From: Bolinopsis microptera
Lineage: Eukaryota; Ctenophora; Tentaculata; Lobata; Bolinopsidae
Direction: 5' to 3'
Assembly (NCBI RefSeq): GCF_026151205.1
Contig: NC_087073.1
Span: forward strand, 21,108,837-21,172,836
DNA length: 64,000 nt
The notes under the pieces are model-generated. The model was not told the DNA's origin. It saw only the letters and a list, made by a program, of their open reading frames with translations, and made no database searches. A program made the translations under genes and the position numbers. Shown here piece after piece: positions 1 to 64,000 of this stretch. Each line of letters starts with the position of its first letter. Position 1 is the stretch's first letter.

Positions 1-2008
1 GCTGCTGCGCTCTTCTGAGTCTTACCAGAGGTGGGAACTGGGAGTGTGGTCTGACACAGCTGCGCTCTTCTGAGTCTTACCAGAGGTGGGAACTGGGAGT
101 GTGGTATGACAAAGCTACGCTCTTCTGAGTCTTACCAGAGGTGGGAACTGGGAGTGTGGTCTGACACAGCTGCGCTCTTCTGAGTCTTACCAGAGGTGGG
201 AACTGGGAGTGTGGTCTGACACAGCTGCTGCGCTCTTCTGAGTCTTACCAGAGGTGGGAACTGGGAGTGTGGTCTGACACAGCTACGCTCTTCTGAGTCT
301 TACCAGAGGTGGGAACTGGGAGTGTGGTATGACAAAGCTACGCTCTTCTGAGTCTTACCAGAGGTGGGAACTGGGAGTGTGGTCTGACACAGCTGCGCTC
401 TTCTGAGTCTTACCAGAGGTGGGAACTGGGAGTGTGGTCTGACACAGCTGCGCTCTTCTGAGTCTTACCAGAGGTGGGAACTGGGAGTGTGGTCTGACAC
501 AGCTGCGCTCTTCTGAGTCTTACCAGAGGTGGGAACTGGGAGTGTGGTCTGACACAGCTGCGCTCTTCTGAGTCTTACCAGAGGTGGGAACTGGGAGTGT
601 GGTCTGACAAAGCTACGCTCTTCTGAGTCTTAGCAGAGGTGGGAACTGGGAGTGTGGTCTGACACAGCTGCGCTCTTCTGAGTCTTACCAGAGGTGGGAA
701 CTGGGAGTGTGGTCTGACACAGCTGCGCTCTTCTGAGTCTTACCAGAGGTGGGAACTGGGAGTGTGGTCTGACACAGCTGCGCTCTTCTGAGTCTTACCA
801 GAGGTGGGAACTGGGAGTGTGGTCTGACACAGCTGCGCTCTTCTGAGTCTTACCAGAGGTGGGAACTGGGAGTGTGGTCTGACAAAGCTACGCTCTTCTG
901 AGTCTTACCAGAGGTGGGAACTGGGAGTGTGGTCTGACACAGCTGCGCTCTTCTGAGTCTTACCAGAGGTGGGAACTGGGAGTGTGGTCTGACACAGCTA
1001 CGCTCTTCTGAGTCTTACCAGAGGTGGGAACTGGGAGTGTGGTCTGACACAGCTGCGCTCTTCTGAGTCTTACCAGAGGTGGGAACTGGGAGTGTGGTCT
1101 GACACAGCTGCGCTCTTCTGAGTCTTACCAGAGGTGGGAACTGGGAGTGTGGTCTGACACAGCTACGCTCTTCTGAGTCTTACCAGAGGTGGGAACTGGG
1201 AGTGTGGTCTGACACAGCTACGCTCTTCTGAGTCTTACCAGAGGTGGGAACTGGGAGTGTGGTCTGACAAAGCTGCGCTCTTCTGAGTCTTACCAGAGGT
1301 GGGAACTGGGAGTGTGGTCTGACAAAGCTGCGCTCTTCTGAGTCTTACCAGAGGTGGGAACTGGGAGTGTGGTCTGACAAAGCTGCGCTCTTCTGAGTCT
1401 TACCAGAGATGGGAACTGGGAGTGTGGTCTGACAAAGCTGCGCTCTTCTGAGTCTTACCAGAGGTGGGAACTGGGAGTGTGGTCTGACACAGCTGCGCTC
1501 TTCTGAGTCTTACCAGAGGTGGGAACTGGGAGTGTGGTCTGGCAAAGCTGCGCTCTTCTGAGTCTTACCAGAGGTGGGAACTGGGAGTGTGGTCTGGCAA
1601 AGCTGCGCTCTTCTGAGTCTTACCAGAGGTGGGAACTGGGAGTGTGGTCTGACACAGCTGCGCTCTTCTGAGTCTTACCAGAGGTGGGAACTGGGAGTGT
1701 GGTCTGACACAGCTGCGCTCTTCTGAGTCTTACCAGAGGTGGGAACTGGGAGTGTGGTCTGACACAGCTGCGCTCTTCTGAGTCTTACCAGAGGTGGGAA
1801 CTGGGAGTGTGGTCTGACACAGCTGCGCTCTTCTGAGTCTTACCAGAGGTGGGAACTGGGAGTGTGGTCTGATACAGCTGCGCTCTTCTGAGTCTTACCA
1901 GAGGTGGGAACTGGGAGTGTGGTCTGACACAGCTGCGCTCTGCTGAGTCTTACCAGAGGTGGGAACTGGGAGTGTGGTCTGACACAGCTACGCTCTTCTG
2001 AGTCTTAC
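1..2008. repeat. 55-bp minisatellite, about 36 copies
   Basis: Head-to-tail copies of a 55-bp unit, for example starting at 9 and 64, run from the window edge to 2008. Each holds the core gagtcttaccagaggtggga. Variation is limited to a few positions (cagctgc/cagctac, gacaca/gacaaa, rare taccag/tagcag). Read on the minus strand each unit contains CTCTGGTAAGACTCAG, a near-consensus 5' splice site. The array continues beyond the left edge of the window. No coding potential is claimed. Confidence 0.97.
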
Positions 2009-2399
2009 AGTTGAACTAGTAAAAACGGACTTAAATCTACAACTCCCATCAATCTATTCTACAACCGATGTATTTTATTTTGTTGCTTCCAATAAATGGA
2101 AAAGATCTGACAGTTGTGCTTTGATACTTTTTTTGCTTGATGTTCTTGCTTTCTGACAAGCGTGCCTTGATTCTGTAGGGTAAAACATAAACCCTGTTTG
2201 ACTTTTTTATGCGAGTCAGTGCTTTTCATAAAATCATAAAATCAAATCAAATCATAGATAAAATCAAATCATAGATCAAATCAAATCATAAATCAAATCA
2301 TATTTTTTGTTTGACACATGCCAAATGCATCTTTACTACAACGTTCTTAGATAATATAATACAACTAAAATAAGAAATATAATAATATGAGTAGTATGT
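2009..2399. other. AT-rich spacer; possible minus-strand exon end at 2009
   Basis: This is mostly AT-rich unique sequence with a short run of 'aaatcaaatcata' repeats near 2225-2300. On the minus strand the sequence just right of the 55-bp array reads GTTCAACT followed by gtaagactcag, so position 2009 could be the last base of a minus-strand exon. A short open frame beginning with an ATG near 2052 would end there. There is no protein similarity to support it. Confidence 0.3.
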
Positions 2400-2611
2400 A
2401 CTGTTACAATACTGTTACAATACTGTTACAATACTGTTACAATACTGTTACAATACTGTTACAATACTGTTACAATACTGTTACAATACTGTTACAATAC
2501 TGTTACAATACTGTTACAATACTGTTACAATACTGTTACAATACTGTTACAATACTGTTACAATACTGTTACAATACTGTTACAATACTGTTACAATACT
2601 GTTACAATACT
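2400..2611. repeat. 11-bp satellite (ctgttacaata), about 19 copies
   Basis: Perfect tandem copies of ctgttacaata. The open reading frame across it is only the repeat translated, so it is not a gene. Confidence 0.97.
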
Positions 2612-2884
2612 GAGTATCCTGATACATACTCAATCGGATATAGTTCATAACTTGGAACTGCGCAGTAACTTAGCAGGGTAATTTTGGAGTCAGAACACGA
2701 CTAGTAGAACAACCTGAAGCAGTTGTAAAATTCAATATAATGCGGATGAATTAATTAATTAATTTTAACTCTGCCACAGCACATAGGTTTCGGTTGTAGT
2801 TGTACTAACTTGGCCAACAAGAAAGCCCTGCTGGGAAATCGAATTAATTGGCGAGTCAATACTCGGCGTCGAAAGCAGGAGAAG

Positions 2885-2965
2885 TTGTCACGTGCTGGCT
2901 AACCAATCACGTGCCTCCTTTTTGGCACGTGTCCAATCAATCTACCCAATCAGAAGTGCTCAATA
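2885..2965. promoter_or_regulatory. Cluster of CACGTG E-boxes and CCAAT boxes
   Basis: Within about 75 bp there are three CACGTG palindromes (2889-2894, 2908-2913, 2936-2941) and three CCAAT boxes (2903-2907, 2943-2947, 2956-2960). This density resembles a proximal promoter. No neighbouring first exon can be assigned with confidence, so the target gene is unknown. CACGTG also recurs inside several minisatellites in the window, so part of the signal could be repeat-derived. Confidence 0.35.
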
Positions 2966-3108
2966 GTTATCGTTAGCTAATGAGAGCTGCACTGGAGAGA
3001 TGTTGGAGATTAAGAGCACGGTGCTATATTCTATTGTTATTTTCTATACCTTTTTGCGCATTATATCTGAAAGTTACGATCTGTTTTTTGATTTGTTGAG
3101 TGCTATTG

Positions 3109-4085
3109 TAACTTGTAACTTGTAACTTGTAACTTGTAACTTGTAACTTGTAACTTGTAACTTGTAACTTGTAACTTGTAACTTGTAACTTGTAACTTGT
3201 TACTTGTAACTTGTTACTTGTAACTTGTAACTTGTAACTTGTAACTTGTAACTTGTAACTTGTAACTTGCAACTTGTAACTTGTAACTTGTAACTTGTAA
3301 CTTGTAACTTGTAACTTGTTACTTGTAACTTGTAACTTGTAACTTGTAACTTGTAACTTGTAACTTGTAACTTGTAACTTGTAACTTGTAACTTGTAACT
3401 TGTAACTTGTAACTTGTAACTTGTAACTAGTAACTTGTAACTTGTAACTTGTAACTTGTAACTTGTAACTTGTAACTTGTAACTTGTAACTTGTAACTTG
3501 TAACTTGTAACTTGTAACTTGTAACTTGTAACTTGTAACTTGTTACTTGTAACTTGTTACTTGTAACTTGTAACTTGTAACTTGTAACTTGTAACTTGTA
3601 ACTTGTAACTTGTAACTTGTAACTTGTAACTTGTAACTTGTAACTTGTAACTTGTAACTTGTAACTTGTAACTTGTAACTTGTAACTTGTAACTTGTAAC
3701 TTGTAACTTGTAACTTGTAACTTGTAACTTGTAACTTGTAACTTGTAACTTGTAACTTGTAACTTGTAACTTGTAACTTGTAACTTGTAACTTGTAACTT
3801 GTAACTTGTAACTTGTAACTTGTAACTTGTAACTTGTAACTTGTAACTTGTAACTTGTAACTTGTAACTTGTAACTTGTAACTTGTAACTTGTAACTTGT
3901 AACTTGTAACTTGTAACTTGTAACTTGTAACTTGTAACTTGTAACTTGTAACTTGTAACTTGTAACTTGTAACTTGTAACTTGTAACTTGTAACTTGTAA
4001 CTTGTAACTTGTAACTTGTAACTTGTAACTTGTAACTTGTAACTTGTAACTTGTAACTTGTAACTTGTAACTTGTAACTTGTAAC
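3109..4085. repeat. 7-bp satellite (cttgtaa), about 139 copies
   Basis: A nearly pure heptamer array with a handful of substitutions (cttgtta, cttgcaa, ctagtaa). Long minus-strand open frames across it (repeating KLQVTSY) are repeat translations. The heptamer is not a known metazoan telomere repeat. Confidence 0.97.
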
Positions 4086-5204
4086 TACTAGAAGAGTTGA
4101 AGATTTCACGGATAATTGTTGGCCACAGTCTAAAGACCATGCCAAGTTTCGCTTCAATTAGCAGTCTGCAATGTCGACTGCAATTTACCGAAATTATTAC
4201 TCAACTATTACTACTCGCCACTAGAAATTACAACTGTAACATATACAATTCAGATGAGAAATCCCGAAATAGTCTTCGGTAAAGCTTTCTTCAATTAATT
4301 TAACCGCTTTTAATTTAAGCGTCAGACTTAGGCTCCACCTTTACTTTCAATATAAATGAGAAAACAAATATGACTGCATATTTTTAGGTCTTTCTTGTTT
4401 ATTGTTAACAATTTTCAAATCAGGCTATTCATCAATTGAATTTATTTTGCACGGTATCTTTTAACTTTTTTCAGTTTGCAATTTGATGGAAACAGCAATG
4501 AGCAGCCCGGACAGGGGTCGGGCTATCTAGATACTGCCCAGGTTACTCCAGTTATCTAGTTGAATCAGTTGAAAACTGCGGTAATTATTGGACGTCATAT
4601 TTTGTAAAATGGTACCTGATATGGTGAGGAGCTCCCTACTGCAACTGTAAAACATTAAGGAGCAAGTAGGAGGATCGTTATAGTTACGACCTGTTTCAGT
4701 GTTACAATCTGTAAAACATTAAGTAGCAAGTAGGAGGATCGTTATAGTTACGACCTGTTTCAGTGTTACAATCTGTAAAACATTAAGTAGCAAGTAGGAG
4801 GATCGTTATAGTTACGACCTGTTTCAGTGTTACAATCTGGAAATATGAGTGGACTTAACGGAACCTACTAATGTTAAGTAGATTAAGAACACCAGTCTCT
4901 AGTAGAGACTCCAAATAGTTCCACTACTCACTTAGATTGTATACTTCAGAGCATGTTGGATTATGACACCTTTATAAACCATCTTGTTTTGCAACTTTTC
5001 CGTCTCTCGTTTTGATAACATTTAACGTTTCTGATTCTTACATTTGAAGGGGTCGCTCTCCAAACCGATTAACAGGAGGGTGCTAATATTACAACTCAAC
5101 ACATCTATACTATATCCATTAAATAGACTGTATCTTACTTTGCCTTTTGATCGATCAGTAGCAGATAATAGTAATCTCTGACTGTTAAATGAGGTTTTCT
5201 GCAG
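4086..5204. other. Intergenic sequence upstream of the SLC6 gene
   Basis: Mostly AT-rich unique sequence with no convincing coding exon. The only notable structure is the three-copy 64-bp repeat annotated separately. Any 5' untranslated exon or promoter of the SLC6 gene would lie here, but I could not identify one. Confidence 0.5.
4645..4838. repeat. 64-bp direct repeat, 3 copies
   Basis: Three near-identical 64-bp units, each starting ctgtaaaacattaag and ending gtttcagtgttacaat. They lie about 370 bp upstream of the first recognised SLC6 exon. Each unit contains a pyrimidine-poor tttcag. Confidence 0.9.
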
Positions 5205-8200
5205 GATGTGATGTATCGTTAGTTAATTGTAACTGTAAGAGAGACTATATCAAGATGAAGATTGAGAAGGAGAAGCTGACCAACCAGCTCTCCTCCTCCA
5301 GTCAGAAGACTAAGAAGAGGATGAGACCGAGGGGTTCTATGCCGTCCTCCTGGTTTACTCTGCCTACTGATCTTCAAGCTATGGAGGTGAGGTTTTAACT
5401 GGCAGAGATTAGTTATTTATAGTGTTACTACTACTATTAGTTAGTTTGTTAGTTGAATTGATAACTTCGCTGTCAGCAATAATCAAAGAAAATAATACGA
5501 GATAAAAGGGTTGATATTAAAATCTGCCAGGATAAAATAGAACAAGAGCTGCTGGCAACCAGAGAGGAAAGTAGAGAGAAATGGAGCAGTCAGTATTCCT
5601 TCTTTCTGGGAGTGATAGGAAGTGCAGTGGGCCTGGGCAACATTTGGCGGTTTCCTTCCTTAATTGCAATGTAAGTAACTAATTGGGAACATTTTGTGAT
5701 AAAAGAACACTAACTTAGAGTTAGAATACTGTTGAAGTGAATGTGTCTCAGTGATCTCCAATCTAAGTGTTGTAATAAACAGCTGGAGGTTGAATTTATA
5801 ATACCGTAATGAGGTAATGTATTCAGGTTTGGAGGCGGCCCCTTTATTGTGGCGTATATAATAGTCCTGCTCCTGATCGGACTCCCTATGATGACGTTGG
5901 AGCTTACTCTGGGGCAGAAGTTTCAGGGCGGAGATGTGGACGCGTTCGGGTCCATCAACCCTCGCTTCAGGTACAATCTGGGTTGGGAGGTTACAGGTTC
6001 GGGTCCATCAACCCTCGCTTCAGGTACTATCTGGGTTGGGAGGTTACAGGTTCGGGTCCATCAACCCTCGCTTCAGGTACTATCTGGGTTGGGAGGTTAC
6101 AGGTTCGGGTCCATCAACCCTCGCTTCAGGTACTATCTGGGTTGGGAGGTTACAGGTTCGGGTCCATCAACCCTCGCTTCAGGTACTATCTGGGTTGGGA
6201 GGTTACAGGTTCGGGTCCATCAACCCTCGCTTCAGGTACTATCTGGGTTGGGAGGTTACAGGTTCGGGTCCATCAACCCTCGCTTCAGGTACTATCTGGG
6301 TTGGGAGGTTACAGGTTCGGGTCCATCAACCCTCGCTTCAGGTACTATCTGGGTTGGGAGGTTACAGGTTCGGGTCCATCAACCCTCGCTTCAGGTACTA
6401 TCTGGGTTGGGAGGTTACAGGTTCGGGTCCATCAACCCTCGCTTCAGGTACTCTATGGGTTGGGAGGTTACAGGTTCGGGTCCATCAACCCTCGCTTCAG
6501 GTACTATCTGGGTTGGGAGGTTACAGGTTCGGGTCCATCAACCCTCGCTTCAGGTACTATCTGGGTTGGGAGGTTACAGGTTCGGGTCCATCAACCCTCG
6601 CTTCAGGTACTATCTGGGTTAAGAGGTTACAGGTTCGGGTCCATCAACCCTCGCTTCAGGTACTATCTGGGTTGGGAGGTTACAGGTTCGGGTCCATCAA
6701 CCCTCGCTTCAGGTACTATCTGGGTTGGGAGGTTACAGGTTCGGGTCCATCAACTCTCGCTTCAGGTACTATCTGGGTTGGGAGGTTACAGGTTCGGGTC
6801 CATCAACCCTCGCTTCAGGTACTATCTGGGTTGGGAGGTTACAGGTTCGGGTCCATCAACTCTCGCTTCAGGTACTATCTGGGTTGGGAGGTTACAGGTT
6901 CGGGTCCATCAACTCTCGCTTCAGGTACTATCTGGGTTGGGAGGTTACAGGTTCGGGTCCATCAACCCTCGCTTCAGGTACTCTCTGGGTTGGGAGGTTA
7001 CAGGTTCGGGTCCATCAACCCTCGCTTCAGGTACTATCTGGGTTGGGAGGTTACAGGTTCGGGTCCATCAACCCTCGCTTCGGGTCCATCATCCCTCGCT
7101 TCAGGTACTATCTGGGTTAAGAGGTTACAGGTTCGGGTCCATCAACCCTCGCTTCAGGTACTATCTGGGTTGGGAGGTTACAGGTTCGGGTCCATCAACC
7201 CTCGCTTCAGGTACTATCTGGGTTGGGAGGTCACAGGTTCGGGTCCATCAACCCTCGCTTCAGGTACTATCTGGGTTGGGAGGTTACAGGTTCGGGTCCA
7301 TCAACTCTCGCTTCAGGTACTATCTGGGTTGGGAGGTTACAGGTTCGGGACCATCAACCCTCGCTTCAGGTACTATCTGGGTTGGGAGGTCACAGGTTCG
7401 GGTCCATCAACCCTCGCTTCAGGTACTATCTGGGTTGGGAGGTTAACTTTCCCACTTTACTAAAGAAATAACATAAGGTCCAGTTAACCGAATATAATGA
7501 GGAGGATCCATTACAATTGCTTACCCCAGAGGTATTGCTTACCCCCCCCCCCCTCCAGAGGTATTGGGGTCGCGTCAGTACTCTGCTCCTTCATCGCCTC
7601 CACTAACTACACAGTTATCCTGTCCTGGGCAGCTATATACTTCTTCGAGAGTATGGTACCTTCACTCCCCTACTCCATACAATCCAAGGAAGGAGCCACT
7701 AATGGGACTTACACTTTTGATAGATATATTCACGGGGCTATACTTCACTTCAATAACACTCACTTCGGTAAGTATATAAGGTAAGACTAACACGTGATGC
7801 CCATATGAGGTAATCACCAAGTCAGATTCACAGACTCATATTTCTTGGTTTCTGAACTATCTTATAGTTAATAAAATTGTCCCTTCACCAAAGTCAAGAT
7901 ACACAAGTTTGTCACCTATTTAACACTTCCAACCTAGGCGCCGAGACGCTAGACTCAGTCCACGGTAACTTCAACTGGAAGTCTTTTGGAGCACTGCTCC
8001 TAATCTGGCTGCTTATCTACGCCTGTATCTTCAAAGGGATAAGAGTTGTCAGTCACGTTGTCAAGGTTACAGCTACTGTGCCCCTTTTCATCATCATCAT
8101 TCTAGCTGTTATGGGTGAGTGAAATAGCTTATAGCCGGGGAATAGCCAACCAGCCAGTAACTAAAAGTTTGTAAGTGAGCAATACTGCAGCCCTTATTTC

Positions 8201-9990
8201 AAAATAAGAGTATTAAGGTACTTACAAGCTAACACTCCGGCAGGTTCATTCCAAGAAGGAGCTACAAGTGGTATCCTGGTGTACCTGGGGGTTGAGAAAG
8301 AGGAACTAACAGTAGATCAGCAGGACTCCACCCCTACCTGGTCCGTGCTGGGTAACAAGGATATCTGGATAAGAGCTATTGGCCAGGTCTTCTTCTCTCT
8401 GGGTCTCTGTATGGGGTGTGTCACCGCTTACAGCTCCTTCAACCCTAAGAACCAGAACATCTCCAGGGATGGCAAGATTATCTGTGTCAGGTAAACAGGT
8501 TCTAGTGTTTTATTAGAGCGGCTACTTCAAAACAGTTATTATGATTATTTTCATCATCTGTCAGTTTTAGGCAACAAATTGTTCATCCAAAATCGTATGA
8601 TATAAATTTTATTTTCTCGACTACCGAGGTAGAGCACTCCTTATATGGGCATCACGTGTAGACAAGTTAGTACACTCTAACGAACCCTCTCCCCTCAGTG
8701 ACTTCCTGGCCTCGCTTCTAGCGGGAGTTAGTGTGTACGAAATGCTGGGGTTCGTCAAGAGAATGTGTGAAGAGACAGCAGAGGACAAGTCCCTCTGTAA
8801 GAATATTTACAGTAAAGGGGGGTTCGAGCTAGCATTCGTCACCTACCCGGCAGGGATTGCCATGTCCTACGCTCCCAACCTGTGGGGAATCCTCTTCTTT
8901 GGCTGCTTACTCTTCCTCGGTATCGACAGCGCCTTCTCCATGATAATAGCCTTTACCACAGTGCTGGAAGATGCCTGGTTTGCAAAGAGGTGGAAACTCA
9001 CTAAACCAGTGCTGACTGCTGTAGTTTGTATTGTCGGCTTCCTCCTTGGGTTTATCTACCTCTTTGATACGGGGTACTTCCTCATGGATATAGCTGACCA
9101 CTATCTTAATGACTGGTGTCTCATGCTCATCGGATTCGTGCAGGCAGTCGCTTGTGGGTGGTAAGTGCACTGTAATGTGTATAGTGTATCTTTGTGTATA
9201 GGGAATCATTCTCAAATGTAACATCAAATTAAATGGATCACAATTTTTAACGATATAACTCTTGCAATTCGTCTTCAAACTCTTAAATATTTCTACATTA
9301 TATTTCAGGGTCTATCAGGCACCGTACCAAGCTAAGAGAGTGGGGAAGTTCTCCGTTGTCCTGTATGACATGTGCTTCTTTGTAGCGATCACCCTGGGAG
9401 TGATAATCGCAGTGAGCGGCAACAAGGACAGTGATGTGGACGTGATCTGGGTCGGAGTCTTTATCGGGATGTTTGTGTGGATATTTGGTCTGGTAGCTGC
9501 TGTCCTCCTCTCCAAGGGAAGGGTTAATGGTATTGGGGAGAAGGTGTGGTGTATTGCAGGCTGGCACGGTCCTGATATGATCAGGAGGATGGTTAACAAG
9601 GAGTATGAAGCGGAGTGGGAGCCGGGGCACTTCAGAGATGAGATAAAAGCACTGCTCAGATTCGACATGATCAGTGCTCCATTCGGGTTTCTTATTAAGT
9701 ACATAATACCAGGCGTGCTACTACTTCTAGTAGGGTTAGCGCTTAGCAGGGACCTACAGGAGCCCTATAACGGGTATACGGTGGAGTACAACCTGTTAGG
9801 TATCCTTATTGTTGTGTCAGTTCTCTCTTGCATGCTCATCCTCTTCCTCTTCCCCCGACTCTGGTACGATATATCCTACTGTGGAACTACTCCTACTTTC
9901 TCTTCTTGGTTAAAGTGGGTGTTCGTTCCAAAGAGCGTCAACAGAGTGGAGGATTTGGCGCTGGCAAGAAAAAGGTCGACTGCAGCGTGA
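5205..9990 (+). CDS. SLC6-family neurotransmitter:sodium symporter, 8 exons seen
   Basis: A Na+-coupled transporter of the SLC6/NSS family, predicted in the plasma membrane with 12 transmembrane segments. The exons join in consistent phase: 5205(or 5255)-5386, 5531-5670, 5827-5970, 7559-7767, 7938-8114, 8244-8490, 8699-9160 and 9309-9990 (stop TGA). Hallmarks are the TM1 Na+-site motif [13 protein letters not shown], the next-segment LELTLGQ, the TM6 motif [11 protein letters not shown] with SSFN, the TM8 motif GIDSAFSM, and NGT/NNT glycosylation sites in the extracellular loop 2 region. The protein is about 730 residues, slightly longer than usual because of a charged N-terminal extension ([10 protein letters not shown]...). 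The start is uncertain: 5255 is the first clean ATG in frame, and an acceptor-like tttctgcag ends at 5204, so an earlier exon may exist. The substrate cannot be assigned. The 5971-7558 intron is almost entirely a 53-bp array copied from the exon 3 end. Confidence 0.9.
5944..7446 (+). repeat. 53-bp minisatellite carrying an exon end and both splice signals, about 28 copies
   Basis: The unit is 53 bp (donor-like GT at 5971, 6024, 6077 and so on). It consists of 27 bases copied from the 3' end of SLC6 exon 3, encoding FGSINPRFR, and 26 bases of intron ending ggttacag. Only the first exonic copy (to 5970) belongs to the mature gene, because its AG joins the A at 7559 to restore R-G-I-G-V. All three forward frames are open because 53 is not a multiple of 3 and the unit has no stop, so the long repetitive open frames here are not proteins. 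One unit near 7070-7090 is fused or deleted, and a few carry gttaag or tcacag variants. Confidence 0.95.
7520..7562 (+). repeat. Duplicated 3' splice site before SLC6 exon 4
   Basis: The stretch gcttacccc..cagaggtattg occurs twice: first with the AG at 7528-7529, then with an expanded C tract and the AG at 7557-7558. Only the second copy is followed by GGGGTCGCG and gives the conserved GIGVAS reading. Confidence 0.75.
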
Positions 9991-10044
9991 CTACAGAGCG
10001 ACTACAGCGTGAATGCAGCGTGACTGCAGCGTGACTACAGCGTA
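9977..10044. repeat. 11/12-bp microrepeat overlapping the SLC6 stop codon
   Basis: Degenerate copies of gactgcagcgt / gactacagcgt run from the last codons of the transporter through the TGA (9988-9990) into the 3' UTR. Because the stop lies inside the unit, extra TGA and TAA codons follow directly. Confidence 0.8.
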
Positions 10045-10448
10045 ACTGTTCTGTCAATTTGGTGCAAGTTTTAAAACATATGTAATTTGATGTTAAGAGT
10101 CAGGATGAGACACGTAGGCAGGTTTAGAAAGTAAAACTGCGCTCAGGTGGAGAAACCTTTAAACATGAAGGAGAAAGTGAACACTGCTTTAGGGAAACTT
10201 AAGATAGTTCTTGGTAATCAGTATGAATATGTTATAGTTTTCATTAGTTGTTCAAACACATATTTTCTCTTTTTTTAAAGGATTAACAATTGGATATTGA
10301 TAACAAATTAGACACTCAAATAATCGAATAATGATAGAATTTTGGAATAACGAATCATGAAGACGAAAAGAAATTGCATACTAACAACGTAAATTTGGTT
10401 AAATTGTCCAATAAAGTAATAAACCTTGTCCAGCTATATCCAGTAATT
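9991..10448. terminator. Convergent 3' region with AATAAA signals
   Basis: The short space between the convergent SLC6 (+) and cysteine protease (-) genes. On the plus strand AATAAA occurs at 10410-10415 and 10418-10423, about 420 bp after the SLC6 stop, as candidate polyadenylation signals. I saw no AATAAA on the minus strand here for the protease transcript. Confidence 0.5.
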
Positions 10449-12692
10449 CTAGTGGCACATGTGCTCATGTCTGCACACACCATCACTACATCTGATGGTT
10501 CCTCCAGGGCAATCCCCTTCAGCCTCTTCCTCCTCCTCTTCCTTTTCCTCCTCCTCTTCCTCTTCCTCGCCACACTTCTCTCTGCACTCTCCGTCCTCAC
10601 ACTTCATTGTGCCTGAATCACATGACTCCTTGCAAGGCACAACCTGGAAAGCACTATGGGTTGTCTTGGAGGGCTTCAGTTTCTTGCCTGAGCTCAGAAG
10701 GAAGACTTTTCCATTGTTGTAGATTCCTTTGCAGCCCTTTGTTTCCATACACTCGTTTTTAGCTTTGTCAAGCTTCTTTGACTTCAGCTTCTTGCCATCA
10801 GCGGTCTTCATCTTCTTGCCCAGCTTCTGTCCGGCGTATTCCTCCCAACAGAGAGTATCCTTTATTTGGAATGTAAGGCGGTCCTCCTCACACCCTGACC
10901 AGATCACTATGTTAGTATCCTCAGCAGGGCTCTCCAGTCCACCGTGTGGGTGCCAGCAGAATCCCTCCCCAGCCTTGATCTTGAATCCTTTCTCCGTCGT
11001 GTCCCAGGTGTAAGCGCCCTTGCAAGATCCGAACTTGACCTTATCATCATACATGCTCGGGTCAGAGACAGTAAGACATTTTCCAGTGGCTTTATCCTTG
11101 ACGTATCCCTTGGTTGTGTAGCAGAACTCTCGGCTGCACCCAGCACTGGTTAGAACCGTGTTCATTTCCGAAGTTTCGTCCATATCTACACACAATCCCC
11201 CAAAGTGTTGGATCTCTCCGCAAATGACATCACTTCCGATATCAAACCCTTCTTCCTCTTCCTCCTCCTGCTCTTCTTCCTCTTCTTCTTCCTCATCGCC
11301 GTTTTCCCAACCGTCACAAGTTTGACCAGGTTTGCAGGTAAGCGCTGGTGCTTGAGCATATGCGTTGACACCACAAATGTTGTTCTGGGCCCTGGTCATC
11401 TTGATGTAGCCTCCATCACCCCAGTTAACGCCCCAGCTGTTCCTTACGTTCCAATATTCACTAGTGTACCCGACCATGGTGACAGCGTGGTTCAGTTGTC
11501 CGGAACAGTCACATGTACCTTCACACGAGTAAATACCTGCAATAATTTGGTTAGTTATTAACAATATGAGTGGGCGTACTTTTAAATACTAGCAGAACAC
11601 TTCACATTCCACAGTTGCGAACATATGTTTTAAGTAACCAACCTTCTCGGTATTGTGAGAAAGTATCCACCACCTGGAGCGAAACAGTCACTACTCCTTC
11701 AGCAACTCCTTCAGCCAGCAAGGTATCAGATCCCTTATACCAGGTGATGCCTGTAACGTCAGCTTTAACCATAGCGTTAGCCTCTGAAGCCATGTTACAG
11801 GCCCTGTCCGCTGCTACGTAGGGGAAGTCAGTCATACTCGCCATCCTCTTAGTGTCTATACTGTAGTCATAAGCCCAGTGCATCCACGCACCACTGCACC
11901 CGCTGTGGTTCTCAGCCCAGTCGGACCTGTGCTTCTCGTAAAAGTGTTCCATAGTGCAGTCCAGGTACTCCTGCTCACTGAAGGCCACCAGGTCCCCGGT
12001 CAGCGCGAAGTACCGTCCCTCCAGAGCACTGACAGCACCAAACGCCCAGCAACTCCCACAACCTCCCTGGTTCTTAACCCCCACCTGCGCGCCCCGAGCT
12101 AGCCAGTTCACTGACGCAGGGGCCTGGCGCTTCACGCGAGCTGTCTCTTCTTACTGGACCTCTTGGTAAACTCGTCCGTCAGGTTAGCAGGGTTCAAATT
12201 GAGGAGGTTAGCCTTCTCTTGGTTTGTCATGACTGAAATGAAGTTCAGTGTTGCTGTGTACTGTGTGCTTGGGTCATCATTGACGTCTTCCCTCACAGTA
12301 ACGGCGTTCTCGAAGTTAAGAAGACGCTCCCTCATTTCGTCACTGTCTGATCGTTTCAATAGCATCTGAAACAAAACATGATAGCTTATAAATCCTTTGA
12401 AATACTTTTGCAATTAAACAAGTACAGAAACCGATACTACAGTAAATGGTGGACACCAAATTAAATAACAAAATCACTGCTAAGTTTTAACTGTACTCAT
12501 TTTAGTAAACAATGTTTGTATGATATTTGAAGCAGCACAGACCGTCAGATCATGCCCAATTACCTGTAATCCATCATTACCATGATACTTAGCGAAAGTG
12601 CTCTTGAACATCGCGTTGATGTTGTCGGCATGGTTTTTCGAACCAGCCTGTAAAACTCCGAACAGAGTTACGAAAACAAACACACACTTCAT
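10449..12692 (-). CDS. Secreted papain-family (C1A) cysteine protease with C-terminal lectin-like and Cys-rich modules
   Basis: Three exons in consistent phase: 12692-12564, 12365-11643 and 11536-10449 (stop TAG). Residues 1-16 (MKCVFVFVTLFGVLQA) look like a signal peptide. Residues of about 25-105 resemble an I29 inhibitor propeptide. The peptidase domain has the oxyanion Gln and catalytic Cys in QGGCGSCWAF (Cys near 148), His in LNHAVTMVGY and Asn in NSWG. After it comes a long acidic Glu linker, then a region resembling a ricin-type beta-trefoil (GKCLTVSDP, GFCWHP), a small Cys-rich segment (CMETKGCKGIY), and two short LDLA-like motifs (CEDGECREKC, CSDGVCRHEHMC) separated by a second Glu run. 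The role is probably extracellular or lysosomal proteolysis, with the extra modules for sugar or matrix binding (inference). The frame breaks between 12130 and 12155, at the propeptide-peptidase junction, so as given the gene is interrupted. Confidence 0.85.
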
Positions 12693-12724
12693 GGTTTAAG
12701 TTGGGAATTTGTGTCAGGTGTTTG

Positions 12725-12733
12725 CTATTTAAG
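12725..12733 (-). promoter_or_regulatory. TATA-like box of the cysteine protease gene
   Basis: On the minus strand CTTAAATAG lies about 35-40 bp upstream of the ATG at 12692, which would give a very short 5' UTR. It is the only TATA-like site close to the start. Confidence 0.45.
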
Positions 12734-13075
12734 GGTACTGTTAAGGAGCCGGTAGTGAACGTCACCATCGCATTGTCTTGCGCTACTTTGTCTGCGAGAC
12801 AAAAGAAAGACACAGACAATGTACCGCAACGTCGGAGGTTGGAGAAGGCTACAATGGATGAAAGCTTTTTCACAGCTTAAGTTTTCCTAGCGTTTTATTC
12901 CCACCAGATAATTTCATTGAGCGATAAAGCGAACAAAGGTTCAGTCTATACTCTACTGCCACTCGCTATGAACAAGTTTCTTTTCTTTTGTCCCAGCTAG
13001 GATGTCCTACGTATAACGACAATGGATGTTTTATTGACGTATGTTTGTTGCGGTAAGCTCAAATGCGATAAGTGC
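12734..13075. other. Spacer between the protease gene and the piggyBac-like element
   Basis: Unique sequence upstream of the minus-strand protease gene, presumably holding its promoter. No coding exon or repeat was recognised. Confidence 0.5.
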
Positions 13076-13079
13076 TTAA

Positions 13080-15734
13080 CCCATTAGGGACGACGAGTTT
13101 TAAAGTTTGCCGATTTTGATGCCGTTTAACACACTAGGTCACATTACAGCAAAAATGGGATATCCAAAAAAGCTAATCTGTATCTCGTTTACTTTAAAAG
13201 ATACAGCTATGGTCGCATACGACCCACTCGTCCGGGTCGCAAACGACCCATCACAGTTTTTCGGCCATTACTTCTGAAACAAAGACGTTAGGATAAAATA
13301 AAAACTGTAGCATAAGTTAAAAACATATGGTCAATACTGTGTGACTCTAAATTTTCAAAAATAGAGAATTTGGGTCATTAACGACCCACTCGGCTCACTT
13401 GCTTATTACTACATTTGTCCATGTAACTTCTTGAATTCAGCCTAAAACATGACATCATAAGTGGAAACTCGCCTCTCAGTAAGTGATTATCATCATAAAC
13501 TGCGAAAAATCGGTTAAATGGGTCATTAGCGACCCACTAGGACCACAAAATTGATTAATTAAATATAATGTTGTCAAACTATTACAAATATTAGTATAAA
13601 AACATGTTATATCTTGGTCATTACTCCTGTACGTTGATTTAACTTTTAAAATCGATCAACTGGGTCAATAACGACCCACTCGGAAGTTGAACCACGTCAT
13701 TAATTATCAGTATCATGCTGTTCCACCATCAAGACGTAGGTCTTAATTCCACGCAAACCACGGGTGGTTGACCACTAGCCCTCCTGAGATTTGGAGTCTC
13801 ACGGTGATCTGCAGATCACGTCACCCAATCACTGACGAATAATGGGCAGAATTGGATTGATAGGTAGGCCAGTTAATTAGCTGTTAGTACACGACCGTAA
13901 TGTTGTCAGACAACAAACAACGTGCCTATCTTTTCCCGATTCCTAAAAAGTCCAAGAAGAACTATACAACTGCTGGATTCAGATTTCAGATGGCTGCATC
14001 TACTCATTTCGCAGCTTCCTTTCTTTACTTCCTAGGGGCCGTTCACATTGACATAATATTACGTAATCACTTATTGGACAATTTTTAGCCCCGGCCCCCC
14101 CACACCCCACCACATAGCTATTATGTCAAAATTACACTAGCGTAATCATTTGGAAACCCCCCTCCCTCTCGGCCGATTACGTAATACTTGGTTTCGTTTT
14201 GAAAGCTGCCTCTTTGTTGCGGGGTTGTTACCCACAACGAAGTAGTTGTCTGAGAGATTGCAGGTTGCAGCACCGCCAGCCAGATGGGGGGGGGGGGGGG
14301 CTTTTTCCTTGTCCTTCTTCACAGAGCTGTAGATTTAGCCATCTGAATGCAGCAGTTGTTTAGTTATTCTCGTACTTTCTAGGAATGTCAAACAGGTTGG
14401 CATGTTGGATTAGAATATGCAATTTGACCGCTCTTCTTTCAGTATTTACCCAAGGTTACAGGATATCTCGTAAACTTCGTTCAGGGGATTTTTCTTGAGT
14501 GACATGATCTGATCACCGTGGGACCCTGGGTCTCAAGCGGTGAGGTGTAGCAGGTCGTTTACCAAGATTCGAAATTGACGAAAAAGGTAACAGAATCTAA
14601 TAAGCAACAACAACAGCATGGCTATTACCTAGCAAGTTAGGAACGAGGGCCGATCTCCTTTTCTTTTGCGACACGGCCACGGTCCTTTCGGTACAGATTT
14701 TCACGCACCATAGTCAGGACGAAACTCCAGGCATATGCAGTCGTGTTATTCTCACAGCTCTTTGATGAGTGATGACTGCCCTTCAGTTGGCCCTAGATCT
14801 CAGAAGGGCTAGTTGTCAGCCACCGTGGTTTGTGTGGAATTAAGACCTACGAGTGTCTTTCTTGATGGTGGAACAGCATGATAATTAATGAAGTGGTTCA
14901 GCTTCCGAGTGGGTCGTTATTGACCCAGTTGATCGATTTAAGAAGTTAAATCAACGTACAGGAGTAATGACCAAGATATAATATGTTTTTATACTAATAT
15001 TTGTAAAAGTTTGACAACATTATATTTAATTAATCAATTTTGTGGTCCTAGTGGGTCGCTAATGACCCATTTAACCGATTTTTCGCAGTTTATGATGATA
15101 ATCACTTGCTGAGAGGCGAGTTTCCACTTATGATGTCATGTTTTAGGCTGAATTCAAGAAGTTACATGGACAAATGTAGTAATAAGCAAGTGATCCGAGT
15201 GGGTCGTTAATGACCCAAATTCTCTATTTTTGAAAAGTTAGAGTCACACAGTATTGACCATACGTTTTTAACTTATGCTACAGTTTTTATTTTATCCTAA
15301 CGTCTTTGTTTCAGAAGTAATAGCCGAAAAACCGTGATGGGTCGTTTGCGACCCGGACGAGTGGGTCGTATGCGACCGCAGTTAGTAAACAGCGTCTAGC
15401 TCTGTTTGTGAACATTTGATTATCACGGGCTTTTCATTTGTGCCAAGGAAATCGTTGCCCGCAACTATTTTGTTCTCAAAAAAATAAGCCTACATAAAGT
15501 TTTAATGTCCCAATCAAGGCAAGAAGTTAAGTGAAATATTTTCCAATTATTACGACTAATTAGTCTAATTATTTAATTGTTAGTGATTAATTGGGTCTCG
15601 ACTGGAAAGTCAATAATGTAGCCCAATAAATTGTGAGCATATGTGCGAAAGATTCGTGGCGTTTAGTATTTTGGTTTGTCCTCTATAGCCTCTAGAAAAG
15701 GTGGGTCGTAAACGACCCTATCGTCCCTAATGGG
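13080..15734. mobile_element. Non-autonomous piggyBac-like foldback element, copy 1
   Basis: A 2,655-bp element flanked by TTAA on both sides (13076-13079 and 15735-15738). Its terminal inverted repeats begin CCCATTAGGGACGA and end TCGTCCCTAATGGG. A TTAA target duplication and CCC/GGG termini are typical of the piggyBac superfamily. Inside, two arms of roughly 550 bp (about 13210-13760 and 14870-15380) are inverted copies. Each arm has regularly spaced palindromes of the type GGGTC(N6)GACCC. The centre has C/G homopolymers but no transposase frame, so the element is non-autonomous. Confidence 0.85.
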
Positions 15735-15738
15735 TTAA

Positions 15739-16250
15739 GTGTAGAGACTATGGTAACGTGACGTCACTGGACGCTATATATCAAGATTCAAGAACCTAAC
15801 ATGGTTACCTAAACTAATAATTTATTCGCCTAAATTGTGAACATTGGATTTTGACTAGGGTGAGGCCCAAAAGAATGGTTATTATCTTATTTAACGGGTG
15901 ATACTCGTAAAATATTTATTCCAACTCGGCGCGCGTCCTGGTAGGTTACCTACAATATCTTATCAGTTAATTCTACCTTAATGATCAGTGTAGCTAAACA
16001 CTGTAAATGCACAAAAGTAAAAATTCTTAATAAAGGGGACACAGAAATGACATTTATACTGCTTGCTGTGCCCAATTCATATTACAAATATTTATTAAAA
16101 ATTCAGAACTGGTGCTAGTCCCAATATTTTATATCATTCATGAGTTTGTCTGGAGGGAGGTTTTCTTCATTCAGTTCGTGTTTGGAATTTTGGCGCTGTG
16201 TACCATAATCTGTAACATTTGTTTAAACTTACAAATCTGAACACAGCTGC
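15739..16250. other. AT-rich 3' flank of the coiled-coil gene with polyA signal
   Basis: On the minus strand AATAAA occurs at 16096-16091, about 155 bp past the stop codon at 16251, and is a plausible polyadenylation signal. No coding exon was seen. Confidence 0.45.
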
Positions 16251-17456
16251 TCAATTTGTTTCATTGCCTCCAGCCCGCGACTCTAACTCAAACGTCTCAT
16301 GTGCCCCCTTTTCCACTTTTCTTATAACCCCTTCCTCTTTGACAGATCTATTGCTGGATTCACTGACAGTGGTACCTCTGAAGGGGTCTCTCTCCTGCAA
16401 CTCCGACTCTGAAGCTCTTTGCACCCTCCTCACTGTGTCTGCTCCAGGACCCCCTGCTTTACACACCACACCACTCTGCACCTGTCCTAACCGCTCCACT
16501 GCTAACTTGGCTTTAATGAGCGTTCTGTTTAGAGCGAGTTCTGCGTCCTCCAGCGCTGCTAACATGTCGTCAGAGTAGGTCAGGTCCTGGATAGTACCCG
16601 AGCTGGAGGTAACCACTGTGTTCAGCTTGTTACTCAGGCTCCCCAGATCTACCACCGTCCTCTGAACGTGATCCTGAAAATTATCATGGTCACGTGTTGT
16701 TAGAGGCTACCAATCACCATGGTAACGTGTTGTTAGGGGCTACCAATTACCATGGTCACGTGTTGTTAGGGAGTTGGGGCTACCAATTACCATGGTCACG
16801 TGTTGTTAGGGAGTTGGGGCTACCAATTACCATGGTCACGTGTTGTTAGGGAGTTGGGGCTACCAATTACCATGGTCACGTGTTGTTAGGGAGTTAGGGG
16901 TTACCAATTACCATGGTCACGTGTTGTTAGAGGCTACCAATTACCATGGTCACGTGTTGTTAGAGGCTACCAATCACCATGGTCACGTGTTGTTAGAGGC
17001 TACCAATCACCATGGATGGTTGCCATAAAGTTAAAATCAAGACACGACTACGGACTATGCCGACTAAAAGTTAGCCGCTAAGGTTTTGATCCTTAACATA
17101 AGGAGTAAGGAGTAAGATAAGGAGTAAGGAGTAAGATAAGGAGTAAGGATTAAGATAAGGAGTAAGGATTAAGGAGTAAGGAGTAAGATAAGGAGTAAGG
17201 AGTAAGATAAGGAGTAAGGAGGAGTAAGATAAGGAGTAAGGAGTAAGATAAGGAGTAAGGAGTAAGATAAGGATTAAGTTCTCGCCTGGATCCTGTGATA
17301 AGCAGACTCAGCGTTATTCCCCAGATTAATAACCGTTGAGGTGAGGGATTCTGATAACCGCCTGGTTGCCAGCTCTGAAGCAGCCCTCGTACCCTGTACC
17401 CTCGACCTGCTCATCTTTCTGGGGTGTGGTCCAGTTTGTATTGTGGTACCCGACAC
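16251..17456 (-). CDS. Small coiled-coil protein, unidentified, 2 exons
   Basis: The predicted exons are 17456-17286 and 16673-16251. The first begins at an ATG (MSGTTIQTGPHPRK...) and ends ATCCAG before gcgaga, so the intron would be GC-AG. The second follows a good acceptor (attttcag). Joined in phase 0, the product is about 197 residues. Its N-terminal 130 residues are heptad-like and helical (RRLSESLTSTVINLGNN, then RTVVDLGSLSNKLNTVV, then LEDAELALNRTLIKAKLAVE) and its tail is charged and probably disordered. I do not recognise a family. It resembles subunits of small coiled-coil complexes only in general character. An upstream exon is possible. The intron holds two tandem arrays that abut the exons. 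Confidence 0.55.
16684..17014. repeat. 32-40-bp minisatellite with CACGTG, about 9 copies
   Basis: Units contain ccatggtcacgtgttgttag followed by either a short (aggc) or a long (ggagttggggc) spacer. The array starts about 10 bp upstream (in transcript terms) of the acceptor of the coiled-coil exon at 16673. Every unit carries the palindromes CCATGG and CACGTG. Confidence 0.93.
17098..17277. repeat. Degenerate ggagtaag/gataagga repeat
   Basis: About 180 bp of alternating aaggagtaag and gataaggagtaag blocks that runs up to within about 10 bp of the donor of the coiled-coil exon ending at 17286. It is purine-rich on the plus strand and pyrimidine-rich in the gene's sense direction. Confidence 0.93.
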
Positions 17457-18063
17457 TTGAGTCTGTGAGGGAGGGGTTTATAAACTCTGCTAATTTACTC
17501 AATTATTGAGTCTATTTTATTTTAGAGGACTGAGGTTTTGAGTTTTGATTAAATCTGTTTTCGCAAAAAAACTGTTTTTTGTCAATAGAATTATATTTTA
17601 GTGTCAAACCTTAATTACTTGCGTTTGGAGGTTCATTTTGGAAAGTTCATCAATAGTGGAAACTCATTTTTTAAACAATGTAACAGAAAAACAAATATTG
17701 TAGAGAGAAAGTTTCTATCTAAACTAAAGCTAAACAACCGATAAAAAAAGTTCCGGGGCGAAGTTTCATCTTACAGCTTTTACTGAAAGAAAGATTTGTG
17801 GTGTCGGGTTTCACTAATCACTGAGTTTTACACCAAGCATTTTGAAATAACTTTTTCTACTTTTTAAACGCTCTTATTATCTCCCCTCTCCTCTAAATAC
17901 AATATTATACAATATAAATATACGGTTTGGGTTTTGGGAAACAACTGGACTAAGGTTACATTTAAACCATGTATTAACATTTTACCCATAAATATCTATA
18001 GTTCTTCCAAACAATAATTGTCCAAACACCAACGGTTCAACACATTTAGAATCACGCTGAATC
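17457..18063. other. AT-rich spacer between two minus-strand genes
   Basis: Low-GC sequence holding the 3' UTR of the membrane protein gene and the promoter side of the coiled-coil gene. No exon, hairpin or repeat was recognised. Confidence 0.45.
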
Positions 18064-21000
18064 TCAGGGAAGTATGTAGCCGGTTACGTATTCCTGCTTT
18101 TTGTACTGCACTGTCGCTTCCTCTAGAGGGATCTCGTTACTGTGCTCCACCAACTTTATCCGTGTGTCTCGCTTTGGGATGGACTTTTGTCTTGAAGTGC
18201 CTTGCACCTGCGAACCGAACAGCTCTGAAACAATCAAACTTTTAGTATTACAGAAGTGATCAGTAGCTATTGTGGAAAATTTTAGTTGCTTAAATTGTGT
18301 ATCGACTTTTCTAGAATATCAACCACCGGGTAAAGTTATTATTATGTAATAGTGTTATTATACTCTACTCTGCTAAACTGTACCCTCAGTAGTGTACAAA
18401 GTGTTGTACTATTTTATACTCTACTCTGCTAAACTGTACCCTCAGTAGTGTACAAAGTATTGTACTATTTTATACTCTACTCTGCTAAACTGTACCCTCA
18501 GTAGTGTACAAAGTGTTGTACTATTTTATACTCTACTCTGCTAAACTGTACCCTCAGTAGTGTACAAAGTATTGTACTATTTTATACTCTACTCTGCTAA
18601 ACTGTACCCTCAGTAGTGTACAAAGTGTTGTACTATTTTATACTCTACTCTGCTAAACTGTACCCTCAGTAGTGTACAAAGTGTTGTACTATTTTATACT
18701 CTACTCTGCTAAACTAATACCCTCAGTAGTGTACAAAGTATTGTACTATTTTATACTCTACTCTGCTAAACTGTACCCTCAGTAGTGTACAAAGTGTTGT
18801 ACTATTTTATACTCTACTCTGCTAAACTGTACCCTCAGTAGTGTACAAAGTGTTGTACTATTTTATACTCTACTCTGCTAAACTGTACCCTCAGTAGTGT
18901 ACAAAGTGTTGTACTATTTTATACTCTACTCTGCTAAACTAATACCCTCAGTAGTGTACAAAGTATTGTACTATTTTATACTCTACTCTGCTAAACTGTA
19001 CCCTCAGTAGTGTACAAAGTGTTGTACTATTTTATACTCTACTCTGCTAAACTGTACCCTCAGTAGTGTACAAAGTGTTGTACTATTTTATACTCTACTC
19101 TGCTAAACTGTACCCTCAGTAGTGTACAAAGTGTTGTACTATTTTATACTCTACTCTGCTAAACTGTACCCTCAGTAGTGTACAAAGTGTTGTACTATTT
19201 TATACTCTACTCTGCTAAACTGTACCCTCAGTAGTGTACAAAGTGTTGTACTATTTTATACTCTACTCTGCTAAACTGTACCCTCAGTAGTGTACAAAGT
19301 GTTGTACTATTTTATACTCTACTCTGCTAAACTAGTACCCTCAGTAGTGTACAAAGTATTGTACTATTTTATACTCTACTCTGCTAAACTGTACCCTCAG
19401 TAGTGTACAAAGTGTTGTACTATTTTATACTCTACTCTGCTAAACTAATACCCTCAGTAGTGTACAAAGTGTTGTACTATTTTATACTCTACTCTGCTAA
19501 ACTAATACCCTCAGTAGTGTACAAAGTATTGTACTATTTTATACTCTACTCTGCTAAACTGTACCCTCAGTAGTGTACAAAGTGTTGTACTATTTTATAC
19601 TCTACTCTGCTAAACTGTACCCTCAGTAGTGTACAAAGTGTTGTACTATTTTATACTCTACTCTGCTAAACTAATACCCTCAGTAGTGTACAAAGTGTTG
19701 TACTATTTTATACTCTACTCTGCTAAACTGTACCCTCAGTAGTGTACAAAGTGTTGTACTATTTTATACTCTACTCTGCTAAACTGTACCCTCAGTAGTG
19801 TACAAAGTGTTGTACTATTTTATACTCTACTCTGCTAAACTGTACCCTCAGTAGTGTACAAAGTGTTGTACTATTTTATACTCTACTCTGCTAAACTAAT
19901 ACCCTCAGTAGTGTACAAAGTGTTGTACTATTTTATACTCTACTCTGCTAAACTGTACCCTCAGTAGTGTACAAAGTGTTGTACTATTTTATACTCTACT
20001 CTGCTAAACTGTACCCTCAGTAGTGTACAAAGTGTTGTACTATTTTATACTCTACTCTGCTAAACTGTACCCTCAGTAGTGTACAAAGTGTTGTACTATT
20101 TTATACTCTACTCTGCTAAACTGTACCCTCAGTAGTGTACAAAGTGTTGTACTATTTTATACTCTACTCTGCTAAACTGTACCCTCAGTAGTGTACAAAG
20201 TATTGTACTATTTTATACTCTACTCTGCTAAACTGTACCCTCAGTAGTGTACAAAGTATTGTACTCGGGTTCCACCCTGAATTTCACTGCTGGGCGGGGT
20301 AGTTCTCTGTTCTGTAGTGGTGCTGTCCGTTTTCTTCCAGCCCTGGTCAAACAGCTGTTTATATTTTGGAACAAAAGTTTTGAAGCTTTTTAGGTGATTC
20401 ACAACAAGAGACAAAAGGATATGGGGATTATTTCTAGTGTTTATAAGTTTAACTATTTTAAACCCAGTTCTCTTAAAAAACAACATAATAAGACGTATAA
20501 AAGTATAAACGGAGATGAAACATACTTTTCGTAGAACCAGAAGAGCAGAACAAGTCCAGCTAGAATGAGAGCGAAGACGCTGACCACAACCCAGACCACA
20601 ACCATGCTGACACTAAAGTGACCTGAAATAAGGGCCTCTAACCATTACTGACATTAAAGTGAGCTGTAATTAGGTTGAGGTTCTTTGACCACAACCATAC
20701 TGACACTAAGGGTCTGCCCACACTACGCCTCTATTCCCCGAATGTCTGCCCACACGTGGTTTTAAAAATCCATGCCTCTATTCCCCGAGAGCTTCCACGC
20801 CAACTGGCGGGAGCTCTGCCCACACTACGCGCCTCGTTGTGTGAATCCGTTTTTTTTACCCACGCCATGTGGCCCGTCAAAACATGGCGTAGTGTTGGCA
20901 GACATTCGGGGAATAGAGGCATAGTGTGGGCAGACCCTAAAGCAGAGGCGGTTATTCTCTGCACTAAAGCAGAGGCGGCTATTCTCTGCACTAAAGTGAT

Positions 21001-24000
21001 TTAACAATGACCTTACAGACACTCGCCTTCGATCATCTCATCCTGGCAGGCTCGCACTAGTAGTAGTAGTCCCTAGTAATAGTCCCATACATTCATCCTA
21101 GAATTACAAGACATTATAAGTCAGTGTAGTTTATAAGTTATAGCTTACTTGCAATGGTCGTGTTGTACGTTGTGCTGTTGATGTTTGTATAACATCCCTC
21201 GATGTGGTTCGGGCACTGTGTGCACCCGTACTTAGTCTTGTACTTTCCTGCCAACAAAAAAAAACTTACGATCTCGCAAAGGAGAGAGGCAGTACAGAAG
21301 AGCTGACTAGAAAGAGATGCTATGAAGTATGAGCTACAGCTGCGTTTATATGTACTAATTAGTTTATACTAATTATAGGTCACTAATTATAGGTCACTGA
21401 TAATTATAATTGTGGTCAGTGTACTGTGTTGTGTCCTTGTAGAATTAATCATCATATGGGTTATTAAGTTATTACTTATTTCATTCCCTTGTTTCTTCAC
21501 GGCTTGACAAGATGAACAAATTACTAAATTACAGCTTAACCCATTAGGGACGATAGGGTCGTTTACGACCCACCTTTTCTAGAGGCTATAGAGGACAAAC
21601 CAAAATACTAAATGCCACGAATTTTTCGCACATATGCTCAAAATTTATTGGGCTACATTATTGACTTTCCAGTCGAGACCCAATTAATCACTAACAACTA
21701 AATAATTAGGCTAATTAGTCGCCATAATTGGAAAATATTTCACTTAACTTCTTGCCTTGATTGGGACATTAAAACTTTATGTAGGCTTATTTTGTTGAGG
21801 ACAAAATAGTTGCGGGCAACGATTCCCTTGAGACATATGAAAAGCCCGTGATAATCAGATGTTCACAAACAGAGCTAGACGCTGTTTACTAACTGCGGTC
21901 GCATACGACCCACTCGTCCGGGTCGCAAACGACCCATCACGGTTTTTCGGCTTTAACTTCTGAAACAAAGACGTTAGGATAAAATAAAAACTGTAGCATA
22001 AGTTAAAAAAATATGGTCAATACTGTGTGACTCTAACTTTTTTTAAATAAAGAATTTGGGTCATTAACGACCCACTCGGCTCACTTGCTTATTACTACAT
22101 AATATGTCCATGTTACTTCTTGAATTCAGCCTAAAACATGACATCATAAGTGCAAAATCGCCTCTCAGCAAGTGATAATCATCATAAACTACGAAAAATC
22201 GGTAAAATGGGTCATTAGCGACCCACTAGGACCACAAAATTTATTAATTAAATATAATGTTGTCAAACTTTTACAAATATTAGTATAAAAACATTTTATA
22301 TCTAAGTCATTACTCCTGTACGTTGATTTAACTTTTAAAATCGATAAACTGGGTCAATAACGACCCACTCGGAAGTTAAACCACGTCATAAATTATCAGT
22401 ATCATGCTGTTCCACCATCAAGAAAGACACACGTCGGTCTTAATTCCACGCAAACCACGGTGGCTGACAACTAGTCCTTCTGATATCCAGGGCCAACTGA
22501 AGGGCCGTCATCACTCATCAAAGAGCTGCATATGCCTGGAGTTGCGTCCTGACTATGATGCGTGGAAATCTGTACCGAAAGGACCGTGGCCGTGCCGCAA
22601 AAGAAAAGGAAATCGTCCCTCGTTCCTAACTTGCTAGGTTAGCCATGCTGTTGTTGTTGCTTATTAGATTCTGTTACCTTTTTCGTCAATTTCGAATCTT
22701 GGTAAACGACCTGCTACAACCCACCGCTTAAGACCCAGGGTCCCACGGTGATTAGATCATGTCACTCAAGAAAAATCCCCTGAACGAAGTATACGAGATA
22801 TGCTGTAACCTTGGGTAAATACTGAAAGACGAGTGGTCAAATTGCATAATCTAATCCAACATGCCAAACTGTTTGAGGTTCCTAGAAAGTACGAGAATAA
22901 CTAAACAACTGATGCATTCAGATTGCTACATCTACTCTGTGAAGGACAGGGAAAAAGCCCCCCCCCCCCCCCCCATCTGGCTGGCGGTGCTGCAACCTGC
23001 AATCTCTCAGACCTCGTTGTGGGTAACAAACCCCGCAACAACGAAGCAGCTTCTAAAAAACGAAAAGAAGTATTACGTAATCGGCCGAGAGGGAAGGGGG
23101 GTTTCCAAATGATTACGCTTGTGTAATTTTGACATAATAGCTATGTGGTGGGGGGGGGGGGGCGTAAAAATTGTCCAATAAGTGATTTCGTAATATATGA
23201 ACGGCCCCTAAGAAGTAAAGAAAGGAAGCTGCGAAGAGAGTAGATGCAGCCATCTGAAATCTGAATCCAGCAATTGTAGTTCTTCTTGGACGTTCTACTT
23301 CTAGGAATCGGGAAAAGATAGGCATGTTGTTTGCTGTCTCGCGACATTACGGTCGTGTTCTAACAGCTAATTAACTCGCCTACCTATCAATCCAATTCTG
23401 CCCATTATTATATTCGTCAGTGATTGGGTGACGTGATCTGCAGATCACCGTGAGACTCCAAATCTCAGGAGGGCTAGTGGTCAACCACCTGTGGTTTGCG
23501 TGGAATTAAGACCGACGAGTGTCTTTCTTGATGGTGGAATAGCATGATACTGATAATTAATGACGTGGTTTAACTTCCGAGTGGGTCGTTATTGACCCAG
23601 TTGATCGATTTTAAAAGTTAAATCAACGTACGGGAGTAATGACCAAGATATAACATGTTTTAACATATAACATACTAATATTTGTAAAAGTTTGACAACA
23701 TTATATTTAATTAATAAATTTTGTGGTCCTAGTGGGTCGCTAATGACCCATTTTACCGATTTTTCGTAGTTTATGATGATTATCACTTGCTGAGAGGCGA
23801 TTTTGCACTTATGATGTCATGTTTTAAGCTGAATTCAAGAAGTTACATGGACAAATGTAGTAATAAGCAAGTGAGCCGAGTGGGTCGTTAATGACCCAAA
23901 TTCTTTATTTTTAAAAAGTTGGAGTCACACAATATTGACCATATTTTTTTAACTTATGCTACAGTTTTTATTTTATCCTAAAGTCTTTGTTTCAGAAGTT

Positions 24001-24640
24001 AAAGCCGAAAAACCGTGATGGGTCGTTTGCGACCCGGACGAGTGGGTCGTATGCGACCATAGCTGTATCTTTCAAAGTAAACGAGATACAGATTAGCTTT
24101 TTTGGTTATCTCATTTTTGCTGTAAAGTGACCTAGTGTGTTAAACGGCATCAAAATCGGCAAACTTTAAAACTCGTCGTCCCTAATGGGTTAATCATTGC
24201 CAAAAAAATTACCACGCAACAAATAAATAATATTTCTATTGAGAGTTTGACGCTGGGGCACACTTTGACACTTTTATGAAGAGATCATGCTGCATGCATC
24301 ATGCCTGTCTTAATTTCAATCCCACCATGCCTATTTGAGTGCTAATACAGTGCGTCGCCACCAAATAAATTTAAAAAATTCTTAATTCATTGAAAGTGGA
24401 AGTGAAAGTTACATGAAAAGTGATAGTGAAATTGATGTTGAAGATAAAGGGAATATTAAAATGAGAGCGAAAGTGAGAGTGAAAGTGAAACCTGGAGGAC
24501 AAGAGATGAAGTTGCAGCAAGTGTTCTTGTAGTATTCTATCTGGTTGGACTGGTTGTTGACGTACATGGAGAAGCAGTGCACGCACTGGTAACAATCTAT
24601 AACCTTGTGGCACCCCGGATCCTGGTCAACCGAGTTCATC
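18064..24640 (-). CDS. Single-pass membrane protein with Cys-rich ectodomain (3' exons)
   Basis: Five exons join with matching phases: 24640-24492, 21247-21149, 20622-20526, 20385-20265 and 18207-18064 (stop TGA). The ectodomain part has closely spaced cysteines (CHKVIDCYQCVHC, NTCCNFISCPPGKY, GCTQCPNHIEGC) and N-glycosylation sites (NNQS, NST, NTT). The CPPGKY...GCTQC spacing recalls GCC2/GCC3 (ephrin-receptor-like) or TNFR-type Cys-rich repeats. A clear transmembrane helix follows (MVVVWVVVSVFALILAGLVL, then LFWFY). The cytoplasmic tail of about 90 residues is basic and Ser/Thr-rich and ends TGYILP. The 5' exons, including any signal peptide, are not seen: they would lie in or beyond the 46-bp array and gap. 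I cannot name the family. The acceptor of the 20385 exon is weak and was chosen because it keeps the frame open. Confidence 0.65.
18347..20263 (-). repeat. 56-bp minisatellite starting at a splice donor, about 34 copies
   Basis: The unit is 56 bp (57 in the variant with aactaatacc), containing ctactctgctaaactgtacc and cagtagtgtacaaagtgttg. In the sense direction of the surrounding gene the array begins at the donor itself: the exon ends ...ACCCGA at 20265 and is followed by gtacaatactttgtacac, while the following units carry atagtacaacactttgtaca. The array fills almost the whole intron to the last exon. Confidence 0.95.
20710..20937. mobile_element. Harbinger/Tourist-like MITE, 228 bp
   Basis: Flanked by a TAA duplication (20707-20709 and 20938-20940). 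The terminal inverted repeats are GGGTCTGCCCACACTA and its complement, and the inversion extends through the cctctattccccgaatgtctgcc segment. A 3-bp T-A-A type duplication and GGG termini fit PIF/Harbinger MITEs. It sits in an intron of the membrane protein gene. A 26-bp direct duplication (taaagcagaggcgg...) follows it at 20938-20993. Confidence 0.7.
21540..24189. mobile_element. Non-autonomous piggyBac-like foldback element, copy 2 (inverted)
   Basis: A 2,650-bp element flanked by TTAA (21536-21539 and 24190-24193) with the same CCCATTAGGGACGA ends as the element at 13080. It is in the opposite orientation: its left end matches the right end of copy 1. The same two inverted arms and GGGTC...GACCC palindromes are present, and the centre again has long C and G runs. 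No transposase frame. It lies in the intron between the two Cys-rich exons of the membrane protein gene. Confidence 0.85.
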
Positions 24641-24654
24641 CTTGCAGCTTCTAC

Positions 24655-37333
<12,679 letters not shown>

Positions 37334-37433
37334 NNNNNNNNNNNNNNNNNNNNNNNNNNNNNNNNNNNNNNNNNNNNNNNNNNNNNNNNNNNNNNNNNNN
37401 NNNNNNNNNNNNNNNNNNNNNNNNNNNNNNNNN
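37334..37433. other. Assembly gap, 100 N
   Basis: Exactly 100 N, the usual placeholder length for a gap of unknown size. A different repeat lies on each side, so the true distance and even the linkage between the left and right parts of the window are uncertain. Confidence 0.99.
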
Positions 37434-38027
37434 CAGTCCTCTAACAGTCCTCTAACAGTCCTCTAACAGTCCTCTAACAGTCCTCTAACAGTCCTCTAAC
37501 AGTCCTCTAACAGTCCTCTAACAGTCCTCTAACAGTCCTCTAACAGTCCTCTAACAGTCCTCTAACAGTCCTCTAACAGTCCTCTAACAGTCCTCTAACA
37601 GTCCTCTAACAGTCCTCTAACAGTCCTCTAACAGTCCTCTAACAGTCCTCTAACAGTCCTCTAACAGTCCTCTAACAGTCCTCTAACAGTCCTCTAACAG
37701 TCCTCTAACAGTCCTCTAACAGTCCTCTAACAGTCCTCTAACAGTCCTCTAACAGTCCTATAACAGTCCTCTAACAGTCCTCTAACAGTCCTCTAACAGT
37801 CCTCTAACAGTCCTCTAACAGTCCTCTAACAGTCCTCTAACAGTCCTCTACAGTCCTCTAACAGTCCTCTAACAGTCCTCTAACAGTCCTCTAACAGTCC
37901 TCTAACAGTCCTCTAACAGTCCTCTAACAGTCCTCTAACAGTCCTCTAACAGTCCTCTAACAGTCCTCTAGCAGTCCTCTAACAGTCCTCTAACAGTCCT
38001 CTAACAGTCCTATAACAGTCTTCTAAA
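37434..38027. repeat. 11-bp satellite (cagtcctctaa), about 54 copies
   Basis: A nearly perfect array starting directly at the gap edge, with rare variants (ctataa, ctagc, one single-base deletion near 37850). It probably continues into the gap. Confidence 0.97.
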
Positions 38028-38995
38028 AGTGGAACTTGTAGGTTATCATAGTTTCACAGCTGCAAGTCCCTGCATGATGTTCTATTATCAAAGCTGTACA
38101 ATTTACTGCTATCGGCATGCAAGCCCACTGAATTGCAATAAATTATAAAAAAAAATATGTTTTAATAGTATATTGAAAAGCGATAGCGAATTTGTCTGTA
38201 GTTTCCCAACGCAGTCTCACAGTATGTTGACCACAATGAGGTTCTTTCAATTCAGTTGCTGTTGTTTAGCGCCCCCCCTCCCCCCCCCTGGCTACGTGCC
38301 TGTTAAACCTCTCTCAAATTATACGTGAATTAATTATTCAATGTTAATGCTCATTTTGCATAAAAGCATAAAGTTGTTGCTTGTGCAAGAGGGACGGCCC
38401 AATAGGCGGCCGGACAGGTGGCAGCTGGGTGGCCCTACGCGTCGCATCATGACTTGTCTGACATAATTACTTCTACTACATAGTAAGCTGTGATTGCTTA
38501 AAATTATCTGTTTATATTTTCAAGTTTGACAACGAATGCTGGTCGTTTAGAAACTTGCAACAGGACAACTTGCCGTCAACATCCTAGTATTGTGCGTTTT
38601 TATTATTTGATCTTTTCTTCTATCTGATCAGTTTATGTCTTGTGTGTTCTGGATAGAAATGCTCTGCTTGTTCAACCACTGCCCCCCCCCCCCCCCCCAC
38701 TGCCCCCCCCCCCCCCTCCACTGCAGATCCCTTTAAAAACCACGTTGCTTTGTCTTCTTAACCGACTAAGCTTTTGTACGTGTTATTATATAACAGAAGT
38801 CACGTGCCCGCTATTATCCAGCTAGTACTATTATACTACTAGTATAAACGAGTAGAATCTGTAGGTTTACTAACCTACCTTCCTCAGATGTCTGATGTCT
38901 GATAACTGCCCAGTTTCACGCTGCTTGCCTTCTTATCAGTTCAGAAAATAAGATAATAGTCAGATTGTAATCCTACTCCATAGTGAGGAGATAAG
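38028..38995. other. Upstream region of the KIAA2012-like gene
   Basis: Unique sequence with C homopolymers at about 38271-38289 and 38682-38716. No exon is supported, and the short open frame at 38640-38825 is driven by the C tracts. The promoter and any 5' UTR of the downstream gene should lie here. Confidence 0.45.
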
Positions 38996-41900
38996 ATGAG
39001 ATCGAAGCTGTTTTCACCTCTAATCAGAGGACATGGCCCGGAGTGGTCTGCAGATTTCAAATGGGTAAGATATTTGTCCAGTAAGAACTAACTAACAGTG
39101 CTGCCCTGCAGCACTGCTAACTAGTAACTAATATAAGGTTTTAGCCTCGCCATGAACCATGGAGTCAGCTCAGGGGTGTAGGGAGCGGCGGGGGTGGGAA
39201 GCGGGGGTGTAGGAAGCGGGGGGGGGGGGGGCACCCCTGAGTCAGCTACCACCTCTGTTATGTTCAGCCTAACTGTTTACTTAGCCGAATAATTGGAAAC
39301 ATGTGATTGAGGGTTAAATGAGGAACTATACCTGTGAAGCGAAGCCATGAAGGGCGAATATTAAATATAGTCTGGCTGTAAGAAATACAGTGCACGCCTG
39401 GTGACATTTAGTTGTCGAACTACATTACGTGAATCAAATTCCAAATAAATGAATAAGCATGAATAATGAACAATCCTCTGTGTTTTAAATAAGTCCTCTG
39501 TCTTCAGTACGAAGATCAGCCGAGCAAGGCCCCTCCCCACAATGACACCGGCCAGCACAGCAGATACGTCATTCATGACAGACACTTGTACAGGACCGTT
39601 CCCAAAACATTCACTACAAACAAGGTAAAGTTTAATATCAATATGCAGTATGCTGCACCCTTATTAAACATTAAAGTGCTTTAAAATGCGGAATATACCA
39701 ATGAAATTCTTACACTCTACAGAGAGATCCATCCTTAATAAAAGCATTCGCTTTCACTTTCACTTTACCAGGGTGCTATAGTGCTACTGCTTTCACTTTC
39801 ACTGTACCGGGGTGCTATAGTTTCATTTTCACTTTGTCAGGGTGCTATAGTGCTGTACACTAGCGAGGATTACGTTGTCAAGGATAAGCTGTCTCAAGCC
39901 GTTCACCCCGCTTCAACGAAGGAATTTCAAACATCAGATCTAGACAATCTTCAGCGAAACATTCTTCAATTTGGAACCTCCGAGGTCTGAAATATATCAT
40001 TTTCGTTGTTAAAATTTGTATTATATACTATATATCTATCATGCGTATAGAAATAATATAAGAAAGTCTTGCATATTAAATTATTGATAGGATCTGAGTT
40101 ATTATTATTACTAGCATAATTCAGTTGTAACTCATACTGTAACAACCACAGGAAGATAAAACGTGCCTGAGATTCACTAGGCCCAACGTAGACGACGTGT
40201 ACCTAGATGAGTCAACTAGACCTGGTGCCTTACCTGAAGTTTATCTGGAGGACCTCAAGTACAAAACCAGGTACTCGTGAACATGTTGGTTTTATGTGTT
40301 TGATCATGATGAGATGATTCAGTAGTGTACCGACCTCCCTCAGTGATAAACATCTATTGGTCACAAACAAAGTTGTCTGTAAATCATATTACCAGGCTGC
40401 TGACGAAGACTAACAAGATGGCAGTGGCTCGACTGAGGCCGACAGAGCGGGTTAAGACAGCTAGAACCCAGTGCCCCTCCCCCTCCCTCTTTGCTGAGTC
40501 CCCGGACTCCCCTTCTTCTTCCAGACCCGACTCTGGAGCTGAGAAGCGCAGACTCCTTCGTCCTCCCTCTGCTCCGGTTAGACGCGCTTCCTTCACTCTT
40601 TCTTTTGTTTCACTACCAGTACCATTTCTGATTTCTACAGTTTCACTTTTCCTTTCACTTTCAATTTCACTTCACTTTCATGTTGAACTATAACTGTTGG
40701 GCGAGCTGGTGGTAAATGTTCATTTTACATCTCTCAAACTATCTGTTTGAATAATGTCTTATTAACCTGCAATATATATTTCTTAATTTTAAACATTGCA
40801 TTTGAACTCTGTGAAAATAGGATCAGATTGACCGGACATTTTAAGACGATGTTGTATCGCATGTTGCATGTTCAAGCTTACGAATCTTTCATTGGAGTGA
40901 ATTGCAATTGCTTGAGCAAAGAATGGTTCAGTGATTGGTCTTCAAGTGCAGCATGGACAAGATAATGATTCTGGGGGCATTTGATGGAATTTAAAGAAAT
41001 ATCGTCTTTAAATCGAGTGCACGAATTAGAGTGTTACAGCAATATCAAGCACTTCCTATGCGTCATAAGGCACTGGTTTAATATGTTACGTTATCTGGTT
41101 CTACGTAACACATGGGCAGGTCGTGTGTGAATAACATTTTTTTGAACATTTAAAATAGAATTTGGAACATTACAGTAACGTTATTCAAATCTCAAACAGA
41201 AAAAAGTATATTTCAAAGCTTTGTGTTTTGATCATATGATCAAGGGTGTATATACTGTATAGTGATGTTGATTGCATAAATTTGATTGGGCAGTGATGGT
41301 GAGAAACTTGAATATGAGCAACACGGCTGGAAACTTCCCAAAACCAGCATTGGGTTTTTCTAACTCCTATGAGCTAATCTCCGCAACTGAATACATTCGC
41401 AGATAATTTATAATATGAAATTCACTCTGAAACCGATATGATATATTATTTAATAATTTCAGCCGCAACTAATGCCGTCAGTGGAGAAAAGAAAGGTGGA
41501 GATAATCAGGGACCAGATGAAACACCTGGACGCTGCTCAAAGGAGGGAGCGGATGAAATACGCGGACTTTGAGTTCGTCTCTACCATTCCCGACCATCTT
41601 CAAGTCAAGGGTTCATATGCATTTAATTGTGTTCTAATGTTTGGTGATTAATATAGAGATTGGATCGGGACCTTCGTGCAATATTAGAATTGTGGCTTAT
41701 TCGTTTGCAAATTCTTGAAGGAATTTGTTGTAATAATTTCTAATTAGTTAATAACATTGCAGGGTTAGGTGGAAAGGTACCAAAGCGCCGAGCTTACTCT
41801 AGTCCTGTGTACAAGACTCAATACAACGAGGATAAGTCGTACGTTACTTGCGACCAGACTAAGTCGGTTCCTTTGTTCATAGTCACTTCCAGCCCTACTT

Positions 41901-44900
41901 ATAGGAGATCTCTCTCCCGAACTGAACACCCTGCTCCTCGAGGCAGTCACGTTAGTTGTTTTCCTATACCACTATACGGAATATTTTATTATCACTTCCA
42001 CTTCCGCATTTCCACATTGCACATTCACTTTCACAGTTTCACTTCCACTTTTCCACTTTCACTTTCACAGTTTCACTTTCACACCACTTTCAGTTTTATC
42101 AATTCCTGGTCGTACTATGTGAGCCTATCTGCAAGACTCTCACTCTCGGGATTTGGTTCCTAAAGTCGCCTGTTCAGTACAGAAATCATATTATTCCTTC
42201 CGAGAACTGAGTTTTATTTCAGGAGTTTGGTAGTTATTGCTCTGAGGACAGTGATAGACTAGATCTAACTGACAGCCTTCATCATCAACCCCATGGTCAG
42301 TTGCTATCATATATGGAGTTCAAAATATAACTATCTGAAGCTGTGACATCCGCATGCAAATTTAATATTAGGTAAATGTTAGTTACCATAGTTACACTCT
42401 GGCGGTACATCACCCAAACGATAAAGATAATTAATATTAGGTAAATGGGCGGTACATCACCCAAACGATATTTACTAAAAATCAATAATTGTTTTGCAGA
42501 GTTGGAGGGGTTTACAAAGAGTGACATTATAGCGGCTGAGATCAAGCCACGAGTATCACAGAGTGAGCAGGAACAGAGACACTCGACTATATCGACACCA
42601 GGGTCAGGGGTGGATAGTCAGCTCCAGGGGCTTGGTTCGGCTGAGGGTGAACAAATCTCTGAGGTCATTATCAGTTATCACTTTCTTTAAGACATGCGGC
42701 CATTGATTGCAGGACAATGATATATTGTATATTATACCCACAGTAAAATCAATAGTTTCGATTATTAGGAGGGTAAGGAGGGCGTCAGGGGGGTCAGGGG
42801 GCGGGGGGCGTCAGGGGGGTCAGGGGGGTCAGGGGGTCAGGGGAGTCAGGGGGTCAGGGGGGTCAGGGGGCCGGGGGGTCAGGGGGGGTCAAGGGGGTCA
42901 GGGGGGTCAGGGGGGGGGGTCAGGCCGTTATCGTTTTTAGTTTTGCCCCTGAGAAGGCAGATAAGTTTGAATTGTTTAAAAAATCGCGTTCAGAAGAGTT
43001 TCCCAACCTGTTATCTGAGATTACGTGATAATGTTATCTGAGAGTGAGAAATTGTTTTTACAGCTTCCAGACCGGTGCCCCTCCTCCCGCCAAATCATAA
43101 TAGATCTGCCTGACGAGAATAAGGAGAAACCTAAAGATAGTTTTATAAGCGAGGAGTTAATGATGGAGATGATGGACACTCACGGGGATCACGGGGGTAA
43201 AGTAGTGGACGATGAGGCTACTCCCACTACTTCTACTAGTACGGCTACAGAATCACTTTTAATTACTTGGACAATCTATCGTTTTTATTCAATTCGCAGT
43301 TGGCTACTGAATGTAAAACTTTGCAAGAAGTCATCTCAATCCAAGTTTCATCTTCACCTTCACTTTCACTTTCACTTTCAGTCGAGCAGAAGAGCGGGGA
43401 GGAGATCAGCTCGGCAATAGATGACAGTTTGCAGAACATAACCACAAACAGGATCCTCACCTACCCCTCCTTCCTCTCGCTCTCCTCAGCTAACTCTAAG
43501 GGAGACACTGCCCAACAGGTACTTTCACCCACATCTAACTTCCACCTCTTCTCACCATTCTCTTCATCCATTGTCACTTTCATGTATCATTTTTTCGTTT
43601 ATTTTCTGTTTTTAATTTTTGGCTCGATTCAATAACTCTTGCTGTATCTTGTAGTTGTATCTTTGCTGCTTCTTTTATCAGTAAACAAAATGAAAGGTTT
43701 CACTGCAACACGATTCACCTTATCGGACATAATTGTCACGGACAAGTTTTTCACGACCAATTTTTTCATGGACATAATTATTGTCGCTCTTGACCGCCCA
43801 AAAATGTCAAAAAATTGTGAAAATGTTTGGTGATTTTTTAATAAGTTGTTTACTCTTTTTCTGAACTCTATAATGTGACTGAGGCCGAGGAGTGGTTATA
43901 TTTGTCCTAGTATACCAATAAACTAATATAGTAATCGGCTACACAATCTACGCATATGTAGAGACAAATAATTTAAATTACCGGACTTTATTATTCACGG
44001 ACTTTAATGCCACAGACATTATTTTCACGGACTTAATTATTCACGCTAAGGTTTTGAGCGTGAAAGTAATGTCAGTGATAAATATGACCGATAAGGTAAT
44101 ACTAGATGTTATGTTTTATTAATTATGACCGATAAGGTAATTCTAAGTGTTATGTTTTATTAATTATGACCGATAAGGTAATACTAGATGTTATGTTTTA
44201 TTAATTATGACCGATAAGGCAATACTAGATGTTATGTTTTATTAATTATAACCGATAAGGTAATACTAGATGTTATGTTTTATTAATTATGACCGATAAG
44301 GTAATACTAGATGTTATGTTTTATTAATTATGACCGATAAGGTAATACTAGATGTTATGTTTTATTAATTATAACCGATAAGGTAATACTAAATGTTATG
44401 TTTTATTAATTATGACTGATAAGGTAATACTAGATGTTATGTTTTATTAATTATGACTGATAAGGTAATACTAGATGTTATGTTTTATTAATTATAACCG
44501 ATAAGGTAATACTAAGTGTTATGTTTTATTAATTATGACCGATAAGGTAATACTAGATGTTATGTTTTATTAATTATGACTGATAAGGTAATACTAGATG
44601 TTATGTTTTATTAATTATGACCGATAAGGTAATACTAGATGTTATGTTTTATTAATTATGACCGCTAAGGTAATACTAGATGTTATGTTTTATTAATTAT
44701 GACCGATAAGGTAATACTAGATGTTATGTTTTATTAATTATGACTGATAAGGTAATACTAGATGTTATGTTTTATTAATTATGACCGATAAGGTAATACT
44801 AAATGTTATGTTTTATTAATTATGACCGCTAAGGTAATACTAGATGTTATGTTTTATTAATTATAACCGATAAGGTAATACTAGATGTTATGTTTTATTA

Positions 44901-47900
44901 ATTATGACCGATAAGGTAATACTAGATGTTATGTTTTATTAATTATGACCGATAAGGTAATACTAGATGTTATGTTTTATTAATTATGACTGATAAGGTA
45001 ATACTAGATGTTATGTTTTATTAATTATGACCGATAAGGTAATACTAAATGTTATGTTTTATTAATTATGACCGCTAAGGTAATACTAGATGTTATGTTT
45101 TACTAATTATGACCGATAAGGTAATACTAAATGTTAGTATTACCATGTTACCTGGTAACCATGGTAATATGACTGAATCTGATAAACTTTAAATGAATTC
45201 AGGACTCGGAGGGAAGCATGGATCCAGAAGCAAAAAGAGATGCCCTTCTTGACGCCAAGAATTTAATAAATGAGATTTCAAGTTCCAAAAAATCTAGAAG
45301 AAAACGAGGAGGTAGTTTGTTTATTTAGCTTGACCAGTACTGTCAACATGGCAGGAATCTAAAATGAAGGAAATTGGCAATATAAAATCTTTCTACTATG
45401 TATTTTGAAAATCTAATATTATTATTTTCATTAAAACAATTATTTGTGCTGGTAGCGGTCGCTTTCTCATATTCTAACAAAGAGATCAGTACTTACTAGC
45501 CACTCTGTTACATGATTGTGTTCACGTATTAAAGTCTGTGGTCGCTCTGGACAATCCAATTAGCTCCTACAGTTCCATTTGCATTGCACTTTGATGTTGT
45601 TGTTTTAAAATAAAATTGACAATTTCAGCCAACTGTCTACCACTGACTTTTAATAAAGTTCAATAAATTTTAAACTTTGGTCACAGCAATACATAAGCTG
45701 AATCTGCCATGCATAATACTTTTTGTTTACGAGATGAGACACCATTAAGTAGCTTATCTGCAATAACTCTGCTTGTTGCTACTTCTTTCCAATTGTCTTT
45801 ATTTCGTTGTGCGTCTCAAATCTCAGAACCGTGGAATAAGCCTGGAAATTGAATAAATTTGTTGCTAAATCATGCTTGAAGAAATGGTGTGCCCCCGTTT
45901 TTAATAATAATTAATAAACAGCTTGTTTGCAGCTACTTTAACAAGACACCTGCATCTTAACACGACCTTTAAACTAATGCTCCAAGGTACCTTGTGTAGT
46001 GCTTGCTAGATTAAATTCATCATCTAGTTGCAACATATAAATAGTATCTAGCTGGGTCATACAACTGTTAAATACATTGTTAGATACATTGTACAATAAT
46101 ACATGATACACTTCTCGTTTTACACAGATCACATTTCTCTAGTTCACATACTCCAGGTAAAGACAGCAAAGAAGGGGACACTAAGAAGAAGACAGTAAAG
46201 TCAGCCAAGTCTAAGAAGGAAGCTGAAACCCCCATCATACCGGTCAGTGACGGAGAGTACAAGGAGAAACAGCCTCCTAAATCCCTGGTAGCCATGCATA
46301 AAGACAATATTGACAGTTCCGTCTCTATCACTAAGAAGAAGGGCTCTCAATCAGGTACATTGGTAGGCCCCCCCCCCCCCCCCCCCCCCCCTCGTATAGC
46401 AACCCTCATCAGCTCATATCAGCTCATATCAGCTTGTATCAGCTTGTATCAGCTTGTATCAGCTTGTATCAGCTTGTATCAGCTTGTATCAGCTTGTATC
46501 AGCTTGTATCAGCTTGTATCAGCTTGTATCAGCTTGTATCAGCTTGTATCAGCTTGTATCAGCTTGTATTAGCTTGTATCAGCTTGTATCAGCTTGTATC
46601 AGCTTGTATTAGCTTGTATCAGCTTGTATCAGCTTGTATCAGCTTGTATCAGCTTGTATCAGCTTGTATCAGCTTGTATCAGCTTGTATCAGCTTGTATC
46701 AGCTTGTATCAGCTTGTATCAGCTTGTATTAGCTTGTATCAGCTTGTATCAGCTTGTATCAGCTTGTATCAGCTTGTATCAGCTTGTATCAGCTTGTATC
46801 AGCTTGTATCAGCACTTTTATCAACACTTTTATCAACACTTCTATCAGCACTTTTATCAACACTTCTATCAACACTTCTATCAGCACTTCTATCAGCACT
46901 TTTATCAACACTTCTATCAACACTTCTATCAGCACTTCTATCAGCACTTTTATCAACACTTCTATCGGCAGACTTCCCTTAATCCCTTAGATTCCATGAA
47001 GAATGTTGAGTCTCCGGTGCTGTACTGTCTACATCCAACTAATAAACACTCCCATCAGGTTCGAAGAAGAGACGTTCAGCAAAGTGTAGTGACCGTGTTG
47101 CCTGGGACACAGACGCCAGGAGTGAGGGGGCTAACTCTGAGACTGAGGACGTGTTCTCCCAGCCTCCCCAAACTATGCTGCTTGACAGTGACAATGAGGA
47201 GCAGGTATGTTCTCAAAATGTTTACTTTTAGGAAATACTAAAATAATCAATGTCTACTGACTAATGATTTAATAGTTTAGTCATATTAACCACATGATCA
47301 CCTCGCAGTCAGGGTCTCCACAGCGGAAGAGAACAGACAGATCCCTGAGACAGCGATCAGATCAGACTCTGGATAAAACAGCTCCCAACACTCCCTCCAC
47401 CTCCGCAGAGCTCTCCAAAACTGCGGATATGTCGGGTTCCCTGACAAAGGACAGGTCACATGACCTGGAGGAGGGAGAGGAGGATATGGAGGAGAGGATG
47501 AGGCAGGAGGAGCGGGAAAAGGAGCTCAAAACTCTAGAGCTTCTCGAGAGAAGGATTGGCATAGAGGACGGGAGTCTGAAACGGCTAGGTGAGTCGAGCA
47601 GTGACCTACATTCTTACTCTGATTCAGATTTAATATCTCAACCCTCAGTGTCTCTTCAGGTTTGAAATTTTAACGAATGCACTTAATATTCCACCCACAG
47701 GGGAGAAAGTAGAGATTATAGAAAAGGAGACGAACCAACAGAAAGATAAGGAGGCAGCCCTCAGACAGCAAGAAATTGAGGAGGAATCAGCGAGGAAGGA
47801 AGAGGAACGCCGGGCTTACGAAGAGGTAATATTAGGGTGGTCACGTGATGTCCTTATTAGGGTGGTCACGTGATGTCCTTATTAGGGTGGACACGTGATG

Positions 47901-48606
47901 TCCTTATTAGGGTGGTCACGTGGTGTGGTTACGTGGTGTGGATAACATGACTTAAATTTCTCTGGCAGATGTTTGGGTTTGAGTTACGGTTTATCCATAG
48001 TGTTAGAGTGCAAGGTTTTGGATTACAAGCCAGAGCTACATGACATGTTAAAGTCACAAGAAAATGAGCGAATGATAATTAATCATCTGATTAACACCAG
48101 TAGTGTAGTGTGCACAGTACTAACACCTACTGAGTCTGTTCTTATAGTCAGCACTACCTTTGTGTTTAATCTTAGCAAGCCTCCTAGACAATACCTTACA
48201 GTTGAAGCTTTCTGAATTGGGGCATTATTCAAATCCACTAATATAACCTGACCAGGTGATGAGAGCCCAAGAAGCTGAGTACGAGAAACATCTCCAGAAC
48301 ATGTTGAGACAAGAGGAAGAAAGAAACAAGCAGTACCTTGACTCGCTCAGGAAGGAGGAGATACAGCGAGACATCAAGAGAAAACTCGCTATGTTCAGAC
48401 AGCACCAAAACCTGGAGCTGCGCCAACATGTTAGACTATCCAAACTCAAGCAGAAAATCACTGTTCCCTTCAAATATTCCTATTTCCCTATTTTAAAAGT
48501 AAATTATATGAAGATTGTAATGAACCCTGAACAATCTCTGAGAAAATCAAGCGGTGGTAACAATAAGAATGTTAAGAAAAAGAAAATGACACTGAAACGT
48601 GTTTGA
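38996..48606 (+). CDS. KIAA2012-like coiled-coil protein, about 17-18 exons
   Basis: Exons joining in phase: 38996-39064, 39508-39624, 39841-39984, 40152-40270, 40396-40576, 41463-41610, 41763-41950, 42223-42295, 42500-42663, 43064-43238, 43382-43518, 45203-45311, 46157-46354, 47059-47204, 47309-47588, 47701-47825 and 48256-48606 (TGA), about 907 residues. The N-terminus (MRSKLFSPLIRGHG) and the block VPKTFTTNKGAIVLYTSE match what I recall of the vertebrate KIAA2012 N-terminus (LLSRGHGK and LPKTFSTRKGALILYSE). The middle is low-complexity and Ser/Pro/Glu-rich. The C-terminal exons are Glu/Lys/Arg-rich coiled coil (EEDMEERMRQEEREKELKTL; KEAALRQQEIEEESARKEEE), as in the DUF4670 region of that family. 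Function is unknown. An extra exon at 42924-43024 is possible but breaks phase. Several introns contain repeats that begin at splice sites. Confidence 0.75.
39771..39852 (+). repeat. Triplicated 3' splice site of a KIAA2012-like exon
   Basis: GGGTGCTATAGT occurs three times (from 39771, 39810 and 39840), each preceded by a (ctttca)-type pyrimidine tract. Only the last follows a proper AG (tttgtcag) and leads into the open exon GGT GCT ATA GTG CTG TAC. The first two copies end in acca and accg, so they lack a usable AG. Confidence 0.8.
42378..42471. repeat. Two-copy intronic duplication
   Basis: The segment ggcggtacatcacccaaacg with flanking ttaatattaggtaaatg occurs twice, just upstream of the exon starting at 42500. 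Confidence 0.7.
42767..42923 (+). repeat. G-rich ggggtcag repeat ending at an acceptor
   Basis: About 150 bp of ggggggtcag units of variable G length. The last tcag (ending at 42923) is followed by an open stretch, 42924-43024, whose translation FAPEKADKFELFKKSRSEEF looks coding. Joined in phase 0 to the previous exon it reads well, but its only donor (AC before gtgata) is phase 2, whereas the next exon needs phase 0. The exon may be alternative, or a base may be wrong. Confidence 0.7.
44067..45138 (+). repeat. 41-bp minisatellite, about 26 copies
   Basis: The unit contains taattatgaccgataaggta followed by atactagatgttatgtttta. It lies in the 1.7-kb intron between the exons at 43382 and 45203. 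Each unit reads ATAAGgtaatact, a donor-like string in the gene's sense direction. Variants (gataac, gctaag, aaatg/agtg) are scattered and partly periodic. Confidence 0.95.
45312..46156. other. Intron without recognised content
   Basis: AT-rich intron of the KIAA2012-like gene. No repeat, hairpin or additional exon was seen. Confidence 0.5.
46419..46974 (+). repeat. 10-bp and 12-bp intronic satellites
   Basis: About 40 copies of agcttgtatc (46419-46810) pass into about 14 copies of a related 12-bp unit (agcacttttatc / aacacttctatc). They are preceded by a C run at 46370-46391. The array begins about 65 bp after the donor at 46354. Open frames through it are repeat translation only. All units carry a tatcag string resembling a weak acceptor. 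Confidence 0.95.
47830..47935 (+). repeat. 25-bp repeat starting next to a splice donor, 3-4 copies
   Basis: The exon ends GAAGAG at 47825 and the intron begins gtaatattagggtggtcacg. The unit attagggtggtcacgtgatg + tcctt then repeats, with the last copy diverging to ggtgtggttacgtgg. The array starts four to five bases into the intron. Confidence 0.85.
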
Positions 48607-49319
48607 AAGGTGAAAATTTCACGCTTTAAAATGATAGTTCAAGTTGTATGGATATGATTTAACTATCAGTCACGTGGTAGGTCACTTGCCGCTTAAAGAT
48701 ATATTTGTCGCTTAATTTACCGCGGACTATATTGAATACTCTTTATAGCGATCTGGGAAGTGTTCGTATGTTTTATTTGAAGTAATTTGACAATTGAAAT
48801 TAGGTAAGTATTACTGAATTACTCACAGAGTACCAGTAGCGGGTAAAGTTTATTAGTTACCCAAATTATAACAGTTTTAGATTGGGCTTTAAAAAGGGTA
48901 TTGGCGGAACTTTACATAACTTGCTAGACTATTGCTCGGCGCTCGGTCCTCTCCAACGTGAGAAGCTCGAGAAGAGCGCCACGCATTGGGACGGGAGTGC
49001 CACTGCCAGGTAAGGCGGAGCTAAACTATATTTTAGTTACTAGACTATGTGGCTATTCAATTCATATTTCTATGTCCACGAAATATTTTACGAGTATCAC
49101 CCGTTAAGTGTTAAGGAGGAGCAAGCTAGGTAACTCATAACTTGATACACGTTGTTACCCCTTTTCGCGTGCACGAGGGAGGCTTGCAAAGAGTATAAGC
49201 AATAATAGGTAACGCATTAATTGTTAATTGTTAATTATATACATATTTTCAATTGCGTTTATTCTCATTTTAAGCAGTGGAATTTATTGATTTGAAAAAA
49301 TAATTGGATGATGATTAAT
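48607..49319. other. 3' flank of the KIAA2012-like gene
   Basis: Unique AT-rich sequence. No clear AATAAA shortly after the stop, no exon, no repeat. Confidence 0.45.
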
Positions 49320-50100
49320 CACTCGCTCTACACTCGACTGTCACGTGACTTTTTTAACATGTTCACTTTGTAGCCCTGAATGACTATCCGAAATCCTAGC
49401 CCTCTAATCAGAATCTGATCCCAACCCTGACATTAACCCAATCTCTAACAAAACTGAAAACCTAACCCTTACAGTAACGTGAAATTACACCAACTTCCTT
49501 ATATGGTCATATCACGTGATCGAGACAGTTTTTCGCCAATATCTTGCCCAGGGAGCATTTCAACCTTGTATGTCATGGGGTGATTCGGAATCAGCGTCCA
49601 AAAATAAATCGATTCAGGTTGATTTTAACTGTCAGGGGCCCTTTTCGAAAAATCTCGAAGATCGACTGTAAAGTGATTTAGCACGCTTGAATTATTATTG
49701 ATCAAATCATGGTATTATTTATCGTTTTGTTTCGCTCCAACTAAATCCTACTTAATCGCTCGCCCAAATTTTAAGAAAATTCTTGTGAAAAGGCCCTTTA
49801 GGCATGAAAGTGATCTGGATCGGTGTATTTTTGGACGCTGATTCCGAATCACCCCCCATGACGTAGGGTTAAAATGCTTCCCTGGAGAGTTATGGGCAAA
49901 AAACCGTTTTGGTCACGTGACAGGCTAGTAAAACGTGAATTCGATTATTTAGGGCTCGGGTTAGGGTTGTGGTTAAGATTATGGATAGCTTCGGGGTTAT
50001 GGTTAGGATTAGGGTTTATGTAAAACCGTTTTGTACGGCTGCAAAACCAAAAAAACCAAAGTCACGTGAAATTTTTGGGCGAGCGATTTAGTAAGAGCCC
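49320..50100. mobile_element. Foldback (inverted-repeat) element, unclassified
   Basis: Two inverted halves are visible. tgattcggaatcagcgtcca at 49581-49600 is the complement of tggacgctgattccgaatca at 49832-49851. The flanking segments (ccagggagcatttcaacc versus ggttaaaatgcttccctgg) and outer CACGTG-containing blocks also pair. cgctcgccc and gggcgagcg lie in the centre and at the right end. Degenerate ggttagggtt and cctaaccctt strings occur in the arms. No coding capacity. The ends and target duplication could not be fixed, so the limits are approximate. Confidence 0.6.
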
Positions 50101-50625
50101 CCCTGACAACAGACAAGATATTGGGGTAAAACTGTTTCATGTTTCAAATAAGCAGCTCATTTTTCAACGTAACATGTACGCGCGCGTCAGACTTTAATCG
50201 ACGCGCGTTTTGCGCCAAGAACCCTTCAAAAATATCTACGCGTTTTCCATTAATACAACTATTTCATTGTTTCCCAGCGGGTCAGGGGGTGTTTTCTTGG
50301 AGGTTGCCAGAGGTCATATTCCCTGATTTTTTGTGTAGAATGTGAATCTTGCCCCCCTCTCAGATATAGATGGGGCAAGAAATGGGGACGTGCCACAAAA
50401 GGGCCACAAGTATTGAGAAAACAGCGCCTCTGGCAATAAAAATTGACACAAACCGAAAGATCCGATTATTGTCCAATTTTCAACAAGATGATAAATAAGA
50501 ATGATAAAATGTACAACAATAACAGAGAACATATATAAATTGAGATAAAATAATTGTATAATTTCTTATCAAAATAACTGTGTGCTGAGAGGAAGTGGAA
50601 GTAAGACAGTAGTCCGTAACAGGTC
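50101..50625. other. Spacer 3' of the MPND-like gene
   Basis: Contains a CG-rich patch (acgcgcgcgtcag ... cgacgcgcgttttgcgcc, about 50178-50216). No exon is supported, and the short open frames here lack coding character. Confidence 0.4.
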
Positions 50626-53600
50626 TCATTCCTCTTTTGCTACAATTTGCCTCATAACATCCACAAATTGATCCTCGCTAATATCTTTTGGAGTTTTTTG
50701 TTTCAGAGACTCTGTCATTTTTCGGAAAATGTTCATGTTGTTTCGCCAATGTTGATCAAATTTGACTCCTGATTTTTGTTGTGAGTAAAGCAGGGACATA
50801 GCTCTCATTTCAGTTGCTAGCGCGGGGGAGATAGTGGAATCCCATACACACCTGCAATTAGAGTACAAATAAGCTATTGATAATTACTAACATTTACAAT
50901 TTCTATCATATTTATTAAATCAGAAATATAATTATGTTTTGATTACAATTTCTATCATATTTATTAAATCAGAAATATAATTATGTTTTGATTAAAATAG
51001 TCTATAGATATACAACAATCAGACAACAATTAAGAGAAAAGTATAATAAATATGTAAGATTATGTAATTGAACACTACTAACGTGTACTCCAAGTGCATA
51101 GGAACTGGTCGTCCGTCGTTAGTGTGCATAACACAGAATAGCTGCATCTGTAAATATAATGTAAATATTACAAACCTCACACTACTAGAGTAAATAATAG
51201 CTCTAATTAGACTGCTGTGATAAAATCTTACTAATAGACTGCTACATTTCATTTACAGATGTTCCCAATTAAGTCAAGGTGCCAAGTTCACTCTATTTAG
51301 GCCTGTAGTAAGTAATATTGAACAAATTTGTAACATTTGTTCATGACTGGGCTCCAAAAAAACACTTAATTCGGCAGATATTTAACGTTTCTGCTATTTC
51401 TTGGTACAACCTAAGATATGTGTATGTTATAATGACATGCATATGTTATAATGCTACTACTAACTTCACTGGTAGGTGTAGAGCCTCTAAAAGGGGACAC
51501 TATGACCCCCAAGCAGGGATCTATACGTCCGTCAAGTGATCTCATGTGTTGCTGGTGAACAGACTGACACACTATATCGTGTTGGGAAGGACGGGGCGAG
51601 CTTGTCGGGTGAGAATGGTACCAGCCAATCACAGTCATGTCCTGAAATCACGTAATTAGTAACAACCAATCACTGTCACTGAACTGCCTCCCTCTAAAAG
51701 TGTCTAAGTAATACCTGGTGAGGGTTACCTGCTGTGTGAGTAATACCTGGTGAGGGTTACCTGCTGTGTGAGTAATACCTGGTGAGGGTTACCTGCTGTG
51801 TTAGTAATACCTGGTGAGGGTTACCTGCTGTGTGAGTAATACCTGGTGAGGGTTACCTGCTGTGTAAGTAATACCTGGTGAGGGTTACCTGCTGTGTGAG
51901 TAATACCTGGTGAGGGTTACCTGCTGTGTGAGTAATACCTGGTGAGGGTTACCTGCTGTGTGAGTAATACCTGGTGAGGGTTACCTGCTGTGTGAGTAAT
52001 ACCTGGTAAGGGTTACCTGCTGTGTGAGTAATACCTGGTGAGGGTTACCTGCTGTGTGAGTAATACCTGGTGAGGGTTACCTGCTGTGTGAGTAATACCT
52101 GGTGAGGGTTACCTGCTGTGTGAGTAATACCTGGTGAGGGTTACCTGCTGTGTGAGTAATACCTGGTGAGGGTTACCTGCTGTGTGTGTAATACCTGGTG
52201 AGGGTTACCTGCTGTGTGTGTAATACCTGGTGAGGGTTACCTGCTGTGTGAGTAATACCTGGTGAGGGTTACCTGCTGTGTAAGTAATACCTGGTGAGGG
52301 TTACCTGCTGTGTGAGTAATACCTGGTGAGGGTTACCTGCTGTGTGAGTAATACCTGGTGAGGGTTACCTGCTGTGTGAGTAATACCTGGTGAGGGTTAC
52401 CTGCTGTGTGAGTAATACCTGGTGAGGGTTACCTGCTGTGTGAGTAATACCTGGTGAGGGTTACCTGCTGTGTGTGTAATACCTGGTGAGGGTTACCTGC
52501 TGTGTGTGTAATACCTGGTGAGGGTTACCTGCTGTGTGAGTAATATCTGGTGAGGGTTACCTGCTGTGTGAGTAATACCTGGTGAGGGTTACCTGCTGTG
52601 TGAGTAATACCTGGTGAGGGTTACCTGCTGTGTAAGTAATACCTGGTGAGGGTTACCTGCTGTGTGAGTAATACCTGGTGAGGGTTACCTGCTGTGTGAG
52701 TAATACCTGGTGAGGGTTACCTGCTGTGTAAGTAATACCTGGTGAGGGTTACCTGCTGAGTGAGTAATACCTGGTGAGGGTTACCTGCTGTGTGAGTAAT
52801 ACCTGGTGAGGGTTACCTGCTGTGTGAGTAATACCTGGTGAGGGTTACCTGCTGTGTGAGTAATACCTGGTGAGGGTTACCTGCTGTGTAAGTAATACCT
52901 GGTGAGGGTTACCTGCTGTGTTAGTAATACCTGGTGAGGGTTACCTGCTGTGTGAGTAATACCTGGTGAGGGTTACCTGCTGTGTGAGTAATACCTGGTG
53001 AGGGTTACCTGCTGTGTGAGTAATACCTGGTGAGGGTTACCTGCTGTGTGAGTAATACCTGGTGAGGGTTACCTGCTGTGTGAGTAATACCTGGTGAGGG
53101 TTACCTGCTGTGTGAGTAATACCTGGTGAGGGTTACCTGCTGTGTGAGTAATACCTGGTGAGGGTTACCTGCTGTGTGAGTAATACCTGGTGAGGGTTAC
53201 CTGCTGTGTGAGTAATACCTGGTGAGGGTTACCTGCTGTGTGAGTAATACCTGGTGAGGGTTACCTGCTGTGTGAGTAATACCTGGTGAGGGTTACCTGC
53301 TGTGTGAGTAATACCTGGTGAGGGTTACCTGCTGTGTGAGTAATACCTGGTGAGGGTTACCTGCTGTGTGAGTAATACCTGGTGAGGGTTACCTGCTGTG
53401 TGAGTAATACCTGGTGAGGGTTACCTGCTGTGTGAGTAATACCTGGTGAGGGTTACCTGCTGTGTGAGTAATACCTGGTGAGGGTTACCTGCTGTGTAAG
53501 TAATACCTGGTGAGGGTTACCTGCTGTGTGAGTAATACCTGGTGAGGGTTACCTGCTGTGTGAGTAATACCTGGTGAGGGTTACCTGCTGTGTGAGTAAT

Positions 53601-56600
53601 ACCTGGTGAGGGTTACCTGCTGTGTGAGTAATACCTGGTGAGGGTTACCTGCTGTGTGAGTAATACCTGGTGAGGGTTACCTGCTGTGTGAGTAATACCT
53701 GGTGAGGGTTACCTGCTGTGTGAGTAATACCTGGTGAGGGTTACCTGCTGTGTAAGTAATACCTGGTGAGGGTTACCTGCTGTGTGAGTAATACCTGGTG
53801 AGGGTTACCTGCTGTGTAAGTAATACCTGGTGAGGGTTACCTGCTGTGTGAGTAATACCTGGTGAGGGTTACCTGCTGTGTGAGTAATACCTGGTGAGGG
53901 TTACCTGCTGTCTGAGTAATACCTGGTGAGGGTTACCTGCTGTGTGAGTAATATCTGGTGAGGGTTACCTGCTGTGTAAGTAATACCTGGTGAGGGTTAC
54001 CTGCTGTGTGAGTAATACCTGGTGAGGGTTACCTGCTGTGTAAGTAATACCTGGTGAGGGTTACCTGCTGTGTGAGTAATACCTGGTGAGGGTTACCTGC
54101 TGTGTGAGTAATACCTGGTGAGGGTTACCTGCTGTGTGAGTAATACCTGGTGAGGGTTACCTGCTGTGTAAGTAATACCTGGTGAGGGTTACCTGCTGTC
54201 TGAGTAATACCTGGTGAGGGTTACCTGCTGTCTAAGTAATACCTGGTGAGGGTTACCTGCTGTCTAAGTAATACCTGGTGAGGGTTACCTGCTGTCTAAG
54301 TAATACCTGGTGAGGGTTACCTGCTGTCTAAGTAATACCTGGTGAGGGTTACCTGCTGTGTAAGTAATACCTGGTGAGGGTTACCTGCTGTGTAAGTAAT
54401 ACCTGGTGAGGGTTACCTGCTGTGTGAGTAATACCTGGTGAGGGTTACCTGCTGTGTGAGTAATACCTGGTGAGGGTTACCTGCTGTGTGAGTAATACCT
54501 GGTGAGGGTTACCTGCTGTGTAAGTAATACCTGGTGAGGGTTACCTGCTGTGTAAGTAATACCTGGTGAGGGTTACCTGCTGTGTGAGTAATACCTGGTG
54601 AGGGTTACCTGCTGTGTGAGTAATACCTGGTGAGGGTTACCTGCTGTGTAAGTAATACCTGGTGAGGGTTACCTGCTGTGTGAGTAATACCTGGTGAGGG
54701 TTACCTGCTGTGTGAGTAATACCTGGTGAGGGTTACCTGCTGTGTGAGTAATACCTGGTGAGGGTTACCTGCTGTGTAAGTAATACCTGGTGAGGGTTAC
54801 CTGCTGTGTGAGTAATACCTGGTGAGGGTTACCTGCTGTGTGAGTAATACCTGGTGAGGGTTACCTGCTGTGTAAGTAATACCTGGTGAGGGTTACCTGC
54901 TGTGTGAGTAATACCTGGTGAGGGTTACCTGCTGTGTGAGTAATACCTGGTGAGGGTTACCTGCTGTGTGAGTAATACCTGGTGAGGGTTACCTGCTGTG
55001 TGAGTAATACCTGGTGAGGGTTACCTGCTGTGTGAGTAATACCTGGTGAGGGTTACCTGCTGTGTGAGTAATACCTGGTGAGGGTTACCTGCTGTGTAAG
55101 TAATACCTGGTGAGGGTTACCTGCTGTGTAAGTAATACCTGGTGAGGGTTACCTGCTGTGTGAGTAATACCTGGTGAGGGTTACCTGCTGTGTAAGTAAT
55201 ACCTGGTGAGGGTTACCTGCTGTGTAAGTAATACCTGGTGAGGGTTACCTGCTGTGTGAGTAATACCTGGTGAGGGTTACCTGCTGTGTGAGTAATACCT
55301 GGTGAGGGTTACCTGCTGTGTGAGTAATACCTGGTGAGGGTTACCTGCTGTGTGAGTAATACCTGGTGAGGGTTACCTGCTGTGTGAGTAATACCTGGTG
55401 AGGGTTACCTGCTGTGTGAGTAATACCTGGTGAGGGTTACCTGCTGTGTGAGTAATACCTGGTGAGGGTTACCTGCTGTGTGTGTAATACCTGGTGAGGG
55501 TTACCTGCTGTGTGAGTAATACCTGGTGAGGGTTACCTGCTGTGTGAGTAATACCTGGTGAGGGTTACCTGCTGTGTAAGTAATACCTGGTGAGGGTTAC
55601 CTGCTGTGTGAGTAATACCTGGTGAGGGTTACCTGCTGTGTAAGTAATACCTGGTGAGGGTTACCTGCTGTGTGAGTAATACCTGGTGAGGGTTACCTGC
55701 TGTGTGAGTAATACCTGGTGAGGGTTACCTGCTGTGTGAGTAATACCTGGTGAGGGTTACCTGCTGTGTGAGTAATACCTGGTGAGGGTTACCTGCTGTG
55801 TGAGTAATACCTGGTGAGGGTTACCTGCTGTGTGAGTAATACCTGGTGAGGGTTACCTGCTGTGTGAGTAATACCTGGTGAGGGTTACCTGCTGTGTGAG
55901 TAATACCTGGTGAGGGTTACCTGCTGTGTGAGTAATACCTGGTGAGGGTTACCTGCTGTGTGAGTAATACCTGGTGAGGGTTACCTGCTGTGTGAGTAAT
56001 ACCTGGTGAGGGTTACCTGCTGTGTGAGTAATACCTGGTGAGGGTTACCTGCTGTGTGAGTAATACCTGGTGAGGGTTACCTGCTGTGTGAGTAATACCT
56101 GGTGAGGGTTACCTGCTGTGTGAGTAATACCTGGTGAGGGTTACCTGCTGTGTGAGTAATACCTGGTGAGGGTTACCTGCTGTGTGTGTAATACCTGGTG
56201 AGGGTTACCTGCTGTGTGAGTAATACCTGGTGAGGGTTACCTGCTGTGTGAGTAATACCTGGTGAGGGTTACCTGCTGTGTGAGTAATACCTGGTGAGGG
56301 TTACCTGCTGTGTGAGTAATACCTGGTGAGGGTTACCTGCTGTGTGAGTAATACCTGGTGAGGGTTACCTGCTGTGTGAGTAATACCTGGTGAGGGTTAC
56401 CTGCTGTGTGAGTAATACCTGGTGAGGGTTACCTGCTGTGTGTGTAATACCTGGTGAGGGTTACCTGCTGTGTGAGTAATACCTGGTGAGGGTTACCTGC
56501 TGTGTGAGTAATACCTGGTGAGGGTTACCTGCTGTGTGAGTAATACCTGGTGAGGGTTACCTGCTGTGTGAGTAATACCTGGTGAGGGTTACCTGCTGTG

Positions 56601-59600
56601 TGAGTAATACCTGGTGAGGGTTACCTGCTGTGTGAGTAATACCTGGTGAGGGTTACCTGCTGTGTGAGTAATACCTGGTGAGGGTTACCTGCTGTGTGAG
56701 TAATACCTGGTGAGGGTTACCTGCTGTGTGAGTAATACCTGGTGAGGGTTACCTGCTGTGTGAGTAATACCTGGTGAGGGTTACCTGCTGTGTGAGTAAT
56801 ACCTGGTGAGGGTTACCTGCTGTGTGAGTAATACCTGGTGAGGGTTACCTGCTGTGTGTGTAATACCTGGTGAGGGTTACCTGCTGTGTGAGTAATACCT
56901 GGTGAGGGTTACCTGCTGTGTGTGTAATACCTGGTGAGGGTTACCTGCTGTGTGAGTAATACCTGGTGAGGGTTACCTGCTGTGTAAGTAATACCTGGTG
57001 AGGGTTACCTGCTGTGTGAGTAATACCTGGTGAGGGTTACCTGCTGTGTGAGTAATACCTGGTGAGGGTTACCTGCTGTGTGAGTAATACCTGGTGAGGG
57101 TTACCTGCTGTGTGAGTAATACCTGGTGAGGGTTACCTGCTGTGTGAGTAATACCTGGTGAGGGTTACCTGCTGTGTGAGTAATACCTGGTGAGGGTTAC
57201 CTGCTGTGTGAGTAATACCTGGTGAGGGTTACCTGCTGTGTGAGTAATACCTGGTGAGGGTTACCTGCTGTGTGAGTAATACCTGGTGAGGGTTACCTGC
57301 TGTGTGAGTAATACCTGGTGAGGGTTACCTGCTGTGTGAGTAATACCTGGTGAGGGTTACCTGCTGTGTGAGTAATACCTGGTGAGGGTTACCTGCTGTG
57401 TGAGTAATACCTGGTGAGGGTTACCTGCTGTGTGAGTAATACCTGGTGAGGGTTACCTGCTGTGTGAGTAATACCTGGTGAGGGTTACCTGCTGTGTGAG
57501 TAATACCTGGTGAGGGTTACCTGCTGTGTGAGTAATACCTGGTGAGGGTTACCTGCTGTGTGAGTAATACCTGGTGAGGGTTACCTGCTGTGTGAGTAAT
57601 ACCTGGTGAGGGTTACCTGCTGTGTGAGTAATACCTGGTGAGGGTTACCTGCTGTGTGAGTAATACCTGGTGAGGGTTACCTGCTGTGTGAGTAATACCT
57701 GGTGAGGGTTACCTGCTGTGTGAGTAATACCTGGTGAGGGTTACCTGCTGTGTGAGTAATACCTGGTGAGGGTTACCTGCTGTGTGAGTAATACCTGGTG
57801 AGGGTTACCTGCTGTGTGAGTAATACCTGGTGAGGGTTACCTGCTGTGTGAGTAATACCTGGTGAGGGTTACCTGCTGTGTGAGTAATACCTGGTGAGGG
57901 TTACCTGCTGTGTGAGTAATACCTGGTGAGGGTTACCTGCTGTGTGAGTAATACCTGGTGAGGGTTACCTGCTGTGTGAGTAATACCTGGTGAGGGTTAC
58001 CTGCTGTGTGAGTAATACCTGGTGAGGGTTACCTGCTGTGTGAGTAATACCTGGTGAGGGTTACCTGCTGTGTGAGTAATACCTGGTGAGGGTTACCTGC
58101 TGTGTGAGTAATACCTGGTGAGGGTTACCTGCTGTGTGAGTAATACCTGGTGAGGGTTACCTGCTGTGTGAGTAATACCTGGTGAGGGTTACCTGCTGTG
58201 TGAGTAATACCTGGTGAGGGTTACCTGCTGTGTAAGTAATACCTGGTGAGGGTTACCTGCTGTGTGAGTAATACCTGGTGAGGGTTACCTGCTGTGTAAG
58301 TAATACCTGGTGAGGGTTACCTGCTGTGTGAGTAATACCTGGTGAGGGTTACCTGCTGTGTGAGTAATACCTGGTGAGGGTTACCTGCTGTGTAAGTAAT
58401 ACCTGGTGAGGGTTACCTGCTGTGTGAGTAATACCTGGTGAGGGTTACCTGCTGTGTGAGTAATACCTGGTGAGGGTTACCTGCTGTGTGAGTAATACCT
58501 GGTGAGGGTTACCTGCTGTGTGAGTAATACCTGGTGAGGGTTACCTGCTGTGTGAGTAATACCTGGTGAGGGTTACCTGCTGTGTGAGTAATACCTGGTG
58601 AGGGTTACCTGCTGTGTGAGTAATACCTGGTGAGGGTTACCTGCTGTGTGAGTAATACCTGGTGAGGGTTACCTGCTGTGAGTAATACCTGGTGAGGGTT
58701 ACCTGCTGTGTAAGTAATACCTGGTGAGGGTTACCTGCTGTGTGAGTAATACCTGGTGAGGGTTACCTGCTGTGTGAGTAATACCTGGTGAGGGTTACCT
58801 GCTGTGTGTAATACCTGGTGAGGGTTACCTGCTGTGTAATACCTGGTGAGGGTTACCTGCTGTGTAAGTAATACCTGGTGAGGGTTACCTGCTGTGTGAG
58901 TAATACCTGGTGAGGGTTACCTGCTGTGTGAGTAATACCTGGTGAGGGTTACCTGCTGTGTGAGTAATACCTGGTGAGGGTTACCTGCTGTGAGTAATAC
59001 CTGGTGAGGGTTACCTGCTGTGTGAGTAATACCTGGTGAGGGTTACCTGCTGTGTGAGTAATACCTGGTGAGGGTTACCTGCTGTGTGAGTAATACCTGG
59101 TGAGGGTTACCTGCTGTGTGAGTAATACCTGGTGAGGGTTACCTGCTGTGTGAGTAATACCTGGTGAGGGTTACCTGCTGTGTGAGTAATACCTGGTGAG
59201 GGTTACCTGCTGTGTGAGTAATACCTGGTGAGGGTTACCTGCTGTGTGAGTAATACCTGGTGAGGGTTACCTGCTGTGTGAGTAATACCTGGTGAGGGTT
59301 ACCTGCTGTGTGAGTAATACCTGGTGAGGGTTACCTGCTGTGTGAGTAATACCTGGTGAGGGTTACCTGCTGTGTGAGTAATACCTGGTGAGGGTTACCT
59401 GCTGTGTGAGTAATACCTGGTGAGGGTTACCTGCTGTGTGAGTAATACCTGGTGAGGGTTACCTGCTGTGTGAGTAATACCTGGTGAGGGTTACCTGCTG
59501 TGTGAGTAATACCTGGTGAGGGTTACCTGCTGTGTGAGTAATACCTGGTGAGGGTTACCTGCTGTGTGAGTAATACCTGGTGAGGGTTACCTGCTGTGTG

Positions 59601-62600
59601 AGTAATACCTGGTGAGGGTTACCTGCTGTGTGAGTAATACCTGGTGAGGGTTACCTGCTGTGTGAGTAATACCTGGTGAGGGTTACCTGCTGTGTGAGTA
59701 ATACCTGGTGAGGGTTACCTGCTGTGTGAGTAATACCTGGTGAGGGTTACCTGCTGTGTGAGTAATACCTGGTGAGGGTTACCTGCTGTGTGAGTAATAC
59801 CTGGTGAGGGTTACCTGCTGTGTGAGTAATACCTGGTGAGGGTTACCTGCTGTGTGAGTAATACCTGGTGAGGGTTACCTGCTGTGTGAGTAATACCTGG
59901 TGAGGGTTACCTGCTGTGTGAGTAATACCTGGTGAGGGTTACCTGCTGTGTGAGTAATACCTGGTGAGGGTTACCTGCTGTGTGAGTAATACCTGGTGAG
60001 GGTTACCTGCTGTGTGAGTAATACCTGGTGAGGGTTACCTGCTGTGTGAGTAATACCTGGTGAGGGTTACCTGCTGTGTGAGTAATACCTGGTGAGGGTT
60101 ACCTGCTGTGTGAGTAATACCTGGTGAGGGTTACCTGCTGTGTGAGTAATACCTGGTGAGGGTTACCTGCTGTGTGAGTAATACCTGGTGAGGGTTACCT
60201 GCTGTGTGAGTAATACCTGGTGAGGGTTACCTGCTGTGTGAGTAATACCTGGTGAGGGTTACCTGCTGTGTGAGTAATACCTGGTGAGGGTTACCTGCTG
60301 TGTGAGTAATACCTGGTGAGGGTTACCTGCTGTGTGAGTAATACCTGGTGAGGGTTACCTGCTGTGTGAGTAATACCTGGTGAGGGTTACCTGCTGTGTG
60401 AGTAATACCTGGTGAGGGTTACCTGCTGTGTGAGTAATACCTGGTGAGGGTTACCTGCTGTGTGTGTAATACCTGGTGAGGGTTACCTGCTGTGTGAGTA
60501 ATACCTGGTGAGGGTTACCTGCTGTGTGAGTAATACCTGGTGAGGGTTACCTGCTGTGTGAGTAATACCTGGTGAGGGTTACCTGCTGTGTGAGTAATAC
60601 CTGGTGAGGGTTACCTGCTGTGTGAGTAATACCTGGTGAGGGTTACCTGCTGTGTGAGTAATACCTGGTGAGGGTTACCTGCTGTGTGAGTAATACCTGG
60701 TGAGGGTTACCTGCTGTGTGAGTAATACCTGGTGAGGGTTACCTGCTGTGTGAGTAATACCTGGTGAGGGTTACCTGCTGTGTGAGTAATACCTGGTGAG
60801 GGTTACCTGCTGTGTGAGTAATACCTGGTGAGGGTTACCTGCTGTGTAAGTAATACCTGGTGAGGGTTACCTGCTGTGTGAGTAATACCTGGTGAGGGTT
60901 ACCTGCTGTGTGAGTAATACCTGGTGAGGGTTACCTGCTGTGTGAGTAATACCTGGTGAGGGTTACCTGCTGTGTGAGTAATACCTGGTGAGGGTTACCT
61001 GCTGTGTGAGTAATACCTGGTGAGGGTTACCTGCTGTGTGAGTAATACCTGGTGAGGGTTACCTGCTGTGTGAGTAATACCTGGTGAGGGTTACCTGCTG
61101 TGTGAGTAATACCTGGTGAGGGTTACCTGCTGTGTGAGTAATACCTGGTGAGGGTTACCTGCTGTGTGAGTAATACCTGGTGAGGGTTACCTGCTGTGTG
61201 AGTAATACCTGGTGAGGGTTACCTGCTGTGTGAGTAATACCTGGTGAGGGTTACCTGCTGTGTGAGTAATACCTGGTGAGGGTTACCTGCTGTGTGAGTA
61301 ATACCTGGTGAGGGTTACCTGCTGTGTGAGTAATACCTGGTGAGGGTTACCTGCTGTGTGAGTAATACCTGGTGAGGGTTACCTGCTGTGTGAGTAATAC
61401 CTGGTGAGGGTTACCTGCTGTGTGAGTAATACCTGGTGAGGGTTACCTGCTGTGTAAGTAATACCTGGTGAGGGTTACCTGCTGTGTAGTAATACCTGGT
61501 GAGGGTTACCTGCTGTGTGAGTAATACCTGGTGAGGGTTACCTGCTGTGTGAGTAATACCTGGTGAGGGTTACCTGCTGTGTGAGTAATACCTGGTGAGG
61601 GTTACCTGCTGTGTGAGTAATACCTGGTGAGGGTTACCTGCTGTGTGAGTAATACCTGGTGAGGGTTACCTGCTGTGTGTAATACCTGGTGAGGGTTACC
61701 TGCTGTGTGAGTAATACCTGGTGAGGGTTACCTGCTGTGTGAGTAATACCTGGTGAGGGTTACCTGCTGTGTGAGTAATACCTGGTGAGGGTTACCTGCT
61801 GTGTGAGTAATACCTGGTGAGGGTTACCTGCTGTGTGAGTAATACCTGGTGAGGGTTACCTGCTGTGTGAGTAATACCTGGTGAGGGTTACCTGCTGTGT
61901 GAGTAATACCTGGTGAGGGTTACCTGCTGTGTGAGTAATACCTGGTGAGGGTTACCTGCTGTGTGAGTAATACCTGGTGAGGGTTACCTGCTGTGTGAGT
62001 AATACCTGGTGAGGGTTACCTGCTGTGTGAGTAATACCTGGTGAGGGTTACCTGCTGTGTGAGTAATACCTGGTGAGGGTTACCTGCTGTGTGAGTAATA
62101 CCTGGTGAGGGTTACCTGCTGTGTGAGTAATACCTGGTGAGGGTTACCTGCTGTGTGAGTAATACCTGGTGAGGGTTACCTGCTGTGTGAGTAATACCTG
62201 GTGAGGGTTACCTGCTGTGTGAGTAATACCTGGTGAGGGTTACCTGCTGTGTGAGTAATACCTGGTGAGGGTTACCTGCTGTGTGAGTAATACCTGGTGA
62301 GGGTTACCTGCTGTGTGAGTAATACCTGGTGAGGGTTACCTGCTGTGTGAGTAATACCTGGTGAGGGTTACCTGCTGTGTGAGTAATACCTGGTGAGGGT
62401 TACCTGCTGTGTGAGTAATACCTGGTGAGGGTTACCTGCTGTGTGAGTAATACCTGGTGAGGGTTACCTGCTGTGTGTAATACCTGGTGAGGGTTACCTG
62501 CTGTGTAAGTAATACCTGGTGAGGGTTACCTGCTGTGTGAGTAATACCTGGTGAGGGTTACCTGCTGTGTGAGTAATACCTGGTGAGGGTTACCTGCTGT

Positions 62601-63720
62601 GTGAGTAATACCTGGTGAGGGTTACCTGCTGTGTGAGTAATACCTGGTGAGGGTTACCTGCTGTGTGAGTAATACCTGGTGAGGGTTACCTGCTGTGTGA
62701 GTAATACCTGGTGAGGGTTACCTGCTGTGTGAGTAATACCTGGTGAGGGTTACCTGCTGTGTGAGTAATACCTGGTGAGGGTTACCTGCTGTGTGAGTAA
62801 TACCTGGTGAGGGTTACCTGCTGTGTGAGTAATACCTGGTGAGGGTTACCTGCTGTGTGAGTAATACCTGGTGAGGGTTACCTGCTGTGTGAGTAATACC
62901 TGGTGAGGGTTACCTGCTGTGTGAGTAATACCTGGTGAGGGTTACCTGCTGTGTAATACCTGGTGAGGGTTACCTGCTGTGTGAGTAATACCTGGTGAGG
63001 GTTACCTGCTGTGTGAGTAATACCTGGTGAGGGTTACCTGCTGTGTGAGTAATACCTGGTGAGGGTTACCTGCTGTGTGAGTAATACCTGGTGAGGGTTA
63101 CCTGCTGTGTGAGTAATACCTGGTGAGGGTTACCTGCTGTGTGAGTAATACCTGGTGAGGGTTACCTGCTGTGTGAGTAATACCTGGTGAGGGTTACCTG
63201 CTGTGTAAGTAATACCTGGTGAGGGTTACCTGCTGTGTGAGTAATACCTGGTGAGGGTTACCTGCTGTGTGAGTAATACCTGGTGAGGGTTACCTGCTGT
63301 GTGAGTAATACCTGGTGAGGGTTACCTGCTGTGTGAGTAATACCTGGTGAGGGTTACCTGCTGTGTGAGTAATACCTGGTGAGGGTTACCTGCTGTGTGA
63401 GTAATACCTGGTGAGGGTTACCTGCTGTGTGAGTAATACCTGGTGAGGGTTACCTGCTGTGTGAGTAATACCTGGTGAGGGTTACCTGCTGTGTGAGTAA
63501 TACCTGGTGAGGGTTACCTGCTGTGTAAGTAATACCTGGTGAGGGTTACCTGCTGTGTGAGTAATACCTGGTGAGGGTTACCTGCTGTGTGATGAGCTCC
63601 CGGATCTTGTTCTGGAGAACAGTACACTCAGTCTGGTCCGCAGGGTTGTTCAGGGAACAGGGAAACACGCTCTGTACTTGTAGTGTCAACTTGTTCGGGT
63701 CCCATTTACCACCTAGATAC
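50626..63720 (-). CDS. MPND-like JAMM/MPN+ domain protein (3' exons)
   Basis: Four exons join in exact phase: 63720-63582, 51641-51465, 51147-51083 and 50851-50626 (stop TGA). The first encodes YLGGKWDPNKLTLQVQSVFP, the start of an MPN domain. The second carries the intact JAMM metal-binding motif HSHPTSSPRPSQHD (H-x-H-x10-D) inside VIGWYHSHP and continues PCLGVIVSPF. The third has LFCVMHTNDGRPVPMHLEY, and the last a helical tail with TPKD. Block order and these motifs match animal MPND rather than MYSM1 or BRCC36 as I recall them. JAMM proteins of this type are zinc metalloproteases or readers acting on ubiquitin or modified chromatin. The activity here is inference. Upstream exons, including the JAMM Glu, lie beyond the window. 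The intron 63581-51642 is 11.9 kb and nearly all a 32-bp minisatellite derived from the 63582 exon-intron junction. Confidence 0.85.
51660..51704. other. Short unique intron end before the MPND-like acceptor
   Basis: Between the 32-bp array and the acceptor at 51642-51643 (sense tgatttcag) lie only about 60 bp of unique intron, with a pair of related ccaatcac strings. Confidence 0.5.
51705..63592 (-). repeat. 32-bp minisatellite made from a splice donor, about 370 copies
   Basis: The unit on the plus strand is gtaatacctggtgagggtta + cctgctgtgtga (32 bp). On the sense (minus) strand it reads CACACAGCAGgtaaccctca, then ccaggtattact. The first copy overlaps the real exon end: the exon finishes ...CTCATCACACAGCAG at 63582 and continues gtaacc. 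Units are nearly identical, with recurring variants (gtgtaag, gtgtgtg, gtctaag), some clustered, and a few 1-4-bp deletions near 58680-62950. It fills about 99 percent of the intron. Confidence 0.98.
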
Positions 63721-63811
63721 CTGCACAAATAACCATTTATATTGCAATCAATTACACGTCATACTATTACAAAGATGTTTAGATTGTATAAACTATATAA
63801 GTCGTAGAACC

Positions 63812-64000
63812 CCCCCCCCCCCCAGTATAAGTATACTATCCTCACCCCGGCCCCCCCTCTAACCCCCCCCCCCCCATCAAGTAATAATATTATCCTCACC
63901 CTCCCCCGCCCCCCCTCTAACCCCCCCCCCCCCCCGGCCCCCCCCCCCGTATCAAGTAATAATATTATCCTCACCCTCCCCCGCCCCCCCCTCTAACCCC
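63812..64000. repeat. C-rich repeat, about 3 copies, at the window edge
   Basis: Units of roughly 60-75 bp combine gtaataatattatcctcacc with cccccgccccccctctaacc and long C runs of variable length. It lies in the next upstream intron of the MPND-like gene, so the RNA would be G-rich. It continues beyond the window. Confidence 0.85.

What the first reader, a model, noticed from the sequence alone, without database searches (positions are those of the whole stretch)
51705..63720. 11.9-kb intron built from about 370 copies of its own 5' splice site
The MPND-like exon ends CTCATCACACAGCAG|gtaacc at 63582. Every 32-bp unit of the following array repeats CACACAGCAG|gtaacc, so the last 10 exonic bases and the authentic donor are present about 370 times in tandem. 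The spliceosome must choose the first donor among hundreds of identical ones or tolerate any of them. Use of a later donor would add 32-nt steps that change the reading frame. This looks like an intron that grew by repeated duplication of its own splice junction.
Basis: partly seen in the sequence, partly recalled or inferred. Interest (0 to 1): 0.88.

Follow-up and report, generated by a model that had tools for sequence, protein, structure and literature searches.

The report
Intron built from its splice donor
In a comb jelly gene, the last ten bases of one exon and the start of its intron have been copied 372 times in a row, so the cell must find the first of 372 identical cutting signals; similar arrays sit in other genes of the same genome.

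Summary
The minus strand holds an MPND-like gene (RAMA + JAB domains, one locus found). Its 139-nt exon ends CACACAGCAG at 63582; the next exon starts at 51641. The 11,940-nt intron between is almost entirely a 32-bp array, 372 units, 98% matches. Each unit repeats the last 10 exonic plus first 22 intronic bases; CAG|GTAACC is intact in 372 of 372. From the last donor to the acceptor is 87 nt, an ordinary intron. Only the first donor gives the 734-residue protein; the 741 later donors tested give products of 585-591 residues, without the HSHP...SQHD stretch.

It is not a one-off. A second such array lies in the window (SLC6 transporter, 53 bp x about 28); two paralogues have that intron at 91 nt without it. 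Others were read in genes for a TGF-beta-type receptor, a GNL2-like GTPase, mL49 and an ADAM protease. Tandem AGGTAAG triplets number 3,483 genome-wide against 110 for the reversed motif (clumped).

The genome is almost certainly Bolinopsis microptera. The kind is known: amphioxus "mirages", human IFI6. Copy number, phylum and genome-wide spread look new within the papers searched. No RNA data were available; first-donor use is inferred.

The parts
51707..63592 (-). 32-bp tandem array, 372 units; each unit = 10 nt exon end + 22 nt intron start (CACACAGCAG|GTAACCCTCACCAGGTATTACT)
63582..63720 (-). 139-nt coding exon upstream of the array; its last 10 bases belong to the first unit
51642..63581 (-). 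11,940-nt intron, phase 0
63580..63581 (-). first (exon-proximal) donor GT, the only one of those tested that gives the full protein
51642..51728 (-). 87 nt from the last CAG|GTAACC donor to the acceptor: what the intron would be with one unit
51465..51641 (-). next coding exon, encodes GWYHSHP...SQHD (JAMM residues; motif recalled)
51083..51147 (-). coding exon of the MPND-like gene
50626..50851 (-). last coding exon with stop codon
5944..7445 (+). second array of the same kind: 53-bp units, about 28, each 27 nt exon end + 26 nt intron start of an SLC6-type transporter
5827..5970 (+). SLC6 exon ending ...[15 protein letters not shown]

Best explanation
A splice-junction-born minisatellite of the kind called 'mirage' in amphioxus. 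An ordinary short intron (about 87 nt) suffered a tandem duplication with one end in the last coding bases of the exon and the other about 22 nt into the intron. The array then grew to 372 units by slippage or unequal exchange, which also homogenised it. Growth was tolerated because the exon-proximal donor still makes the right mRNA and every further copy is removed as intron. Shown: anatomy, a single MPND-like locus, reading-frame consequences, recurrence in other genes, 91-nt paralogous introns in the SLC6 case. Inferred: that the spliceosome picks the first donor (by exon definition across the 139-nt exon), and that leaked use of later donors is removed because it soon meets a stop.
For: 372/372 intact donors. 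8-exon MPND-like gene whose seven introns all start GT and end AG, JAB domain across the junction; all 5 genome matches of its C-terminal part lie at this locus. 87 nt from last donor to acceptor. Flank-hybrid variant units, skewed towards the distal end. The SLC6 array copies conserved coding sequence (FGSINPRFR; paralogues FGSMNPRLR), while two paralogues have that intron at 91 nt. Junction arrays in a TGF-beta-type receptor, GNL2-like GTPase, ADAM and mL49. Genome-wide donor triplets: AGGTAAG 3,483 vs 110 control, AGGTAAGT 1,380 vs 12; the single AGGTAAG is not commoner than its reversal in a 210-kb sample (22 vs 30; in the window 5 vs 1). The GNL2-like exon has an acceptor array before it and a donor array after it; as read from the sequence, the intact exon needs the last acceptor and the first donor, both exon-proximal.
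Against: No transcript was seen; first-donor use is inferred. Classical tests with duplicated donors (recalled) often favour the intron-proximal site, which would retain the array. RNA folding gives no reason why the first donor should stand out (unpaired fraction 0.42 vs 0.37-0.41). Pattern counts are clumped within arrays and are not array counts. Of 9 donor arrays read, 3 do not copy an exon end and 3 are only probable. Only 3 of 40 sampled arrays are of this kind, and two of the three lie in this window. The variant-position test rests on few events (the six position-2 units lie close together). In the SLC6 case the first in-frame stop comes 649 nt after the donor, so stop-mediated clean-up is not general.
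Confidence: 0.82

Rival explanations
1. IFI6-like regulated splicing: several donors of the array are used, and the stop-containing products act as an off switch through nonsense-mediated decay.
For: All donors are identical; the 741 later donors tested give products of 585-591 residues. In IFI6 two downstream repeat units serve as donors (PMC4526556, passage).
Against: No RNA evidence. Similar arrays with unrelated units in several genes suggest a mutational process rather than gene-by-gene regulation.
Confidence: 0.1
2. Recursive splicing: each CAG|GTAACC acts as acceptor and donor in turn, so the 11.9-kb array is removed in silent steps.
For: The unit junction reads ACTCACACAGCAG|GTAACC, so AG|GT would regenerate the same donor.
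Against: Poor pyrimidine tract and very short distance to a branch-like TACTCAC (read from the unit); the L014 junction array (CTG|GTAAGT) lacks AG before GT.
Confidence: 0.04
3. The gene is dead or dying: the array has stopped correct splicing.
For: Intron-proximal donor preference would give only truncated protein.
Against: 734 codons open, all splice sites canonical, one locus; comparable arrays in conserved genes such as GNL2-like and mL49.
Confidence: 0.06
4. Assembly artefact inflating the copy number.
For: Long near-identical arrays are hard to size; elsewhere the window has long homopolymer runs and a 100-N gap.
Against: Scattered unit variants and 8 spacing variants argue for real sequence; the junction anatomy does not depend on copy number.
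Confidence: 0.05
5. A mobile or introner-like element inserted at the junction.
For: Some genomes gain introns from dispersed elements (recalled).
Against: All 323 exact 16-mers of the genome lie in this array; the exonic part is coding sequence within the JAB domain.
Confidence: 0.01

Closest known systems
[quoted passage not shown]
   Same: Tandem units span a 5' or 3' splice junction; many contain AG/GT signals; both boundaries can be hit; RT-PCR suggests normal splicing; [quoted passage not shown] PMC3902484 passage)
   Different: BflGb6 haplotypes have 6 and 3 units of 150-160 bp, Adh3 units are 10-72 bp; here 372 units of 32 bp, in a ctenophore, with other such arrays found by sampling the genome
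Human IFI6 (6-16) minisatellite with multiple splice donors
   Same: [quoted passage not shown] 1995 seen in reference lists; the paper is not held; its place at an exon end is recalled)
   Different: In IFI6 two downstream units are used and make isoforms; here none of the later donors tested can give the catalytic protein
Human internal tandem repeats at exon-intron boundaries in segmental duplications
   Same: About 30-bp units, some at exon-intron boundaries (PMC2812944 passages)
   Different: On average 4 repeats; linked to novel introns and alternative transcripts
Intron gain by tandem duplication (AGGT model; potato RdRp)
   Same: Tandem duplication across an intron-exon boundary (PMC4974935 abstract)
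   Different: There a new intron arises; here an existing intron is lengthened, as the SLC6 paralogues show for that case

Membership tests
[quoted passage not shown]
   unit = 10 nt exon + 22 nt intron, 372 copies
mirage minisatellite | repeats carry splice signals | tested here: met
   CAG|GTAACC in 372 of 372 units
mirage minisatellite | regular mRNA splicing is not disturbed | not testable with these tools
   no RNA data; only indirect: open reading frame, one locus
mirage minisatellite | length instability between alleles | not testable with these tools
   one assembly only; unit homogeneity and spacing variants fit
IFI6-type multiple-donor minisatellite | downstream repeat donors are used in mRNA | not testable with these tools
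   no RNA data; later donors would lose the HSHP...SQHD stretch
introner / transposon-borne intron | dispersed copies in the genome | tested here: not met
   323 of 323 exact 16-mer matches lie in this array; inexact copies were not searched
intron gain by tandem duplication | intron absent before the duplication | tested here: inconclusive
   SLC6 case: intron present at 91 nt in two paralogues; MPND: no relative available
MPND (MPN domain containing) | RAMA domain followed by JAB/MPN domain | tested here: met
   RAMA E 9e-28, JAB E 2e-11, both above the curated cut-off; that this pair defines MPND is recalled

The most novel reading that the evidence does not exclude
In this ctenophore, splice-site choice follows a strict exon-proximal rule (first of many identical donors, last of many identical acceptors). 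Splice-junction satellites can therefore grow almost without limit, and this process is a genome-wide source of intron length. Each such gene is then a natural experiment on exon versus intron definition in an early-branching animal.
Probability: 0.4. Interest if true: 0.85.

Novelty: new variant of a known kind. Interest (0 to 1): 0.7.

Why it matters
Hundreds of identical donors differing only in distance from the exon form a natural test of what makes a spliceosome pick a site. The GNL2-like exon, with an acceptor array before it and a donor array after it, separates exon-proximal from intron-proximal rules in one transcript. It also offers a simple route for short introns to become long ones, and extends a phenomenon described mainly in amphioxus to a ctenophore, at far larger size. 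If the genome is Bolinopsis microptera as inferred, RNA-seq from ctenophores could settle it quickly.

Tried and rejected
RNA structure hiding later donors: rejected; the first donor is at most marginally more open than the rest, and 8 units fold no better than 8 shuffled units (z 0.4). The 32-bp unit as two older 16-bp halves: weak (P 0.03). Selection on the donor as the cause of 372/372 conservation: not needed, since most unit positions are equally invariant. A claim that only donors, never acceptors, form such arrays: rejected; acceptor arrays exist. General donor enrichment among sampled arrays: weak by PWM (13 of 38 arrays at score 5 or more vs 7 for reversed units; the matrix was recalled). 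Window array 4-2008 contains CTG|GTAAGA on the minus strand but I saw no clear coding exon abutting it. A comparison of MPND in a related species was not possible: the tool says G000 has no relatives.

Full report
WHAT IS THERE. TRF finds one array at 51707-63592, period 32, 372 copies, 98% matches. Read on the minus strand, the unit is CACACAGCAG|GTAACCCTCACCAGGTATTACT. CAG|GTAACC is intact in 372 of 372 units and a second donor-like CAG|GTATTA in 370 of 372. The whole 16-mer CACACAGCAGGTAACC is exact 323 times in the window; the genome search counts 323 on that strand and none on the other, so exact copies occur nowhere else. The window is bases 21108837-21172836 of contig C2 of a 264.65-Mb genome.

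THE GENE. The minus strand carries an MPND-like gene. With 9.6 kb more sequence upstream I built eight coding exons: 66316-66142, 65988-65720, 65442-64471, 64229-64048, 63720-63582, 51641-51465, 51147-51083, 50851-50626 (the first four beyond the window). All seven introns start GT and end AG; the protein has 734 residues. Pfam finds RAMA (E 9e-28) and JAB (E 2e-11, residues 510-610), which spans the array junction, after residue 579. phmmer aligns the domain to Rpn11 across the junction. All 5 matches of the 231-residue C-terminal part in the genome lie at this locus, so no second copy was found that could cover for it.

WHAT THE ARRAY DOES TO THE MESSAGE. The intron is 11,940 nt. The first donor gives the full protein. 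I computed the product of 741 other donors (371 CAG|GTAACC and 370 CAG|GTATTA): 739 give 590 residues, one 591, one 585, none with the HSHP...SQHD stretch in frame. From the last CAG|GTAACC donor to the acceptor is 87 nt, an ordinary intron. Hence nothing tested but the first donor can make the catalytic protein, although nothing in its nine bases marks it out. Predicted RNA structure does not mark it either.

HOW IT AROSE. The exon edge reads T-CACACA and the intron just beyond the last unit T-TAGACA. Among 372 units the variants at positions 0 (T in 42) and 2 (G in 6) are the bases by which the intron flank differs from the exon edge, and they are skewed to the distal half (permutation P 0.0016 and 0.0045). 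These P values treat units as independent, but the six position-2 units sit at indices 290-294 and 303, so they stand for few events. A third variant (A at position 31, 15 units) matches neither flank and shows no significant skew (P 0.17). All eight spacing variants lie in the same short stretch. This fits a duplication between two similar short words, one exonic and one intronic, followed by slippage. It is supportive, not proof.

SECOND CASE IN THE WINDOW. On the plus strand, array 5944-7445 (53 bp, about 28 units) begins inside the exon 5827-5970 of an SLC6-type transporter: each unit is 27 nt of exon end (FGSINPRFR) and 26 nt of intron start. The intron is 1,588 nt, and 136 nt from the last donor; 26 donors match CAG|GTAC[TA]A. 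The genome search with PF00209 places exons of the family here, and the joined exons match it (E 6.2e-22). Two paralogues on the same contig (L031, L032) have the same intron at the same place, 91 nt long, with no donor array. So in this case the exonic half of the unit is old coding sequence and the array is most simply a later addition. Those 91-nt introns hold what looks like a decayed second copy of their own 3' junction, so acceptor-side duplication happens too (by eye).

OTHER CASES. I took 20 stretches of 10 kb, spaced by position on C1-C5, plus one neighbour of the window (210 kb). In these and the window I listed 40 arrays (period 10-400, at least 3 copies, score at least 150; arrays starting at 24.6-37.3 kb of the window left out). 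Three of 40 copy an exon end with its donor: MPND, SLC6, and a TGF-beta-type receptor in L014 (28 bp, 26 donors; Activin_recp E 0.0011, 20.3 bits, just below its cut-off of 20.9; the next exon, a membrane helix by eye, has no Pfam support). Looking by eye at flanking ORFs of at least 28 codons, I recognised none of the 40 copying an exon start.

GENOME-WIDE. Three AGGTAAG with gaps of 12-42 occur 1,637 + 1,846 times, against 95 + 15 for the motif read backwards. AGGTAAGT: 598 + 782 against 12 + 0. TTTCAGG: 600 + 826 against 160 + 149. In the 210-kb sample single AGGTAAG is not commoner than its reversal (22 vs 30), while TTTCAGG is (34 vs 16); in the window the numbers are 5 vs 1 and 6 vs 5. 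Matches clump in arrays, so these are not array counts, and only the first 100 places of each search were listed. I read flanks of all 9 distinct arrays in the two donor listings. Three copy an exon end with some family support: GNL2-like GTPase (MMR_HSR1 E 0.004, below cut-off), ADAM (Reprolysin 8.6e-5, above), mL49 (Img2 4e-5, below cut-off, matched on the exon after the array). Three more probably do: two near-identical genomic copies of a membrane protein, whose gene lies on the strand opposite to the motif, and an ORF at C1:980934; neither sequence matched a Pfam family convincingly. Three do not (C1:3114108, C2:2666901, C2:3987015). The far end of the GNL2-like array was not read. Of 15 distinct arrays in the acceptor listing I read the exon side of 13 (C3:6355929 and C3:10522199 not fetched): by eye 5 of 13 copy an exon start (L059, L060, L062, L063, L065), the rest do not or are unclear. 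The labels GNL2, mL49 and JAMM are recalled or go beyond the family hits. The GNL2-like exon has both: an acceptor array before it and a donor array of 38-bp units after it. As read from the sequence, the intact exon needs the last acceptor and the first donor, i.e. the exon-proximal site on both sides.

ORGANISM. Contig C1 is 26,206,493 bases. B. microptera is listed with 265 Mb, 13 chromosomes, largest 26.2 Mb, GC 38.5% (PMC11797021 passages); my sample has GC 39.2%. A glutamate receptor from this genome has as best PDB match a chain named ML032222a iGluR, a Mnemiopsis identifier (recalled). I take it as Bolinopsis microptera. The table gives 346 scaffolds against 232 contigs here, so the versions may differ.

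WHAT IS KNOWN. Amphioxus 'mirages' are the closest kind (PMC3087553 passages; [quoted passage not shown] IFI6 is a human case with used downstream donors (PMC4526556 passage). Human boundary repeats: PMC2812944 (passages). For ctenophores, a search for ctenophore + intron + minisatellite found one unrelated paper. Term searches of the main text found no minisatellite or tandem-repeat account of this kind in PMC11797021 (one tandem repeat, a discarded scaffold) or PMC12221973, and no word beginning 'tandem' in PMC10232365. Supplements were not read and most subscription papers are not held. So: known kind, new phylum, extreme size, apparent genome-wide spread, as far as these searches go.

HOW IT PROBABLY WORKS. 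Exon definition pairs U1 at the first donor with the acceptor 139 nt upstream. Leaked use of later donors would meet a stop: 33 nt beyond the first donor in MPND, and 6 to 45 nt beyond it in the TGF-beta receptor, GNL2-like, mL49, ADAM and membrane-protein cases. In SLC6 the first stop comes only 649 nt on, so that safety net is not universal. Because the correct product never depends on copy number, the array drifts freely in length. The splicing steps are inference.

Noticed in passing
window 5944-7445 (+): SLC6-type transporter intron built from about 28 copies of its own exon end and donor; paralogues L031/L032 have the same intron at 91 nt.
   Followed up: yes
L053 about 904-end and L035: GNL2-like exon flanked by an acceptor array before it and a donor array (38 bp) after it.
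   Followed up: partly
L062 (C1:25355260-25355720): Exon start copied at the acceptor and a repeat with CAG|GTATGT after it; the second could instead be a coding repeat, as it stays open.
   Followed up: no
window 26387-26708 and 32379-33035: 159 A followed directly by 163 G, and 657 T in a row, within or beside a noisy 46-bp array region (24656-37219) that ends near a 100-N gap at 37334-37433; looks like unpolished or wrong assembly.
   Followed up: no
window 47830-47926, L014 9393-9569, C1:3114108: Arrays that start about 4 to 17 nt inside an intron, just after the donor, without exon copies; a possible sister class.
   Followed up: no
window around 7790, beyond-window about 65550, L011 about 4780: A short motif like CACGTGATGCCCATATAAGG recurs; possibly an interspersed repeat.
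   Followed up: no
beyond window, 65442-64471 (minus): The MPND-like protein has the five-residue repeat NMTRD five times in a row in its long third exon.
   Followed up: no
C1:36576-37703 and C1:761375-762150: Two near-identical loci, both with the same array of 32-bp units of which 29 nt look like exon; array older than or copied with the gene.
   Followed up: partly
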